Shown here: positions 1 to 64,000 of the stretch, one piece after another
Layout of the letters: each line of letters begins with the position of its first letter
How positions within the stretch are numbered: the first letter of the stretch is position 1
Origin: Cryobacterium sp. PH31-O1
Lineage (GTDB): Bacteria; Actinomycetota; Actinomycetes; Actinomycetales; Microbacteriaceae
DNA: 64,000 nucleotides
Direction of reading: 5' to 3'
Assembly (NCBI RefSeq): GCF_030063455.1
Contig: NZ_JASITB010000006.1
Location: forward strand, 186,001-250,000
Notes under the pieces: generated by a model
The model's database searches: none
What the model saw: the letters and a program-made list of their open reading frames with translations, nothing else
Told to the model about the DNA's origin: nothing
Position numbers and translations under genes: made by a program

Positions 1-228
1 TCCGTCGAGCCCGGTCCACAGCACCCACGCTCCGAGCACCAACACAAAAATGCCGCCCAAGCCCCAGAGGATTCGACGGTCGCGGCGGTGGCGGGAGGGC
101 GTGCGCCCGTACCGCGATTGGATCGCCCCGCTCTCGATCGGCGCCGGGGCGGACGAGGCCTCCGATTCGTCGAGACGGTAGGGCTCGGGGCTCGGTTGAA
201 TTCCGGCAGGCGTGCTGTTGAGGGGCAC
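1..228 (-). CDS. DUF4307-like membrane protein, N-terminal part (runs off window)
   Basis: This is an open frame of 76 codons read from a GTG at 228 to the window edge, so the C-terminus is missing. The first 50 residues are polar and rich in Ser, Pro and Arg. They are followed by one hydrophobic segment (about residues 53-72, LWGLGGIFVLVLGAWVLW), giving a single-pass membrane protein with a cytoplasmic basic stretch before the anchor. It is divergent from mca. In M. tuberculosis the gene beside mca (Rv1081c) is a DUF4307 protein, and that position plus the architecture is the basis of the call. No biochemical role is known to me. The start is uncertain because no strong ribosome site is visible. 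Confidence 0.6.
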   Translation of the reverse strand, partial: MPLNSTPAGIQPSPEPYRLDESEASSAPAPIESGAIQSRYGRTPSRHRRDRRILWGLGGIFVLVLGAWVLWTGLDG

Positions 229-309
229 TGGTGATTCACACTTTCACGGGAGCGATTAGGCTGGTAACTAGGTTATCTGGCCTAAGGTTATCCGGCATTC
301 CTGAGGAGT

Positions 310-1176
310 ATGGTGACGCTGCGATTGATGGCTGTGCATGCCCATCCCGACGACGAGTCGAGCAAGGGCGCTGCGACGTACGCGTACTACCGCAGCCGCG
401 GCGCTGAGGTGCTCATCGTGAGCTGCACCGGCGGCGAACGCGGCAGCGTCCTGAACCCCGCCCTCAACGGCCATGCCATGGCGGAACGGGATATCTCGGG
501 ACTGCGGCGCATCGAAATGCAGAGCGCGCAGCGGGCCCTCGGGGTACTGCACCGCTGGCTGGGCTTTGAAGATTCCGGCATGAACGAAGATAAATCTGTG
601 CCGCCGAACTCGTTCGCCGCCATCCCGTTGGAATATTCGGCCGAACCGCTTGTCGCCCTCGTGCGTGAGTTCCGGCCGCAGGTGCTCATCACCTACGACG
701 AAAACGGCGGCTACCCGCACCCCGATCACATCCGCTGTCACGAGGTCTCCCTCGAAGCATTTCGCGCGGCTGCCGACCCTGACCGGTATCCGAACGCGGG
801 TGCGCCGTGGCAGATCGACAAGTTGTACTACGACCGCATCTTCAACCTGGAGCGCGTTGACGCGATGTACCTCGCACTCAGTGTGACCGAGCCCGATTCT
901 CCGCTTCTGGAACCCCTCGGGGCCGCGCGGGAACGCATGGGAGAGTACCCGCAGCTGGCCACCACGCACGTGCCGGCCGGTGAATTTCTCGAGGTGCGCG
1001 ACGAGGCACTGCGCGCCCACGCGAGCCAGGTCGCACCCGACCACACCTTCTTCTTCTGGCCCAATGATCTGGTGCGCGAGGCCTGGCCGTACGAAGACTT
1101 CCAACTCGTCGAATCGAAAGTAGACACCATAATGCCCGAATATGATCTCTTCGCCGGAATTCAGGACGACGAATGA
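310..1176 (+). CDS. mca: Mycothiol S-conjugate amidase Mca
   Basis: A zinc amidase of the PIG-L/LmbE family that cleaves mycothiol S-conjugates into a mercapturic acid for export and GlcN-inositol for reuse, thereby detoxifying electrophiles in the cytoplasm. The 288-residue length is usual for Mca. The family motif AHPDDE lies at residues 11-16, with likely zinc ligands His12, Asp15 and His140 (in YPHPDH). Lys19 in ESSKG is the residue I associate with Mca rather than the deacetylase MshB. GAGGAG lies just upstream of ATG 310; GTG 313 is an alternative start. The stop overlaps the next gene by four bases, indicating translational coupling. Confidence 0.92.
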   Translation: MVTLRLMAVHAHPDDESSKGAATYAYYRSRGAEVLIVSCTGGERGSVLNPALNGHAMAERDISGLRRIEMQSAQRALGVLHRWLGFEDSGMNEDKSVPPNSFAAIPLEYSAEPLVALVREFRPQVLITYDENGGYPHPDHIRCHEVSLEAFRAAADPDRYPNAGAPWQIDKLYYDRIFNLERVDAMYLALSVTEPDSPLLEPLGAARERMGEYPQLATTHVPAGEFLEVRDEALRAHASQVAPDHTFFFWPNDLVREAWPYEDFQLVESKVDTIMPEYDLFAGIQDDE

Positions 1177-1430
1177 TCTCATTGATCACCGTCGTACTCG
1201 CCGTCACCCCCACCCCTGACCCCGACTTCGACCCGAACACGGTCACCCCCGGTGTCATCGGGTTCGTGGCCTTCTTCTTCATCGCCGTGGCGACCCTGCT
1301 GCTCTGTCTCGACGTGGTCCGTCGCATCCGTCGCACCACCTATCGCGCACAGATCAAGGAACGCCTCGACGCCGAACTCGCGGTACGCGCCGCCGACCCT
1401 GACTCTCCGCGCGACGACAAGATCGAGTAG
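1173..1430 (+). CDS. Small single-pass membrane protein coupled to mca
   Basis: An 85-residue protein whose ATG overlaps the mca stop (ATGA), so it is almost certainly co-translated with mca. A short hydrophobic N-terminus (residues 1-11) is followed by a Pro/Asp-rich stretch, a clear membrane helix at about residues 29-48 and a charged, probably cytoplasmic tail (RRIRRTTYRAQIKERLDAEL). M. tuberculosis has a small hypothetical gene in the same position (Rv1083). The function is unknown; the conserved position suggests a link to mycothiol-conjugate handling, but the sequence does not show it. Confidence 0.75.
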   Translation: MISLITVVLAVTPTPDPDFDPNTVTPGVIGFVAFFFIAVATLLLCLDVVRRIRRTTYRAQIKERLDAELAVRAADPDSPRDDKIE

Positions 1431-1444
1431 TCGCGCTCAGCCCG

Positions 1445-2146
1445 TTACGGGTAGAGCGGATGCGTGGCGATCAGCAGGATCGCCGCGAAGTGACACAGGA
1501 ACGCCACGACCGTGAGGGTGTGGAAGATCTCGTGGAAGCCGAATACCCCTGGGACCGGGTTGGGCTTCTTGAGCCCGTAGACGACTGCACCAATCGTGTA
1601 GCAGAGCCCGCCGACCAGAATCAGCGTCATCATGGTGGCGTTGGCCTGAAAAAAGTCCACGATGAACAGCAGCGCGCCGTAGCCGAGTACCAGGTAAAGC
1701 GGCACGTAGAGCCAGCGTGGGGCGTGGATCCAAAACACCCGAAAGAGGATGCCCAGCCCGGCGCCGCCCCACACCAGCCACAGCAGCAGCGTCGATTTCG
1801 CCGGCGGCAGCGCGAGCACGGTGATCGGGGTGTACGAGCCGGCGATCAGCAGAAAGATGTTGGCGTGGTCGATGCGCTTGAGAATGATGCGGGTGCGTGG
1901 CTGCCAGTTGAAGCGGTGGTACAGCGCAGAATTGCCGAACAGCAGCATCGAACTGAGCACGAAAACGGCTGAACTGATCTTCGCTGCCGAGCCTTCGGCG
2001 AGGATCAGCAGCACAATGCCGGCCACGATCGTCACGGGAAAAGTTCCCGCATGAATCCAGCCGCGCCAGGTCGGTTTGACGTCCTCCGGATGGGCGTCCG
2101 CCGCCTCGATCAGTGGCAGATTAGGGATTTCGTGCTCGGTGGCCAT
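1445..2146 (-). CDS. Hemolysin III / PAQR-family membrane protein
   Basis: A 233-residue integral membrane protein with about seven hydrophobic segments. Family features are visible: NSALYHRFNWQ after the second helix, DHANIFLLIAGSYTP in the middle, and GFHEIFHTLTVVAFLCHF near the end, which supply the conserved His/Asp metal-site residues of the PAQR/YqfA/hemolysin III superfamily. Despite the family name, haemolysis is not established for most members; a lipid hydrolase-like role is suspected. ATG 2146 was chosen over upstream in-frame codons because the added residues do not resemble the family. It is divergent from the cis-prenyltransferase, as Rv1085c is from Rv1086 in M. tuberculosis. 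Confidence 0.85.
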   Translation of the reverse strand: MATEHEIPNLPLIEAADAHPEDVKPTWRGWIHAGTFPVTIVAGIVLLILAEGSAAKISSAVFVLSSMLLFGNSALYHRFNWQPRTRIILKRIDHANIFLLIAGSYTPITVLALPPAKSTLLLWLVWGGAGLGILFRVFWIHAPRWLYVPLYLVLGYGALLFIVDFFQANATMMTLILVGGLCYTIGAVVYGLKKPNPVPGVFGFHEIFHTLTVVAFLCHFAAILLIATHPLYP

Positions 2147-2215
2147 GCTGCAAGGATACGACAGGGCTCGGCCCGTGTGCCCGGAACCCTCGCCGGAGTG
2201 GACTAGCGTAACTGT

Positions 2216-3001
2216 GTGCAGAAACCCCAAGTACCCTCAGCGCGCGGCCTCCTCTACAGGCTCTATCAGAGTCGCCTGAAGCGTGGACTGACGGCGGAGC
2301 ACCTTCCCCGCCACGTGGCCATGATCATCGACGGAAACCGGCGTTGGGCCCGGCAACTGGGCTTTCAAACGGCCGCACACGGGCACCGCGCCGGTGCCGC
2401 CAAGATGCGCGAATTTCTGGAATGGTGTGACGACCTTGGAATTTCTGTCGTCACCCTGTACCTGCTCTCCTCCGACAACCTCACCCAGCGCCCAAGTGAT
2501 GAACTGGCCGATCTGATCGAGATCATCGCCGATCTCGCCGAAGAGCTCTCGCACTACCGCAATTGGCGGGTGCAGCAGGTGGGGTCGAAGGCCGGACTGC
2601 CCCTTCCGCTGGTCGCAGCGCTCGATGCAGCGGATGCCCGCACCAGCGACCATTCCGGACTGCACGTGAATCTCGCGGTCGGCTACGGCGGCCGCACCGA
2701 GATCACCGACGCAATGCGCAGCATCGTCGCCACCCACCACGCGCACGGCGGCACGCTGGAGGACCTCGCGGAGACTCTCACACCCGAGCTGATCGGCCAG
2801 CACCTGTACACCGGGGGTCAGCCAGACCCCGACCTGGTTATTCGCACCTCGGGCGAGCAGCGGCTGAGCGACTTCATGCTCTGGCAGAGCGCGCACAGCG
2901 AATTTTATTTCGTGGAGGCCCTCGGCCCTGACCTGCGACAGATCGATTTTTTGCGTGCCCTGCGTGACTTCTCGCGTCGCCAGCGCCGGTTCGGCGGTTA
3001 G
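2216..3001 (+). CDS. cis-prenyltransferase (isoprenyl transferase, Rv1086-like)
   Basis: This 261-residue enzyme adds isopentenyl diphosphate units in cis to an allylic diphosphate in polyprenyl-phosphate carrier synthesis. The signature HVAMIIDGNRRWAR contains the catalytic Asp (Asp39). The C-terminal region DLVIRTSGEQRLSDFMLWQ is also typical. The family includes undecaprenyl and decaprenyl diphosphate synthases as well as the short-chain Z-farnesyl diphosphate synthase Rv1086. The position next to a hemolysin III gene and the length favour the Rv1086 type, but product chain length cannot be read from sequence alone. GTG 2216 is the chosen start; only about 70 bases separate it from the divergent gene. 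Confidence 0.88.
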   Translation: MQKPQVPSARGLLYRLYQSRLKRGLTAEHLPRHVAMIIDGNRRWARQLGFQTAAHGHRAGAAKMREFLEWCDDLGISVVTLYLLSSDNLTQRPSDELADLIEIIADLAEELSHYRNWRVQQVGSKAGLPLPLVAALDAADARTSDHSGLHVNLAVGYGGRTEITDAMRSIVATHHAHGGTLEDLAETLTPELIGQHLYTGGQPDPDLVIRTSGEQRLSDFMLWQSAHSEFYFVEALGPDLRQIDFLRALRDFSRRQRRFGG

Positions 3002-3068
3002 ACCACGTTTCTTCTTCGGGGGTGACTTGCTGGGGAGTATTTTCTGACAACCGATTGGACCCGCTTCT

Positions 3069-4190
3069 ATGAATTCACTCTTGAGCTTCACCGACGGTTT
3101 TCGTGACGAGCCCGGCTACCTCGACTTCGGCCGGGTCGGCCCGCTCTCCGAGGCCGTCGTCGCCGAGACTCTCGGCCAGACCGAAGTGCTCTCCCGCGCC
3201 CGCTATGGCAGCCTCGACCACCTCTTCGAACAGGATCTGCGGGCCCGCACCGCGGTATCCGCTCTCACCGGTTTCACGCCAGACCAGGTCGTGCTCCAGC
3301 CCAACACCAGCTCGGGGCTGATGCAGGCCATGTTCGGCCTGACCGGCGGCGTGCTGCTGTCCGCCGGGGATTTTCCCAGCGTGCCGTTCGCGGCCGTGCG
3401 CGCAGCTGAGGCCCTGCACGTGGTCACCCCACTCTGGTTGGAGACGGCGCAGGGCCGCGTCACTCCCGGTCAGATCCGTGACCAGCTCACCCCGGCCGTT
3501 GTCGCCGTCGCGGTGTGCCTCGTCGACTCTCGCACCGGGTACCGCACCGACCTCGACGGCATCCGTCAGGTCATCGGCGACCGACTGCTGATCGTCGATG
3601 CCATCCAGGGCTTCGGCGTCGTTGACGCCGCCTACGAGGCAGCGGATGTCGTCGCCTCTGGTGGTCAAAAATGGACCAGGGCCGGCTGGGGCACCGGGTT
3701 TCTCGCCCTCAGCGACCGAGCGCTGGAACGACTCGTTCCGGTCTACTCCGGCTACGTCGGCACCGATACCGACGACCCGTGGGACGACGTGCCCGCGCCC
3801 AGCCACAGCGCCCGCGCTTTTCGGGTGACCAACGGTGACGCCATCGCCCAGGCCCGGTTCGCCGCGGCCCTGGAACAGACCGCTACGGTCGGGGTGAACG
3901 TGATCCAGACGGCAATGAACGACAACGTCTCTCAGATCATCGAACTCGTCGACGAATTCGTCATCGACGTGGTCTCACCCCGGGACGCTCGGGAGCGTGC
4001 CGGCATTATCGTGCTCGAGCCCCCGGCGGAACTGCTGACCACCCTCGTGGCGAGCCTGCACAACCACGGCATCACGGCGACCACCCGCGCAACCACCGTG
4101 CGATTGAGCGTGCACGCGGCCCTCGACCCCGACACGGTGACCATGCTGAGGGGTGCCCTCACCGCCTACGCTCTCGCCGCTACCTACTAG
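3069..4190 (+). CDS. Class V aminotransferase-like PLP enzyme
   Basis: A 373-residue fold-type I PLP enzyme of the class V (NifS/CsdB/SufS-like) group. The Schiff-base lysine is probably Lys201 in SGGQKWTRAGWG, and Asp177 in LLIVDAIQGFG is the expected pyridine-nitrogen partner. The cofactor-phosphate region is around PNTSSGLMQ (residues 78-85). There is no obvious conserved active-site cysteine loop of the cysteine desulfurase type near the C-terminus, so a desulfurase role is not supported. The substrate is unknown. It follows the prenyltransferase by 67 bases on the same strand and may be co-transcribed. Confidence 0.75.
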   Translation: MNSLLSFTDGFRDEPGYLDFGRVGPLSEAVVAETLGQTEVLSRARYGSLDHLFEQDLRARTAVSALTGFTPDQVVLQPNTSSGLMQAMFGLTGGVLLSAGDFPSVPFAAVRAAEALHVVTPLWLETAQGRVTPGQIRDQLTPAVVAVAVCLVDSRTGYRTDLDGIRQVIGDRLLIVDAIQGFGVVDAAYEAADVVASGGQKWTRAGWGTGFLALSDRALERLVPVYSGYVGTDTDDPWDDVPAPSHSARAFRVTNGDAIAQARFAAALEQTATVGVNVIQTAMNDNVSQIIELVDEFVIDVVSPRDARERAGIIVLEPPAELLTTLVASLHNHGITATTRATTVRLSVHAALDPDTVTMLRGALTAYALAATY

Positions 4191-4298
4191 CAAAGACTCC
4201 TCGGCAGACCCGGCGTCTGCCCCAACGCGAGGTGAACGACAGATTTTCGTGGGCGTGTCGGGTTCCTTTTTGCGCCCGTTCGTCGTAGCGTCACTTGC

Positions 4299-4317
4299 AT
4301 CAGGTACGGCACCTGAT
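4299..4317. promoter_or_regulatory. Inverted repeat upstream of phoH-like gene
   Basis: ATCAGGT and ACCTGAT form a perfect 7-base inverted repeat around a 5-base spacer, in the 206-base gap before the PhoH-like gene. A TATAAG that could serve as a -10 element lies at 4329-4334, so the repeat would sit in a promoter. This could be an operator or a weak hairpin; no known regulator is recognised. The gap also contains a short GC hairpin (4204-4220) that could end the upstream transcript. Confidence 0.3.
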
Positions 4318-4396
4318 CGAGACGGCCATATAAGTACGGCTCGAGAATTGCTTGATGGCCAGCTCGCCAAAGTGATCCGCGTCCTCGTGGCGCAGG

Positions 4397-5773
4397 GTGG
4401 GAGTGGCTGTGACCGACGTTCGAAATAACGGCGCGAGAACCGACCTTAATGCGACTGACCGGGTGGAGACATCCGCTTCGCAAACCGAGCGCACCTTTGT
4501 GCTGGACACCTCGGTGCTGCTGTCCGATCCGAAAGCGATTTTCCGCTTTGCCGAGCATGCCGTCGTGTTGCCCGTGGTGGTGATCAGCGAACTGGAATCG
4601 AAGCGCAACGACCCGGAGATCGGTTATTTTGCCCGGCAGGCGTTACGCAATCTCGACGAGTTGCGGCTCAAGCATGAGCGGCTCGACTTCCCGATTCCGG
4701 TCGGCGAGGGCGGCACCCTTCGAGTAGAGCTCAACCACTCCAACATGTCGGTGCTGCCGTCCGGCTTGCAGCTGGGCGACAACGACTCTCGCATTCTCGC
4801 TGTTGCTCTCAACCTGGCCAACGACGGAATGACCGTGACCGTGGTCTCGAAAGACCTGCCGCTGCGGGTGAAGGCGGCGTCACTCGGCCTCGCTGCCGAT
4901 GAATACCGGCACGAGCTCGCCGTCGATTCCGGCTGGACCGGCATGGACGAGATCACGCTCAGCGCCGAGCAGATGAGCGTGCTCTACGACAAGGAGACGC
5001 TCGACTCACGCACGGTGCAGGACATGCCGATCAATACCGGCCTGGTCATCCACTCCGACCGCGGGTCGGCCCTGGGCAGGGTGACCAGCCGGGGCACGCT
5101 TAAGCTGGTGCGCGGCGACCGGGACGTCTTCGGACTGCACGGCCGCTCGGCCGAGCAGCGCCTCGCCATCGACCTGCTACTCGACCCGGAGATCGGCATT
5201 CTCTCGCTCGGCGGTCGGGCCGGAACCGGCAAGTCTGCTCTCGCCCTCTGCGCGGGGCTGGAAGCGGTGCTGGAACGCCAGCAGTATCGCAAGATCATGG
5301 TGTTCCGCCCGCTTTACGCGGTCGGCGGCCAGGACCTCGGCTTTCTGCCCGGTGACCAGGGCGAGAAAATGGGGCCGTGGGCGCAGGCCGTCTTCGACAC
5401 TCTCGGCGCGATCGTGTCGGAGAACGTGGTCGAGGAGGTGATGGAGCGCGGCATCCTCGAGGTGCTTCCGCTCACCCACATTCGCGGCCGGTCCCTGCAC
5501 GACGCTTTTGTGATCGTCGACGAGGCGCAATCGCTCGAGCGCAACGTGCTGCTGACGGTGCTCAGCCGCATCGGTCAGAACTCGCGCGTGGTACTCACCC
5601 ACGACGTCGCCCAGCGTGACAATCTGCGGGTCGGCCGCTTCGACGGCGTGGCCAGCGTGATCGAAACGCTGAAGGGACATCCGCTGTTCGCGCACATGAC
5701 CCTGACCCGGTCGGAGCGCAGCGCCATTGCGGCGCTCGTGACGGAGATGTTGGAGGGCAACGAGGTCATGTAG
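4397..5773 (+). CDS. PIN domain-PhoH ATPase (PhoH2-like)
   Basis: A 458-residue fusion of an N-terminal PIN ribonuclease domain (about residues 33-165, starting [12 protein letters not shown] with acidic Asp37) and a C-terminal PhoH-type P-loop ATPase. The Walker A motif GRAGTGKS is at residues 273-280, and the Walker B/DEAQ motif ([10 protein letters not shown]) at about 374-383. In mycobacterial PhoH2 this architecture forms an ATP-dependent RNA helicase/ribonuclease. The gene lies between the prenyltransferase region and fumC, as Rv1095 lies near Rv1098c in M. tuberculosis. The start is ambiguous among three close in-frame GTG codons (4397, 4403, 4409). Confidence 0.88.
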
Positions 5774-5782
5774 CTGATACTG

Positions 5783-5819
5783 CGAACCGCCCGGCTCCAT
5801 TGAGGGGCCGGGCGGTTCG
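5783..5819. terminator. Bidirectional terminator between phoH and fumC
   Basis: CGAACCGCCCGGC and GCCGGGCGGTTCG form a perfect 13-base stem around a short loop, exactly between the convergent phoH-like and fumC genes. There is no long T-run on either strand, but the stable GC stem and the location fit a shared transcription terminator. Confidence 0.8.
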
Positions 5820-5833
5820 TGTGGGTGGCGCTG

Positions 5834-7258
5834 TTACTTCTTTTGCGGCGGCCGCGTCATGCTGAGCACGTCGAGGGCCGTGTCGAGCTCGGCGAGCGTG
5901 AGGTCACCACGTTCGACGTGGCCGAGCGCGATGACCGACTCGCGCACGGTGAGTCCCTCGGCAACAGCCTTCTTGGCCACCTTGGCGGCGGCTTCGTAGC
6001 CGATCACACGGTTGAGCGGCGTGACGATGGAGGGCGACTTCTCGGCCAGGGCGCGCGCGTGATCGAGGTTGGCGACGAGGCCGTCGACGGTCTTGTCGGC
6101 GAGCACGCGGGTCGCATTGGACAGCAGACGAATCGACTCGAGCAGGGCTGTTCCCATGACCGGAATGCCGACGTTGAGCTCGAAGGAGCCCGAAGCGCCA
6201 GACCAGGCGATGGTGGCATCGTTGCCGATGACGCGCGAGCAGACCATGAGCACGGCCTCGGGGATGACCGGGTTGACCTTGCCGGGCATGATCGAGGAGC
6301 CGGGCTGCAGATCGGGAATGTTCAGTTCGCCGAAGCCGGTGTTGGGGCCTGAACCCATCCAGCGCAGGTCGTTGTTGATCTTGGTCAGCGAGACGGCGAT
6401 GGTGCGCAGGGCGCCGGACGCGTCGACGAGGCCGTCGCGGTTGGCCTGGGCCTCGAAGTGGTCGCGCGCTTCGGTGATCGGCAGTTCGGTTTCGGCGACG
6501 AGCAGTTCGATGACGAGCTGCGGAAAACCGTAGGGCGTGTTGATGCCGGTGCCGACCGCGGTTCCGCCGAGCGGAACCTCGGCCACGCGAGGGAGCGCCG
6601 TGCGGATGCGCTCGATGCCGAGGCGCATCTGGCGGGCGTAGCCGCCGAACTCCTGGCCGAGGGTGACCGGGGTGGCGTCCATCAGGTGCGTACGGCCGGC
6701 CTTGACGGCCTCCTTCCACAGCTCAGCCTTGGCCTCGAACGAGACGGCGAGGTGATCGAGCGAGGGAATGAGTTCGTCGATCAGGGCGCTCGTGACGGCG
6801 ATGTGCACCGAGGTGGGGAACACGTCGTTGGACGACTGGCTCGCATTGACGTGGTCGTTCGGGTGCACCGGGCGGCCGAGGGCGCGGGTCGCGAGGGTCG
6901 CGATGACCTCATTCATGTTCATGTTCGACGAGGTTCCGCTGCCGGTCTGATACACGTCGATCGGAAACTCGGAGTCGTACTGGCCGGTGATGACCTCGTC
7001 GGCGGCGGCGGCGATCGCGTCCGCGATGTCCGCATCGAGCACGCCGAGCTGGGCGTTGGCGAGGGCAGCGGACTTTTTGATGCGAGCCAGGGCCGCGATC
7101 TGCGCGGACTCCAGTGTGGAGCCCGAGATCGGGAAGTTCTCCACGGCTCGCTGCGTCTGGGCACCGTAGAGTGCGTCCGTTGGAACCTGGACCTCACCCA
7201 TCGTGTCGTGTTCGATCCGGTAGCCGGCGTTTGCGGAGGTGTCCACCACTGTGTGCAT
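5834..7258 (-). CDS. fumC: Class II fumarate hydratase
   Basis: An iron-independent fumarase that interconverts fumarate and malate in the TCA cycle; a cytoplasmic homotetramer. The 474-residue length is normal. The superfamily signature [11 protein letters not shown] is present, as are the substrate-binding regions [12 protein letters not shown] and [17 protein letters not shown] 7258 was chosen because GAAAGGGA precedes it at good spacing and because upstream residues do not look like fumarase. It is convergent with the PhoH-like gene and shares a terminator with it. The carbonic anhydrase gene lies 64 bases upstream on the same strand. Confidence 0.95.
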
Positions 7259-7322
7259 TCCCTTTCGGTGCTGTATGAGAGTCGTGCTGTGCGCAACGGG
7301 TGCGCGATTTAAACCTGTGAGT

Positions 7323-7973
7323 CTAGATGAGGCCCACTTTAATGTGAGGATCGGCGTGCCCTTCGCGAAGAACGTAGTTCGCACCGACGATAGCCAATGT
7401 ACCTTCTGCGATGGCCGCGCTGATCACCTCGGACTGTTCGAGCAGCTCGGTGACCGTGTCCCTGAGATGTTCCCGGCCCACATAGCCAGCGTCGACCAGG
7501 GTCGGGTCCACGAAAGCGGATGCCGGCTGCCCGCTCACGCGACGCACCGCCGGAACGATCTTCTCGATCACGTGCGCGATGTGAACGGGCAGGGCCGGGG
7601 CATCCGTGCCTTGCGAATCGATCGCGGCGCGCACCGCACCGCACTCGTCGTGGCCGAGCACGAGGATGAGCGGGACGCGTAGCACCGCGACGGCGTATTC
7701 GAGCGAGCCCAGTACGGATTCTGAGATGATCTGGCCGGCATTGCGCACGACGAACAGATCGCCAAGGCCCTGGTCGAAGATGATCTCGGCGGCGAGGCGG
7801 GAGTCGCTGCAACCGAACAGTGCGGCGTGCGGGGTCTGCTGGCCGACGAGCTCGGCGCGCCGGTCGACATCCTCGCGGTGCCGCGGGGCGCCGGCGACGA
7901 AGCGCACGTTTCCCTCGCGCAGTTCATTCCAGGCCTCGGCCGGAGTTGGGGACGCTGGCGATGAACGGTTCAT
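7323..7973 (-). CDS. Beta-class carbonic anhydrase
   Basis: A 216-residue beta carbonic anhydrase that hydrates CO2 to bicarbonate in the cytoplasm. The zinc ligands and catalytic dyad are all visible: Cys55, Asp57 and Arg59 in GCSDSR, His108 and Cys111 in GHDECGA. The family substrate-channel motif VRNAGQ is at about residues 76-81. It overlaps the DUF4245 gene by four bases, so the DUF4245-carbonic anhydrase pair is translationally coupled, with fumC downstream. Bicarbonate supply for carboxylation reactions is a plausible housekeeping role; the ketone carboxylase elsewhere in the window would also use bicarbonate, though no direct link is shown. Confidence 0.93.
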
Positions 7974-8623
7974 TCGGCTGCATTCTGCGCCACATTGGAG
8001 GCCAGCGCGGTGGCGAGAGTTTCGAAGTCGCCCGTGGGCGCTGTGCCGATTAGCACGTAGGTGCTGGTGCCGGCGGTTGTGACGAGGGCGTAGTCGAAAT
8101 TGCCTCGATCGGCCTCCGCCGCGCTGTTCCGATAGACGTCCCAGGTGACGCCGGCAATGCTGGCAGTGTCGACGACGGGCGAGTCGGGGAGTTTTTGGGC
8201 GAGCCAGGTGGGGTTCGCGTCGAAGGCCTGGCTGAAACCGATGAACTGGTTACCCGGCGTGAGTAGCCCGATATACCAGGACGGCACCTGGCCGTTGGTT
8301 CCGGCCTGCCACTCGGCGATGTTGGCGCTCCAACCTTCGGGTAGCTCGGGGCTGGCGAGGGCCTGATCGACGACCGGTTGCAGCTGGGCGGCCACGCTCG
8401 CATAGTCGATGTCGCGAGTGATCGGGTTGTCGTTCCGCGGCACCAGAAGGACAAGCACGAGCACGGCGCCCACCGTGACGAGCAGGGAGAGCACCAGATT
8501 GTTCACCGTTTTGTGTGACCGGTACTTGCGCGAGTTCTCGGCGAGTCGGTCTGCGGTCTCCTGCACAGTCTCCGGCCGGCCCAGTTCGGCGACGACGCGC
8601 GGCGGCTTGGGGGCGCGGCTCAT
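7970..8623 (-). CDS. DUF4245 single-pass membrane protein
   Basis: A 217-residue protein with a short cytoplasmic N-terminus, one membrane helix (about residues 40-60, [20 protein letters not shown]) and an extracytoplasmic domain with the pattern of DUF4245 ([32 protein letters not shown]). The function is unknown. ATG 8623 overlaps the xseB stop (ATGA), and its own stop overlaps the carbonic anhydrase start, so xseA-xseB-DUF4245-carbonic anhydrase reads as one unit. M. tuberculosis Rv1100, near fum and glpX, is the equivalent I would expect. Confidence 0.85.
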
Positions 8624-8874
8624 CTGGTTGTCACGGCGTCGTCGCTCGCTGGCGCCGTCGCTGCCAGGCGGGCGGCATCGAGTCGGGCCTTCGCTCCGAT
8701 CAGCCATTCTTCGCAACGGCGGGCGAGGGCTTCGCCACGCTCCCACAGCGCGAGCGACTGTTCCAGCGTGCTCGAGCCCTGCTCGAGCTCATTCACCACG
8801 CGGACGAGCTCATCTCGGGCCTGTTCGTAGCTGAGATCACTGATGTCTTGGGCAGGCGAGGTCATGGCATCCAT
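8620..8874 (-). CDS. xseB: Exodeoxyribonuclease VII small subunit
   Basis: An 84-residue helical protein, typical for XseB. The motif [20 protein letters not shown] followed by [16 protein letters not shown] matches the family. It forms a complex with XseA that degrades single-stranded DNA from both ends. It lies five bases downstream of xseA on the same strand and overlaps the next gene, DUF4245, by four bases. The basic-acidic C-terminal tail is variable and not diagnostic. Confidence 0.93.
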
Positions 8875-8879
8875 TCTAT

Positions 8880-10121
8880 TTAGGTCAGGGCGGTGGCGGG
8901 CACGGCAGCGGGCACAGCGGCGTTCGCGGTGGCCGGTACCGTTCCGCTGGCCAGGGTGAGCAGCAGTTCGGTGCCGGCCGGGGCGTCGCCGGCGCTGCGC
9001 AACACCTGCCCGCCGGGCAGCTGGGCAATTGCATAGCCGCGATCGAGGGTGCCCTGCGGCGACAGGGCGCGCAGCTGGGAGCGCAGTTCCACCACGGCGG
9101 CCCCGGCGCGCTCGAGAACGCGCCCGGTCAGTTCGGCGCCGCGGGCAACGTAACGGGTGAGGTCTTCGCTGCGGGAGTCGATGATCCAGCGCGGGTCGAC
9201 GAGCACCGGTCGGCTACGCAGCTGCGAGATCCGGTCGATTTCAAAGGAGAGGATGCCGGTGAGTCGGCTGCTCAGGCGCGCCCGCGCCTGCTGCACCCGG
9301 TTCAGTTCATCGCTGACATCGGGAACGACGCGCTTGGCGGCATCCGTCGGGGTGGACGCCCGCAGGTCGGCCACTTCATCGAGCAGGGGCCGGTCGGCCT
9401 CGTGCCCGATCGCGCTGACCAACGGCGTCACGCAGGCGGCCGCAGCGCGCACGAGGCCTTCATCGCTGAAGGTGAGCAGGTTCTGAAAGTCGCCGCCGCC
9501 GCGCGCGACGATGATCACATCGACCTCCGGGTCGGCGTCGAGCCTCTGAATGGCGCTGGTGACCTCGCCGACGGCGCGATCGCCCTGCACCGCTGCGTGC
9601 ACGATGCGAAAGTTCACGGCCGGCCAGCGAAGCTGTGCGTTGCGAATGACATCCTTTTCAGCGTCGGAGTCCTTGCCGGTGACCAGTCCGATGCAGTGCG
9701 GCAGAAACGGCAGCCGCTTCCTGCGGGAGGCGTCGAACAGGCCCTCGCTCGCGAGCTGCTTGCGCAGCCGCTCGAGCCGTTCGAGCAGGTCGCCGAGCCC
9801 CACGTGGCGCATCTCGAAGGTCTGCATGGTGAGCGTGCCGCCCTTGACCCAAAAGTTGGGCTTGACCAGCACGACGACGCGGTCACCTGCCTTGAAATCG
9901 GCGGTGAGTTTGGCGCGCACCGACGACCAGATCGTGAAACTGACGGTGGCGTCTTCGCTCAGGTCTTTGAGCTTGCCGTAGACGTTGCCGCCGCTCGCCC
10001 CCCACTGGGTGATTTCGCCCTCGACCCAGACCATGCCGAGCCGTTCAATATAGCCGCGAATTTTGTTGGAGAGCAGGGCGACCGGCCACGGTGTTTCGAC
10101 GGTGGCGGGGGCATCCGTCAT
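8880..10121 (-). CDS. xseA: Exodeoxyribonuclease VII large subunit
   Basis: A 413-residue large subunit with an N-terminal OB-fold DNA-binding domain (about residues 15-110), the catalytic region with [23 protein letters not shown], the conserved [19 protein letters not shown] block and [22 protein letters not shown], and a C-terminal segment containing [10 protein letters not shown] 10121 ([14 protein letters not shown]) is the family-consistent start. Together with XseB it trims single-stranded DNA in mismatch repair and recombination. It is divergent from ispH across a 111-base gap, as in mycobacteria. Confidence 0.95.
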
Positions 10122-10232
10122 TCGGTGGTCCTGAAGTTGGTGTTGATCGTGGCCGTGTTGATCGTGGCGCTGGCGTGGGGCACAGGCGGGTCCTCCCAGA
10201 GTTCTTCGGTCGTGCGTGCGTAGACTGAGGCG

Positions 10233-11324
10233 GTGAACACCAGCATGCACACCCAAAGCAAGCCGACCGCTATCGGCCTGGGTATGCCGCGCATTCCCAG
10301 CGCTCGCAACAGGCTTAAGGATACCCCGGTCATCGGACATAAGCGGGTGCTGCTTGCAGCCCCGCGCGGTTACTGCGCCGGAGTCGACCGTGCGGTCATC
10401 GCCGTTGAGAAGGCGCTGGAGCACTACGGCGCCCCGGTATACGTGCGCAAGCAAATCGTGCACAACATCCACGTGGTCTCCGAGCTCGAGAATATGGGCG
10501 CCATCTTCGTCGATGAGGTCGACGAGGTGCCGCATGGCGCACACATCGTCTTCAGTGCCCACGGCGTCTCCCCGGCCGTCGTCAACGCAGCCGCCGAGCG
10601 TGGACTGCAGGCGATCGACGCGACCTGCCCCCTCGTGACCAAGGTGCACCGTGAGGCCGTGCGTTTCGCCCGGGACGATTTTCAAATTTTGCTGATCGGT
10701 CACGAAGGCCACGAAGAGGTCGAGGGAACTGCCGGGGAAGCCCCAGAGCACACCACCCTGGTCGGCAGCCCCGACGAAGCCGACACCGTCGTCGTGCGCG
10801 ACCCCGCGCGGGTGGTCTGGCTGTCACAGACCACGCTGAGCGTCGACGAGACCATGGAGACCGTGCGCCGACTGCGGGCGCGGTTTCCGCTCCTGCAGGA
10901 TCCACCGAGCGACGACATCTGTTACGCCACCCAGAACCGCCAGGTGGCCATCAAGAAGGTCGCCCGGGACTCCGACCTGGTGATCGTGGTCGGTTCGGCC
11001 AACTCGTCCAACTCGGTGCGCCTGGTAGAGGTCGCCCTGGAATACGGCGCGAAAGCGGCTTATCGCGTTGACTTCGCGAGTGAGGTCAAACAGGAGTGGC
11101 TCGACAACGCGGCGACCGTCGGGGTGACGAGTGGGGCATCCGTTCCCGAGGAACTCGTCGACGAATTGCTCGAAGCTCTCGCCGACGCCGGCTACAGCGA
11201 TGTGGAACAGGTCAAGACCGCCGAAGAAGACCTGATCTTCTCGCTGCCCAAGGAGCTGCGCAAGGACCTCTCCGGCGAAACGGATGCCCGTGCGTTCGGT
11301 GGGCGCGCCGCCCCGGTCGAGTAG
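10233..11324 (+). CDS. ispH: 4-hydroxy-3-methylbut-2-enyl diphosphate reductase
   Basis: The last enzyme of the MEP isoprenoid pathway, reducing HMBPP to IPP and DMAPP with a [4Fe-4S] cluster. The three cluster cysteines are Cys48 ([11 protein letters not shown]), Cys132 ([10 protein letters not shown]) and Cys230 (CYATQNRQ). Active-site His pairs are seen in HNIHVV and GHEGHEE. The length is 363 residues from GTG 10233; residues 1-35 are a non-conserved extension, so the true start could be ATG 10245. It supplies precursors used by the cis-prenyltransferase at 2.2 kb. Confidence 0.95.
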
Positions 11325-11336
11325 CAGGCTCGGCCG

Positions 11337-11912
11337 CTACTGGCGGCTGAGGAACTCGATCAGGGTCGGGTCGATGAATAGCGCGGCTATGGTGAAAGCA
11401 AACAGCACCACGAGCGACACCGCACCACCGACGATGGGCACGAAGAAAGCGCGTCGACGTACCATTAGTTTGCGCACCGACACCGCTGTTGCGGCCAGCC
11501 AGACGAACACGAGAGTGATGGCTCCGACCGTCGTGATGGTGCCGATGGACGCCGCCGGAGTGTAGGTGCCAAGGCCCTGATCGGTGTAAAAGGCCTGCAT
11601 CGCGATCGGGAATCCGCCCAGGGAGAACACGCCGTAGACCGTGGCGAGAAGCCCGAAGCCTAACAGCGCGACGGTCCACGGACGATCCCAGGCGGGCACG
11701 GTGCGCGGTCCGGGCGCCGGCTGAACAGTCGGGGTGGATGTGTGCGGTGGTGCGCCCGCTCCCGCCCCGATGGTGGGGGAGGGAGCGGGACGAACCCGGT
11801 CTTCGTCCTGCGTCGGTTGCCAGGTCCAGCCTTCAGGGGCGAGTTCGCCGTATTGCGGGCGTGGGCGTGAATCTGGCGCGGGGGGTGGAACGGAGTCCGG
11901 GTTCTCTGTCAT
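11337..11912 (-). CDS. Four-helix membrane protein with proline-rich N-terminus (DUF6264-like)
   Basis: A 191-residue protein. About 70 residues of Pro/Ala-rich, disordered cytoplasmic sequence, starting with a PRPQYGELAPEGWTW segment, precede four hydrophobic helices (about residues 80-100, 117-140, 155-180 and nearby). Such proteins with a PQYGE-like start are frequent in Microbacteriaceae and are annotated DUF6264, to the best of my recollection. The function is unknown. It is convergent with ispH across only 12 bases and lies 22 bases downstream of fba on the same strand as fba. Confidence 0.7.
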   Translation of the reverse strand: MTENPDSVPPPAPDSRPRPQYGELAPEGWTWQPTQDEDRVRPAPSPTIGAGAGAPPHTSTPTVQPAPGPRTVPAWDRPWTVALLGFGLLATVYGVFSLGGFPIAMQAFYTDQGLGTYTPAASIGTITTVGAITLVFVWLAATAVSVRKLMVRRRAFFVPIVGGAVSLVVLFAFTIAALFIDPTLIEFLSRQ

Positions 11913-11934
11913 TTATCCAACTGCTGTCATTGCT

Positions 11935-12960
11935 CTAACTGTTTGAGTGCCCGGCGGAGCCGAGCTGGCGGGTTGAATCAACGACGCGGGCAGCCATGGC
12001 CGACTCGGCCACCTTGCCCCACGCGCGCGGGTCGTAGACCTTCTTGTTGCCGACTTCTCCGTCGACCTTGATCACGCTGTCGTAGTTCTTGAGCATGTAA
12101 TCGGCGATGGAGCGGGTGAAGGCGTACTGGGTATCGGTGTCGATGTTCATCTTGACGACGCCGTTGGCGACGGCTTCAGCGATTTCGGCGTCGGTCGAGC
12201 CGGAGCCGCCGTGGAAGACCAGGTCGAGTGGCAGCGCGGCGAGCCCGAACTTGGTGGAGAGGCCGGTCTGGATCTCCTTGAGCAGTTCCGGGCGCAGCTT
12301 CACGTTGCCGGGCTTGTAGACGCCGTGCACGTTACCGAAGGTGAGGGCGGCCATGTAGCGGCCCTGCTCGCCGAGGCCAAGGGCCCCGACCATCTTGATA
12401 GCGTCGTCGAGGGTCGTGTACAGGTTCTCATTGACGTCGGCCTGAACGCCGTCTTCTTCGCCGCCGACTGCGCCGATCTCAACTTCGAGAATGGCATTGA
12501 TTGCGCGGGTGCGCTTCAGAATGTCGGTGGCGATCTCGAGGTTCTTGTCGAGCGCGATGGCCGAACCGTCCCACATGTGCGACTGGAAGATGGGGTGGCC
12601 GCCATCGGCCACCGCCGACTCCGAGGCTTCGATGAGCGGAATCACAAAGTCACCGAGTGCGCCCTCCGGGCAGTGGTCGGTGTGAAGTGCCACGGTGATC
12701 GGGTAGTTATCGGCAACCGAGTGCGCGAACCGGGCGAAGGCGAGTGCGCCGGAGGCCCGGTTTTTCACGGTGTGGCCGGCGAAGTAGTCGGCACCGCCGG
12801 TGGTGACCTGGATGATGCCGTCGGATCCTGCTTCGGTGAGGCCTTGGAGAACAGCATTGATGCTCTGCGACGATGACACGTTGAACGCCGGGTAGGCGAA
12901 CCCGCCTGTCTTCGCTTTGTCGAGCATGGCGGCGTACTGGTCGGGGGTTGCGATGGGCAT
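11935..12960 (-). CDS. fbaA: Class II fructose-bisphosphate aldolase
   Basis: A zinc-dependent aldolase of glycolysis and gluconeogenesis that cleaves fructose 1,6-bisphosphate to DHAP and glyceraldehyde 3-phosphate. The 341-residue length fits the actinobacterial class IIA enzyme. ALHTDHCPEG (residues 91-100) carries the catalytic Asp95 and zinc ligand His96, and FHGGSGS carries a further zinc/phosphate site. ATG 12960 is chosen over the in-frame codon at 12993 because it begins the conserved MPIATPDQYAAML. It is divergent from glpX, its gluconeogenic partner, so the 155-base gap between them may carry a shared control region. Confidence 0.95.
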   Translation of the reverse strand: MPIATPDQYAAMLDKAKTGGFAYPAFNVSSSQSINAVLQGLTEAGSDGIIQVTTGGADYFAGHTVKNRASGALAFARFAHSVADNYPITVALHTDHCPEGALGDFVIPLIEASESAVADGGHPIFQSHMWDGSAIALDKNLEIATDILKRTRAINAILEVEIGAVGGEEDGVQADVNENLYTTLDDAIKMVGALGLGEQGRYMAALTFGNVHGVYKPGNVKLRPELLKEIQTGLSTKFGLAALPLDLVFHGGSGSTDAEIAEAVANGVVKMNIDTDTQYAFTRSIADYMLKNYDSVIKVDGEVGNKKVYDPRAWGKVAESAMAARVVDSTRQLGSAGHSNS

Positions 12961-13115
12961 TGCTTCTCCTCGAGAGTGTGCGGGGGGTGTCACCCGAGTC
13001 TAGCCACGCCCGTCTCGGTGCGGTCGGTCGCGATAAGGTGACTCGGGCGGACAATCCGCGCGACCCGCCGCGCATCCGTCGTATTCGAAGTCGAACTGAC
13101 GTCCGGGAGGACCTT

Positions 13116-14102
13116 TTGAACAGCACCGAGACCGCCACTCTGTTTCAACACCCCGACCGTAACCTTGCCATGGAGCTCGTGCGTGCCACCGAGGCCGCAG
13201 CCATCCGCGCCGTGCCCTTCATCGGCCGCGGCGACAAGAACGCCGCAGACAAAGCCGCCGTCGACGCCATGCGCGCCTTCCTCGGCACCGTCAATTTCGA
13301 CGGCCTCATCGTCATCGGTGAGGGCGAAAAAGACGAAGCCCCCATGCTTTTCAACGGCGAGCACGTCGGCAACGGCCGCGGCCCGGCCTGCGACATCGCC
13401 GTCGACCCCATAGACGGAACCAGCCTCACGGCTGCCGGTCGCCAGAACGCCGTCTCGGTCATCGCAGTCTCTGACCGCGGCACCATGCTCGACGCCTCGT
13501 CGATCTTCTACATGGACAAGATCGTCACCGGTGCGGCCGGGCGCGGCGTCGTCAGCCTCGACCAGTCGATTGCCGACAACATTCGCGACCTGGCTCAGGC
13601 TATGAAGAAGCCGATCGGTGAAATGACCATCGCCGTTCTTGACCGCCCCCGCCATGCCGGCCTGATCGACGCCATTCGCAGCGCCGGCGCCGGAACCCGC
13701 CTCATGCTCGACGGTGACGTGGCCGGCGGAATCAACGCTGCCCGTTACGAGACCCGCATCGACATGTGCGTCGGCATCGGTGGAAGCCCGGAAGGTATCA
13801 CCACGGCCTGCGCACTTAAGGCGCTCGGCGGCTACATGCAGGGACGCCTTGCCCCGAAGGACGACGCGGAGCGTGCCCGTGGCGTCGCGGCCGGCCTCGA
13901 CATCGACAAGCTGCTCGAAATCGACGACATGGTCAGCGGTGACAACACGTTCTTCGTGGCGACCGGCGTCACCGATGGCGGACTCGTCGACGGTGTGCGT
14001 CGCAAGGGCCCGATGATCCGCACCGAAAGCATCGTGCTGCGCTCGCGTTCGGGCACGGCCCGTCGAGTCATCGCGGAACACCTCGCCGAGAAGTGGCTGT
14101 AG
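13116..14102 (+). CDS. glpX: Class II fructose-1,6-bisphosphatase
   Basis: The gluconeogenic phosphatase that converts fructose 1,6-bisphosphate to fructose 6-phosphate. Metal and substrate motifs are seen: IVIGEGEKDEAPML, DPIDGTSLTAAGR, and GIGGSPEGITTACALK. TTG 13116 was selected as the start because GGGAGG ends five bases before it, giving 328 residues, which matches actinobacterial GlpX. Upstream in-frame codons would add about 56 residues of shadow sequence over the fba promoter. In M. tuberculosis glpX sits next to fum; here fba and the xse/isp genes lie between them. Confidence 0.93.
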   Translation: MNSTETATLFQHPDRNLAMELVRATEAAAIRAVPFIGRGDKNAADKAAVDAMRAFLGTVNFDGLIVIGEGEKDEAPMLFNGEHVGNGRGPACDIAVDPIDGTSLTAAGRQNAVSVIAVSDRGTMLDASSIFYMDKIVTGAAGRGVVSLDQSIADNIRDLAQAMKKPIGEMTIAVLDRPRHAGLIDAIRSAGAGTRLMLDGDVAGGINAARYETRIDMCVGIGGSPEGITTACALKALGGYMQGRLAPKDDAERARGVAAGLDIDKLLEIDDMVSGDNTFFVATGVTDGGLVDGVRRKGPMIRTESIVLRSRSGTARRVIAEHLAEKWL

Positions 14103-14131
14103 GCGCTTCGATCTTCTCGTAGCTTCAAACC

Positions 14132-14180
14132 AAAACTGCACGCTCGGGTCTGTTTGGTCAGACTCGAGGCGTGCAGTTTT
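14132..14180. terminator. Terminator hairpin after glpX
   Basis: AAAACTGCACGC at the left pairs with GCGTGCAGTTTT at the right, and the inner TCGGGTCTG pairs with CAGACTCGA with one mismatch, around a short TTTGGT loop. The A-rich and T-rich flanks make this a good bidirectional intrinsic terminator between the convergent glpX and rmuC genes. Confidence 0.85.
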
Positions 14181-14186
14181 CGGTTT

Positions 14187-14237
14187 ACCGCCCCTAATTC
14201 ACCGCCCCTAATTCACCGCCCCTAATTCACCGCCCCT
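14187..14237. repeat. 14-bp tandem repeat (3.6 copies)
   Basis: The unit ACCGCCCCTAATTC occurs three times without gaps (14187-14200, 14201-14214, 14215-14228), followed by nine further bases of a fourth copy. It lies between the glpX terminator and the rmuC stop codon. All copies are identical, which suggests recent slippage expansion. No coding or binding role is evident. Confidence 0.9.
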
Positions 14238-14246
14238 GGCGCCGAC

Positions 14247-15689
14247 TTAAACGTGTACCTCGGAATCCGATTCGTCGACTTCAGCGAGACGCCGGTTGAT
14301 CAAACTGTGCTTAGCGTCATTCAATTCAGCGCCGTCCAGTTCAACGGGCAGGTCCAGCTCGTCGGAGACGGATGCTGGCGTTTCGATCGGGGGCGTTTCC
14401 AGCTCGGGCGCGGTCAGTTTGCGCGGGGAATCGTGAATAATGGCCGGTTCGGTGAGCAGCCCGATCTTGGTCTGGTCGATCCCGGGAAACTGCCGGGCGG
14501 TCACGAGCACCCGGGACTCCAGCGAGTTGGCGAACTTGTTGTAACTGTCTACCGTGCGTTCGAGCGCCTTACGCAGCGATTCGGCATGGCCGCTGAGCGC
14601 ACCGAGTCGCTGGTACAGGGCGTTGCCGAGGTCGAACAGCTTCTGCGCCTCGTCGGTGACCGCCTGCTGCTGCCAGGTGAAGGCCACCGTCTTGAGCACC
14701 GCCCACAGGTTCACCGGCGACGCCAGCGCCACCCGCTTGCTGAACGAGTAGTCAAGAATAGACGGGTCGGCTTCAAGCGCCGCCGACAGCAGCGACTCGC
14801 TCGGAATGAACGCGATCACGAACTCCGGACTCGCATCGAAACCTTCCCAGTACGTCTTCTTGGCGAGCGCATCAATGTGGGCGCGCACGGCTTTCACGTG
14901 CTTGTCAATCAGTAGCTTGCGGCGCGCACCCTCCTCGCCGGTGGCGGTATAGGGAATGGTGCTCGCTTCGATGTAGTGCTCGAGCGGCACCTTGGCATCG
15001 ATCGCGATCGACTTGTTGCCGGGCAGTCGCACGACCATGTCGGGTCGGCCGAGGCCGGCATCTGTTGTGATGTTGGTCTGGGTGTTGAAGTCGACGTACT
15101 GGGCGAGGCCGGCCGCTTCGACCACACGCCGCAACTGGGTCTCACCCCAGACGCCGCGCGTGCTGTTGGAGCGCAGCGCGCTCGCGAGCGACTCGGTGGT
15201 CACCCGAAGTTGCTGATCAGAAATCTGCGCCTGCTTAAGCTGCTCAGACAACGAACCGTACTGTTCGCTGCGCTGTGTCTCCAGCTCGGTGACCTTTTCC
15301 TGCATGGTACGCAGAGTCTCCCGCACCGGGCTGAGGGCTTCGAGCACGAGGTGTTCCCGCTTCTCCCTCTCGGACTGAAGCTGCTGGTCGGAGCGCTGCC
15401 GTTCAATGGTTTCACGCGTCGTGGCGCGGTCGTGGTCGATCTGGGTGGTGAGGCCATCCACTGTGGCCAGGGCGGCGGACAGCTCACTCTGCAGGGCCGC
15501 TCGCACGGTTGCTTCGCTCGCCCGCGCCTCGGCGAGAGCGACCTGGTGACGTGCCTCGACCACGGCCGGGGCGAGGGCTCCCTCGGCGGGGAGGTCAGTG
15601 CGGCGGCGTTGCAGCAGCACCATGGCCAACAGGGCACCTACAGCGGCACCGATGATCAGACCGATAATCAAACTCAGCAGTGGATCCAT
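14247..15689 (-). CDS. rmuC: DNA recombination protein RmuC
   Basis: A 480-residue protein. An N-terminal membrane anchor (about residues 3-27) is followed by a long Ala/Glu/Arg-rich coiled coil (about 30-165) and the RmuC core, with GVWGETQLRRVVEAAGL, DMVVRLPGNKSIAIDAKVPL and FVIAFIPSESLLSAAL motifs. The core is related to the PD-(D/E)XK nuclease fold, and in E. coli RmuC limits inversion and rearrangement at short repeats. The acidic C-terminal 60 residues are variable. It is convergent with glpX. The exonuclease gene 75 bases upstream is on the same strand, so the two nuclease-like genes may be co-expressed. Confidence 0.9.
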   Translation of the reverse strand: MDPLLSLIIGLIIGAAVGALLAMVLLQRRRTDLPAEGALAPAVVEARHQVALAEARASEATVRAALQSELSAALATVDGLTTQIDHDRATTRETIERQRSDQQLQSEREKREHLVLEALSPVRETLRTMQEKVTELETQRSEQYGSLSEQLKQAQISDQQLRVTTESLASALRSNSTRGVWGETQLRRVVEAAGLAQYVDFNTQTNITTDAGLGRPDMVVRLPGNKSIAIDAKVPLEHYIEASTIPYTATGEEGARRKLLIDKHVKAVRAHIDALAKKTYWEGFDASPEFVIAFIPSESLLSAALEADPSILDYSFSKRVALASPVNLWAVLKTVAFTWQQQAVTDEAQKLFDLGNALYQRLGALSGHAESLRKALERTVDSYNKFANSLESRVLVTARQFPGIDQTKIGLLTEPAIIHDSPRKLTAPELETPPIETPASVSDELDLPVELDGAELNDAKHSLINRRLAEVDESDSEVHV

Positions 15690-15764
15690 GCATTAAGTCT
15701 GCCAGTGCCAACCGACATTGCCGGAATGACACTCGGACCAGCTTAAATGGTGCTTGAGATGGTT

Positions 15765-16379
15765 CTAGTTGAGCGCCATCGGCCCGTGTGTCGACGCGTG
15801 CTCCTGGGTGGCAACCGGTCCGATCACGCCGACCTTGACCCGGGTCACGTGGGCGAGCTGCTCGAGCGTGTCGACCTCGTGACGCGCGGCCGCGTGAATC
15901 ATGATGGCCGCGCAGGCCTCGGCATCAGCGAGCGCGTTGTGGTGCGAGAAGTCCTCGAAGCCGGCCGCCATCGCTGCGACTGGCAGGCGATACGACTCCA
16001 GGTGGTAGGTGCGGCGGGCCACCTGCAGGCTGCAGACGTACCGAAAATCGGGCACTGGCTGGCCCGTCGCGAGCGACGCCGTCTTGATCACGCCGAGGTC
16101 GAAACTGGCATTGTGGGCGACCAGATAGTCGTCACCAACGAAGGCGATCAGCCGGGGAAGCTGCTGGACCCAGGTGGCCGCACCCACGACATCCGCTGCG
16201 GTGATGCCGTGAATTTGGGTGTTCCATTTTGAGAAGGAATCGTGGCCGGGCGGTGGCTGGATGAGCCAGTAGGCCGAATCGACGATCACGCCGTCACTCA
16301 CCTTTACCATCCCGACCGAGCACGCCGAGGCGCCCGAGGAGTTGGCGGTTTCGAAGTCGATCGCGGTGAAGTTCAGCAC
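15765..16379 (-). CDS. DEDDh 3'-5' exonuclease (DnaQ-like)
   Basis: A 204-residue exonuclease domain protein. The DEDDh residues are visible: Asp8 and Glu10 in FTAIDFETAN, the middle Asp in AHNASFDLGVIKTA, and the His-x4-Asp in HHNALADAEACAAI. The domain is close to the DNA polymerase III epsilon proofreading fold but has no polymerase or helicase attached. The start is taken as GTG 16379, since upstream in-frame codons add low-complexity Arg/Gly residues that overlap the ychF promoter. The exact substrate (DNA or RNA) is unknown. Confidence 0.85.
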   Translation of the reverse strand: MLNFTAIDFETANSSGASACSVGMVKVSDGVIVDSAYWLIQPPPGHDSFSKWNTQIHGITAADVVGAATWVQQLPRLIAFVGDDYLVAHNASFDLGVIKTASLATGQPVPDFRYVCSLQVARRTYHLESYRLPVAAMAAGFEDFSHHNALADAEACAAIMIHAAARHEVDTLEQLAHVTRVKVGVIGPVATQEHASTHGPMALN

Positions 16380-16455
16380 GCCTAATGGTCTCACGGGCCG
16401 CCGACATGGCCCGCCGACGCGGCCCGCCGTGGCGTGGCCGGTAGAATAGGCTCTC

Positions 16456-17529
16456 GTGGCTCTTACAATTGCAATCGTCGGACTCCCCAATGTGGGAAAG
16501 TCCACCCTCTTCAACGCCCTGACCAAGAACAACGTGCTCGCCGCGAACTACCCGTTCGCCACGATCGAGCCCAACGTTGGAATCGTGAACCTTCCCGATT
16601 CGCGCCTGGCCGATCTGGCAACCATTTACGGCAGCAAGGCGCTACTGCCGGCTCCGGTGTCGTTCGTTGACATTGCCGGAATCGTGCGCGGCGCCAGCGA
16701 GGGGGAGGGGCTCGGCAACAAGTTTCTAGCAAACATTCGCGAAGCGGATGCCATCGCCCAGGTCATTCGCGGATTCGCCGACCCCGACGTTGTGCACGTC
16801 GACGGCAAGGTCAACCCGGCCGGCGACATGGAGACCATCAACACCGAGCTGATCCTCGCCGACCTGCAGACCCTCGAGAAGGCCGTGCTGCGCTTCGAAA
16901 AGGAGACCAAGGGGCGAAAGCTCGCCCCGATCGTGTTGGAGACCGCGCTCAAAGCACAGGCCTTTCTCGACGGTGGCAAGCCGCTGTCGTCGTCGAGCAT
17001 AGACATCGAGCCGATCAGCGAACTCGGTTTGCTCACCGCCAAGCCCTTTATCTACGTTTTTAACGTTGACGAGGCCGTGCTGCAGGACCAGGCCAAGCTC
17101 GACACCCTCGCGGCGCTCGTCGCCCCGGCGAACGCCGTGTTCCTCGACGCCAAGCTGGAGAGTGAACTGAGCGAACTCGACGCGGAAGACGCCGCCGAGA
17201 TGCTCGCCTCCACCGGTCAGGCCGAAAGCGGCCTCGACCAACTCGCCCGCATCGGCTTTGACACGCTCGGTCTGCAGACCTACCTCACCGCGGGCCCCAA
17301 AGAGTGCCGCGCCTGGACCATCCACAAGGGGTGGACCGCGCCGCAGGCCGCCGGAGTCATTCACACCGACTTTCAAAAGGGTTTCATCAAGGCCGAGATC
17401 TTCTCCTTCGAAGACCTCATGGCCGCCGGCTCGATCGCCGAGGCCCGGTCCAAGGGCAAGGCCCGCATCGAGGGCAAAGAGTACGTCATGCAAGACGGCG
17501 ACGTCGTGGAGTTTCGCTTCAACGTTTAG
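16456..17529 (+). CDS. ychF: Redox-responsive P-loop ATPase YchF
   Basis: A 357-residue Obg-family P-loop protein that prefers ATP and binds ribosomes. The P-loop GLPNVGKST spans residues 9-17, the switch region [21 protein letters not shown] is typical, and the C-terminal TGS-like domain ends with [19 protein letters not shown] and VEFRFNV. GTG 16456 follows a short leader shared with the divergent exonuclease gene. In M. tuberculosis the ychF homologue (Rv1112) also follows the ispH region. It is implicated in stress adaptation and translation. Confidence 0.95.
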
Positions 17530-17562
17530 CCGTGCGAAACGATCCGCGACTAAGGAGCCGCA

Positions 17563-18546
17563 ATGACCCGTGTTGCCGCCATTGATTGCGGAACGAACTC
17601 GATCCGACTGTTGATCGCCGATCTCGACGGGCAGGGTGGCCTGCACGATGTGGTGCGAACGCTGGAGTTGGTGCGGTTGGGCGAGGGCGTCGACCGCACC
17701 GGTCGATTCAGCGAGGCAGCGCTTGAGCGCACGCTCGCCGCAACCCGTCGGTATGCGCAGCTGTGTCGCGAACACGAGGTCGAGCGCATCCGTTTTGTGG
17801 CGACGTCGGCGACGCGGGATGCCGCCAACCGCGCTGAATTCACCGATGCGGTCTACAAAATTCTGGGCGTACCAGCGGAGGTTATTCCCGGCACCGAAGA
17901 AGCGGCACTGTCGTTTCGCGGCGCGTTGACCGCCGTTAGCCGACAGAGCGCTGACGCAGCGGCCAGCGCGGCCCAGCACCTTGTTATCGACCTCGGTGGC
18001 GGATCCACCGAATTAGTGCTGGGCGGTAGCACTCCCGACGCTGCCTATTCCATGGATATCGGATGCGTGCGCCTGACCGAACGGAACATGCTGAGCGATC
18101 CGCCGCTCGAGGCAGAGCTGGCCGGCATCCGACGCGACGTCAACTCTGCGCTGGACCTGGCCACCGGCACCGTGAACCTGGCGCAGGCTACCGAGGTGAT
18201 CGGCGTGGCCGGCACCATCACCACGATCACGGCGCACGCCCTGGGCCTCACGTCCTATGACCCCGTGGCCATCAACGGCGCTCGAGTTTCGCTTTCCGAG
18301 GTGCTTGCCTCCTGCGATGCGCTCAGCCACATGCCGCGCGCCGAACGCGCAGCACTGCCGTACATGCACCCCGGCCGGGTCGATGTGATTGCTGCTGGAG
18401 CGGTAATCTGGGCGACTATTCTGGAGCGCATCGCGGCTGTCAGGGCCGCTACCGCGACACCGCTTGCGTTCGTCGCCACCAGTGAGCACGACATCCTCGA
18501 TGGCGCTGCCCTGTCACTCGCGTCGAATCACGCCAGTATGGGCTGA
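17563..18546 (+). CDS. ppx: Ppx/GppA exopolyphosphatase-family phosphatase
   Basis: A 327-residue member of the ASKHA ATPase fold. The N-terminal phosphate loop AIDCGTNSIRLLIADL and the second loop VIDLGGGSTELVLG are both intact, and GVAGTITTITAHALGL gives the third family block. The length matches the short actinobacterial exopolyphosphatases (Ppx1/Ppx2 type) that lack the C-terminal HD domain. It would hydrolyse terminal phosphates of polyphosphate or ppGpp-type substrates. It follows ychF by 33 bases with AAGGAG before the ATG, suggesting an operon. Confidence 0.9.
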   Translation: MTRVAAIDCGTNSIRLLIADLDGQGGLHDVVRTLELVRLGEGVDRTGRFSEAALERTLAATRRYAQLCREHEVERIRFVATSATRDAANRAEFTDAVYKILGVPAEVIPGTEEAALSFRGALTAVSRQSADAAASAAQHLVIDLGGGSTELVLGGSTPDAAYSMDIGCVRLTERNMLSDPPLEAELAGIRRDVNSALDLATGTVNLAQATEVIGVAGTITTITAHALGLTSYDPVAINGARVSLSEVLASCDALSHMPRAERAALPYMHPGRVDVIAAGAVIWATILERIAAVRAATATPLAFVATSEHDILDGAALSLASNHASMG

Positions 18547-18597
18547 CGAGTACCCGGCCGAACGGTCGTGCAGGCGCGCCGCAGGCATCCGTTTCGG

Positions 18598-19227
18598 TTA
18601 GTGCCCGCGGGCGATCCAGTCGGCCAAATCGGGCGCCTCGGCACCGATCGACGTCGACTCGCCGTGACCGGTTTTGACGACGGTCTCGGCGGGCAGCGTC
18701 AGCAGCTTGGTGGTGATCGATTCGATGATCGTGGGGAAATCACTGTATGAGCGACCGGTCGCACCCGGGCCGCCGTGAAAGAGCGTGTCGCCGCTGAACA
18801 GGGTGCCCAATGCTGGCGCGTAGAGACATACCGAACCGGGCGAATGACCGGGAGTGTGAATGACCTGCAACTCGATGCCGGCCACCTCGATGCGCTGCCC
18901 GTCGGCGAGATTGGCGGTGGGAGCGAGCTCCGGGTAGATGACGTCCCACAGCATCCGGTCGTCGGGGTGCAACCAGACGGGAGCATCCCGGGCAGAGGCT
19001 ACCGCGCCGGCAGCACCGATGTGGTCGTTGTGGCCGTGAGTGCTCACAACGGCGAGTAGCCGACGGTCGCCGACGGCCGCGAGAATGGCATCCGCGTTGT
19101 GAGCGGCATCGATGACCACGCATTCGGTCTCGTCGCCGACGATCCACACATTGTTCTCCAACGCCCAAGTGCCGCCGTCGAGGCTGAAAGTACCCTCGGT
19201 GACCAGGTGCTCAATGCGCGCGGTCAT
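18598..19227 (-). CDS. MBL-fold hydrolase paired with mycothiol formaldehyde dehydrogenase
   Basis: A 209-residue metallo-beta-lactamase-fold hydrolase of the glyoxalase II group. The metal motif HGHNDH is present, with downstream ligands in HTPGHSPGS, SGDTLFHGG and a C-terminal TGHGEST. Its ATG overlaps the stop of the S-(hydroxymethyl)mycothiol dehydrogenase gene (TAATG), so the two are translationally coupled. M. tuberculosis has the same pair (Rv2259-Rv2260). The expected role is hydrolysis of the S-formylmycothiol thioester produced by the dehydrogenase, regenerating mycothiol and formate; this is an inference from context. Confidence 0.88.
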   Translation of the reverse strand: MTARIEHLVTEGTFSLDGGTWALENNVWIVGDETECVVIDAAHNADAILAAVGDRRLLAVVSTHGHNDHIGAAGAVASARDAPVWLHPDDRMLWDVIYPELAPTANLADGQRIEVAGIELQVIHTPGHSPGSVCLYAPALGTLFSGDTLFHGGPGATGRSYSDFPTIIESITTKLLTLPAETVVKTGHGESTSIGAEAPDLADWIARGH

Positions 19228-20321
19228 TACAACACCACCACGGAGCGCAGCACGTCGCCGGAGGCCATCTTGGCGAAGGCGGCCTCGATATCGTCGATAC
19301 CGATACGTTCGCTCACAAAATCAGCCAACGGTAATCTCCCTTGCAGATAGAGGTCGGTGAGCATGGGAAAGTCACGCTCGGGCAGGCAATCGCCGTACCA
19401 GGAGGATTTCAGTGAGCCGCCGCGGCCGAACACATCGAGTAGCGGGATCTCGAGCATCATGTCGGGCGTTGGCACCCCAACGAGAACGACAGTTCCGGCG
19501 AGATCGCGGGCGTAGAACGCCTGGCGCCAGGTTTCGGGGCGGCCCACCGCGTCGATGACGACGTCGGCGCCAAAGCCGCCGGTGAGTGCTTGCACGGCCG
19601 CTACCACGCCATCCTCGTCGAGTCCGGAGGAGTCGATCCGGTGCGTGGCACCGAGCTCTTGGGCTTTTTGCAGCTTCTTTGCGTCGCGATCAATGGCGAT
19701 GATGACGGATGCCCCGGCGAGCCTCGATCCGACGACGGCCGCGTTTCCGACGCCGCCGCAGCCGATCACGGCAACCGAGTCGCCATGGCTCACGTTGCCC
19801 GTGTTCATTGCCGCTCCGATGCCGGCCATAATGCCGCAGCCGAGCAGTCCGACCGCCGCCGGGTCGGCATCCTGGTTGACCCTGGTGCACTGTTTCTCAT
19901 GCACGAGGGTTTTTTCGGCGAAGGCACCGATTCCGAGGGCCGGGCTGAGCTCGGTGCCGTCGGTGAGGGTCATCTTCTGGGTGGCGTTAAAGGTGTTGAA
20001 GCAATACCAAGGCTCGGCGCGTTTGCAGGCCCGGCAGTCGCCGCAGACGGCCCGCCAGTTGAGCACGACAAAGTCACCGACGGCGACATGGGTGACGCCC
20101 TCACCGATGACGCTTACCCGGCCGGCGGCCTCATGCCCGAGCAAAAAGGGGAAGTCGTCGTTGATGCCGCCCTCTTTGTAGTGAAAGTCGGTGTGGCACA
20201 CGCCGCAGGTCTCGATGTCGACGACAACCTCGCCCGGGCCGGGGTCGGGAATGACAATACTCGTGAGCTCAACGGGAGCCCCCTTCGAACGGGCGATCGC
20301 GCCTTGAACGGTGATGGGCAT
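19227..20321 (-). CDS. mscR: S-(hydroxymethyl)mycothiol dehydrogenase
   Basis: A 364-residue zinc-dependent medium-chain dehydrogenase. The catalytic zinc site is seen in [11 protein letters not shown] and GHEAAG, and the structural zinc cysteines in [15 protein letters not shown]. The NAD-binding [12 protein letters not shown] is also present. The sequence pattern ([27 protein letters not shown]) is that of the mycothiol-dependent formaldehyde dehydrogenase/S-nitrosomycothiol reductase MscR (AdhE2). It oxidises the adduct of formaldehyde and mycothiol with NAD. ATG 20321 has AGGAG upstream; longer forms are unsupported. Confidence 0.92.
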
Positions 20322-20435
20322 AAAACTCCTCGTAACTGGCCGGGGCAGTGAAAATCGTAAGTTCAAGCCTACCGAAGCATTCTGTCGAGGCCGGGTCGGA
20401 GTTGGACGCCGTGAACCGCGGGCACAGCGAGCCCT

Positions 20436-20463
20436 TTGAATTGCCACCGCTCTAGGGGATACT
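20436..20463 (+). promoter_or_regulatory. Possible promoter of the radical-SAM operon
   Basis: TTGAAT at 20436-20441 and GATACT at 20458-20463 are separated by 16 bases and resemble -35 and -10 elements (four matches each to the consensus). They lie 62 bases upstream of the first gene of the five-gene operon, within the 204-base gap divergent to mscR. No operator-like repeat was noticed in the gap. Confidence 0.35.
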
Positions 20464-20525
20464 TGGCCGCATCGGTACTGCGGCTGCGGTGGCGAGATAC
20501 TTCTGCAACGATGCTAGGAGACCGC

Positions 20526-21665
20526 ATGACCATGACCATTTCGCAGACGAGGATCGACGAGGCCGTTGCGGAGGTTGCGGCAGTGGCTGCAGCTCACGCC
20601 GAACAGGTCGATACTGACGGTGACTACCCGGTGGATGCCGTCGAGGCGTTGCGAGGGAGTGGGCTACTCGGGCTGGTGATCAGCGAGGAATCTGGGGGCA
20701 TGGGTGCCGGTCCAGTCGAATTCATCGAAGTAGTCGGCGCCATCGCTGCGGCCTGCGGATCGACTGCCATGATCTACCTCATGCACGTCGCGGCGGCGGT
20801 AACAGTGGCCTCCGCCCCTCCGGCCGCGCTGCCGGGCCTACTGCGCCGAATGGCGTCGGGTGAGGTGCTGGGTACCTTGGCTTTCAGCGAAAAGGGTTCG
20901 CGTTCGCACTTCTGGGCTCCAGTGTCCGAATCCGTCGCCGACGGCGACGACCTGCAATTCACCGCCTATAAGAGTTGGGTGACCTCGGCCGGTCACGCCG
21001 ACGTCTTCGTGATGTCGTCCAAGAGCGCGGTCGATCCGGAAACCGTCGACCTTTACGCGATCCCTGCGGACACACCCGGTCTGGAGATCGCCGGCCCGTG
21101 GAGTGGGCTGGGGTTGCGCGGCAACGCCTCGAGCCCAATGTCGGTATCGGTAACGATTCCATCCGGCTATCGCATCGGTCAGGCGGGCAGCGGGTTCGGC
21201 ACGATGATGGCCACCGTGCTGCCGTGGTTCAACCTGGGTAACTCAGCCGTGTCGCTTGGGCTGTCGCGGGCGGCGGTGGACGCAGCGACGACGCACGTGA
21301 CGGGTGCCCGATTGGAGCATTTAGATCAGGCGCTGTCGTCATTGCCGACCATCCGCGCTCAGGTGGCGAAAATGAGCATCGCCCTTGCCGCCCAGAACGC
21401 CTACCTGGCGATGGCGGCGTCACGGGTCGCGAGCCCCGCCGACGATACCGGTCTGTTCGTTCTTGGCGTGAAAGCCTCGACCAACGACGCCGCGCTGACA
21501 ATTACCGAAACGGCGATGCGGGTCTGCGGTGGGGCGGCGTTCTCGAAGCATCTTCCCATCGAGCGGGCCTTTCGGGATGCCCGCGCCGGATCGGTCATGG
21601 CCCCAACAGCCGACGTGCTCTACGACTTCTACGGTAAGGCCCTCACCGGCCTTCCGCTGTTCTGA
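20526..21665 (+). CDS. Acyl-CoA dehydrogenase-like flavoprotein
   Basis: A 379-residue protein of the acyl-CoA dehydrogenase (ACAD) fold. It has an N-terminal helical domain (residues 1-115), a middle beta domain with GTLAFSEKGSRSHFWAP and FTAYKSWVTSAGHADVFV, and a C-terminal helical domain ending in RVCGGAAFSKHLPIERAFRDARAG. At the position where many ACADs carry the catalytic Glu in an EGT motif, this protein has MAPTADVL. It may therefore use another acid or act as an ACAD-like monooxygenase (DszC/HsaA type). TAGGAG ends five bases before ATG 20526. It is first in a five-gene operon and seven bases before the next gene. Confidence 0.85.
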   Translation: MTMTISQTRIDEAVAEVAAVAAAHAEQVDTDGDYPVDAVEALRGSGLLGLVISEESGGMGAGPVEFIEVVGAIAAACGSTAMIYLMHVAAAVTVASAPPAALPGLLRRMASGEVLGTLAFSEKGSRSHFWAPVSESVADGDDLQFTAYKSWVTSAGHADVFVMSSKSAVDPETVDLYAIPADTPGLEIAGPWSGLGLRGNASSPMSVSVTIPSGYRIGQAGSGFGTMMATVLPWFNLGNSAVSLGLSRAAVDAATTHVTGARLEHLDQALSSLPTIRAQVAKMSIALAAQNAYLAMAASRVASPADDTGLFVLGVKASTNDAALTITETAMRVCGGAAFSKHLPIERAFRDARAGSVMAPTADVLYDFYGKALTGLPLF

Positions 21666-21672
21666 GCGCCGG

Positions 21673-22497
21673 ATGTCTCAGCTCAGCGGAGCCCCTCTTC
21701 TCGTCGGAGCGGTCGCCTACACGCCCAACGTCGTTCCCATCTGGGAGGGCATCCGCGACTACTTTGACACGCCCGATACGGCCATGGACTTCGTACTGTT
21801 CTCTAATTACGGTCGCCTCGTGGATGCCCTCCGGGCCGGAATGATCGATATTGCCTGGAATACCAACCTTGCCTATGCTCGCTCTGTACTGCAGACCGAC
21901 GGCCATGTGCGGGCGCTCGCGATGCGGGACACTGACGCCGCATTCTCGACGGTGTTCGTGGCGGCGGCGGGAAGCGGCTGGTCTGGCCCCGGTGACATCG
22001 GGTCCCGGCGGCTGGCACTCGGGTCGGCGGACTCGGCGCACGCCGCGATCCTGCCCCTGCACTATCTCCGGGCGGCCGGGATAGATGTAGAACATATGCA
22101 GCTCAAGCGCTTCGACAGCGATATCGGTAAGCACGGCGACACCGGGCGCAGCGAGCTCGACGCGATCGATGCGGTTCTTGCGGGGGATGCCGACGTTGCC
22201 GCTATCGGCATCACGGTCTGGGAGAACATCGGCCGAGGTGACCTGATGCCGGGCACGCTGGAACAGGTCTGGCAAACGGAGAAATACTCGCACTGTATGT
22301 TCACCGCCCTCGACACCCTTCCCGAGTCAGTGAGTGCTCCGTGGGTGGCGAAACTGCTCGCAATGGACTGGGAGGTGCCCGCGCATCGACGCATCCTTGA
22401 ACTGGAGGGGCTCACCCGGTGGGTCGAGCCACATCTGGACGGTTATACCGGCCTGTTCGAAGCGATCGCGCAGCAGGGCGTCGATTCCCGATGGTAG
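21673..22497 (+). CDS. PhnD-like substrate-binding-fold protein without signal peptide
   Basis: A 274-residue type II periplasmic-binding-protein fold of the PhnD/phosphonate-binding group. The first strand VGAVAYTPNVVPIWEGIRDYF begins immediately, followed by FVLFSNYGRLVDALRAGMIDIAWNTNLAYA and a late GDADVAAIGITVWENI. There is no signal peptide, lipobox or adjoining ABC permease/ATPase, so it is predicted to be cytosolic. It may be an enzyme, chaperone or ligand sensor rather than a transporter component, as in MqnA-type proteins that use this fold for catalysis. Its stop overlaps the start of the radical-SAM gene. The ligand is unknown. Confidence 0.8.
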   Translation: MSQLSGAPLLVGAVAYTPNVVPIWEGIRDYFDTPDTAMDFVLFSNYGRLVDALRAGMIDIAWNTNLAYARSVLQTDGHVRALAMRDTDAAFSTVFVAAAGSGWSGPGDIGSRRLALGSADSAHAAILPLHYLRAAGIDVEHMQLKRFDSDIGKHGDTGRSELDAIDAVLAGDADVAAIGITVWENIGRGDLMPGTLEQVWQTEKYSHCMFTALDTLPESVSAPWVAKLLAMDWEVPAHRRILELEGLTRWVEPHLDGYTGLFEAIAQQGVDSRW

Positions 22498-23489
22498 TCA
22501 TGGCGCTCATGCGCATCGTGGAACAGCTCGCAGAGGGGGACACCGCCCAGTTTGCGGTGGCGTCGGCCAGCGAACTGGAATTGGTGCGCCGATGGTGTGC
22601 GAAGACGGGCAACACCGTGGTCAGCACGATGATGGTCGAGCAGGATGCCGGCCACGTCACCGTTGGCCGCGGGCGTCCGCGCGACCCGGCTACGATGATT
22701 CCCGCCGACCGGATGCCCGGAGCCAGGCTTTGGTTGTACACCAACTTTCACTGCAACCTGGCCTGCGATTACTGTTGTGTCGCCTCTTCACCGAAAACCG
22801 ATCCTCGCTTGCTCGGGATTGAGACAATTGAGACCCTGGTCGTTGAAGCGGCAGCGTGGGGGGTGCGGGAGTTGTATCTCACCGGCGGTGAACCATTTCT
22901 CCTTCCTGACATCGACGCGATCGTTCGGGCCTGCGTAGGGCAGCTGCCGACAACGCTGTTGACCAATGGAATGCTGTTTCGTGGCTTAGGACTGCGCAAG
23001 CTGCGGGCGATGCCCCGCGAGGGTTTCGCGCTCCAAATCAGTGTGGACTCGTCGACCGCTGAGGTGCACGACTCGCACCGCGGTGCCGGGAGTTGGAAGC
23101 GGGCACTTGCCGGAATCCGGGTGGCACTCGACGAGGGCTTCACCGTTCGTGTCGCGGCGACCATCTCGGCCCACGACGATCCGGCCCTGGACGAGCTGCA
23201 CGCCCTGTTCGACGGACTCGGGATTCCGCGGGCCGACCAGGTCATCCGTCCGATCGCCCTCCAGGGCGTCGCCGATGAAGGGGTGACGTTCTCCCGGGAG
23301 TCGCTGATCCCCGAGGTAACGGTGACAGCGGAGGGCATCTACTGGCATCCGGTTGCCGCACTTGACGCGGACGCCCTCGTCAGCCGGCAGATTCTCCCGC
23401 TGGCTCCCTCCCTCGACCTGGTCAGCGACCTTTTTGCCAAGCAGTGGTCGTCGATGACGGCCGCGTCAGCCATGTTCGCCTGCGCCTGA
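22491..23489 (+). CDS. TusA-like domain fused to radical SAM enzyme
   Basis: A 332-residue fusion. Residues 1-58 resemble a TusA/SirA sulfurtransferase domain (ALMRIVEQLAEGDTAQFAVA and WCAKTGNTVV), but the Cys-Pro active-site motif is absent: the codons just upstream of ATG 22491 read Phe-Pro. Residues 80-300 form a radical SAM domain with the cluster motif CNLACDYC (Cys88, Cys92, Cys95), followed by CVASSP, and the SAM-binding GGEP in LYLTGGEPFLLPD. No C-terminal SPASM cysteine cluster is visible. The start overlaps the upstream stop by seven bases. The CxxxCxxC-x-VxxSP pattern is reminiscent of ArsS/selenobiotic-type radical SAM proteins, which is a weak hint only. The substrate is unknown. 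Confidence 0.82.
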   Translation: MVVMALMRIVEQLAEGDTAQFAVASASELELVRRWCAKTGNTVVSTMMVEQDAGHVTVGRGRPRDPATMIPADRMPGARLWLYTNFHCNLACDYCCVASSPKTDPRLLGIETIETLVVEAAAWGVRELYLTGGEPFLLPDIDAIVRACVGQLPTTLLTNGMLFRGLGLRKLRAMPREGFALQISVDSSTAEVHDSHRGAGSWKRALAGIRVALDEGFTVRVAATISAHDDPALDELHALFDGLGIPRADQVIRPIALQGVADEGVTFSRESLIPEVTVTAEGIYWHPVAALDADALVSRQILPLAPSLDLVSDLFAKQWSSMTAASAMFACA

Positions 23490-23506
23490 AAGGGAATGTG
23501 AATGCG

Positions 23507-24061
23507 ATGATCGGAAGCAAGACCCCAATGAGGGTCAACGAGTTGGACGTCAATGCGATCGCGGCCGGTCGGCCCACCCGCGTGGTGCTGGCGGCAGTGC
23601 GGATCGCGGTCGGGCTGATGTGGCTGCAAAACGTGAATTGGAAACGCCCGCCAGACTTCGGGCAGGCTTCGGGAAATGGCCTCTACCAGTACACCGCTGA
23701 CGCGGTCAAAAATCCGGTTCTGGAGCCGTTCAGCTGGCTGGTGACGAACGTCATATTCCCGAATTTCGCTCTCTTCGGCTGGGGGGTACTCATCGTCGAG
23801 TTCTGCCTCGGTGCGTTCCTGCTGGTTGGACTCCTGACGCGGTTCTGGGCAATCATAGGCATTCTGCAGACGATTGCGATCACGCTCTCGGTGCTGAATA
23901 CCCCGGCGGAGTGGCAGTGGAGCTACTACCTGATGTTCGCCGCGCAATTCGTGCTCTTCGCTACCGCCGCCGGGCGCGTCGCGGGGGTCGATGGGCTGCT
24001 TCGACCACGGTGGTCACTCCACTCGGGCCGGTCGGCCCGGATCGCGATGGCGCTCTCATGA
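23507..24061 (+). CDS. DoxX/DoxD-like integral membrane protein
   Basis: A 184-residue membrane protein with four hydrophobic helices (about residues 25-40, 70-95, 100-125 and 135-155). The sequence VRIAVGLMWLQNVNWKRPP, the extracytoplasmic NGLYQYTADAVKNPVLEPF segment and the closing VAGVDGLLRPR are typical of DoxX/DoxD proteins, whose archaeal members form part of thiosulfate:quinone oxidoreductase. AGGGA lies upstream; GTG 23498 is an alternative start. Its stop overlaps the next gene (ATGA). Its place after a TusA-like fusion suggests a membrane redox partner in sulfur chemistry, which is an inference. Confidence 0.78.
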   Translation: MIGSKTPMRVNELDVNAIAAGRPTRVVLAAVRIAVGLMWLQNVNWKRPPDFGQASGNGLYQYTADAVKNPVLEPFSWLVTNVIFPNFALFGWGVLIVEFCLGAFLLVGLLTRFWAIIGILQTIAITLSVLNTPAEWQWSYYLMFAAQFVLFATAAGRVAGVDGLLRPRWSLHSGRSARIAMALS

Positions 24062-24444
24062 CCGGCACAGCGCCGGCACGGGCTCGCCGCACCCTAAGCT
24101 GGCGCGCCCGCGGACTACTCGTCGCCGGGTTCACGGCGCTCAGTGCATTGTTCGCCCTGGTGGACTACACGCCGCTGCATTTTGTTGCGGTGAACCTCGT
24201 GCAAGGGTTGTTGCTGGTCGGTCTGGCAGCGGTGGCCGCGCTGGGCTGCGCGCTTCGGCTTCCAGCGTTTATTCTCGTCGCCGGCTCGATCTTGATTGTC
24301 GCCGGTCTGGTGCGGCTCGCCACCTACGGGCAAACAATCGGAATCATCTCCGGTTCGGTCAACGCCGCCGCGCTGATGGTCGCGCTCGGCACCGCGTTCG
24401 TCGCGATCTGGCTCACCTCGCGGCCGCTGCCAGCACTGCCATGA
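24058..24444 (+). CDS. Small four-helix membrane protein, last gene of operon
   Basis: A 128-residue protein with four hydrophobic helices (about residues 18-38, 44-65, 68-88 and 98-120) and a short Arg-rich cytoplasmic start (RARRTLSWRARG). The ATG overlaps the stop of the DoxX-like gene. It contains no cysteine or histidine clusters that would indicate a cofactor. I do not recognise the family. Coupled translation suggests it acts with the DoxX-like protein in the membrane. Confidence 0.72.
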   Translation: MTGTAPARARRTLSWRARGLLVAGFTALSALFALVDYTPLHFVAVNLVQGLLLVGLAAVAALGCALRLPAFILVAGSILIVAGLVRLATYGQTIGIISGSVNAAALMVALGTAFVAIWLTSRPLPALP

Positions 24445-24528
24445 GTGCCGCCGGATCGGGCAATTTTGTTGCAGGTACAAGTTCGCGCTTGGACGGCGCG
24501 GTAAGGCTCCCGGTGGCACAATGGGCGC

Positions 24529-25098
24529 ATGACGACACTGCACCTCACAGACAATGCCGACGCGGATAAAATTCTTAGCGAGAACCCATTTGCCCTGCTC
24601 GTCGGGATGCTGCTTGACCAGCAGATTGCCATGGAAGTGGCCTTCAGCGGCCCGGCCAAAATTCAGGAGCGCATCGGTGCCCTGGACCCGGCCACCATCG
24701 CGACCTACGACGCCGATGCCTTTGTCGAGGTCTTTCGCGTGACACCAGCGGTGCACCGGTACCCCGGCTCGATGGCCAAGCGGGTGCAGGAGGTTGCCGA
24801 GGTGATCGTAAACAACTGGAACGGCGATACGGCATCCATCTGGACTGCCGACACCCCCACCGGGCCCGAGATACTGCGCCGGCTCAAGGCCCTGCCCGGG
24901 TTCGGTGAGCAGAAGTCGAAAATTTTCCTCGCCCTGCTCGGCAAGCGCTTGGAAGTGGATGCGCCCGGCTGGCGCGAAGCATCCGCTCCCTATGGGGAGG
25001 AAGGAGCATTTCGGTCGGTGGCTGACATTGTCGATCCCGAGTCGCTTCGTCGCGTTCGGGAGACCAAGCGGGCGGCCAAGGCCGCAGCGAAGGCGTAG
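24529..25098 (+). CDS. HhH-GPD-type DNA repair protein
   Basis: A 189-residue actinobacterial member of the HhH-GPD base-excision repair superfamily. The N-terminal part begins LLVGMLLDQQIAMEVAFSGP, typical of the first helices of the fold. The helix-hairpin-helix is seen in LKALPGFGEQKSKIFLALLGKR (about residues 110-131). It is shorter than endonuclease III or MutY and lacks the C-terminal [4Fe-4S] cysteines. The catalytic Asp that defines active glycosylases is not certain (candidate in VDAPGW). It is seven bases upstream of the DUF2461 gene and probably in one operon with it. Confidence 0.8.
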   Translation: MTTLHLTDNADADKILSENPFALLVGMLLDQQIAMEVAFSGPAKIQERIGALDPATIATYDADAFVEVFRVTPAVHRYPGSMAKRVQEVAEVIVNNWNGDTASIWTADTPTGPEILRRLKALPGFGEQKSKIFLALLGKRLEVDAPGWREASAPYGEEGAFRSVADIVDPESLRRVRETKRAAKAAAKA

Positions 25099-25104
25099 TC
25101 TCGC

Positions 25105-25827
25105 GTGGTGAATCCCCATTTCAGCGCGCAGACATTTGACTTTCTCGACGAGCTCGAGCACCGCAACGAACGCGAATGGTTTCAAGAACACAAACCGATC
25201 TATGAGCGGGAACTGAAACAACGGATGCTGACGGCCATCGAGTCGCTCAACGACACCATGGCTGGTTTTGCGAGTGACTATATTCGCCCGCCGAGCAAGG
25301 CCATGCTGCGCATCTATCGGGACGTGCGATTCTCCAAAGACAAAACTCCCTACAAAACGCAGTTGAGCGCGTTTTGGCCTCGCCAAGGCTTAGAGAAGAC
25401 CGGTGGAGCCGCCTTTTTCCTCCAGGTGGGCGTGCACGGGGTTTTGGTGGCCGGTGGTGCCTACTCTCCGCAGCCTGTGCAGCTGCGGGCTATTCGTGAC
25501 TACGTGCTCGATCATCACGGTGAATTGCGAACGCTGTTGAAAGCGCCCGCTCTGCTCGCGATGGCCGAACCATTTGGTGGCAACAAACTCATCCGCCCGC
25601 CGCGCGATTTTCCGGTCGATCATCCGGCAGCAGATTTACTGCTCAATCGCAGCTGGGCGCTGATGGCCCACCTGCCCGGCGACGCCGCCCTTGAGGAGAA
25701 CTTCACCGACCTGGTCATTGAACGGTTTCGCGCATTCATGCCGGTCGTGAATTTTCTCAATGTGCCGCTTGCCTTTGCCACCCCACTTGAGCAGGAGGCG
25801 GCAACGGGCCGACGCCGCTCCGCCTAA
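25105..25827 (+). CDS. DUF2461 family protein
   Basis: A 240-residue soluble protein of the DUF2461 (TIGR02453) family. The start FLDELEHRNEREWFQEHKPIYE, the block LRIYRDVRFSKDKTPYKTQLSAFW and the central HGVLVAGGAYSP are its hallmark segments. The function is not known. GTG 25105 is used as the start, seven bases after the HhH-GPD gene stop. The conserved charged motifs suggest an enzyme, but no catalytic assignment can be made. Confidence 0.88.
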   Translation: MVNPHFSAQTFDFLDELEHRNEREWFQEHKPIYERELKQRMLTAIESLNDTMAGFASDYIRPPSKAMLRIYRDVRFSKDKTPYKTQLSAFWPRQGLEKTGGAAFFLQVGVHGVLVAGGAYSPQPVQLRAIRDYVLDHHGELRTLLKAPALLAMAEPFGGNKLIRPPRDFPVDHPAADLLLNRSWALMAHLPGDAALEENFTDLVIERFRAFMPVVNFLNVPLAFATPLEQEAATGRRRSA

Positions 25828-25858
25828 GCGTCACCACCACACCGGATGGCGGCGCCAG

Positions 25859-26674
25859 CTACACCAGGGCGGTGATTCGGCTTAGTACCCGCTCGGGAAC
25901 GGCCTCCCGCGGCACCTCGCCGAGCAGAAAATCGCCGTCCGGAAGAACCGCGGTGTCGGCCGACCAGAACTGAGGCTTGATTACCGCGCCCGTTCGGGCA
26001 CTGCCGTGCAGTTCGACCCCATCGCCGGTGCGCTGGCCCAAAGCCCACCGATAATGGTCGGTCACGTTGGCAATCGGTGAATACGTCGACAGGGGTACCG
26101 AACCGGCACTCACGATCGGCCCGCGGTCATCGAGCAGCACGGCAACCAGGGGCAGGGCAGCGAAACCGCGCAGCCAGTCAGCCACATACATGGACGCATT
26201 TTCGGCACTATCGGCGTCGAGCCCCGAGACATCCGCTGATCCCGAAAACGCATGCGTCCGCGCCAGCCACTGCATCGGCGACGGAATCTGCAGCACAACG
26301 GGCACCCGCTGGGTCTGGCTGAACGTGGTCGCAAGTTCAATGACAAACGCGGTTGTTTCCGCGTCGTTCAGCAGAGTGCGGAGCGCAAAACCGGTTCGTG
26401 ACTTGGCTCCCATAGCCGCTTGCAGCCTGGCGTCGTTGTTCAGGCACTGGGCATAAAAACGATCGAGGCTGAGCAGTGCAAAGTCAGATTTCAGTACGCC
26501 CTGAACCTGGCCGAAAAAATTTGCATAGGCCATCGGCTCCTGCCATGGCACGGGCTTGCCCTGCAAGAAAACGGATTGCGCATAGTCATGGCTGTCCAGT
26601 AGCACGGCCCGACTCCGACCAGACGTTGGCTCAGCCAGAAGCTCATCCAGTGAAAGTGTCACGGTATCTCCCAT
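25859..26674 (-). CDS. Fifth protein of the ketone carboxylase operon (unrecognised)
   Basis: A 271-residue soluble protein encoded last in the carboxylase operon, 80 bases after the HyuB-like gene. It has no membrane segment, P-loop or cysteine cluster. Segments such as PVVLQIPSPMQWLARTHAFSG and PLVAVLLDDRGPIVSAG suggest an alpha/beta fold of the TIM-barrel type, but I do not recognise the family. Acetophenone carboxylase also has a fifth subunit (epsilon, about 34 kDa) encoded with four core subunits. The size and position are comparable, so an accessory subunit is plausible. ATG 26674 has no clear ribosome site, and a hairpin precedes it. Confidence 0.7.
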   Translation of the reverse strand: MGDTVTLSLDELLAEPTSGRSRAVLLDSHDYAQSVFLQGKPVPWQEPMAYANFFGQVQGVLKSDFALLSLDRFYAQCLNNDARLQAAMGAKSRTGFALRTLLNDAETTAFVIELATTFSQTQRVPVVLQIPSPMQWLARTHAFSGSADVSGLDADSAENASMYVADWLRGFAALPLVAVLLDDRGPIVSAGSVPLSTYSPIANVTDHYRWALGQRTGDGVELHGSARTGAVIKPQFWSADTAVLPDGDFLLGEVPREAVPERVLSRITALV

Positions 26675-26694
26675 CAATCATTCAAACGACGTTC

Positions 26695-26742
26695 GACCCT
26701 TGGCTGCGGGACCCTAAGGAGACGGCCCCACAGCCAAGGGTC
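26695..26742 (-). other. Intercistronic hairpin before the fifth carboxylase gene
   Basis: GACCCTTGGCTG and CAGCCAAGGGTC form a perfect 12-base stem around a 24-base loop, between the HyuB-like gene and the last gene of the operon. No T-run follows on the minus strand, so it is more likely an mRNA processing or stability element, or a partial attenuator reducing expression of the last gene, than a full terminator. Confidence 0.7.
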
Positions 26743-26754
26743 AGCAGGTGAAAA

Positions 26755-29091
26755 TCAGGACTTGTGCTCGACGACTTCGCCGTATTTCTGTTCCAGCTCC
26801 CGCACCCGGGCCTCAAGCTTGTTGATCTTGAGTACGCGGCGGTCGGGAACCATAATCAGCGGCAGCTCGGCGAGCCTGCCCGTGACCCGTTCCGGTTCGG
26901 CGCCACCCCAGTGGGTGGCGATCAGGTTCTCATCATTGTCCTGGCCCCAGGAACCGAAGTAGTGCAGCTCGGCCGGCGGCTCTTCCTGCACGAACTTCTG
27001 CACGAACTCACGGTAGGGAGTGCCGCGTGAAATGCGATCGCGTCGCATCTGTGCCCGCAGCTCGGTGGTCTGGTCTTCGTGCACAACGTAGGTGCCCGGT
27101 TCCCAGACCACGCCGTACATGCTCGACGCGGTGTGGGCGCTGATACGGTCAAGCTCCAGGTCGGTCACCACGAGTTCCGGGTCGCGTTCCAGCACGTCGC
27201 CGTAACCGCCGCCGGCGCCCTGGGCGATCATGTAGAGCTCGCCCTCCTTTGCCACGTCGAACTGCAAGCCCATATGCGAGGACTGGTAGTCGCCGCCCTC
27301 AAACGGCTGCTCGTTCATCACCCGTTCCATCGAGAGATTGAACTGGGTCGGATCCTTTTTGATGATGTCGTAGATGTTGACATTTTTTACCATTGCGAGG
27401 GGATAGACCGGGCAACCGTAGCCGCCGAACATGCCGGGCACGGAGGAGAACTTGGATCCGCTCGTGACGGTCATGAACCCCCAGCTGGGTGTGCCGCGGG
27501 AGGCGACCATCATTTCGTATCCCATCCCGCCGCGAAACTTGCCGAACCCCTGGTTGTCGCGCACCAGACGCTTACTGACGAGTTGCAAGAAGGGAACTTC
27601 TTCTTCCATGACTTCCTGCTCGCCGATGTCGGCCATCGCGCAGAACAGCGGGGCGACAGCGTCTTCACCGTCACGAAAGGCCTTCGCTCCGCCGCCCATG
27701 CCGTTCAGATCGGCGCAGAGGTTGCCCACCTGCTCGCCGTTCTGGGTGGTGCCGCCCCAGAGAAAATCGTTGATCTGGTTGAACCAGGGCGCGACGACGT
27801 TGGAGTATTTCTGCGGTGCGGAGAACTGCATTTTGGCGAAAGCGCTTTGCAAGGCCGAGAAGCCGCGGAAGGAAGCCTGCAGCGACTGGCCTACGGGTGC
27901 GTCGTATCCGGCATCCGCCCAGCTGTGCTCTTCGGTGATGACTTCAATCGGGCTCATCGCGCCGGTGGAGCGCGGCAGGTCGGGCCACCAGTACGACAGG
28001 ATGGCCTGCACCATGAACGCCTTGGTTGAGGCGAGCGGTGAGTTGATGGCCCGATTGAGAATTTCAGGGCCGGTGCCGGTGAGGTCCACAATCATGCGTT
28101 CGCCCTTGATGGTGATCTTGCAGGCGAACTTGATCAGAATGTTTTCTTTCAGCGTCGAATCAACGAACTGATTGAAGGTGACTGTGCCGTCGGGCAGTTC
28201 GCCGATACGACGCCGTACCTCGGTTTCAACGTCTTCCACCGTGACGCGCAGGGAGGCGACGAACGTCTCCTGGCCGACCTCGTCGATCAGCCGGTCGACG
28301 GTGTCCATGATGCGGCGCACGGCGCCCATCTTCACCTTGATGTCAGCGAGCATGAGCTTCGGGTCGCGGGTGGAGTGTTGCAGAAAGGTGAGGAGGTCGC
28401 GGCGCAGGTGACCCTTTTCCACGATCTTGATCGGTGAGGCGCGCAGGCCGTCATCGAACGGTGTTTCAGATCCCGAGGGCATGCCTCCCGGCTCGCAGGC
28501 GCCATTCTCTCCTTCGTGAATGGTGGCGCCCACCCAGGCGATGATCACGCCGCCGCGAATGACCGGCACCAGCATGGACTGGTCGGTGTTGTGCACCATG
28601 CCAAAGCGGGAGTCGTTGTGGAAGAATCCGTCACCCTCGTTGATGCCGACGGTGGGCTCGTCCTTCCAGTTCTTCATGATGTAGCGGATGGGGTGGTGCA
28701 GCACCGCGGAGAAGGCGATGACGCCGCGGTTGGAGAGATAGGTGACGTCGCCCTCGGCGGTGTACACGGCGCAGGAGAGGTCAGCCCATTTGGCGCCGGG
28801 AGCGGCGCCCATGCTCTCGCACATCTCAAACGCTTCATCTAAGGCCCCGGCCAGGCGCTTACGGATGCGGTCGACCTCTATCGGGTCGATGCCCTGGGCG
28901 ATGCACTGCTCCTCATAGGCGGTACGCGGCATGATTTCGTGGTGGCGCATGATGGCCGGGTCCGGTCCGAGAAAAAGGGTCGTCTCGTCCATGAATTTGT
29001 CGACCCACTGCTGTTCCTGGTCGGTCAGTAGCTGCGATGCGTCGTCGTCGTTTCCGCTGGTGGGCACGAACTCGTCAGTTGTCAGTGTCAT
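26755..29091 (-). CDS. Acetone carboxylase alpha subunit-like (HyuB family)
   Basis: A 778-residue hydantoinase B/oxoprolinase-type subunit, similar in length to acetone carboxylase AcxB (about 776). It would bind the phosphorylated intermediates and form the C-C bond. The residues HNTD (His167, Asp170) and His192 in TIHEGENGACEPGG have exactly the His-x2-Asp-x21-His spacing I recall for the Mn site of Xanthobacter acetone carboxylase (His150, Asp153, His175). The C-terminus ends in a short coiled coil (KINKLEARVRELEQKYGE). ATG 29091 follows AAGGAG. It follows the larger HyuA-like gene by 52 bases. A substrate other than acetone is possible. Confidence 0.85.
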   Translation of the reverse strand: MTLTTDEFVPTSGNDDDASQLLTDQEQQWVDKFMDETTLFLGPDPAIMRHHEIMPRTAYEEQCIAQGIDPIEVDRIRKRLAGALDEAFEMCESMGAAPGAKWADLSCAVYTAEGDVTYLSNRGVIAFSAVLHHPIRYIMKNWKDEPTVGINEGDGFFHNDSRFGMVHNTDQSMLVPVIRGGVIIAWVGATIHEGENGACEPGGMPSGSETPFDDGLRASPIKIVEKGHLRRDLLTFLQHSTRDPKLMLADIKVKMGAVRRIMDTVDRLIDEVGQETFVASLRVTVEDVETEVRRRIGELPDGTVTFNQFVDSTLKENILIKFACKITIKGERMIVDLTGTGPEILNRAINSPLASTKAFMVQAILSYWWPDLPRSTGAMSPIEVITEEHSWADAGYDAPVGQSLQASFRGFSALQSAFAKMQFSAPQKYSNVVAPWFNQINDFLWGGTTQNGEQVGNLCADLNGMGGGAKAFRDGEDAVAPLFCAMADIGEQEVMEEEVPFLQLVSKRLVRDNQGFGKFRGGMGYEMMVASRGTPSWGFMTVTSGSKFSSVPGMFGGYGCPVYPLAMVKNVNIYDIIKKDPTQFNLSMERVMNEQPFEGGDYQSSHMGLQFDVAKEGELYMIAQGAGGGYGDVLERDPELVVTDLELDRISAHTASSMYGVVWEPGTYVVHEDQTTELRAQMRRDRISRGTPYREFVQKFVQEEPPAELHYFGSWGQDNDENLIATHWGGAEPERVTGRLAELPLIMVPDRRVLKINKLEARVRELEQKYGEVVEHKS

Positions 29092-29143
29092 GGTGCTCAA
29101 ACTCCTTTGCTTATGCGAGGTGTTGCGGGGATGAGAGAAGCGG

Positions 29144-31270
29144 TCAGTCGCTGAGTAGCCATACGGCACCCTGCACGGTCGGTTCCAGACGCCAGCCAGG
29201 TTCTACCAGGTAGGTGGTGTTCTCGGTCGTTACGATCGCCGGCCCGTGAATGACGTACTCGTGTTTGAGTGCCTCGGCGTCGTAGACGGGGGTATCCACC
29301 GCGCCGGCGATGCTCGTGAAGTGCACCGACCGGTGCGAGACCGGAGCCGGCTTGGTCTTTTCACCGCCGATCTTGATCGACTCGAACTGGATGACCTCAC
29401 CCTCGATAAAGGACGCCACACGAATGGTCTGCACCCGGATGCCCGCCTCCGGTGCCTGGGTGCCCTCCCCATAGCGCTCGCCGAAGATTTCGGAGAACGT
29501 TTTGATCAGGTGCAGCACATCAGCGACCCCGTTGACCCGGTTGATGTCGAAGGCGACAGCGGTGGTGACGAGCTGGTTTCCGTAGCGCATGTCCATTTCG
29601 AGGCGGTAGCGTACGTCGGCGCGGTCGTACCCCTGGCGCACGAGGTCTTCGGCACCCTTGGCCTCGAGCTCCTCGATGTACCCGTTCAAAGCCGCATATT
29701 CGCTGTACAGGCTGCGCTTGATCGCTTCGTAGAGCACGACGTAAGCGCTGCGTTCGTGAATGTGCAGCGGTCGCATGTTGCCGGCGCCGAGCGCCGAGAA
29801 CACCGAGGCGAACGGTGGAAACAGGATTCGGCTGATGCCGGCGCTCGCCGCGATTCCGCAAGCGTGCAGGGGGCCGTTGCCGCCGTAGGCGAGCATCGTG
29901 TAGTCCTCGATCAGGCCGCCGCGCGAGCGCAGCTCCTTTTCGATGCCGATCGCCATCTGCTCGTCGACGGTTTTCTTGATCACCTTGGCGACCTCCACCG
30001 CGTCAAGGTCGAGCTCATCGCTGAGAGTCTCGTCGATGACGTAGATCGAGCGCTTCCTATTGAGCTTGATGTGCCCGTTGGCGTAGTTATCGGGATCAAG
30101 GTAGCCGAGCACGAGGTCGGCATCGGTCACGGTCGGGCGCAGCCCGCCACGGTCGTAGCAGGCCGGGCCCGGATCGCTGCCCGCCGATTCCGGCCCAATC
30201 TGGACGGCGTGGTGAATGCGATTGTAGGCGGCGATCGAGCCGCCGCCCGCACCGAGGGTGTTGAGGTGGATCATCGGCGCGGAGACCATCCAACGACCAA
30301 TGGTGGGCTGAAAGTCGTAGTGACGCACTCCACCCTCCGGTACCAGTCCGATATCAAACGAGGTACCGCCCATATCCATCGACACGACGTCGCCGAGCCC
30401 GGTCGATTCCGACAGGTGCTGGGCCGCGCCCACTCCGGCGATCGGTCCGGAGTGAATCGTTTGCAGGGCATCCGTCGAATTGGGCTGGGCCATGCCGCCC
30501 GAGTTGTGGATAACGAGCATCGGCTTCTCGTAACCGGAATCACGCAGGTTATTGGAGAGCTGGTTGAGGGCGTGGAACATGGTCTGGTGCAGAAAGGCGT
30601 CAACAATGGTGGCCATGGCCCGCACGTATTCGCCCTTGCGGCCAGAGACCTGGCTGCTGAGCAACACCGGAATCGACCCGAGCTCATGCGTGGGGTACTC
30701 GTCGAGAATAATCTCGAGGATGCGGTCTTCGTGCACCGAGTTCTCGGTGGCATTGGTCAAGGCAATGACAATGGCTTCAGCGCCGTTGTCGACGAGTTCG
30801 CGCACCTGGGTGCGCACATCGTCATACATGAGCGGCACAAGAACCTCACCGACCGAGTCGATGCGTTCCTTGACCGAGCGGATGAGCCGGCGCGGCACGA
30901 GCGGGTCGGGCCGTTGGGCATCCGGCATGTCGCCCTGCTTGACCCCGTCAAGACCTTCGCCATAGCCTCGGCCACGCGAGAGCGGAATGGTGTCTTCGAA
31001 GCCGTGCGTCACGATCGCTGCGACCCGAGGACCCTTACCCTCGATCAGGGCGTTGGTGCCGAGCGTGGTCGCGTAGCGCACCGAGTCGACCTCTTTGAGC
31101 GCTTTTTCCCGGCTGATGCCGGCCCGCTCGCAGGCCCGGTCAAGGGCCTCGTTGAAACCGAGGGCGAGGTTGTGGTGGGTGGTGAGTGCCTTGGACTCGA
31201 TATAGACGTCGTTCCAGACGAAGAAGCAGTCACTGAACGTGCCGCCGATGTCTACGGAAATTCGTTTCAC
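29144..31270 (-). CDS. Acetone carboxylase beta subunit-like ATPase (HyuA family)
   Basis: A 708-residue HyuA-type ASKHA kinase subunit, similar to AcxA (about 717). The first phosphate loop is VDIGGTFSDCF at residues 6-16 and the second MDMGGTSFDIG; LGAGGGSIA and SDPGPACYDRGG are further family motifs. In acetone carboxylase this subunit uses ATP to phosphorylate acetone and bicarbonate. It begins two bases after the gamma-like gene stop and is therefore coupled to it. It coexists with a second, shorter HyuA-like gene in the same operon. Confidence 0.87.
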   Translation of the reverse strand: MKRISVDIGGTFSDCFFVWNDVYIESKALTTHHNLALGFNEALDRACERAGISREKALKEVDSVRYATTLGTNALIEGKGPRVAAIVTHGFEDTIPLSRGRGYGEGLDGVKQGDMPDAQRPDPLVPRRLIRSVKERIDSVGEVLVPLMYDDVRTQVRELVDNGAEAIVIALTNATENSVHEDRILEIILDEYPTHELGSIPVLLSSQVSGRKGEYVRAMATIVDAFLHQTMFHALNQLSNNLRDSGYEKPMLVIHNSGGMAQPNSTDALQTIHSGPIAGVGAAQHLSESTGLGDVVSMDMGGTSFDIGLVPEGGVRHYDFQPTIGRWMVSAPMIHLNTLGAGGGSIAAYNRIHHAVQIGPESAGSDPGPACYDRGGLRPTVTDADLVLGYLDPDNYANGHIKLNRKRSIYVIDETLSDELDLDAVEVAKVIKKTVDEQMAIGIEKELRSRGGLIEDYTMLAYGGNGPLHACGIAASAGISRILFPPFASVFSALGAGNMRPLHIHERSAYVVLYEAIKRSLYSEYAALNGYIEELEAKGAEDLVRQGYDRADVRYRLEMDMRYGNQLVTTAVAFDINRVNGVADVLHLIKTFSEIFGERYGEGTQAPEAGIRVQTIRVASFIEGEVIQFESIKIGGEKTKPAPVSHRSVHFTSIAGAVDTPVYDAEALKHEYVIHGPAIVTTENTTYLVEPGWRLEPTVQGAVWLLSD

Positions 31271-31272
31271 GG

Positions 31273-31728
31273 TCAGTGCCCTTCGGTGCGGTGGGAGTGG
31301 GAATGTGCGGACGCGGAATCAAACCGGGCGCTGAGGTCGGTCTCGGCGTTCTCGCCGGGGCCGTAGTTGACGACCTCCTCGGGGTTGCCGCCGTGGGCTT
31401 CCCACTTCTCGCGCAGGGAATCGATGTCCCAGAGCATGTCGACGGTCGGCGGATGCCCCGGCGGCAGGTATTCCGCTTCAATCTGCGTGCCGCAGGTGGG
31501 GCAGTAGAACTCCAAGATTCGACAGAAGCGCGGGTCGGGGGAGAACGTGAACTCGTACTTCTCCGGGTCGATCACCGGCGGGTGGATCTCCCGTGGGTCC
31601 CGGTCGTAGACCAGGGTGCCTTCCTTGTAGTTGCCGCGGGCGTCGCCGAAGTCGTGGGCGCAGACGCGGCAGATCCACCGCTCGGTGTCGAGGTCGATGA
31701 GCAGGTATTCGGTCATGGGAACGCGCAT
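31273..31728 (-). CDS. Acetone carboxylase gamma subunit-like zinc protein
   Basis: A 151-residue small subunit. Cys20-x2-Cys23 (WICRVCAHDFG) and Cys76-x2-Cys79 (FYCPTCGTQIE) form a zinc-ribbon-like pair. RGNYKEGTLVYDRDPREIH is the segment I associate with acetone and acetophenone carboxylase small subunits. The C-terminal tail is His/Ser-rich. ATG 31728 was chosen, with AAGGAAGG ten bases upstream; ATG 31716 is an alternative. It sits between the two HyuA-like genes. Confidence 0.87.
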   Translation of the reverse strand: MRVPMTEYLLIDLDTERWICRVCAHDFGDARGNYKEGTLVYDRDPREIHPPVIDPEKYEFTFSPDPRFCRILEFYCPTCGTQIEAEYLPPGHPPTVDMLWDIDSLREKWEAHGGNPEEVVNYGPGENAETDLSARFDSASAHSHSHRTEGH

Positions 31729-31776
31729 TTTGTTTGTACCTTCCTTGGGAAACAAAGTGGGTCGAGGGTTCGGAGG

Positions 31777-33633
31777 TCAGTGCGTGTCGGTGAGCTGCAG
31801 ATCGCCGGCGGTCGAGACCAGGAGAGTCCAGCCGAGCGGCACCCGCGCGGTGAAGAAGGGACCCTCGACGATGGCCGGGCCGGCTGCCGTGGCACCGGGC
31901 TTCTGGTCGTCGAGCTGATAGACGGCCACGCTGTCGACCTGCGTGGTAGCCCCGCGCACCTGCCGAGTTCCGGCAGCCACGGCGGCGCTCGCCGCTGCCG
32001 GCGCACCGTTCGCAATGGTCGGGTGCGGCAGCCGGTAGGTGGCCTTGAGGGCGAGGATCTCTTCGCCGTTTTCAACCAGGGTCGACCACTCGAGTTCGCA
32101 CTCGCTCAGGTCGTGCCCTTCCTGGAACATGTCCTTGCCGGCATCCGCTTGCATGGCGGTACGCACTGCCGTGATTTCGGCGGGCGAGAAACCGGTGACG
32201 CTGGTTTCATACGATTGGGCGATGTCCGAGAAGCTGATGCCGTAAGCCGAGAACACCGCGGCGAGGCGCGGTACGAGCACCCGTTTCACGCCGGCAATAC
32301 GCGCGGCGCTGCAGGCATTCATCGGTCCGCCGCCGCCGAACGCCGCGACCGTGGTCTCGCCGGTCGGGCTCACGAGGTCGGCGAAGGAGCGCGCCAGGTG
32401 GCTGGAATAGCTGGCCTCCATGCGAATCAGCGCCTCGTCGACACTGATGCCGAGCGGGTCGGCGACGGTCTTGGTGATGACCGCGCGAGAACGCTCGGCA
32501 TCTAGGGCCATCTCCCCGTTCAGGTAGGTGGCGGGGTCGAGAATTCCGAGCAGCAGGTTGACGTCGGTGATGGTCGCCGAGGTGCCGCCGAAACCGAAAC
32601 AGGCCGGTCCTGGCGCGGCGCCGACGCTGTCCGGCCCGACGGTGATCTCGCCGTTATGTACGGCGATGATCGAGCTGCCGCCCACTCCGGTAGAACGCAC
32701 GTCACTCATTTCATAGGAGATGTCGACGCCCTGGATCGATCCGCGCCGGGCGACGGCGATGGCCTTGTTGGAGACCGCGCCGACATCCGTTGTGGTTCCG
32801 CCGACATCGATCATGAGCACGTTGTCGAGTCCGTAGGCCTCGGCGAGAGCCCTTGTGCCCTCGAGTCCGCCGCGCGGTCCCGAAGAGTACGTCTTGAGTG
32901 CGACGGACTTGGCGACGCGGGAGGACGCACCGTCGTTGCGGTAGATGAGCAGCGGGTTCTTCACCTTGTAGGCGCGCAGTCGGTGTTCGGCGCTGTACAG
33001 AAAACGCTCGACCGTGGGGTGCAGGAAAGAGTTGAGAATGCCAGACCAGACCTGTCGCGGCCGCGACGTGTCGGCGGCGAACTCGCGGGAGAACAGGATC
33101 GGCACGGAGCCGAGCAGGTGCCGGGGAAAATTTTTGAGCATGGTGCGCTTGAACAGGTGCTCGCGTTCCGAACTCAGGCCGGCGACGACGAGACGTTCAG
33201 CCCCGGCGGTGGTCAGCCGGTTGATCTCGGCGACGAGCTGCTGGGAGAGTTCCTCCGGGGTGCCGTCGGCCGTGATAATGCCGATGCGGCCACCGATCAG
33301 GTCCGTGAACAGTGCCGCCGTCTCCTCCGATGTGCCGAGCGCCTCTGGCAGGGCAGGATCATCGGTGATCAGCCCGATCAGCGGGCCCTTGCGCTGCACC
33401 AGTGCGTTGGTGCCCTGGGTCGATGAGTAGCGGATGTGCTGGGTCGAGTGCAGCAGATCGGCCAGGTTAGCCTCACCATAGATCTGCGCCGATGCCTTTG
33501 TCATCGCGTCAAAAAGACACTGCGAGAGATCGACCGGGGTGGTGAGGGTCTTGGTGAACGTGAAATCGGTGCCGCTGGCGACGACAATATCGGTGAGGGT
33601 TCCACCATTGTCGATGTTGATCAATCGTTCCAT
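31777..33633 (-). CDS. Second HyuA-like ATPase subunit of ketone carboxylase
   Basis: A 618-residue HyuA-family protein, first gene of the operon. Both phosphate loops are intact (NIDNGGTLTDIVV near the N-terminus and MIDVGGTTTDVGA in the middle), with GVGGSSIIAVHNGEITVGPDS and APGPACFGFGG. It is about 90 residues shorter than the other HyuA-like subunit. Acetophenone carboxylase also contains two HyuA-like subunits, proposed to phosphorylate ketone and bicarbonate separately, whereas acetone carboxylase has one. AAGGAG ends five bases before ATG 33633. Expression is probably driven from the divergent promoter region shared with the regulator. Confidence 0.85.
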   Translation of the reverse strand: MERLINIDNGGTLTDIVVASGTDFTFTKTLTTPVDLSQCLFDAMTKASAQIYGEANLADLLHSTQHIRYSSTQGTNALVQRKGPLIGLITDDPALPEALGTSEETAALFTDLIGGRIGIITADGTPEELSQQLVAEINRLTTAGAERLVVAGLSSEREHLFKRTMLKNFPRHLLGSVPILFSREFAADTSRPRQVWSGILNSFLHPTVERFLYSAEHRLRAYKVKNPLLIYRNDGASSRVAKSVALKTYSSGPRGGLEGTRALAEAYGLDNVLMIDVGGTTTDVGAVSNKAIAVARRGSIQGVDISYEMSDVRSTGVGGSSIIAVHNGEITVGPDSVGAAPGPACFGFGGTSATITDVNLLLGILDPATYLNGEMALDAERSRAVITKTVADPLGISVDEALIRMEASYSSHLARSFADLVSPTGETTVAAFGGGGPMNACSAARIAGVKRVLVPRLAAVFSAYGISFSDIAQSYETSVTGFSPAEITAVRTAMQADAGKDMFQEGHDLSECELEWSTLVENGEEILALKATYRLPHPTIANGAPAAASAAVAAGTRQVRGATTQVDSVAVYQLDDQKPGATAAGPAIVEGPFFTARVPLGWTLLVSTAGDLQLTDTH

Positions 33634-33706
33634 GAGCGCTCCTTTGCGGTTTGTGGTGAGTGACCGATGCTCCCGAAGAAGCAACAACATCAACAGTGAC
33701 CCGGCC

Positions 33707-33737
33707 GGGACATGGTGGCGTGTCCCACATTGGGACA
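33707..33737. promoter_or_regulatory. Inverted-repeat operator between carboxylase operon and its regulator
   Basis: TGTCCCACATTGGGACA (33721-33737) is a perfect 7-base inverted repeat with a 3-base spacer. A further GGGACA half-site lies at 33707-33712. The array sits in the 167-base divergent promoter region, 74 bases upstream of the operon start and 63 upstream of the regulator start. This is a strong candidate binding site for the Fis-type regulator encoded next to it; that assignment is inferred from position. Confidence 0.6.
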
Positions 33738-33800
33738 CCGCCCGGCTAGCGCTCGGCGGGTCGCAGAGTGCATGCTTGCAGAGTCCACAAGGGAGTAGAT

Positions 33801-35663
33801 ATGCACAGGATCGCTGAGCGTCGAATGAAAATTGCCGCTGCTCGGGCCAACTTTCTGCGCTCCGGCCACGCGGAATCCCTGGCCGTGCCTGGGCCCGTAG
33901 CGGCATCGTGGCAACGATCTTTTACAGCTGGAGTCAATGCCGAAACGTCGCAGGCAGTGTTTCAGAGCGACCTGGACCTGACCGGTCGGCTGATGCGCTG
34001 CTCAGAACCGGTCATTACCCGATTGAGCGATGACATGGCCGAGATGCCACTGTCGATTGTGCTCACCGACTACAAAGCGAGAATTCTCAGCCGCTTAGAA
34101 ACGGACAAAACAATTGGCACACTGCTCGACGAAGTGTCCCTGGCGCCGGGGTATAACTATGCCGAGGCGAGCGTAGGAACCAACGGGATCGGCACGGTGC
34201 TCGAATCGGGGCAGCCGCTCTATATCGTTGGCCCGGAGCACTTTACGGAACACCTGCAGCCATTCGCTTGCGCAGGCAGCCCTATTCGTGACCCGCTCAC
34301 CGGTCGCGTCGAAGGGGTGCTGGACATCAGCTGCCTCAGCGAACATGCCAGCCCACTCATGCAGTCCCTCGTGCGGTCTGCCGCGCACGAGATTGAACGC
34401 AACCTTCTCGTCGATCGCAGCCAGCGGCAGCAGGCTTTGTTCGAGGCCTACGTTCGGGTGGATGCCCACACGCGGGGCGCCGTCATGGCGATCGGCGGCA
34501 CCGTGGTGATGGGGAACGCGGTCGCGCAGAGCCTGTTCGCGCCCGACGAACAGTGGACCATCCACCAGCACGCACGATACCTGATGATCTCCCCCGGGCA
34601 GCCGGTCGACCAGATCGAGCTCTCCTCGGGCAAAGTCGTACACATGCGAGGCAAGCGCGTTGTGGTGGGCGCGGATGTCGCCGGCATTGTCGTGGTCGTC
34701 GAGATCAAATCGGAGCCGGTACCGATGCGCCCCGCGGGCCGCGATCTGGAACGCCGCGACGAGCCTCGCCGCGTTGCATCGACCATTGCCGGGACGGCCC
34801 CGGCCGGGGAGATTCTCAGTGATGTGGCCTCACTCCTCGGCAAGCGAGCGGCCGGCAGCGTCTTGGAAGCACTGGCTGCGGGCGAGGTACTACTCGTTCT
34901 GGGGGAGGCCGGTGGTGGCAAAGTATCGCTCGTGGCTGAACTTTATAGCCACGTGATACCCACCGGCCGTAGCGTTATCTACGGCACAAAAGAACTCAAC
35001 GAGCACGGGCTGCAGCGGACTCTTGACGATGACCGGCCCCAAGCAGAAGCTCAGCCCACTCTCTACATTTTTCGAAACATTGACCGTCTTGAGGCAACAG
35101 CGCTTGCCGAACTCGACGCCTTTCTCAGCGCGCGTGAAGAAAACATCGGCAACCGAAACGACGCGGTCGCCCTCACGGTGTCTCAACCCGATCTTCACGC
35201 CGACCTCGCCGTTTCTGCTCCGTACACCGCCGTACTGCAGCATTGTCAGACCTCGGTCACGGTAGCTCCGCTGCGGCATCGCCTCGATGACCTGGCTGAC
35301 ATCGTCGCCAAGGTACTCGCGCGACGGGCCGGATTGCGCCCTGCCACGGTGAGCGCCGGAGCTATGCGGGTGATCTCTCGTTACCCCTGGCCGGGCAACA
35401 TTCGCCAGCTCGAAGAAGCCATCGATATCGCGCTGCTCACCCGGCCGGTCGGTGCCGTCCAAGCGGAAGACCTGCCGGCGTACTGCCACGGCGGGGCGCC
35501 GCGACTGTTATCGGCGCTCGAAGCCGGAGAACGAGATCTCATTGTCGGTGCGCTTCATAAGTCAGACGGCAATCGGATGCGCGCGGCCGAGTCCCTGGGA
35601 ATTGCGCGGTCATCGCTCTACCGCAAGCTCAAAACGTTCGGCATAACGGTCACCGACTCGTAG
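33801..35663 (+). CDS. AcoR-like GAF-Fis transcriptional regulator with degenerate AAA+ domain
   Basis: A 620-residue regulator. An N-terminal GAF-type sensing region (about 70-200) is followed by a helical/PAS-like part, a degenerate AAA+ domain (about 335-560) and a Fis-type helix-turn-helix (about 578-615, NRMRAAESLGIARSSLYRKL). The Walker A equivalent is GEAGGGKV (368-375), the Walker B is IFRNID, and the GAFTGA sigma-54 contact loop is absent, although PWPGNIRQLEEA is retained. Actinobacteria lack sigma-54, so activation must work through the housekeeping polymerase. AAGGGAG ends five bases before ATG 33801. It probably controls the divergent carboxylase operon in response to ketone. Confidence 0.85.
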   Translation: MHRIAERRMKIAAARANFLRSGHAESLAVPGPVAASWQRSFTAGVNAETSQAVFQSDLDLTGRLMRCSEPVITRLSDDMAEMPLSIVLTDYKARILSRLETDKTIGTLLDEVSLAPGYNYAEASVGTNGIGTVLESGQPLYIVGPEHFTEHLQPFACAGSPIRDPLTGRVEGVLDISCLSEHASPLMQSLVRSAAHEIERNLLVDRSQRQQALFEAYVRVDAHTRGAVMAIGGTVVMGNAVAQSLFAPDEQWTIHQHARYLMISPGQPVDQIELSSGKVVHMRGKRVVVGADVAGIVVVVEIKSEPVPMRPAGRDLERRDEPRRVASTIAGTAPAGEILSDVASLLGKRAAGSVLEALAAGEVLLVLGEAGGGKVSLVAELYSHVIPTGRSVIYGTKELNEHGLQRTLDDDRPQAEAQPTLYIFRNIDRLEATALAELDAFLSAREENIGNRNDAVALTVSQPDLHADLAVSAPYTAVLQHCQTSVTVAPLRHRLDDLADIVAKVLARRAGLRPATVSAGAMRVISRYPWPGNIRQLEEAIDIALLTRPVGAVQAEDLPAYCHGGAPRLLSALEAGERDLIVGALHKSDGNRMRAAESLGIARSSLYRKLKTFGITVTDS

Positions 35664-35708
35664 CCTCAGCCGACGGCATCCGCTGATCACGATCTTGGTA
35701 CGGGTGCA

Positions 35709-36974
35709 TCAGCGCGCAGCCATGCTGGCACGAACCTCAAGCACCGACCATACGACAATGACGGCGACGAGCGCCATGGCGGCGAGGCCGAGTCCGGAAT
35801 AGCCGGCCAGCGTCAGAATCGGCCCGGCGAGGGCGCCGCCGAGCGCGCCGGCTGCGTTCATGGCGAGGTCGGAGAACCCTTGCAGCGACGAGCGATCCTC
35901 AATGTCGACGGCCTCGGACACCAGTGCCGAACCGGCGACGACGGATGCCGACCAGCCCAGTCCCAGAAAGATCAGGCTCAGTGTCATCGTGCCCTGCGAC
36001 CCGTCGCTAAGCCAGGCCACAGTGAGGGCGACCAGCAGCATCGACTGCCCGCCGAGAATGACCGGAACTCGTCCCACTCGGTCGGACAGTGCGCCGAAAA
36101 CGGGGGAGAGGGCGTACATGCCGGCCACGTGCAGGCTGATGGTCAGTCCCACGATCGTCAGGGTCGCGCCGTGGTCGCGCAGATGCACCGGCGCCATGGA
36201 CATCAGCGCCACCATGGTCATATGGCTCAGCGCGATGACGACAACGGCATATCGAGCCGCCGCATTGCCGCGAAGAATGGCCAGACCCCCGCTGGCGCGA
36301 CGGATGCCCGCACTCTTCGTGCGTGCGGCCAGCGCGGTCAGCAGCGGGTCTGGTCTCAGCCCGAGCGCGTAGACGCAGGCCGCCGTGACAGTGGCGGCGA
36401 GTGAGAAGGCGAACGCCCCGGTCATCGCCGGCAGTCCGAGGGCCGCGCCGAGCGCTTCGCCCGGTCCAAACAGGTTCGGGCCGAGCACGGCACCGATCGT
36501 CGTGGACCAGACCACGATCGACAGGTCACGGGCGCGAAAGCGCGAGGTGGCGAGGTCGGTCGCGGCGAATCGAGCCTGCAGATTCGTCGCCGAGCCGGCG
36601 CCGAGCATCATCAGGGCCACCAGCAGCAGGGCGAAAGTGTCGATGGAGACCGCGGTGATCGCGAGCACGGCGCCCGCGCCGGCCACGAGCGAACCGGTTG
36701 CGAGCGATACACGGCGCCCATGGGCCTGCGCCAGCCGGGCGAGCGGCACAGCCACGATCGCGGCCCCAAGGGTGCTCATGGTTGCGGCCATGCCCGACCA
36801 GGCGCTCGACCCCGACAGTTCGGCGGCGAGCAGCGCACCGAGGGACAGGGTCGCTCCCATGCCGATGCCGCCCAGAATCTGACCGGTGATGAGTACCCGC
36901 ACCACGCGCTTCTGCAGCGTGGCGTGCTCGCTGTGCGGCGTTTCCGCTTCAACGCCTGTCGTGTCGTTGTTCAC
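35709..36974 (-). CDS. Major facilitator superfamily permease
   Basis: A 421-residue protein with about twelve hydrophobic helices and a short polar N-terminus. The loop between helices 2 and 3 reads ARLAQAHGRRVSLATG, a version of the MFS A-motif, and GALSDRVGRVPVILGG repeats it in the second half. This matches drug-efflux-type MFS proteins, but the substrate cannot be deduced. GTG 36974 is preceded by AGGGGA. It is convergent with the GAF-Fis regulator and divergent from the rhodanese gene, whose upstream operator may affect both. Confidence 0.85.
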   Translation of the reverse strand: MNNDTTGVEAETPHSEHATLQKRVVRVLITGQILGGIGMGATLSLGALLAAELSGSSAWSGMAATMSTLGAAIVAVPLARLAQAHGRRVSLATGSLVAGAGAVLAITAVSIDTFALLLVALMMLGAGSATNLQARFAATDLATSRFRARDLSIVVWSTTIGAVLGPNLFGPGEALGAALGLPAMTGAFAFSLAATVTAACVYALGLRPDPLLTALAARTKSAGIRRASGGLAILRGNAAARYAVVVIALSHMTMVALMSMAPVHLRDHGATLTIVGLTISLHVAGMYALSPVFGALSDRVGRVPVILGGQSMLLVALTVAWLSDGSQGTMTLSLIFLGLGWSASVVAGSALVSEAVDIEDRSSLQGFSDLAMNAAGALGGALAGPILTLAGYSGLGLAAMALVAVIVVWSVLEVRASMAAR

Positions 36975-37081
36975 AATCGTTCCCCTTGCCTGCGGCCGGA
37001 TGGCTCAGCGCCTCGACCGGTGGCGTGTGCCTGAAAACACTCTAGCGAGGCCGCGCGCGCCCGGACTTGCCTCACCGCAAG

Positions 37082-37097
37082 ATACCCCATAGGGTAT
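37082..37097. promoter_or_regulatory. CsoR/CstR-type operator upstream of rhodanese gene
   Basis: ATACCCCATAGGGTAT is a 16-base near-perfect palindrome of the ATACCC-n-GGGTAT type bound by CsoR-family repressors, including the persulfide sensor CstR. It lies 44 bases upstream of the rhodanese lipoprotein start and overlaps a TATATAT that could be a -10 element. No CsoR-family gene is present in the window. Assignment rests on recalled consensus and on the sulfur-related downstream gene. Confidence 0.6.
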
Positions 37098-37140
37098 ATA
37101 TGAATCCAGCCCCACGCCGCAACGCCGACGAAAGCAGTTC

Positions 37141-37509
37141 ATGAAGAAGACCCTCGCCGCCCTGGCCATCGCCGTCACCGTCGTGCTCGGCCTGGCGGCC
37201 TGCTCAGTCACAGCCGAACCGGTTGAACTGGCTGCGGGCACAGTCATCGTCGATGTGCGCACGCCGAGCGAATACGCGGCCGGCCATCTCGACGGCGCCG
37301 TAAACATCGACGTGCAGTCGGCGACGTTTGACGTGGACCTGTCCGCGCTCCCGGCTGACGGCGAGTACGTCGTCTACTGCGCTTCCGGCAATCGGTCGGC
37401 CTCGGCCGTCGCCCGCATGACCGATCTCGGCTTCACCGGCCTGACCGACGCCCACGGGATGTCGGACGCTGCGGCATCCACTGGTCTGGCCATCGTAACC
37501 GCCCCGTAG
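37141..37509 (+). CDS. Rhodanese-domain lipoprotein
   Basis: A 122-residue protein. A signal peptide with lipobox LAAC predicts lipid attachment at Cys21 and location on the outer face of the membrane. The mature part is a single rhodanese domain: IVDVRTPSEYAAGHLDGAVNI, and the active-site loop YCASGNRSASA containing the catalytic Cys. It would transfer sulfane sulfur (thiosulfate or persulfide) outside the cytoplasm. The CsoR/CstR-like site upstream suggests induction by sulfide or copper stress. A Cys-rich mini-protein gene follows 43 bases downstream. Confidence 0.9.
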   Translation: MKKTLAALAIAVTVVLGLAACSVTAEPVELAAGTVIVDVRTPSEYAAGHLDGAVNIDVQSATFDVDLSALPADGEYVVYCASGNRSASAVARMTDLGFTGLTDAHGMSDAAASTGLAIVTAP

Positions 37510-37552
37510 CCCCAGTGCTCACCCCACCACCCACGTTGATCAAGGAGACACT

Positions 37553-37669
37553 ATGTGCAGTCCCATTCGTTGCGAAAACTGTTCGAAAATCGGCTGGACC
37601 GGCTGCGGCCAGCACGTCGACGAGATCATGACCGATATTCCCGTCAGTGAGCAGTGCACCTGCCGCTAA
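37553..37669 (+). CDS. 38-residue Cys-rich mini-protein
   Basis: A short gene of 38 codons with AAGGAG five bases before its ATG. The protein has six cysteines in pairs: MC and RCENC near the start, GWTGCGQH in the middle, and CTCR at the end, a pattern fitting a small zinc- or metal-binding knuckle. It begins MCSPIRCENCSKIGWTGCG. I recall similar tiny proteins (MCxPxxCxxCxKxTWxGCGxH) in other actinobacteria, with no known function. The position after the rhodanese lipoprotein suggests a shared sulfur or metal stress role. Confidence 0.75.
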   Translation: MCSPIRCENCSKIGWTGCGQHVDEIMTDIPVSEQCTCR

Positions 37670-37729
37670 AGACGGCAAGGCCGTTGCGCACGGTCGCCTG
37701 CCGCGTCGCCGCAATGAGAATATGGGGTA

Positions 37730-39393
<1,664 letters not shown>

Positions 39394-39394
<1 letters not shown>

Positions 39395-39470
39395 CCGCGC
39401 TCTGGCCGAGCTCTGGCCGAGCTCTGGCCGCGCTCTGGCCGCGCTCTGGCCGCGCTCAGGCCGCGCTCAG
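39394..39470. repeat. 11-bp tandem repeat (7 copies)
   Basis: Seven consecutive 11-base units of the form GCCGCGCTCTG fill the space between the ABC-F stop codon and the end of the convergent LysR-like gene. Variants at the fifth base (C or A) and the tenth base (T or A) show partial divergence. The array begins at the last base of the ABC-F stop and includes the stop codon of the LysR-like gene. A role in convergent transcription termination is possible. Confidence 0.9.
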
Positions 39471-39841
39471 CGCGACTGGCGCTTCTTGCCGAGCTTGGGT
39501 TGGCCCTTCACCGCTGGGGCGCGGCCCTTGCCCTTGTTGGCCTTAGCCTTGCCGCCGCCGGACCCACCGCCGGAACCGCCTGAATCGCCGGAACCGCCGC
39601 CGTTCTGCGCACCGCGGCCAGCGGCCAGCTCTCGGCGTGCATCGTCCAGAAAGGCAACGCCGATTTCGGTGAGCGTCGTGCTCTGTGCTTTGCGGTCAAA
39701 CAGGGCGTAGCCGAGTTCGGCTTCGACTCGTTTCACCGAGGTGCTGAGGGTTTCCCGGGTGACGCCGAGCGCCTGCGCAGCGCGGGCGAAATCGGGTGCC
39801 TCAGCGGCGGCCACGAAGTGACCCAGCAGGGTGATGTCCAC
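39467..39841 (-). CDS. LysR-type HTH protein lacking effector domain, Gly/Lys-rich tail
   Basis: A 124-residue protein. Residues 1-62 are a LysR-type winged HTH (LLGHFVAAAEAPDFARAAQALGVTRETLSTSVKRVEAELGYALFDR). Instead of the usual 200-residue effector-binding domain there is a low-complexity tail: GGGSGDSGGSGGGSGGG followed by a very basic KAKANKGKGRAPAVKGQPKLGKKRQSR. The tail is in-frame and ends naturally, so it looks like a stable design rather than a frameshift. It could act as a small nucleoid-associated or DNA-binding protein. Similar truncated LysR proteins occur in related genera, as far as I recall. Confidence 0.8.
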   Translation of the reverse strand: MDITLLGHFVAAAEAPDFARAAQALGVTRETLSTSVKRVEAELGYALFDRKAQSTTLTEIGVAFLDDARRELAAGRGAQNGGGSGDSGGSGGGSGGGKAKANKGKGRAPAVKGQPKLGKKRQSR

Positions 39842-39970
39842 GAACAGCCTCTCGTCAATGGCGCGGAATGCGCCCTAGACCTTCAAGGCTACGCGTCCAA
39901 AACCGCCCGACCCGCCGCGTGTTCGCGGCGGGGGCTAGGCGGCAGGTCGCCGACGTGGTTCGCTGGAGGC

Positions 39971-40573
39971 ATGACGACCCTGCCGATGTTCCCCCTGGGA
40001 TCCGTGCTCTTCCCCTATATGCCGCTGCAACTGCGCGTGTTCGAGGAACGATACCTGATCATGCTGGCCCGGGTACTCGACTCCGAGCCCGCCGAATTCG
40101 GTGTCGTCCTCATCGAACGTGGTCAGGAGGTCGGCGGCGGTGAACGGCGCTTCGGCATCGGCACCGTCGCCCGGGTCACCCAGTTGGAGGCGCCGGAGGG
40201 CTACCTCGGTCTGGTCGTGCAGGGCGAGCGCAGAATCGAGGTGACCGAGTGGATGCCGGAGGACCCGCATCCGCTGGCCACCGTGCGTGAGCTGCCCGAC
40301 CTGGAGTGGGATGACTCGCTGCTGCCGCGCCGCGAACAGGCCGAGCAACTTGTTCGTCGCACCCTGTCCCTCGCCAGCGAGTTCGTCGACCAGGAGTGGT
40401 CGCCCGATGTCGAGCTCTCCCACGACCCGATCGCGGCCGCCTGGCAGCTCGCCGCAATCGCCCCGGTTGGACCGCTCGACCAGATCGTTCTGCTGCGCTC
40501 CGACACCATGGCGACCCTGCTCGACAACATCATCGAACTCACCGAGGCTGCGGCCGAGTCGATGGCGTGGTGA
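39971..40573 (+). CDS. LON peptidase substrate-binding domain protein
   Basis: A 200-residue protein with the LON N-terminal substrate-binding fold only. It starts MTTLPMFPLGSVLFPYMPLQLRVFEERY, the classic opening, and continues with VARVTQLEAPEGYLGLVVQGERRIEV; the helical C-terminal half ends in LLDNIIELTEAAAE. There is no ATPase or protease domain. Such stand-alone proteins are common in actinobacteria, with no established function; substrate or adaptor binding is suspected. A GGAGG lies directly before ATG 39971. The 129 bases upstream of this gene contain nothing else I recognise. Confidence 0.9.
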   Translation: MTTLPMFPLGSVLFPYMPLQLRVFEERYLIMLARVLDSEPAEFGVVLIERGQEVGGGERRFGIGTVARVTQLEAPEGYLGLVVQGERRIEVTEWMPEDPHPLATVRELPDLEWDDSLLPRREQAEQLVRRTLSLASEFVDQEWSPDVELSHDPIAAAWQLAAIAPVGPLDQIVLLRSDTMATLLDNIIELTEAAAESMAW

Positions 40574-40593
40574 CGCGCCTGGACCCGACGGGC

Positions 40594-41427
40594 TTAGACC
40601 CCGATGTCGCGCTGACGCAGTGCGAGAGCCGCCGTCGCGGCGAGCAGGAGCGAAAGAGCGTAGAACACGGCAATGGTGGTGGGATCAGCGCCGGTGCTCA
40701 AGGGGCTGTTGCCGAAGGCCCAGTAGTAGGGGCTGACGTTGTGCAGCCATTCCAGACTCGCACTCTGATTGCCGAGCGCATTAAAGATATACCCGACGAC
40801 CGCCACTCCGGCTCCGGCGGCGATACCGCCGATGCGCCGCCCGCTGAGCGCTCCGCCGAGCAGTGCAACGGATGCCGTCAGCAGCGACACCCCACCAAAC
40901 ATCAGGCTCGTACCGAGCAGGTTCTCCACCTGAATCTCAAGCCGGGCGGAATCATTCAGCGTCAGCACGGCCAGGAATGTCAGCGTTGACAGAGCAAGGA
41001 TCTTCACCGCAATGGCACAGAACCGTGCCGCCGCCACCTGCACCCGAGTCACCCCGTGGGCCAGAGTGAGCTCGAGTCTTCCCGACTCCTCGTCACCGCC
41101 GAGCGCACCGGCGCCCCAACTGGTTGCCGCGATTGTCATCAGCACAAACCCGATCAGTCCGAACACGGTTGCTTGGGCGTAGCCGGCACCGGTGCCGATC
41201 TGGTCGTAATTGAGAGTTTTAATCAGTTCCGGCGGCAGGTTCTTGATGATGTCCTGCATTCCAGAGCCCCCGCTGATGCTCGGGTAGAGCGGGAGGTAAA
41301 GAAAAGCGGCCGCGGCGAGCCCGAGCGCCCAGCCCAGTAGTCCGCGCCAGGAATCGGTGAAGACCTTGCCAAAGAGTGGCAACGGCGCCCGACGTACGTT
41401 TCGCGCACGGTCCTGTACGGCGGTCAT
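40594..41427 (-). CDS. ABC-2 type exporter permease
   Basis: A 277-residue membrane protein with six hydrophobic helices. The N-terminal polar segment APLPLFGKVFTDSWRGLLGWALGLAA, the cytoplasmic loop GDEESGRLELTLAHGVTRVQVAAARF (typical of ABC-2 permeases) and the last helix before RQRDIGV fit the family. It overlaps the ATPase gene by four bases (ATGA), so the two form an exporter pair. The substrate is unknown; neighbours give no hint. Confidence 0.87.
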   Translation of the reverse strand: MTAVQDRARNVRRAPLPLFGKVFTDSWRGLLGWALGLAAAAFLYLPLYPSISGGSGMQDIIKNLPPELIKTLNYDQIGTGAGYAQATVFGLIGFVLMTIAATSWGAGALGGDEESGRLELTLAHGVTRVQVAAARFCAIAVKILALSTLTFLAVLTLNDSARLEIQVENLLGTSLMFGGVSLLTASVALLGGALSGRRIGGIAAGAGVAVVGYIFNALGNQSASLEWLHNVSPYYWAFGNSPLSTGADPTTIAVFYALSLLLAATAALALRQRDIGV

Positions 41428-42452
41428 TTCGTCACGTCCGTCTGGGCATCCGCGTGCCTCGCCAGCCCGGCAGCGGCCGCCGCCGGCATTGGTGCGGAAT
41501 ACAGTTTCAGCACGGACTCCTCGAGGTCGGGCTCCTCGAGCATGAGATCTTTCAGTTGCAGGGTCGAGATCGCCTGCAGGAACGGCGCGATCTCGCTGCT
41601 GAGTGTGGCGACGGCCTCGGCATCACCGGCCGGCGTCACCGTGCACTCGAGGGTCGTCACACCCTCGAGGGCGCCGAGGGCAGCGGCCAGATCGGTGGGT
41701 CGAATGCCACTGGCCACCAGACGCAGGTGGCGAATAGCGGTGGTGCGCAACTCCTCGACGCTGTTGATCGTGACGATACGACCGTCGCGCAGGATGGCCA
41801 CCTCGTCGGCGGCCTGCTGAATCTCGCTGATCACGTGGGACGACAGGAATACCGTCTGACCGCGGTCCCGAGCCTCGCGCACCATTTTCAAGAACTCTTG
41901 CTGCATGAGCGGGTCGAGGCCACTCGTGGGTTCGTCGAGCACGAGCAGTTCCGGCTGGTGCATGAAGGCCTGAACGATGCCGAGTTTCTGCTTGTTGCCC
42001 TTCGATAATTTGCGTACCGGCCGGTCGAGGTCGAACCCCAGCCGTTCGGCCAACTCGTGCACGTGGCCGGCTGCGACCGGCCCCGAGATATCGGCGTAGT
42101 GCGCCAGTAGGCGTCGACCGCTAGTGCGCCCCTCCAGAATCAGCTCGCCAGGCAGATAGCCGATGCGTCGCCGCAGCTCGGGCCCCGCGTTCCGTGACGG
42201 GGTGCCGAGCACCGTGGCGTGGCCCGAAGTCGGGCGAATGATGTCGAGCAGCGCCCGCATGATCGTGGTCTTACCCGCTCCGTTTGGACCGATCACGCCA
42301 AAAACCGAGCCGCGCGGCACCTGAAAGGTGACACCGTTCAGCGCACGATTACGGCCAAACTGCTTCACCAGATCGACCACGTCGATGGCGGCGTCCGGTG
42401 CCTGGCCGGGCCCGAGAACTGCGCGGGGTTGGGTGAGTGCATCGTGGCTCAT
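41424..42452 (-). CDS. ABC exporter ATP-binding protein
   Basis: A 342-residue single-NBD ATPase. Walker A is GPNGAGKTT, the signature region reads RKLSKGNKQKLGIVQAFMHQPELLVLDEPTSGLDPL, a diverged LSGGQ (LSKGN), and the switch histidine follows in FLSSHVISE. The C-terminal 110 residues form a regulatory extension common in ABC-2 drug and lantibiotic exporters (DrrA/CcmA-like). It is the first gene of the two-gene exporter operon. Confidence 0.9.
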   Translation of the reverse strand: MSHDALTQPRAVLGPGQAPDAAIDVVDLVKQFGRNRALNGVTFQVPRGSVFGVIGPNGAGKTTIMRALLDIIRPTSGHATVLGTPSRNAGPELRRRIGYLPGELILEGRTSGRRLLAHYADISGPVAAGHVHELAERLGFDLDRPVRKLSKGNKQKLGIVQAFMHQPELLVLDEPTSGLDPLMQQEFLKMVREARDRGQTVFLSSHVISEIQQAADEVAILRDGRIVTINSVEELRTTAIRHLRLVASGIRPTDLAAALGALEGVTTLECTVTPAGDAEAVATLSSEIAPFLQAISTLQLKDLMLEEPDLEESVLKLYSAPMPAAAAAGLARHADAQTDVTK

Positions 42453-42511
42453 GACGGCTCCTTGGCTCTGGCTGCGATTTTAGTCCTCGCGTGCGCGTCA
42501 GCCGGTGTCTA

Positions 42512-43147
42512 ATGGTTCAGATGACACAAATCACGCCAGCGGATGCGCCGCCCCCCGCTTCCGACGCCATCATCGGCCCCGACGGCCTCGCCAGGCCGCG
42601 CTGGGCCTCGGTCGATCCGATGCTGCGCGACTACTACGACACCGAGTGGGGCGTTCCGGTTCGGGAAGAACAGGCGTTGTTCGAGCGCATCAGCCTCGAG
42701 GCGTTCCAGTCCGGGCTGTCCTGGGCCATCATCCTGCGGAAGCGTCCCGGGTTTCGCACGGCCTTCGCCGACTTCGACCCCGACCGGGTCGCCGCCTTCG
42801 ACGAGAACGACGTGGCCCGACTGCTCAGCGACGAGAAGATCGTACGCAACCGCCTGAAAGTACGCGCCACCATCACCAACGCGCAGGCTGCCGTCGCCCT
42901 GCGTGAGCACGGCGGACTGGTCGACTTCGTGTGGTCGTTCCAGCCCGACGACACTCCCCGGCCGCAGAGGCAGGCCGACGTGCCGACCAGCTCGGCGGCA
43001 TCCGTTGCGCTGTCGAAAGCGCTGAAGAAGGTCGGCTTCGTCTTTGTCGGCCCCACCACCATGTTCGCTCTGATGGAGGCGATCGGCATGATTGATACTC
43101 ACCTGCTTGACAGTCATCGTCGCGGCAGCAGCGGGGTGTGGGGCTAG
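42512..43147 (+). CDS. tag: DNA-3-methyladenine glycosylase I-like protein, zinc site mostly lost
   Basis: A 211-residue Tag-family base-excision glycosylase (removal of 3-methyladenine from DNA). The core is well kept: YYDTEWGVPV, LFERISLEAFQSGLSWAIILRKR, ALSKALKKVGFVFVGPTT. However, the zinc-snap ligands of E. coli Tag (Cys4, His17, His175, Cys179) appear as Pro (RPRW), Tyr (YYDTEWG), His (DTHLLDS) and Ser, so only one remains. The protein probably folds without zinc. The start is ATG 42512 or 42521; neither has a clear ribosome site. The glycine riboswitch follows downstream. Confidence 0.85.
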   Translation: MVQMTQITPADAPPPASDAIIGPDGLARPRWASVDPMLRDYYDTEWGVPVREEQALFERISLEAFQSGLSWAIILRKRPGFRTAFADFDPDRVAAFDENDVARLLSDEKIVRNRLKVRATITNAQAAVALREHGGLVDFVWSFQPDDTPRPQRQADVPTSSAASVALSKALKKVGFVFVGPTTMFALMEAIGMIDTHLLDSHRRGSSGVWG

Positions 43148-43186
43148 GCTGGCACCACGTCACAACTGAATATCGGGCCATATGGA

Positions 43187-43376
43187 CGATGCGGGAGAGT
43201 TCGGCGCGAAAGCGTGCGAACACCGAAGGAGCAATCCTCCCCGACAATCTCTCAGGTATTCGTACCGCATCGAACTGGCCACTCTGAAAAGAAGACCTGG
43301 CGCGCTTGCCGGTCTCGCCCACGGTGAAAGTCAGTGCTCACGCGCTGGTGAAGCTCTCAGGCACGAGCGACAGAGG
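43187..43376 (+). ncRNA. Tandem glycine riboswitch upstream of gcvT
   Basis: Two consecutive glycine aptamers. Aptamer I is closed by CGATGCGG (43187-43194) pairing with CCGCATCG (43265-43272) and contains GGGAGAGTTC, CACCGAAGGAGCAA and the hallmark ATCTCTCAGGTA. Aptamer II is closed by CTCTG (43282-43286) and CAGAG (43371-43375) and contains CACGGTGAAAGTC and GCTCTCAGGCACGAGCGACAGAGG. This is the usual cooperative arrangement that turns on the glycine cleavage genes when glycine is abundant. About 76 bases separate it from the gcvT start and should hold the expression platform. Confidence 0.93.
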
Positions 43377-43452
43377 GGGAGTTCCCACGCGGCTCAATCG
43401 AGTCGCGAACACCGCCGCGGCCGGTAGTTCGGCCCTGTCACCCGGAGAACTC

Positions 43453-44604
43453 ATGACCTCGGCCGATTCCAGCACCCCCGCCTCCAGCTCCGAACGGTTC
43501 TCGCCGCTGCACCAGGCGCACGTCGACAGTGGTGCGAGCTTCACCGACTTTGCCGGCTGGCAGATGCCCGTGCGCTACTCGAGCGATCTCGCCGAGCACC
43601 ACGCCGTGCGAAACCAGGCCGGCCTGTTCGACCTTTCGCACATGGCCGAGATCCTGGTCGACGGCCCGGATGCCGCTGCGTACCTCGACTACGCGCTCGC
43701 CGGCAAGCTCTCGGTGATCGAGCTCTGGCAGGCCAAATACAGCCTGCTCCTGAACGAGAACGGCGGCATCATCGACGACCTCGTCGTCTACCGCCTCGAT
43801 GACGCTAAGTTTCTCATCGTGGCCAACGCCGGCAACCGGTTCGCCGCCTTCGATGCGCTACTCGCTCGTGCCGCCGCTTTCGACGTAGCCGTCGTCGACC
43901 AGAGCGACGACTACGCGCTCATCGCCGTGCAGGGCCCGAATGCTCTTGCCATCCTTGACGCGACGGCGGGCGTGACCGAGCTGGGCACCGATCTGCACTT
44001 CATGAAGTACTACCGCATCACGGATGCCGTCTTCCGCGGCCACCCCCTGCTGGTCGCCCGAACCGGGTACACCGGCGAAGACGGCTTCGAACTGTACCTC
44101 GCGGCCGACCAGGCCCGAGAACTCTGGGATGCGCTCATGAGCGCGGGCGCCGAACACGGGCTCGTTCCAGCCGGGTTGGCCAGCCGGGACACCCTCCGGC
44201 TGGAAGCGGGCATGCCGCTCTATGGCCACGAGCTCACCCTCACCACCTTCCCGGCCCAGGCCGGCCTCGGCAAGGTGGTCAACCTGGGCAAGGAGAACGA
44301 CTTCGTCGGCCGGGCCGCAAGCGTTGCGGGGCCTGCAGCGGGGGCATCCGTTCTGGTGGGTCTGATCGCCGCCGGCAAACGTGCCGGGCGGGCCGACTAT
44401 GCGATTTTTCGCAGCCTCGACGCCGAAACCGCCGACGGAGTGATCACGAGCGGTGCCCTCTCGCCGTCCCTCGGCTACCCGATTGCCATGGCCTACGTCG
44501 CCCCCGACCTGGCCCGCCTCGGCACCGAGGTGTACGTCGATGTGCGGGGCACCCGCCTCCCAGCCACCGTCACGTCTCTTCCCTTCTATAAACGCGTCAA
44601 ATAA
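43453..44604 (+). CDS. gcvT: Glycine cleavage system T protein (aminomethyltransferase)
   Basis: A 383-residue tetrahydrofolate-dependent aminomethyltransferase. It takes the aminomethyl group from the H-protein lipoyl arm, releasing ammonia and forming 5,10-methylene-THF. Conserved blocks include [49 protein letters not shown] and [18 protein letters not shown] 43453 has CCGGAGAA upstream at suitable spacing. It is first in gcvT-gcvH-gcvP, controlled by the glycine riboswitch. Confidence 0.96.
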
Positions 44605-44610
44605 GAATTC

Positions 44611-44661
44611 TGCTTTCGGAACAACCCTGCTTTCTGAACAACTCTGCTTTCTGAACAACTC
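44611..44661. repeat. 17-bp tandem repeat (3 copies) between gcvT and gcvH
   Basis: The unit TGCTTTCTGAACAACTC occurs twice identically (44628-44644, 44645-44661), preceded by a copy with two changes (44611-44627). It lies in the 88-base gap between gcvT and gcvH. The AT-rich units contrast with the surrounding GC-rich sequence. The array may affect mRNA folding or spacing before gcvH; no reading frame is supported in it. Confidence 0.9.
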
Positions 44662-44692
44662 TGAATCCGTGCAACCTGCGAAAGGCAACACC

Positions 44693-45064
44693 ATGACAGA
44701 CACATCGAAACTCCAGTACACGGCCGAGCACGAGTGGGTTCTCGTCGAGGGGTCCGTCGCAACCGTCGGCATCACCGCCTACGCCGCCGAGAAGCTCGGC
44801 GACGTCGTCTTCGTCGAACTGCCCGAGGTGGGCAGCACGGTCGCCGGCGGCACGGTCGTCGGCGAGATCGAATCGACCAAGTCGGTCGGGGAGCTGTTCG
44901 CCCCGGTCAACGGCACCGTCACGGCCACCAACGACCAGGTGATCGAGAGCCCCGAACTCGTCAACAGCGATCCGTTCGGCGCCGGTTGGTTGATCAAGGT
45001 CGAGTTCGAGGCCCTGCCAGCCCTGCTCACCTTTGCCGAGTATTCCGCACTGATCGGGGAGTAA
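44693..45064 (+). CDS. gcvH: Glycine cleavage system H protein
   Basis: A 123-residue lipoyl-domain carrier. Lys63 in [14 protein letters not shown] is the lipoylation site; the start [12 protein letters not shown] and the closing [10 protein letters not shown] are typical. The lipoylated arm shuttles the aminomethyl group between the P, T and L proteins. ATG 44693 is preceded by GAAAGG. It is separated from gcvP by 8 bases. No lipoyl-synthesis or L-protein gene is in the window. Confidence 0.96.
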
Positions 45065-45072
45065 CGCACAAG

Positions 45073-47988
45073 ATGACTCAGGCTTTCACGCAGCATTCAT
45101 TCGCCGACCGCCACATCGGAACCGATGACGACGCCCAGTCCCACATGCTCGCCACTGTCGGCTACGACTCTTTGGACGCCCTCGTCTCCGCCGCCATGCC
45201 GGCGTCGATCCACGCCGACCTGTTTCGGCAGGACGGCGACAGCGCCCTTCCGCCCGCCGCGACCGAGAACGAGGCCGTCGCCGAACTGCGCGCCCTCGCC
45301 GGCCGTAACACGGTCAAAAGGTCAATGATCGGGCAGGGCTACTACGACACGTTCACGCCCGCCGTGATCAAGCGCAACGTGTTCGAGAACCCCAGCTGGT
45401 ACACCGCCTATACCCCATACCAGCCCGAGATCTCGCAGGGCCGGCTCGAAGCGCTCATCAACTTTCAGACCATGATCGCCGACCTCACCGGCCTCACGAC
45501 GGCCAACGCGTCGATGCTCGACGAATCCACTGCGGTGGTTGAGGGCATGCTGCTCGCCCTGCGCGCCTCTAAATCCGGTTCCCGACGGTTCATCGTCGAC
45601 ACGGATGCCTTCCCGCAGACCCACGCGCTGCTGGAACACCGTGCGGCCGCGTTGGGAATCGAACTGGTCCAGATCGACCTGAGCGAACAGACCACAGCCG
45701 AGGACCTCGGCGACTACTTCGGTGTCTTCGTGCAGTACCCGGCAGCATCCGGTCGCATCTGGAACCCGCAGGCCGTCATCGACCTGGCCCACGACCACAA
45801 GGCGCTCGCCGTCGTGGCTGCCGACCTGCTCGCCCTCACCCTGCTGAAATCTCCCGGCGACCTCGGCGCCGATGTCGCCGTAGGCACCAGCCAGCGCTTC
45901 GGCGTGCCGATGGGTTTCGGTGGACCGCACGCTGGCTACATGGCCGTGCGCAAGGGGCTCGAGCGTCAGCTGCCCGGCCGCCTCGTGGGCGTGAGCGTCG
46001 ATGCCGCCGGAAACCCGGCCTACCGTCTCGCCCTTCAGGTGCGCGAGCAGCACATTCGCCGCGACAAAGCCACTTCGAACATCTGCACCGCCCAGGTGCT
46101 GCTCGCCGTCATGGCCGGCATGTACGCCGTCTACCACGGGCCAGAAGGCCTCAAAGCCATCGCCACCCGGGTGCACGAGCGGGCCGGCGCCCTCGTCGCC
46201 GCCCTGCGGGCAATCGACGTAGACGTGCTCACTGACGCCTTCTTCGACACCTTCCAGATCAACGTGCCTGCGGGCGCCGCCGAGGTTGTGGCGAAGGCAT
46301 CGGACAGTGGCTACAACCTGCACCAGGTTGATGCGAACACCATCAGCGTGTCGGTCGATGAGACCACCACGCTCGCAGACCTCTCATACATCGTCGGCGC
46401 GTTCGGCGGCCGAAACGCCTTCGGCCACGTGGACTTCGACGCCGTGCAGCACGGACTGCCGGGCGATCTCGATCGCGTGAGTTCGTTCCTCACCCATCCA
46501 GTGTTCAACACGCACCGTTCCGAGACCAGCATGATGCGCTACCTCAAGCGCCTCGCCGATTACGACTACGCGCTGGACCGCGGCATGATCCCGCTCGGCT
46601 CCTGCACCATGAAGCTCAACGCGGCGAGTGAAATGGAGGCTGTCAGCTGGCCCGAATTCGCCGGGATCCACCCCTTCGCCCCTCGAGCAGATATCGAGGG
46701 TTACCTGCACCTCGTGCGCCAGCTTGAAACCTGGCTCACCGACGTCACCGGCTACGACTCCGTGTCGCTGCAGCCGAACGCCGGAAGCCAGGGCGAACTG
46801 GCCGGCTTGCTCGCCATCCGCGGGTTCCACCAGTCCAACGGTGACACCGGTCGCACGGTCTGCCTCATTCCGTCGAGCGCGCACGGCACCAACGCGGCAT
46901 CCGCTGCCCTCGCCGGCATGCGCGTCGTCGTCGTGGCCTGCGACGAGCTCGGCAACGTCGACCTGACCGACCTGCACGCCAAGATCGCCGAGCACGCCGC
47001 GAACCTGGCCGCGCTCATGATCACCTACCCGTCCACCCACGGGGTCTACGAGCACGAGGTCGCCACCATCTGCCAGGCCGTGCACGACGCCGGCGGCCAG
47101 GTCTACGTCGACGGCGCCAACCTCAACGCGCTGCTCGGCTTCGCCCGCTACGGTGATTTCGGCGGCGACGTCTCGCACCTCAACCTGCACAAGACCTTCT
47201 GCATTCCGCACGGCGGCGGTGGGCCGGGCGTGGGCCCGGTCGCGGCCAAGACGCACCTCGCGGCGTTTTTGCCTGGGCATCCACTCGCGCAGAGCGATGA
47301 GCATTACCTGCTCGGCAGCGGGGGCGCTACCGAGACCGTCGTGCACGCTGGCGGGCCGATCTCGGCCGCGCCGTACGGCAGCCCGAGCATCCTGCCGATC
47401 TCCTGGGCGTACGTGCGCATGATGGGCATCGACGGCCTCAAACGGGCCACCGGCGCCGCCGTGCTCGCCGCGAACTACGTCGCCAAACGCCTCGAGAACA
47501 GCTATCCGCTGCTCTACTCGGGTGAGAACGGCTTGGTCGCGCACGAATGCATCCTCGACCTGCGCCCGCTCACCGCAGCGACGGGAATCACCGTCGACGA
47601 CGTGGCCAAACGCCTCGTCGACTACGGCTTCCACTCGCCGACGATGAGCTTTCCGGTGGCCGGCACGCTCATGGTCGAACCCACCGAGAGCGAGGATCTC
47701 GGCGAGATCGACCGGTTCATCGACGCGATGATCGCGATCAAGGCTGAAGCGGATGCCGTCGCCTCCGGCCGCTGGCCCGCCGACGATAACCCGCTGCACA
47801 ACGCCCCGCACACGGCCCAGTCCGTGATCGAGGGGGAGTGGGAGCATCCGTACGACCGCGCCACCGCGGTCTATCCGCTGGCTTCGTTGGTGCGAAACAA
47901 GTACTGGCCACCGGTGCGCCGCATCGACAATGCCTACGGGGATCGCAACCTGGTCTGTGCCTGCCCGCCGCCGGAGGCCTTCGAGTAG
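45073..47988 (+). CDS. gcvP: Glycine dehydrogenase (decarboxylating), P protein
   Basis: A 971-residue single-chain P protein. It decarboxylates glycine via PLP and transfers the aminomethyl group to the H protein. The PLP lysine is Lys707 in [18 protein letters not shown]. Both halves of the duplicated aminotransferase fold are present (N-terminal half starting [13 protein letters not shown], second half with [14 protein letters not shown]). ATG 45073 is family-consistent; a longer frame upstream overlaps gcvH and is unsupported. No terminator was seen before the convergent CPBP gene. Confidence 0.97.
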
Positions 47989-48037
47989 CGGCTCGACCGC
48001 CACTGCGCCCGCGGGTGGGCTCGCGCCGCGCCGTGGG

Positions 48038-48829
48038 TCAGCTGGCCGGGGCGAGCAGCCCCGGCCACCAGGCCAGCGCGAGGGGGTAGCCGACGAACGA
48101 GAGAATGTCGAGCAGCCAGTGGGTCACTACGAGCGGCATGGTGCGCCCCCAGCGGTTGTAGCACCATCCGAACACCACGCCCATGGCCACGTTTCCGAAG
48201 AACGGGCCGACGCCCTGGTACAGGTGGTAGCTGCCGCGCAGCACGGCCGAGCTCACGATGATGGTCCAGGTCGACCAGCCGAGCTCGCGCAGCCGGGTGA
48301 ACAGGTAGCCGACCACGATGAGCTCTTCGAGCAGCGCTGCCTTGAGGGCGGCGAAGACGAGAATCGGAATGGTCCACCAGAAGCTATCGAGCGGCGCCGG
48401 CACCACGGCCACTGTAAACCCGAACGCCCGCCCGGCGAGGTAGAGCGCGAGTCCCGGGATGCCGATGACGAGGAGAAGCCCGAAGCCGCCGAGCAGATCC
48501 TTGCCCGGTCGGGTGAAGTCGAAGCCGAGGCGGGTGAACGGGCTCTGGCCGGGCCGCCACAGCAGAAACAGCACCAGCGCTACCGCGGCGAGCCCGAAGG
48601 CGATCCCCAGAAATTGGTAGGTGAAGTCGAGCCACTCTCGTGGCGACTGCGATCCGTTGAGCGTCGCCGACTGGTCGGCCAGCGGCGTCACATCGGTCAG
48701 CCGAGCCACGATCGACACGATCGAGTACACGGCCGACGCCCCGAGCGAAAGGGCGAGCACGATGCCAATCTCCCAATACAACGGTGAATTACCGAGCCGG
48801 GAACGGTGCGGGGCGGATGCTGGCGGCAT
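48038..48829 (-). CDS. CPBP-family intramembrane metalloprotease
   Basis: A 263-residue membrane protein with about eight helices. The CPBP (Abi/CAAX-like) motifs are visible: ALLEELIVVGYLFTRL (Glu-Glu of motif 1), RGSYHLYQGVGPFFGN (His of motif 2) and VVTHWLLD (His of motif 3). Members are proposed membrane glutamic proteases acting in prenyl-protein processing, bacteriocin immunity or regulated proteolysis; the substrate here is unknown. ATG 48829 was chosen with AGGATAGGG upstream. It is convergent with gcvP and divergent from the first peptide transporter. Confidence 0.85.
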   Translation of the reverse strand: MPPASAPHRSRLGNSPLYWEIGIVLALSLGASAVYSIVSIVARLTDVTPLADQSATLNGSQSPREWLDFTYQFLGIAFGLAAVALVLFLLWRPGQSPFTRLGFDFTRPGKDLLGGFGLLLVIGIPGLALYLAGRAFGFTVAVVPAPLDSFWWTIPILVFAALKAALLEELIVVGYLFTRLRELGWSTWTIIVSSAVLRGSYHLYQGVGPFFGNVAMGVVFGWCYNRWGRTMPLVVTHWLLDILSFVGYPLALAWWPGLLAPAS

Positions 48830-48947
48830 GGCCCTATCCTGCCACCCCGGCATCCGCAGACGCTCGCGTCGCGATCGCGGGGGAAGCATCCGTTCGAAAC
48901 CCGCCTCGCAACATATGTGCAAAATGACAGTGTGTGACGCTCAATAG

Positions 48948-48976
48948 TTGTCAGATAGATTGCGCGTCTGTAACAT
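48948..48976 (+). promoter_or_regulatory. Promoter of the first peptide ABC importer
   Basis: TTGTCA (48948-48953) and TAACAT (48971-48976) are separated by exactly 17 bases and match the -35/-10 consensus at five and four positions. They lie in the 306-base gap before the first substrate-binding lipoprotein gene. The roughly 150-base leader that would follow contains C-rich and T-rich stretches but no structure I recognise. Confidence 0.5.
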
Positions 48977-49135
48977 TTTTCGCCGTATTGCCCAATCTGG
49001 GTAAGTAACAAACTAGGGTCGTAACAACCCCCCAACGTTGAGCCGGGTCTTTTGCGGCCAAAATTGGATTGACTCGACGGGCGTGTGACACGGTCAAGAG
49101 CTGTGTCAGGCGCTCTTTTGCGCACTGGAGGAAAA

Positions 49136-50806
49136 TTGAAAATCAGGAGAATGGGCATTGTTGCCATCGCTCTCGCGTCGACCGGAGCCCTCGCGCTTTC
49201 GGGCTGCGCTGGCGGTTCGACGACAGGTGATGCCGGCGCAATCATCACCACGAACGGTACCGAGCCGCAGATGTCGTTGATCCCGACCAACACCACCGAG
49301 GTGGGCGGCGGAAAGATCATCACGTCGATCTTCGCGGGCCTGGTCTCGTATTCTGCGAGCGGTGAGATCCAGGATGAGGTCGCTAAATCGATCGAGTCCG
49401 AGGACGCCACGACCTGGACCGTGACTCTCAACGATGACTGGACCTTCACCAACGACGAGCCAGTGACGGCTTCGTCCTTCGTTGACGCTTGGAACTACGG
49501 CGCTCTGTCGACCAACGCACAGGGATCCTCCTACTTTTTCGACAACATCGTCGGCTACTCCGACGTTTCCAACATGGTCGACGACCCTACCGGCGCCACG
49601 GATGATACCGGTGCTGTGCTTCAGGTCGCTGCACCGCTCGCCGAGACCATGTCCGGCCTCACGGTTGTGGACGACACAACCTTTACCGTTGAGCTCGCCG
49701 GCTCTGAGGCTGACTGGCCGCTGCGCCTCGGCTACTCGGCTTACTCGCCGCTGCCCAAAGTGGCTTTTGAAGACATGGACGCCTTCGGTCAGAACCCGAT
49801 CGGCAACGGCCCGTACGAGCTGGGCGGCGCCGACGCCTGGCAGCATGACGTACAAATCGATCTCGTGACCAACCCGGACTATGCGGGTGTACGCACCCCG
49901 GTCAACGATGGTTTGACCATCATCTTCTATGCCTCCTTTGATGCCGCCTACGCAGCGATGCAGGGTGGCGACCTTGACGTGCTCGATCAGATTCCCGAAT
50001 CCGAACTCGCGAGCTACGAGTCCGACTTCCCGGACACCTTCGTGAACGAGCCCGCTGCGGTGTTCCAAGCCTTCAACATGCCCTACTACCTCGAGCACTG
50101 GTCCGGTGAGGAAGGCAAGCTGCGTCGCGCCGCCATCTCCATGGCCATCGACCGCGCCGAGATCACAGACGTCGTGTTCCAGGGCACTCGAACCCCGGCC
50201 ACCGACTTCACGTCCCCGGTCATCGACGGTTACTCCGATTCCCTCAAAGGGTCAGAAGTACTCGAGTACAACCCGGAAGAGGCCGTGGCCAAGTGGGCCG
50301 AAGCCGACGCCATCTCGCCCTACACCGGCACCTTCGACATCGCCTACAACGCGGACGGACCCCACCAGGTGTGGGTTGACGCCGTCGTAAACAGCGTCAA
50401 GAACACGCTCGGGATCGAGGCCGTGGGTAAGCCCTACCCGACCTTCGGTGCAGCCCTGGAAGATCGTGACGCCCAGACATTGACCGGCGCTACCCGCGCC
50501 GGCTGGCAAGCCGACTACCCTTCCCTGTACAACTTCCTCTCGCCGTTGTACCAGACCGGTGCCGGCTCAAATTACGAGGGCTACAGCAGCGAAGAGTTCG
50601 ACACACTCCTCCAGGAAGGCGCCGCGGCGTCCAGTGTTGAAGACGCCACCGCCAAGTACGTCGAGGCTCAGGAGGTTCTGCTGCAAGATCTCCCGACCAT
50701 CCCACTGTGGTACCAGAACACCTCCGGTGTCTGGTCTGACGGCGTGAGCAACGTCGAGTTCGGCTGGGATTCCGTGCCGCTCTATCACGAGATCACCAAG
50801 AACTAA
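49136..50806 (+). CDS. Oligopeptide ABC importer substrate-binding lipoprotein (system 1)
   Basis: A 556-residue family 5 solute-binding protein (OppA/DppA type). The signal peptide ends in the lipobox LSGC with lipidated Cys24. The mature domain has the family block WTVTLNDDWTFTNDEPVTASSFVDAW and a closing FGWDSVPLYHEIT. The start is TTG 49136, with GGAGG ending four bases upstream. It delivers peptides to the permease genes downstream. A perfect hairpin after the stop probably stabilises this part of the mRNA. Confidence 0.92.
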   Translation: MKIRRMGIVAIALASTGALALSGCAGGSTTGDAGAIITTNGTEPQMSLIPTNTTEVGGGKIITSIFAGLVSYSASGEIQDEVAKSIESEDATTWTVTLNDDWTFTNDEPVTASSFVDAWNYGALSTNAQGSSYFFDNIVGYSDVSNMVDDPTGATDDTGAVLQVAAPLAETMSGLTVVDDTTFTVELAGSEADWPLRLGYSAYSPLPKVAFEDMDAFGQNPIGNGPYELGGADAWQHDVQIDLVTNPDYAGVRTPVNDGLTIIFYASFDAAYAAMQGGDLDVLDQIPESELASYESDFPDTFVNEPAAVFQAFNMPYYLEHWSGEEGKLRRAAISMAIDRAEITDVVFQGTRTPATDFTSPVIDGYSDSLKGSEVLEYNPEEAVAKWAEADAISPYTGTFDIAYNADGPHQVWVDAVVNSVKNTLGIEAVGKPYPTFGAALEDRDAQTLTGATRAGWQADYPSLYNFLSPLYQTGAGSNYEGYSSEEFDTLLQEGAAASSVEDATAKYVEAQEVLLQDLPTIPLWYQNTSGVWSDGVSNVEFGWDSVPLYHEITKN

Positions 50807-50830
50807 CCGTTCGTTCCTAGTACGTCGTTA

Positions 50831-50864
50831 CGAGAGGCCCGGGGGTCAGACCCCGGGCCTCTCG
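50831..50864 (+). terminator. Intra-operon hairpin after system 1 binding protein
   Basis: CGAGAGGCCCGGGG (50831-50844) pairs perfectly with CCCCGGGCCTCTCG (50851-50864) around a six-base loop, 25 bases after the binding-protein stop. There is no T-run. In such operons a hairpin here usually lets only part of the transcripts continue and protects the upstream mRNA, giving excess binding protein over permease. Confidence 0.75.
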
Positions 50865-50921
50865 AGTTCCACTTAGTGATTGCGAACTTTCTATGCACCC
50901 GACCTCTTCCGTGGGGACCTG

Positions 50922-51851
50922 ATGCTCTGGTACACCGGCAAACGCCTGCTCCAGATGATCCCCGTGTTCTTCGGCGCCACGTTCTTGATTTATTTCATGG
51001 TCTTCTCCCTTCCGGGTGACCCCATCGCTGCCCTCTACGGTGAGCGACCGCCGTCACCCGCTGTCATCGCTCAGATTCGTGCCGAGTACAACCTCGACAG
51101 GCCGTTCATCGTGCAGTACCTGCTGTACATCGGCAATTTCTTCCAAGGTGACCTCGGTACCACCTACTCCGGTCGCTCCGTTTCCGATGTCATGGCTTCA
51201 GCCTTTCCCATCACGGCACGCCTGGCCATGCTCGCCCTCGCCTTTGAGGCGTTGTTCGGAATTCTCGTCGGACTCATCGCTGGTCTGCGCAAAGGCAAGC
51301 TGTTCGATGCCAGCGCCCTCGTTGTGAGCCTCCTGCTGATCAGCGTGCCGACCTTCGTCATCGGCTTTGTGCTGCAATTCGTGTTTGGCGTTCAGCTCGA
51401 TTGGGCGCGCACCACGGTCAGCGGGGCAGCGCCCTGGGACCAACTGATCTTGCCAGCGCTGGTGCTGGCATCCGTTTCATTTGCCTATATCGTGCGGCTC
51501 ACCCGCGCGAGCGTTTCGGACAATCTCAACGCCGACTTTGTGCGCACCGCCACGGCCAAGGGCCTCTCCCGCCCCCGCGTGGTGACAGTGCACGTGCTGC
51601 GCAACTCCCTCGTGCCCGTCATCACCTTTCTCGGTGTCGACATCGGGTCACTCATGGTCGGCGCCATCGTCACCGAAGGAATCTTCAACATCAATGGAGT
51701 CGGTGGCACGGTCTTCAAGGCCATCCGCCTCGGCGAAGGACCGACAGTGGTCTCGTTCATCGCGGTCATGGTCGTGATCTTCGTACTCGCCAACCTGCTC
51801 GTCGATCTGTTGTACGCAGCTCTGGACCCAAGGATCCGTTATGCCAAGTAA
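50922..51851 (+). CDS. Peptide ABC importer permease (DppB/OppB type, system 1)
   Basis: A 309-residue permease with six membrane helices. It begins with the typical GKRLLQMIPVFFGATFLIYFM and LPGDPIAALYGERP segment. The EAA loop that contacts the ATPase is at ADFVRTATAKGLSRPRVVTVHVLRNSLVP. ATG 50922 follows GTGGGGA. The last eleven bases overlap the next permease gene, so the two are coupled. Confidence 0.93.
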   Translation: MLWYTGKRLLQMIPVFFGATFLIYFMVFSLPGDPIAALYGERPPSPAVIAQIRAEYNLDRPFIVQYLLYIGNFFQGDLGTTYSGRSVSDVMASAFPITARLAMLALAFEALFGILVGLIAGLRKGKLFDASALVVSLLLISVPTFVIGFVLQFVFGVQLDWARTTVSGAAPWDQLILPALVLASVSFAYIVRLTRASVSDNLNADFVRTATAKGLSRPRVVTVHVLRNSLVPVITFLGVDIGSLMVGAIVTEGIFNINGVGGTVFKAIRLGEGPTVVSFIAVMVVIFVLANLLVDLLYAALDPRIRYAK

Positions 51852-52788
51852 GAATCACGGCGCGCAGCCGCACTTTGTTGCAGCGCTCGACGACACCCCC
51901 CTCGTCGCCATCGACCGGCTCGACGAGACCGCGAAAGCGCGGAGTACCTGGGCGGATGCCTGGGACTCGATGCGTCGCCGGCCCACCTTCTGGATGTCCT
52001 CCGGACTCATCCTCCTGATCGTTCTGGTAGCACTGTTTCCCACCTGGTTCGCCTCGGTCTCGCCGACGCAGTGCCAGCTGTCGGACAGCAACGGGTCACC
52101 GCAGTCCGGACATCCGCTCGGATTCACCTTTCAGGGCTGCGATATTTACTCACGAATCATCTTTGGCACGAGTGCCTCGGTGACCGTGGGAATATTGGCC
52201 GCGGCGATCGTGACCCTGTTCGGTCTCATCGTCGGCGCCCTCGCCGGGTACTACGGCGGATTCCTCGACGCGATCGTCTCGCGGATCGGCGACATCTTTT
52301 TCGCTGTTCCAACCGTGCTCGGCGCTATCGTGCTGCTCTCGGTTCTGCCCGACCGCACCCCGGTCGTGATCGCCCTGGTTATTTCGATCTTCGCCTGGCC
52401 GCAGGTCGCCCGCATAATGCGAGGCGCCGTGCTCACGGCGCGCAGTTCGGACTATGTCGTGGCTTCGGTCGCGCTCGGCGTGTCGAGGTTCAAGATTCTG
52501 TTGCGTCACGTGATTCCCAACGCCATCGCGCCCGTGATCGTCATCGCGACGGTCTCGCTCGGAACGTTTATCGTGGCCGAAGCCACCCTCTCGTTCCTGG
52601 GCATCGGCCTCGGGCCGGGCACCATGTCGTGGGGGCGCGATATCGGCGAAGCCCAGACGTCCATCCGCACCAGTCCGCAGGTGCTCTTGTACCCCTCTAT
52701 CGCGCTGTCCCTGACCGTGCTGGCCTTCCTCATGCTCGGCGACGTACTGCGCGACGCCCTTGACCCACAGGCGAGGGCACGCCGATGA
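51841..52788 (+). CDS. Peptide ABC importer permease (DppC/OppC type, system 1)
   Basis: A 315-residue permease with the longer cytoplasmic N-terminus of the DppC group (residues 1-45), then six helices. The family motif HPLGFTFQGCDIYSRIIFGTSASVTVG precedes the transmembrane domain, and the EAA loop is SSDYVVASVALGVSRFKILLRHVIPN. It overlaps the upstream permease by eleven bases and the ATPase gene by four (ATGA). Confidence 0.93.
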   Translation: MPSKNHGAQPHFVAALDDTPLVAIDRLDETAKARSTWADAWDSMRRRPTFWMSSGLILLIVLVALFPTWFASVSPTQCQLSDSNGSPQSGHPLGFTFQGCDIYSRIIFGTSASVTVGILAAAIVTLFGLIVGALAGYYGGFLDAIVSRIGDIFFAVPTVLGAIVLLSVLPDRTPVVIALVISIFAWPQVARIMRGAVLTARSSDYVVASVALGVSRFKILLRHVIPNAIAPVIVIATVSLGTFIVAEATLSFLGIGLGPGTMSWGRDIGEAQTSIRTSPQVLLYPSIALSLTVLAFLMLGDVLRDALDPQARARR

Positions 52789-54533
52789 CCCAGTTAGCGA
52801 CCGAAACCGTGAACCAGATCCCGTCTTCCGACTCCGCACCGCTCCTTGAGATCCGTGACCTCGAGGTCGGGTTCCGCACTCAACGGGGCATCGTGCCCGC
52901 CGTACGCGGCGTCAGCCTGACGCTGTACCCCGGGCAGACCCTCGCGATCGTGGGGGAGTCCGGCTCGGGCAAGACCACCACCGCGCAGGCCATCATCAAG
53001 CTGCTCGCCGGTACCGGCCAGGTGACCGCCGGCCAGATTCTGTTCGAAGGCCGCGACCTGACGACCCTGACCGCGGCCGAGATGCAAAACGTGCGCGGCC
53101 GCCAGATCGGCTACGTTCCCCAGGACCCGATGAGCAACCTCAACCCGGTGTGGAACATCGGCTTCCAGGTGGCTGAAGCTATTAGGGCCAACAGCGACCT
53201 TCGTGGCAAGGCGTTGAAGCAGCGCACCATTGAGGTGCTGCAGGAGGCGGGCCTGTCTGATGCCGCCGACCGGCTCAAGCAGTACCCGCACCAGTTCTCC
53301 GGCGGAATGCGTCAGCGAGTGCTCATTGGAATCGGGCTGTCCGCCCGGCCGAAGCTGCTCATCGCCGATGAGCCGACGAGCGCGCTCGATGTCACCGTGC
53401 AGCGCCAGATTCTCGACCACCTCGCCACCCTCACCAGGGACTACGGCACGAGCGTTCTGTTCATCACGCACGACCTCGGGCTCGCTGCTGAGCGGGCCGA
53501 GCAGCTCGTGGTGATGTACAAGGGCAGGGTCGTCGAGTCGGGGCCGTCCCAGGAGATCCTCTCCAATCCGCAGCACCCATACACCCAACGTCTCGTGGCG
53601 GCCGCTCCGAGCCTGGCGTCGCGGCGTATCCAGTCCAAGAAGAACGAGGATGCGCCGGCAACCGAGATTTTCTCGGCCGGCGGAACCGACACTGCGCTGA
53701 TTCGGCGGGCGACGGAGCGCGAACTGGCGGCGTCGGGCAAGGACCTCATCTCGGTCGAGGGCATCACCAAGATGTACCGCATCCGTAAGTCGGGGCTGCG
53801 CTATACCGAACTCCTCGCCGTGAACGACGTGTCGTTCGGGGTGAAGAAGGGCACCACCACTGCGATCGTGGGAGAGTCCGGTTCCGGAAAATCCACGGTG
53901 GCCAAGCTCATCCTGCAGTTGGAAAGCACCACGAGCGGGCGGATCGAGTTCGATGGGCAAGACGTCGCCGGTCTCACCGGCCGTGACCTGCTGAAGTTCC
54001 GTCGCCGGGTGCAGCCGGTGTTCCAAGACCCGTACGGTTCGCTCGACCCGCAGTACAACGTGGGCAACACCATCGCCGAGCCGCTCCTGGCGCACAAGAT
54101 CGGTACGAAGAAGGAACGCCAGAAGCGGGTGCTGGAGCTGCTCGATCAGGTCTCGCTGCCGGCGTCTACGCAGTTTCGCTACCCGAGCGAGCTGTCGGGC
54201 GGTCAGCGCCAACGCATCGCGATTGCTCGTGCCCTGGCGCTCAAGCCAGACGTGCTCGTGCTCGACGAGGCCGTCTCGGCCCTCGACGTGCTCGTGCAGG
54301 GGCAGATTCTGAATCTCCTCACCGAATTGCAGACCGAGCTGGGCCTGACCTACCTGTTCATCACCCACGATCTCGCGGTGGTGCGGCTGGTCGCCGACAA
54401 CGTCTGTGTCATGCAGAAGGGGCGAATCGTCGAAGCGGCGTCCACCGACGAAGTGTTCGATAACCCGCATGAGGTGTACACGCAGGAGCTGCTGGCGGCG
54501 ATCCCCGGCGCGAACTTTGAGTTCGGGCGCTAG
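52785..54533 (+). CDS. Fused double ATPase of peptide importer (DppD-DppF type, system 1)
   Basis: A 582-residue fusion of two NBDs. N-terminal NBD: Walker A GESGSGKTT, signature FSGGMRQRV, Walker B LLIADEPTSALDV. C-terminal NBD (from about residue 320): Walker A GESGSGKST, signature LSGGQRQRI, Walker B VLVLDEAVSALDV. In the second Walker B the usual DEPTSALD is DEAVSALD, a mild variant. The first domain is followed by the oligopeptide-transporter extension (HPYTQRLVAAAP). It is the last gene of system 1. Confidence 0.93.
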   Translation: MTQLATETVNQIPSSDSAPLLEIRDLEVGFRTQRGIVPAVRGVSLTLYPGQTLAIVGESGSGKTTTAQAIIKLLAGTGQVTAGQILFEGRDLTTLTAAEMQNVRGRQIGYVPQDPMSNLNPVWNIGFQVAEAIRANSDLRGKALKQRTIEVLQEAGLSDAADRLKQYPHQFSGGMRQRVLIGIGLSARPKLLIADEPTSALDVTVQRQILDHLATLTRDYGTSVLFITHDLGLAAERAEQLVVMYKGRVVESGPSQEILSNPQHPYTQRLVAAAPSLASRRIQSKKNEDAPATEIFSAGGTDTALIRRATERELAASGKDLISVEGITKMYRIRKSGLRYTELLAVNDVSFGVKKGTTTAIVGESGSGKSTVAKLILQLESTTSGRIEFDGQDVAGLTGRDLLKFRRRVQPVFQDPYGSLDPQYNVGNTIAEPLLAHKIGTKKERQKRVLELLDQVSLPASTQFRYPSELSGGQRQRIAIARALALKPDVLVLDEAVSALDVLVQGQILNLLTELQTELGLTYLFITHDLAVVRLVADNVCVMQKGRIVEAASTDEVFDNPHEVYTQELLAAIPGANFEFGR

Positions 54534-54554
54534 CCGAACGCCTTCGAAATGCTC

Positions 54555-54592
54555 TGCGGGCCCGACCGGAAATCATCCCGGTCGGGCCCGCA
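54555..54592 (+). terminator. Terminator of peptide importer system 1
   Basis: TGCGGGCCCGACCGG (54555-54569) pairs perfectly with CCGGTCGGGCCCGCA (54578-54592) around an eight-base loop, followed by GCTCTTTAA. It lies 22 bases after the fused ATPase stop and should end the system 1 transcript. Confidence 0.88.
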
Positions 54593-54769
54593 GCTCTTTA
54601 ACACGATCGCACCCGACGTGTCGACGCGGCCCGCACCGGAATCTGGTGCCTGGGGTAGCGAAATTCGATCGACACGTCGCCTTTTCGACGGTTAGACGCA
54701 AGATTTGTGCATATTGCCCGCCTCCGACGAAAAAGAATGGAGCTATTTCATAACAGTTCGGTTATTTTC

Positions 54770-54799
54770 TTGGCAGAGCTGTGGATTTCTCTCTATGGT
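54770..54799 (+). promoter_or_regulatory. Possible promoter of the second peptide ABC importer
   Basis: TTGGCA (54770-54775) and TATGGT (54794-54799) with an 18-base spacer resemble -35 and -10 elements, 68 bases upstream of the TTG start of the second binding protein. The 270-base gap before the gene is relatively AT-rich from 54690 onward. Nothing else is recognised there. Confidence 0.4.
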
Positions 54800-54866
54800 C
54801 ATAGCTAACCACGCTCGACTCGCGGTCACTCGCCGTGCGCCGACGATTATTTCGCCAGGAGGAATC

Positions 54867-56654
54867 TTGTCCATCAGAGGAAAACTGTTCAGGAAGAGCC
54901 TGTGTGGTGTCGCCGTTCTCGGTGTCGCTGCTCTGACCCTCACCGCATGCACCACATCCGGCAGTACCGGCACCAGCACGGATGCCGCCGCCGGCGGTGG
55001 CACGGTGACGGTCGCGGTGGTTAACGACTTCACGTCGTTCAACAATCAGACCCCGCAGTCCAACCTCGACACCAACGGCCAGGTTGGCTATCTCATGGGC
55101 AACTACGGCTCGGCCTTCTCGTACATCGACAAAGACTTCAAGATCGTGCACGAAGAGAAATTCGGCACCTTTAAGAAAACCAGTGATGACCCGCAGACGG
55201 TCACCTACACGCTGAACCCCGATGACAAGTGGTCTGACGGTGAACCCGTAACGGCGGATGACATGGTGTTGTCCTGGGCTACCCAGTCCGGCTACTACAA
55301 CAGCTCAACTACCGACGCCGCCAGCGGCGATGTGGTCTCTGGCACCCAATACTTCGAAATTGCCGCCAGTACTGCAGGGCTCGACACCACGGCGTTCCCC
55401 ACGGTCAGTGACGACAACCTGTCGATGACCCTGGTCTACGGCACCCCATATGTGGACTGGGAATTGGTCAACCCGATCGGCCAGCCCGCCCACATCGTGG
55501 CCAAGAAGGCCGGTCTCGGCTCTGCTGCCGATTTGACCGCACTCATGAAGGGGCTCCCCAAGGGCGACACGGCCAACCCTGTCGCAGCAGACCCCACCCT
55601 GAAGGCCGCCGCCGACTTCGTTAACACCGGCTACGACGTGACCGCGTTTCCCACCGACCCTGACCTGCTGGTTTCCAGCGGACCCATGGTGCCGACCGGC
55701 TGGACCCCCGGACAGTCATTTACGATGGAGCGGAACAAGTACTACGTGGGAGGCATGATCCCCAAGGTCGACAAGATCGTCATGCGTGTCATCCCCGACG
55801 CCAACGCCCAGGTTACCGCCCTGCAAAACGGTGAGGTCGACATTATCAACCCGCAGGCATCCGCTGACACGTTAACCGCCCTCGAGAACACCGGTGCTGA
55901 CGTCCTGACCGGCGATCAGGTCTCTTACGACCACCTCGACCTGCGGTTTGACCAGCCGGTTTTCGCAGATCTCAAAGTGCGCCAGGCCTTTTTGAAGACC
56001 ATCCCGCGCCAGCAGATTCTTGACTCCATCGTGACGCCGGTCAACCCCGACGCCAAGGTTCTGGACTCGCAGATCTGGGTTCCCGCCAATGATGCCTACG
56101 CAGACTCCGTGGCCAACAATGGTTCCGAGGACTACGCCGAGGTGGATATTGATGGGGCCAAGGCGCTGCTGGCTGGCGCGACGCCCTCGATCCGCATCCT
56201 GTACAACACCAAAAACCCGAACCGGGTAGATGAGTTTCAGGCCATTCAGGCATCGGCGGCCAAGGCCGGTATCACTGTCGTCGATGCTGGCTCGCCCGAC
56301 TGGAGCAGCCTGCTCGAGGGCGGCGACTATGACGCTTCCCTGTTTGGCTGGATCAGCCCCGGTGTCGGTTCTGCCGGAATCTCCCAGATCTTCTCCACCG
56401 ACGGAGGCGGCAACTACAACCAGTACACCGGAACCAATGACGACGCCATTGCGACCCAGACCACCCTGGATCCCGACGAGCTGATCGTCCTTGAAAAGAA
56501 AATGGACAAGCAGATGTTCGCAGACGCCTACGGGCTGCCGCTGTTCCAGCTGCCGGGTGTGTTTGGTGTTTCCAAGCGTGTCAGTGGAGTGGAGTACATG
56601 GGCAACCAGACTGGTCCGTTCTGGAACTTCTGGCAGTGGTCCGTTAGCAAATAG
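54867..56654 (+). CDS. Oligopeptide ABC importer substrate-binding lipoprotein (system 2)
   Basis: A 595-residue family 5 solute-binding protein. The signal peptide (MSIRGKLFRKSLCGVAVLGV) ends in the lipobox LTAC, with lipidated Cys28. The mature part has YTLNPDDKWSDGEPVTADDMVLSW and ends FWNFWQWSVSK. The start is TTG 54867; AGGAGG ends four bases before it, while upstream in-frame codons lack a site. It is clearly diverged from the system 1 protein, suggesting a different peptide range. Confidence 0.92.
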   Translation: MSIRGKLFRKSLCGVAVLGVAALTLTACTTSGSTGTSTDAAAGGGTVTVAVVNDFTSFNNQTPQSNLDTNGQVGYLMGNYGSAFSYIDKDFKIVHEEKFGTFKKTSDDPQTVTYTLNPDDKWSDGEPVTADDMVLSWATQSGYYNSSTTDAASGDVVSGTQYFEIAASTAGLDTTAFPTVSDDNLSMTLVYGTPYVDWELVNPIGQPAHIVAKKAGLGSAADLTALMKGLPKGDTANPVAADPTLKAAADFVNTGYDVTAFPTDPDLLVSSGPMVPTGWTPGQSFTMERNKYYVGGMIPKVDKIVMRVIPDANAQVTALQNGEVDIINPQASADTLTALENTGADVLTGDQVSYDHLDLRFDQPVFADLKVRQAFLKTIPRQQILDSIVTPVNPDAKVLDSQIWVPANDAYADSVANNGSEDYAEVDIDGAKALLAGATPSIRILYNTKNPNRVDEFQAIQASAAKAGITVVDAGSPDWSSLLEGGDYDASLFGWISPGVGSAGISQIFSTDGGGNYNQYTGTNDDAIATQTTLDPDELIVLEKKMDKQMFADAYGLPLFQLPGVFGVSKRVSGVEYMGNQTGPFWNFWQWSVSK

Positions 56655-56690
56655 TTCCGTTAGTGGGCGCTTAGCCCCCTGTGATCGCGT

Positions 56691-56724
56691 CGTTGGGCTC
56701 CCGAATTTCCAGGGGAGCCCAACG
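56691..56724 (+). terminator. Intra-operon hairpin after system 2 binding protein
   Basis: CGTTGGGCTCCC (56691-56702) pairs perfectly with GGGAGCCCAACG (56713-56724) around a ten-base loop, in the 152-base gap between the binding-protein and permease genes. No T-run follows. The position mirrors the hairpin in system 1 and suggests the same differential expression of binding protein over permease. Confidence 0.72.
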
Positions 56725-56806
56725 TCGTGGGCTGGGCGGCATCCATTTGTGGGATCGCTTGGCGCTCCAGAGCCCGATTCAACTTCTACAGTGAGGTAGC
56801 CCCAGC

Positions 56807-58339
56807 ATGGTGAGCTTCATCCTCAGGCGCATTCTCGTTTCTATCCTGATTCTCGTGGCCGCTTCGTTTTTGATGTACGTCATGGTGGGGTATTCGGCGC
56901 AGCCCCTGCAAGACCTGCAGGGCAGCAACTCTCCTAACAAGCAAGAGCTGATCAATGCGCGCGTTGCGCGCCTCGACCTTGACGTAGCGCCGCCGCTGCG
57001 CTGGGTGCTATGGATTAGCGGCGTCGCAAAATGCGCGATTCCCTTCGCCAACGCCTGCGACCTCGGATCAACGATCTCGAACGCACAGGTCGTCGACATC
57101 CTGCCCAACGCTTTGGCGGCGACGGTGCAGTTGGTCACCTTTGCGCTGGTACTGGCCATTCTGCTCGGTGTAACGATCGGCATCATCACCGCGCTCCGCC
57201 AGTACAGCGGTCTCGACAACACCATGACCTTCGTCAGTTTTTTCCTGTACTCGCTGCCCGCATTTCTGGTCGCCGTGCTGCTCAAAGAGTTCATCGCCAT
57301 CGGCTTCAATGACTTTCTGCGCGATCCGGTCATTGGCGGCTTAGCGCTGGTGGTCATCGGGCTCATCGTCGGAGCTATCTGGCAGTCTCTTCTCGGAGGC
57401 GACGCCAAACGCCGTCTTGTGGTCTTTCTCGTATCGGGACTGGCAACATCTGGCGTACTGCTCGTGATGAGCGCAACCGGCTGGTTCATGCGCCCGGGGC
57501 TCGGAGCAATCCCGATTATTGTCCTGGTTGCGGCTATTGCCCTCGGCAGCGCAACCCTACTTGCGGGCTTGCGCAACCGTCGTGCCTTTATTACGGCGGG
57601 AATCAACGCGGTCATCGCTATCGTGGCCTACCTCACACTTCAGCCGCTCTTTGATGTGTCCAGCGCCGGCACCCTGTTCATCCTGGCCGTGGCCACCGCT
57701 GCAGTCGGATTGCTCAGCGGATTTCTCGCCGGAGGGTTTGATCGCGGTCAGAACATGCGCGTTGGCCTGGTGACCGCCCTGCTGTCCGGCGCCGTTGTGC
57801 TCTTGGATCGCTTCATGCAGTCCTGGGGCGACCTGCTCACCGCCACCAACGGGCGCCCGATCGCCACGGTCGGGTCGAAAACGCCGGGATTGAGCGGCGA
57901 TGTCTGGCTGGCCGGCCTCGACACCTTCGCTCACCTCACCCTGCCAACCATCGCGCTGCTCTTGATCTCTTTCGCCGGGTACACCCGCTATTCCCGGGCC
58001 GGCATGCTGGAGGTGCTCAGCCTTGACTACATTCGCACCGCCCGGGCCAAGGGACTTCCGGAGCGCACCGTGATCGTACGTCATGCTTTTCGCAACATGC
58101 TGATTCCGCTGACCACCCTGGTGGCGTTCGACGTCGGTGCGCTTCTCGGTGGTGCCATCATTACCGAAAAGGTCTTTGCTATTCCCGGAATGGGCAGCCT
58201 CTTCAATGCGGGGCTGGACCGGGGCGACTTGAACCCGGTTATGGGCTACTTTCTTGTCGTAGCGGCCATGGCGATAACCTTCAATTTTCTGGCCGATATG
58301 GCCTATGCCGGGCTCGACCCGAGAGTGAGGATCCGCTAA
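56807..58339 (+). CDS. Peptide ABC importer permease with extra membrane insert (system 2)
   Basis: A 510-residue DppB-type permease, about 200 residues longer than usual. The N-terminus (SFILRRILVSILILVAASFLMYVMVGY) and the C-terminal part with the EAA loop (LDYIRTARAKGLPERTVIVRHAFRNMLIP) are canonical. Between them, about residues 175-345 contain five or so additional hydrophobic segments, separated by GGDAKRRL, LRNRRAF and FDRGQNMR loops. Such long permeases occur in some actinobacterial Opp systems. ATG 56807 follows GAGGTAGC. The stop is immediately followed by the next permease start. Confidence 0.9.
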   Translation: MVSFILRRILVSILILVAASFLMYVMVGYSAQPLQDLQGSNSPNKQELINARVARLDLDVAPPLRWVLWISGVAKCAIPFANACDLGSTISNAQVVDILPNALAATVQLVTFALVLAILLGVTIGIITALRQYSGLDNTMTFVSFFLYSLPAFLVAVLLKEFIAIGFNDFLRDPVIGGLALVVIGLIVGAIWQSLLGGDAKRRLVVFLVSGLATSGVLLVMSATGWFMRPGLGAIPIIVLVAAIALGSATLLAGLRNRRAFITAGINAVIAIVAYLTLQPLFDVSSAGTLFILAVATAAVGLLSGFLAGGFDRGQNMRVGLVTALLSGAVVLLDRFMQSWGDLLTATNGRPIATVGSKTPGLSGDVWLAGLDTFAHLTLPTIALLLISFAGYTRYSRAGMLEVLSLDYIRTARAKGLPERTVIVRHAFRNMLIPLTTLVAFDVGALLGGAIITEKVFAIPGMGSLFNAGLDRGDLNPVMGYFLVVAAMAITFNFLADMAYAGLDPRVRIR

Positions 58340-59380
58340 ATGTCCACGCCAACCGGACTCGGCCCTGTACCGCCCGAAATGCCCGCCGACGAGCTAGCCG
58401 TGGCAAACTCCGTTCCCGAAAGCCAGGGGCGCCTGATTTGGCGCCGATTCGTCGGTAATAAGGTCGCTGTTGCCTCAGTGATCATCCTGCTGGCTATCAT
58501 TGTGTTTTCCTTCTCCGCCATCGGTCTCGGTCCGATTCCCGGCTGGTGGAAGTACGGCTACAAGGAGCTAAATCCTCAGGCAAACGGTGGCAACCCGACT
58601 TTGTCGGTGCTGCCGCAATTTCTCGGTGGCAACGGGATTTCGCTGGGCGATCATCCGTTCGGCCAGGACCGCATTGGTAAGGATTACTTTGCAATGACCA
58701 TGCGGGGTATTCAAAACTCTGCGTTGGTCATGGTGGTTCTCGGCCTTATTGCGACCGTACTTGGCGTGGTCGTCGGTGCTATCGCTGGCTACTACCGCGG
58801 CATCGTCGATGCCATTCTCATGCGCGTCACCGATATTTTCATCGTTATTCCCGCCCTGGTTATCGGTAGCGTCGTCGGCAACTGGTTCGGCAGCCTGGGA
58901 GCCCCGGTGCTGGCGATCATGCTTGGCTTCTTCTCCTGGATGGGCATCGCTCGGCTGGTGCGCGGCGAATTTTTGTCGCTTCGGGAACGAGAATTCGTCG
59001 AGGCAGCCAGGGTCGCTGGGGCATCGGACATGCGCATTATCTTCAAACACATTTTGCCCAACGCCGCGGGCGTGGTGATTGTGTCGGCGACCCTCATTAT
59101 GGCCTCGGCCATTTTGCTGGAAACCGCGCTGAGCTACCTCGGCTACGGCATCCGCTCTCCCGATGTCTCGCTCGGCCTGCTGATCAGTTCCAACCAGTCC
59201 GCATTCCAGACTCGGCCATGGTTGTTTTGGTGGCCCGGGCTGTTCATCGTGTCGCTGGCGTTGCTGGTGAACTTCATCGGCGACGGTTTGCGTGACGCCT
59301 TCGACCCGCGCCACCGCCGATTTAAGCTCAGCAAAATGCGTGAAACCCGGCCCGAACCGGAGCTGGAGACGGCACCGTGA
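58340..59380 (+). CDS. Peptide ABC importer permease (DppC type, system 2)
   Basis: A 346-residue permease whose ATG directly follows the stop of the previous gene. A cytoplasmic N-terminus (residues 1-38) precedes six helices. HPFGQDRIGKDYFAMTMRGIQNS is the DppC-type pre-transmembrane motif, and the EAA loop is EREFVEAARVAGASDMRIIFKHILPN. The acidic tail (RPEPELETAP) is unusual but short. The ATPase gene of the system follows only after the antisense PH-domain gene. Confidence 0.93.
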   Translation: MSTPTGLGPVPPEMPADELAVANSVPESQGRLIWRRFVGNKVAVASVIILLAIIVFSFSAIGLGPIPGWWKYGYKELNPQANGGNPTLSVLPQFLGGNGISLGDHPFGQDRIGKDYFAMTMRGIQNSALVMVVLGLIATVLGVVVGAIAGYYRGIVDAILMRVTDIFIVIPALVIGSVVGNWFGSLGAPVLAIMLGFFSWMGIARLVRGEFLSLREREFVEAARVAGASDMRIIFKHILPNAAGVVIVSATLIMASAILLETALSYLGYGIRSPDVSLGLLISSNQSAFQTRPWLFWWPGLFIVSLALLVNFIGDGLRDAFDPRHRRFKLSKMRETRPEPELETAP

Positions 59381-59394
59381 TGCTGCGTCACGCG

Positions 59395-60003
59395 CTAAGA
59401 AATCAGAATGGCGACAGCGGATGCCGCGGCAAAAACTACGAAAATTGCCACGCGCTCCCAAGCCCACACCACCAAAACGGGCGTCTGGGCTGCCAGACCA
59501 CCGTCAACCCGGCCACTCTGCTGCAGCAGGTTCCACCGAGCACGCACCAGGTGCGCCGCCTCGCCCGACTCACTCCCCGGCAGATCACCGGGCCGCGGTT
59601 GACCGCTCACGTAGGGCACAGGGTCGGTGGTCCTGCGCTGACCAGAGCGGGTGACGCTTCGGCCCGGTGCCGGAGCGCAGTACACCGCAAACTTGTGGCC
59701 CGGCGTATAGAGGGTCAGCGCGAACTTGGTGTCAATGTGAACGAGCGCCGCCCACGGCACGACAATAGTGCGGAAGGGGTTGCGAATGGTCACGGCGTCA
59801 TCGCTAACCCTCAGGTCGGGTCGCCACAGTACTTCCCAGACAAACAGCACGACGAACAGCGCCGGAATGACCAGCCACCGATTCGATGCTGTTGGCAGCA
59901 AGAACAGACTCAGGGCGCTGAGCGCGGCTACCGCGGCGAAAACGGCGGCAATGATGCGGTTAAACCTCGAGTAGAAAATATTCGGGTCGGCAGCGACGGG
60001 CAT
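59395..60003 (-). CDS. PH-domain membrane protein inserted antisense in peptide importer operon
   Basis: A 202-residue protein. Two membrane helices (about residues 16-36 and 42-60) are followed by a bacterial PH-like domain (WRPDLRVSDDAVTIRNPFRTIVVPWAALVHIDTKFALTLYTPG), a Pro/Arg/Ser-rich linker, and a C-terminal helix (about 178-200). Such YdbT/PH-domain proteins are common in actinobacteria and have no defined role. It lies on the minus strand between the permease and fused ATPase genes of system 2, with only 14 and 83 bases to its neighbours. Confidence 0.82.
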   Translation of the reverse strand: MPVAADPNIFYSRFNRIIAAVFAAVAALSALSLFLLPTASNRWLVIPALFVVLFVWEVLWRPDLRVSDDAVTIRNPFRTIVVPWAALVHIDTKFALTLYTPGHKFAVYCAPAPGRSVTRSGQRRTTDPVPYVSGQPRPGDLPGSESGEAAHLVRARWNLLQQSGRVDGGLAAQTPVLVVWAWERVAIFVVFAAASAVAILIS

Positions 60004-60086
60004 GCAGCCATGCTGCCAGATATTGGCCCAGGCTCCGCACGCCGGAAGCCAGAAACTCGAAGCACCTTCGACGAAAGTGAGACGTT

Positions 60087-61868
60087 ATGACCGACCAGGC
60101 GACCCCCGCATTCTCGGGCCCGGTTTTGCAAGTCACCGACCTCACCGTGCACTTCGGTGTGGATAACGTCTGGGTGCCGGCCGCGCTTAACCTCAACTAC
60201 TCGATCGAGCGTGGCAAGGTGCTTGCCATCGTCGGTGAATCGGGTTCGGGAAAGAGCGCCAGCTCGATGGCGATCCTCGATTTGCTTCCCGAAAACAGTC
60301 GGGTCTCCGGCAGCGTCAAACTCAGTGGCCGGGAGCTTATGGGGCTGAAGCCGGCGCAGATGCACAAGGTTCGCGGCGGCCAGATCGCGATGATTTTTCA
60401 AGAGCCGATGACGGCATTGAATCCGGTCTACACGATTGGGTTTCAAATTATAGAAACCCTGCGGGCGCACTTCGGAATGTCGCCCTCGGAGGCGAAGACC
60501 CGGGCTCTGGAGCTTCTCGATATGGTTGAGCTTCCCGACCCGCTGAAGGCGTTCAACTCCTACCCGCACCAGCTCTCGGGTGGGCAGCGGCAACGTGCAA
60601 TGATCGCCCAGTCCATCTCCTGCGACCCGCAACTCCTCATCGCCGATGAACCAACGACCGCCCTCGACGTCACGGTGCAGGCAGAAATCCTCGACCTGCT
60701 GCGCAGCTTGCGCGACCGACTCGACAGCGCCATCCTCTTAATCACCCACGACATGGGCGTGGTTGCTGACCTGGCCGACGACATTGCCGTTATGCGGCGC
60801 GGGGTCATCGTGGAACGCGGGACCGTCGACCAAATCTTCAACGAACCCACCCACCCCTATACGATCGCCCTTCTGCAGGCCGTGCCACACCTCGGCCAGC
60901 GTGGTGACGAAGCGATCGATATGACGGCTGCTCTCGCCATCGGCACCGACATCGTGGTGGATGCCGGGCTCGCCGCGCGCATTGAGGTGAATGAGAGGCT
61001 GGCGAAGGCTGCAGCGTCCCAGGCCCGCAATGACACCCGCGAAGTGGTAATCAAATTCGACGACGTCGTAATTGAATACCCTAAACACGGTCGGGTGGCG
61101 GCGTTCCGCGCTGCGGATAAGGTCAACCTGTTCGTGCGCCAGGGCGAGGTGCTCGGGTTAGTGGGGGAGTCGGGTTCGGGCAAAACCACCCTTGGTCGGG
61201 CGGCCATTGCCCTTCTTCCCATCACGGAGGGTTCCCTGCACGTCGCGGGTCAGGATATTTCGAAAGCCAGTCGAGAGGAGATTCACCGGCTGCACAAGAG
61301 CGTCGGCATCGTCTTTCAAGACCCGTCGTCGTCGCTCAACCCACGGATGCCCATCGGCGACAGCATTGGGGAACCGCTCAAACTCGCTAAGGGGCTCAAG
61401 GGTGCCGGACTCAGCGCCGAGGTCGAGCGGCTGCTCGACAGCGTGGAACTACCTCGGGCGTATCGCAGCCGTTTTCCCCACGAACTTTCCGGTGGGCAGA
61501 AACAACGCGTTGGTATTGCACGCGCGCTCTCCCTTGAACCGAAGGTTCTCATTGCCGATGAGCCGACGAGTGCTCTGGATGTATCCGTTCAGGCCAGGGT
61601 TTTGCAACTCATTCAATCGCTGCAGAAACAGATGAATTTCGCGTGCCTGTTTATCACCCACGATCTCGCCGTCATCGACGTGCTGGCCGATCGCATTGCG
61701 GTTATGCACCACGGCCGCATCGTTGAAACCGGTACACGCGACGAAATTCTTCGTTACCCGAAAGACCCCTATACGCAGCGACTCCTGGCGGCCGTACCGA
61801 TTCCCGACCCCACCGAACAGCGCGCGCGCCGTGAGTTGCGCCGCGATCTCCTCGCGTCCGGGCAATAG
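60087..61868 (+). CDS. Fused double ATPase of peptide importer (DppD-DppF type, system 2)
   Basis: A 593-residue fusion of two NBDs. First NBD: Walker A GESGSGKSAS, signature LSGGQRQRA, Walker B LLIADEPTTALDV. Second NBD (from about residue 320): Walker A GESGSGKTT, signature LSGGQKQRV, Walker B VLIADEPTSALDV. The oligopeptide extensions HPYTIALLQAVPH and DPYTQRLLAAVPIPDP follow each domain. It should energise the system 2 permeases despite the antisense gene between them; its own promoter may lie in the 83-base gap shared with the PH-domain gene. Confidence 0.93.
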   Translation: MTDQATPAFSGPVLQVTDLTVHFGVDNVWVPAALNLNYSIERGKVLAIVGESGSGKSASSMAILDLLPENSRVSGSVKLSGRELMGLKPAQMHKVRGGQIAMIFQEPMTALNPVYTIGFQIIETLRAHFGMSPSEAKTRALELLDMVELPDPLKAFNSYPHQLSGGQRQRAMIAQSISCDPQLLIADEPTTALDVTVQAEILDLLRSLRDRLDSAILLITHDMGVVADLADDIAVMRRGVIVERGTVDQIFNEPTHPYTIALLQAVPHLGQRGDEAIDMTAALAIGTDIVVDAGLAARIEVNERLAKAAASQARNDTREVVIKFDDVVIEYPKHGRVAAFRAADKVNLFVRQGEVLGLVGESGSGKTTLGRAAIALLPITEGSLHVAGQDISKASREEIHRLHKSVGIVFQDPSSSLNPRMPIGDSIGEPLKLAKGLKGAGLSAEVERLLDSVELPRAYRSRFPHELSGGQKQRVGIARALSLEPKVLIADEPTSALDVSVQARVLQLIQSLQKQMNFACLFITHDLAVIDVLADRIAVMHHGRIVETGTRDEILRYPKDPYTQRLLAAVPIPDPTEQRARRELRRDLLASGQ

Positions 61869-61924
61869 CTGTCCGCAGTGGGCCCACCAAAGGGCAGCGG
61901 CTTGATACGGTAGGATAATTCCTT

Positions 61925-61941
61925 GGGTCACATTATGACCC
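61925..61941. promoter_or_regulatory. Promoter-region inverted repeat upstream of typA
   Basis: GGGTCA and TGACCC form a perfect 6-base inverted repeat around CATTA, just downstream of GATAAT (61914-61919), a good -10 element. Together they lie in the 138-base gap before typA. The repeat would be near the transcription start; a regulator is not recognised. Confidence 0.35.
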
Positions 61942-62006
61942 CTGGTATCCATTCTTCGTCGCGCGCGAGACTCTGCGGCACTCATTCTTCGTAAGGATCT
62001 ATTTTT

Positions 62007-63917
62007 ATGGCGATTGCTACACGCAATAACCTCCGAAATGTTGCAATCGTTGCTCACGTTGACCACGGTAAGACGACACTGGTTGACGCGATGCTCAAGC
62101 AGACCGACTCCTTTGCTGACCACTCACACGTTGAAGAGCGCGCGATGGACTCGAACGAGCTCGAGCGGGAAAAGGGCATTACGATTCTCGCCAAGAACAC
62201 GGCGGTCTCGTACAAGGGCATTCATGCCCATGAGGGCCCGATCACCATCAACGTGATTGACACCCCGGGTCACGCGGACTTCGGTGGCGAGGTCGAGCGC
62301 GGTCTGTCCATGGTTGACGGCGTCGTTCTCCTCGTTGACGCCTCGGAGGGCCCGCTGCCGCAGACGCGTTTCGTGCTGCGCAAGGCGCTTGAAGCCAAGC
62401 TGCCCGTTATTCTGTTGGTCAACAAGACCGACCGCCCCGACGCTCGCATCGATGAAGTTGTGGCCGAGAGCCAGGACCTCCTCATCGGTCTCGCGAGCGA
62501 CATGGCTGATGACTTTCCCGACCTTGACCTCGACGCCGTGCTCGACGTTCCCGTCGTTTACGCCTCCGGCCGTAATGGCGCCGCCAGCTGGAACAAGCCC
62601 GAAGACGGAACACTGCCCGACAACGAGGACCTCGAGCCCTTGTTCGACGCTATTCTCAAGCATATTCCGGCACCGACCTATGATGACGAGCACCCGCTTC
62701 AGGCGCACGTCACCAACCTCGATGCCTCGCCGTTCCTCGGTCGCCTCGCGCTGCTGCGCATCTTCCAGGGCACCATCAAGAAGGGCCAGACCGTGGCCTG
62801 GGTGCAGCAGGACGGCACCGTCAGCAACGTGAAGATCACCGAGCTGCTGATCACCAAGGCTCTCGACCGCTACCCGACCGAGAGCGCCGGACCCGGCGAC
62901 ATCGTCGCCGTGGCCGGTATCGATAACATCACCATTGGTGAGACCCTCGCCGACCCCGACGACGTGCGCCCCTTGCCGACCATCACGGTCGATGACCCGG
63001 CCATCTCGATGACCATCGGCACCAACACCTCGCCGCTCATGGGCAAGGTCAAGGGCCACAAGCTCACCGCCCGCATGGTCAAGGACCGCCTCGATCGCGA
63101 GCTCGTCGGAAACGTCTCGCTCAAGGTCGTCGACATCGGACGACCCGATGCTTGGGAGGTGCAGGGCCGTGGAGAACTGGCCCTCGCCATTTTGGTCGAG
63201 CAGATGCGTCGCGAAGGCTTCGAACTCACCGTCGGCAAGCCGCAGGTAGTCGTCAAGCGCGTCGACGGCAAGATTCACGAGCCGTTCGAGCACCTCACCA
63301 TCGACGCGCCCGAAGAATACCTCGGCGCCATCACGCAGCTGCTCGCCGCCCGCAAGGGTCGCATGGAGAACATGGCCAACCACGGCACCGGCTGGGTGCG
63401 CATGGAGTTCATCGTTCCCTCGCGTGGTCTGATCGGCTTCCGCACGCAGTTCCTCACCGACACGCGCGGTACCGGTATCGCCAACGCCATCCTGCACGGC
63501 TACGAGCCCTGGGCCGGTACGATCAACACTCGTACGAACGGTTCCATCGTGGCCGACCGCTCCGGTGCGGTCACCCCGTTCGCGATCATCAACCTGCAGG
63601 AGCGCATGTCGTTCTTCGTGCAGCCGACCAGCGAGGTCTACGAGGGCATGGTCATCGGCGAGAACTCGCGCGCCGACGACATGGACGTGAACATCACCAA
63701 GGAAAAGAAACTGACCAACATGCGTCAGTCCTCCTCCGACACGTTCGAGTCGATGACGCCGCCCAAGCAGCTCTCGCTCGAGCAGTGCCTCGAATTCGCC
63801 CGCGAAGACGAGTGCGTCGAGGTCACCCCGGCCGCCGTGCGCATTCGCAAGGTGGAGCTGACGGCAGCGGCTCGCTCGCGCCAGGTTTCGCGCGTCAAGA
63901 AGATGGACGCGAACTAG
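62007..63917 (+). CDS. typA: Ribosome-associated GTPase TypA/BipA
   Basis: A 636-residue translational GTPase. The G1 loop [13 protein letters not shown]3 in [12 protein letters not shown] and G4 NKTDRP are intact, and the effector region [17 protein letters not shown] is present. Domains III and V and the TypA-specific C-terminal domain follow ([46 protein letters not shown]). It binds ribosomes and supports subunit assembly and growth under stress or low temperature. ATG 62007 follows GTAAGGATC. Codon use is strongly biased, as expected for a highly expressed gene. Confidence 0.97.
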
Positions 63918-63930
63918 CCCGTAGCAACCC

Positions 63931-63960
63931 AATGCCCTCTCGGTTCGCCGAGGGGGCATT
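63931..63960 (+). terminator. Terminator after typA
   Basis: AATGCC-CTCTCGG and CCGAGG-GGGCATT form a stem with a TTCG tetraloop, 14 bases after the typA stop. A short T-containing stretch (GTCGTGTG) follows. It is a compact, stable hairpin suited to termination. The last 40 bases of the window hold nothing else recognised. Confidence 0.82.
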
Positions 63961-64000
63961 GTCGTGTGCTCCACTGGTCAACCGGTGAGTGTGAGACCGC

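What the first reader, a model, noticed from the sequence alone, without database searches (positions are those of the whole stretch)
20526..24444. Undescribed five-gene operon: ACAD-like flavoprotein, cytosolic PhnD-fold protein, TusA-radical SAM fusion, DoxX-like and small membrane protein
Five genes on one strand, with gaps of 7, -7, 17 and -4 bases, combine families that do not form any pathway I know. A TusA-like domain and a DoxX/DoxD-like protein point to sulfur or thiosulfate-related chemistry. The radical SAM enzyme points to a difficult bond change, the flavoprotein to oxidation or desaturation, and the PhnD fold to binding of a small anionic ligand inside the cell. A biosynthetic or catabolic route for an organosulfur (or seleno/arseno) compound is one reading; this is inference.
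Basis: partly seen in the sequence, partly recalled or inferred. Interest (0 to 1): 0.78.

Follow-up and report, generated by a model that had tools for sequence, protein, structure and literature searches.

The report
Radical-SAM add-on to thiosugar pathway
Five neighbouring genes, related to unexplained genes of the tuberculosis bacterium, travel together through many actinobacteria and sometimes sit inside the gene set that makes an unusual sulfur-bearing cell-surface sugar, so they probably build or alter such a sugar.

Summary
The five genes and spacings are real. They are not undescribed as families: four of five exceed NCBIfam cut-offs for Rv1679/FadE16, Rv1680, Rv1681 and Rv1678 of M. 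tuberculosis. I found no work on their function. The set is a conserved module, mostly actinobacterial: ACAD-SBP-radical SAM are contiguous in 79 of 91 non-duplicate loci. New here: among 736 flanking ORF clusters the commonest are genes of the methylthioxylose (MTX) type sugar pathway (DUF2064, GT2, then an SDR level with a response regulator). At least one MTX-type gene lies within 8 kb in 23 of 91 loci, sometimes in one operon. The window's genome has such a cluster on another contig; a congener has both sets within 10 kb. Best reading: an add-on that makes or alters a 5-substituted (thio)pentose precursor for polyprenyl-phosphate-dependent transfer to the envelope. The ACAD-like protein lacks the catalytic Glu, the binding protein has a rebuilt oxyanion pocket, and the TusA-like part lacks its Cys. 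The reaction itself is inferred, not shown.

The parts
20526..21665 (+). ACAD-fold flavoprotein, Rv1679/FadE16 family, catalytic Glu position replaced by invariant Ala359
   Evidence: NF049984 635.3 bits, cut-off 600; 30-member alignment A6, A359 invariant
21673..22497 (+). PhnD-fold protein without visible signal peptide, Rv1680 family, pocket rebuilt (H207, C208, K153-H154-G155-D156 invariant)
   Evidence: NF049985 478.8 bits, cut-off 400; 45-member alignment A5; closest solved structures PhnD1 7s6g/5lq5
22491..23489 (+). Radical SAM protein, Rv1681 family (CxxxCxxCC), with N-terminal TusA-like part lacking the CPxP strand
   Evidence: NF049973 497.1 bits, cut-off 380; 58-member alignment A4, invariant C88, C92, C95, C96, C331; model md389578f3cd9
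23507..24061 (+). DoxX/DoxD-like membrane protein (N-terminal half of the Rv1678-type fusion)
   Evidence: PF04173 35.8 bits, cut-off 22.7; in mycobacterial loci such as L072, L079 one protein of 302-314 aa stands in place of the two genes
24058..24444 (+). Small membrane protein, Rv1678 C-terminal family
   Evidence: NF049986 66.5 bits, cut-off 50; three hydrophobic segments in a simple Kyte-Doolittle scan

Best explanation
The five genes are the window's copy of the Rv1678-Rv1681 module, an accessory of the MTX-type pathway. In that pathway methylthioadenosine is split by a phosphorylase (MTAP), the pentose is epimerised (SDR), activated (DUF2064, a nucleotidylyltransferase-like protein), loaded on polyprenyl phosphate (GT2, MtxS-like) and transferred outside by a GT-C enzyme (MtxT-like); this step order is partly recalled and partly inferred from the families. 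The module would work on the cytosolic side: the radical SAM enzyme makes or rearranges the 5-substituent or the pentose of a 5-(methyl)thio-nucleoside or sugar-phosphate; the PhnD-fold protein binds or hands over the phosphorylated or anionic intermediate; the ACAD-like flavoprotein does a redox or oxygenation step that is not acyl-CoA dehydrogenation; the DoxX/small membrane pair either passes electrons or moves the lipid-linked product. Shown here: gene identity, conservation, linkage to the pathway genes in a quarter of the loci, presence of such a cluster in the window's genome, loss of ancestral active-site features. Inferred: that the linkage means a shared pathway, and every reaction step.
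Confidence: 0.55

Rival explanations
1. ArsS-like adenosylation: the radical SAM enzyme joins the 5'-deoxyadenosyl group to an anionic or nucleophilic atom X (S, As, Se or P), giving 5'-X-5'-deoxyadenosine that MTAP and the DUF2064/GT2/GT-C enzymes turn into a 5-X-pentose cap. The PhnD-type protein supplies X.
Against: The window-type binding protein has lost most oxyanion contacts of PhnD1. The Pfam scan of 58 members shows no extra domain of the ArsS kind; ArsS itself was not compared.
Confidence: 0.17
2. Sulfur tailoring of MTX: the ACAD-fold protein is an S-oxygenase that makes the sulfoxide MSX (or starts demethylation), and the other proteins serve that reaction.
For: MTX and MSX are reported on lipoarabinomannan of the four M. 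tuberculosis strains examined (PMC8531672, passages). The ACAD profile also matches DszC, an S-oxygenase of this fold (function recalled), at 90.5 bits (4doy). Catalytic Glu absent.
Against: Acyl-CoA dehydrogenases score higher (153 bits). A simple S-oxidation does not need a radical SAM enzyme, and the subfamily 2 operons of L053 and L058 lack the ACAD gene (elsewhere in those genomes not tested).
Confidence: 0.1
3. An independent sulfur or oxyanion metabolic module whose nearness to sugar genes reflects co-regulation (PhoB/PhoR-like genes lie there too) or shared islands.
For: 68 of 91 loci are not near the sugar genes; the window-type cassette has different flanks in 6 of 8 other genomes of the genus; a PhoB/PhoR-like pair is among the recurrent neighbours.
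Against: Contiguous operons with the sugar genes in several lineages, a dedicated DUF2064 paralogue, and placement inside the cluster in L079 and L146.
Confidence: 0.15
4. Molybdopterin biosynthesis, as in the database name MoeX for Rv1681.
Against: Far below the MoaA cut-off of 284; none of the recurrent neighbours annotated is a molybdopterin synthesis gene (a molybdopterin-using enzyme lies in L140).
Confidence: 0.02

Closest known systems
M. tuberculosis gene set Rv1678-Rv1679(fadE16)-Rv1680-Rv1681(moeX), NCBIfam NF049986, NF049984, NF049985, NF049973
   Same: Four of five window proteins exceed the curated cut-offs; relatives keep the ACAD-SBP-rSAM order
   Different: In the window DoxX and the small membrane protein are two genes and lie after the rSAM gene; in mycobacterial loci they are one gene before it. 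M. tuberculosis itself was not among the loci returned
MTX capping pathway of lipoarabinomannan, Rv0535-Rv0541c with MtxS = Rv0539 and MtxT = Rv0541c (PMC8780516 figure legend; starts from methylthioadenosine, PMC11127046 passage)
   Same: MTAP, SDR, DUF2064, GT2 and GT-C genes linked to the module in 23 of 91 loci and present as a cluster in the window's genome; locus L175 has the gene order and strands that I recall for Rv0535-Rv0541c
   Different: The module is an extra, absent from many genomes with DUF2064; the window's cluster has a different GT-C type and a methyltransferase; product unknown
Arsenosugar pathway (ArsM, ArsS, TIGR04282, TIGR04283)
   Same: Same logic of radical SAM plus TIGR04282-like plus GT2 (gene list recalled)
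   Different: DUF2064 proteins below the TIGR04282 cut-off; rSAM of another family; arsenic not implicated
PhnD1 / PtxB phosphite-phosphate binding proteins
   Different: No visible signal peptide; STS motif becomes S-A-H in the window and S-A-Q in the consensus, D203 becomes H207, capping Y204 becomes C208

Membership tests
Rv1678-Rv1681 gene set | Curated NCBIfam cut-offs for FadE16, Rv1680, Rv1681 and Rv1678 C-terminal families | tested here: met
   635.3/600, 478.8/400, 497.1/380, 66.5/50 bits
Rv1678-Rv1681 gene set | Genes adjacent on one strand | tested here: met
   Gaps 7, -7, 17, -4; 79 of 91 loci keep ACAD-SBP-rSAM
MTX-type sugar pathway (as host pathway) | MTAP, SDR, DUF2064, GT2 and a GT-C gene in the same genome | tested here: met
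   L140 cluster on contig C10; MTAP 268 bits, below the 306 cut-off of NF005876
MTX-type sugar pathway (as host pathway) | MtxT-type GT-C transferase | tested here: inconclusive
   L123 GT-C query: no match in the genome; a GT87-type GT-C lies in the cluster
MTX-type sugar pathway (as host pathway) | Methylthio-pentose on a cell-surface glycan | not testable with these tools
   Needs chemistry
Acyl-CoA dehydrogenase | ACAD fold domains | tested here: met
   PF00441, PF02770, PF02771 over cut-off
Acyl-CoA dehydrogenase | Catalytic Glu of the MCAD type | tested here: not met
   Invariant Ala359 at that place in 30 of 30 aligned sequences (MCAD motif recalled)
Phosphonate/phosphite ABC binding protein | Canonical pocket (Y44, STS, H156, D203, Y204 in PhnD1) | tested here: not met
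   Only Tyr and one Ser kept
Phosphonate/phosphite ABC binding protein | Signal peptide and ABC transporter partners | tested here: not met
   Protein starts at the fold by inspection of the alignment, no predictor run; no ABC gene among the window's neighbours scanned
TusA sulfur carrier | First strand with CPxP Cys | tested here: not met
   Absent in the window protein; subfamily 2 has a strand with DCGSG; Pfam TusA 14.8 against 28.6
Thiosulfate:quinone oxidoreductase DoxD | NCBIfam TQO large-subunit cut-off | tested here: not met
   34.5 against 300 bits
Arsenosugar TIGR04282 | Curated cut-off 134 bits | tested here: not met
   115.4 for the window genome's DUF2064, 124.8 for L099, 106.1 for L145
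MoaA | TIGR02666 cut-off 284.05 bits | tested here: not met
   58.1 bits

The most novel reading that the evidence does not exclude
The module is a dedicated radical-SAM branch that makes a new kind of 5-substituted pentofuranose donor (other than methylthioxylose), with its own nucleotidylyltransferase paralogue in some species, used to decorate envelopes in many actinobacteria and some Dormiibacterota, including organisms not known to make lipoarabinomannan; the orphan Rv1678-Rv1681 genes of the tuberculosis bacterium would belong to the same chemistry.
Probability: 0.25. Interest if true: 0.8.

Novelty: new variant of a known kind. Interest (0 to 1): 0.6.

Why it matters
Rv1681 is a tuberculosis urine marker with a guessed name (MoeX, PMC4202705 passages), and MTX-capped lipoarabinomannan is another diagnostic target (PMC6258851 passages). 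Linking the two gene sets gives the first testable function for Rv1678-Rv1681 that I could find. It also bears on a question left open in print, whether the MTX reaction exists outside lipoarabinomannan assembly (PMC11127046 passage): MTX-type gene groups occur here in Cryobacterium, Agromyces and Streptomyces. If the module makes a different sugar, it is new radical-SAM carbohydrate chemistry.

Tried and rejected
Moco role (MoeX name): rejected on scores and neighbourhood. Plain thiosulfate oxidation (DoxD): TQO model not met. Formaldehyde/mycothiol link with the divergent genes at 18598-20306: not kept in relatives (their clusters have two members each). DUF2064 co-occurrence as sole evidence: judged weak, since it is near universal in several families. 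L046/L127 and L109 were first counted as linked (27 of 95) and dropped as marginal (60-100 bits); four duplicate loci (L046, L048, L054, L055) were also dropped, giving 23 of 91. The DUF2064-like gene of L100 (74 bits) falls under that threshold too. The ABC ATPase cluster (10 loci) is mixed and not all PhnC. 80 of 388 relatives from the genome scan were returned and examined; I first took them all for actinobacteria, but Candidatus Aeolococcus and Amunia (L100, L122) are Dormiibacterota. In one search the family search rang in 163 of 198 genomes because of other radical SAM proteins; two of the listed matches were near full length (496.6 and 320.6 bits), so E<=1e-45 was used. The VIA list barely covered the N-terminal 63 residues of the rSAM model, so the TusA fold rests on topology, weak Pfam hits and the subfamily-2 sequences. 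The first DUF2064 tree held a 46-aa fragment; redone without it: the linked copies stay one clade (support 0.93), but its exact sister group is unsupported (0.30). Literature: no paper in the held library has two of Rv1678-Rv1681; single-term searches listed biomarker, proteomics, annotation and many unrelated papers (most seen as listing only); others (ten of 1,075 listed) showed no paper linking MTX or DUF2064 to this module. Angala 2017 on MTX biosynthesis is not held and is known here only through citations. Of the papers opened I saw passages only.
Full report
Observation. The domain names are right: ACAD, PhnD-type binding protein, radical SAM, DoxD/DoxX; the fifth has no Pfam hit. The window lies on contig C14 of a 3.64-Mb genome; the nearest named relative returned is Cryobacterium flavum (92% identity in the rSAM protein).

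Known families. NCBIfam places four of the five over curated cut-offs: Rv1679/FadE16 635.3 (600), Rv1680 478.8 (400), Rv1681 497.1 (380) and Rv1678 C-terminus 66.5 (50). The gene set is therefore catalogued; a function is not. The library has no paper with two or more of the four locus names. The one mention of Rv1680 that I opened calls it a putative phosphonate transporter component (PMC8562490, passage). Rv1681 appears as the urine marker 'MoeX' (PMC4202705, passages).

Conservation. A scan of named genomes found 388 relatives, of which 80 were returned. By title they are actinobacteria, except two Candidatus Dormiibacterota (L100, L122). With 14 unnamed loci and the window this gave 95 loci, 91 after removing four duplicates. 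ACAD-SBP-rSAM are contiguous on one strand in 79 of 91 and SBP-rSAM in 86 of 91; a DoxX gene lies before rSAM in 62 and after it in 17. The commonest layout is DoxX-membrane-ACAD-SBP-rSAM (40 loci); in 19 loci, mycobacteria among them, one longer DoxX protein (240-519 aa as called, mostly about 300) stands for both membrane genes; the window's order has 9 loci. In the window's genus 19 of 57 genomes carry the rSAM gene, in two groups by score. Of eight other genomes with the window-type cassette that I fetched, L151 shares the window's flanking genes on both sides, L150 on one side, and six neither: a patchy, moving cassette.

Neighbours. I clustered all flanking ORFs without prior choice. Of 736 non-core clusters within 8 kb (singletons included) the most frequent were DUF2064 (19 loci), GT2 (14), an SDR epimerase and a response regulator (11 each), then a mixed ABC ATPase group (10). 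Profiles identify DUF2064 as TIGR04282-like, the GT2 as dolichyl-phosphate-hexose-synthase-like, and another recurrent neighbour as methylthioadenosine phosphorylase (478 bits, cut-off 306); a ~450-aa membrane protein resembles PMT/GT-C transferases weakly. With a 100-bit threshold, 23 of 91 loci have at least one of DUF2064, GT2, SDR, MTAP, GT-C within 8 kb and 18 have two or more; 68 have none, though 33 of the 91 loci have under 7 kb on at least one side. In L100 and L068 the two sets run on one strand with short gaps or overlaps; in L049 nearly so.

This neighbour set is the MTX pathway. MtxS is Rv0539 and MtxT is Rv0541c (PMC8780516, figure legend), and the donor starts from methylthioadenosine (PMC11127046, passage). 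Locus L175 has MTAP-SDR-(opposite)-ORF-GT2-DUF2064-(opposite) GT-C, the order I recall for Rv0535-Rv0541c. Its genome, G275, is unnamed; I take it for a mycobacterium by synteny with L072 and others. There the rSAM operon lies 18 kb away. In Mycolicibacterium pyrenivorans (L079) the module is placed between the SDR and a hydrolase gene that are neighbours in G371 (L174), a genome of the same genus code that was rSAM-negative.

The window's own genome. No pathway gene lies near the window's copy. A DUF2064 gene (57% identity to L099's) and MTAP lie 5 kb apart on contig C10; that stretch (L140) also has SDR, GT2, a response regulator/kinase pair, a methyltransferase, a GT87-type GT-C and a cytochrome b561-molybdopterin oxidoreductase. 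A MtxT-like query found nothing. A congener, G582, has ACAD, GT-C, DUF2064, GT2, response regulator, kinase, DoxX, membrane protein, SBP, rSAM and SDR in about 10 kb, without MTAP there (L146).

Co-occurrence. In the class sample all 14 rSAM-positive genomes (E<=1e-45) have DUF2064 against 150 of 380 others, but DUF2064 is near universal in several of those families, so this is weak. Of the 13 whose place was listed (that of G552 was not), 5 (G215, G238, G275, G294, G367) have it within 20 kb; about 0.12 of 14 would be expected at random (my arithmetic; some of these genomes also gave loci above, so this is not independent). In the order sample DUF2064 is in 17 of 198 genomes, including both rSAM carriers. 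In the genus sample it is in 52 of 57, including all 19 rSAM carriers. A second full copy occurs in 4 of 19 carriers and 0 of 38 others (three other two-match genomes are split hits at one place); it lies from 16 bases to about 2 kb from the rSAM gene, and these copies form one clade (support 0.93) apart from the cluster copies, with an unsupported sister position (L107/L158, L118/L159 and L125/L145 are the same genomes twice, so four genomes). That favours a distinct product over simple tailoring.

Mechanism. The commitment is to an add-on of the MTX-type pathway that makes or alters a 5-substituted pentose precursor (0.55). Among neighbouring readings, radical adenosylation of an X atom as in arsenosugar synthesis (PMC12159101, passages) is a serious rival (0.17), sulfoxidation of MTX less so (0.10). 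An unrelated module is 0.15. The reaction of each protein is inference.

Novelty. The families are known; the tie to the MTX-type pathway was not seen in the searches made. I class it as a new variant of a known kind.

Noticed in passing
window 18598-20306 (-): S-(hydroxymethyl)mycothiol dehydrogenase (TIGR03451 650.7 bits, cut-off 512.9) and an MBL-fold hydrolase, divergent from the operon; each clusters with only one other locus gene, so not part of the module.
   Followed up: partly
window 26755-31755 (-): Hydantoinase B, hydantoinase A and acetone carboxylase gamma-like genes in a row, like an acetone/acetophenone carboxylase operon.
   Followed up: no
L140 6010-7269 (+), 7972-8814 (-): The MTX-type cluster of the window's genome also has a cytochrome b561-molybdopterin oxidoreductase fusion and a methyltransferase; relatives of both lie in the module-free locus L174.
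   Followed up: partly
L053 2413-8690, L058 2401-8600: Sister subfamily: rSAM with a Cys-bearing TusA-like domain, long DoxX protein, TIGR04553 lipoprotein and ABC genes in one operon, with a divergent methyltransferase.
   Followed up: partly
L057 6803-8527 (-): A distant rSAM relative fused to a calcineurin-like phosphoesterase domain.
   Followed up: no
L100, L122: The module also occurs in Candidatus Dormiibacterota; in L100 it follows MTAP, GT2 and a DUF2064-like gene on one strand.
   Followed up: partly
L072, L073, L076, L083 and others: In several mycobacteria the operon sits near a conserved block (clusters c22-c21-c12), and in G275 it is 18 kb from the MTX cluster; a paper calls the moeX gene unique to the M. 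tuberculosis complex (PMC4202705), which these loci contradict at family level.
   Followed up: partly
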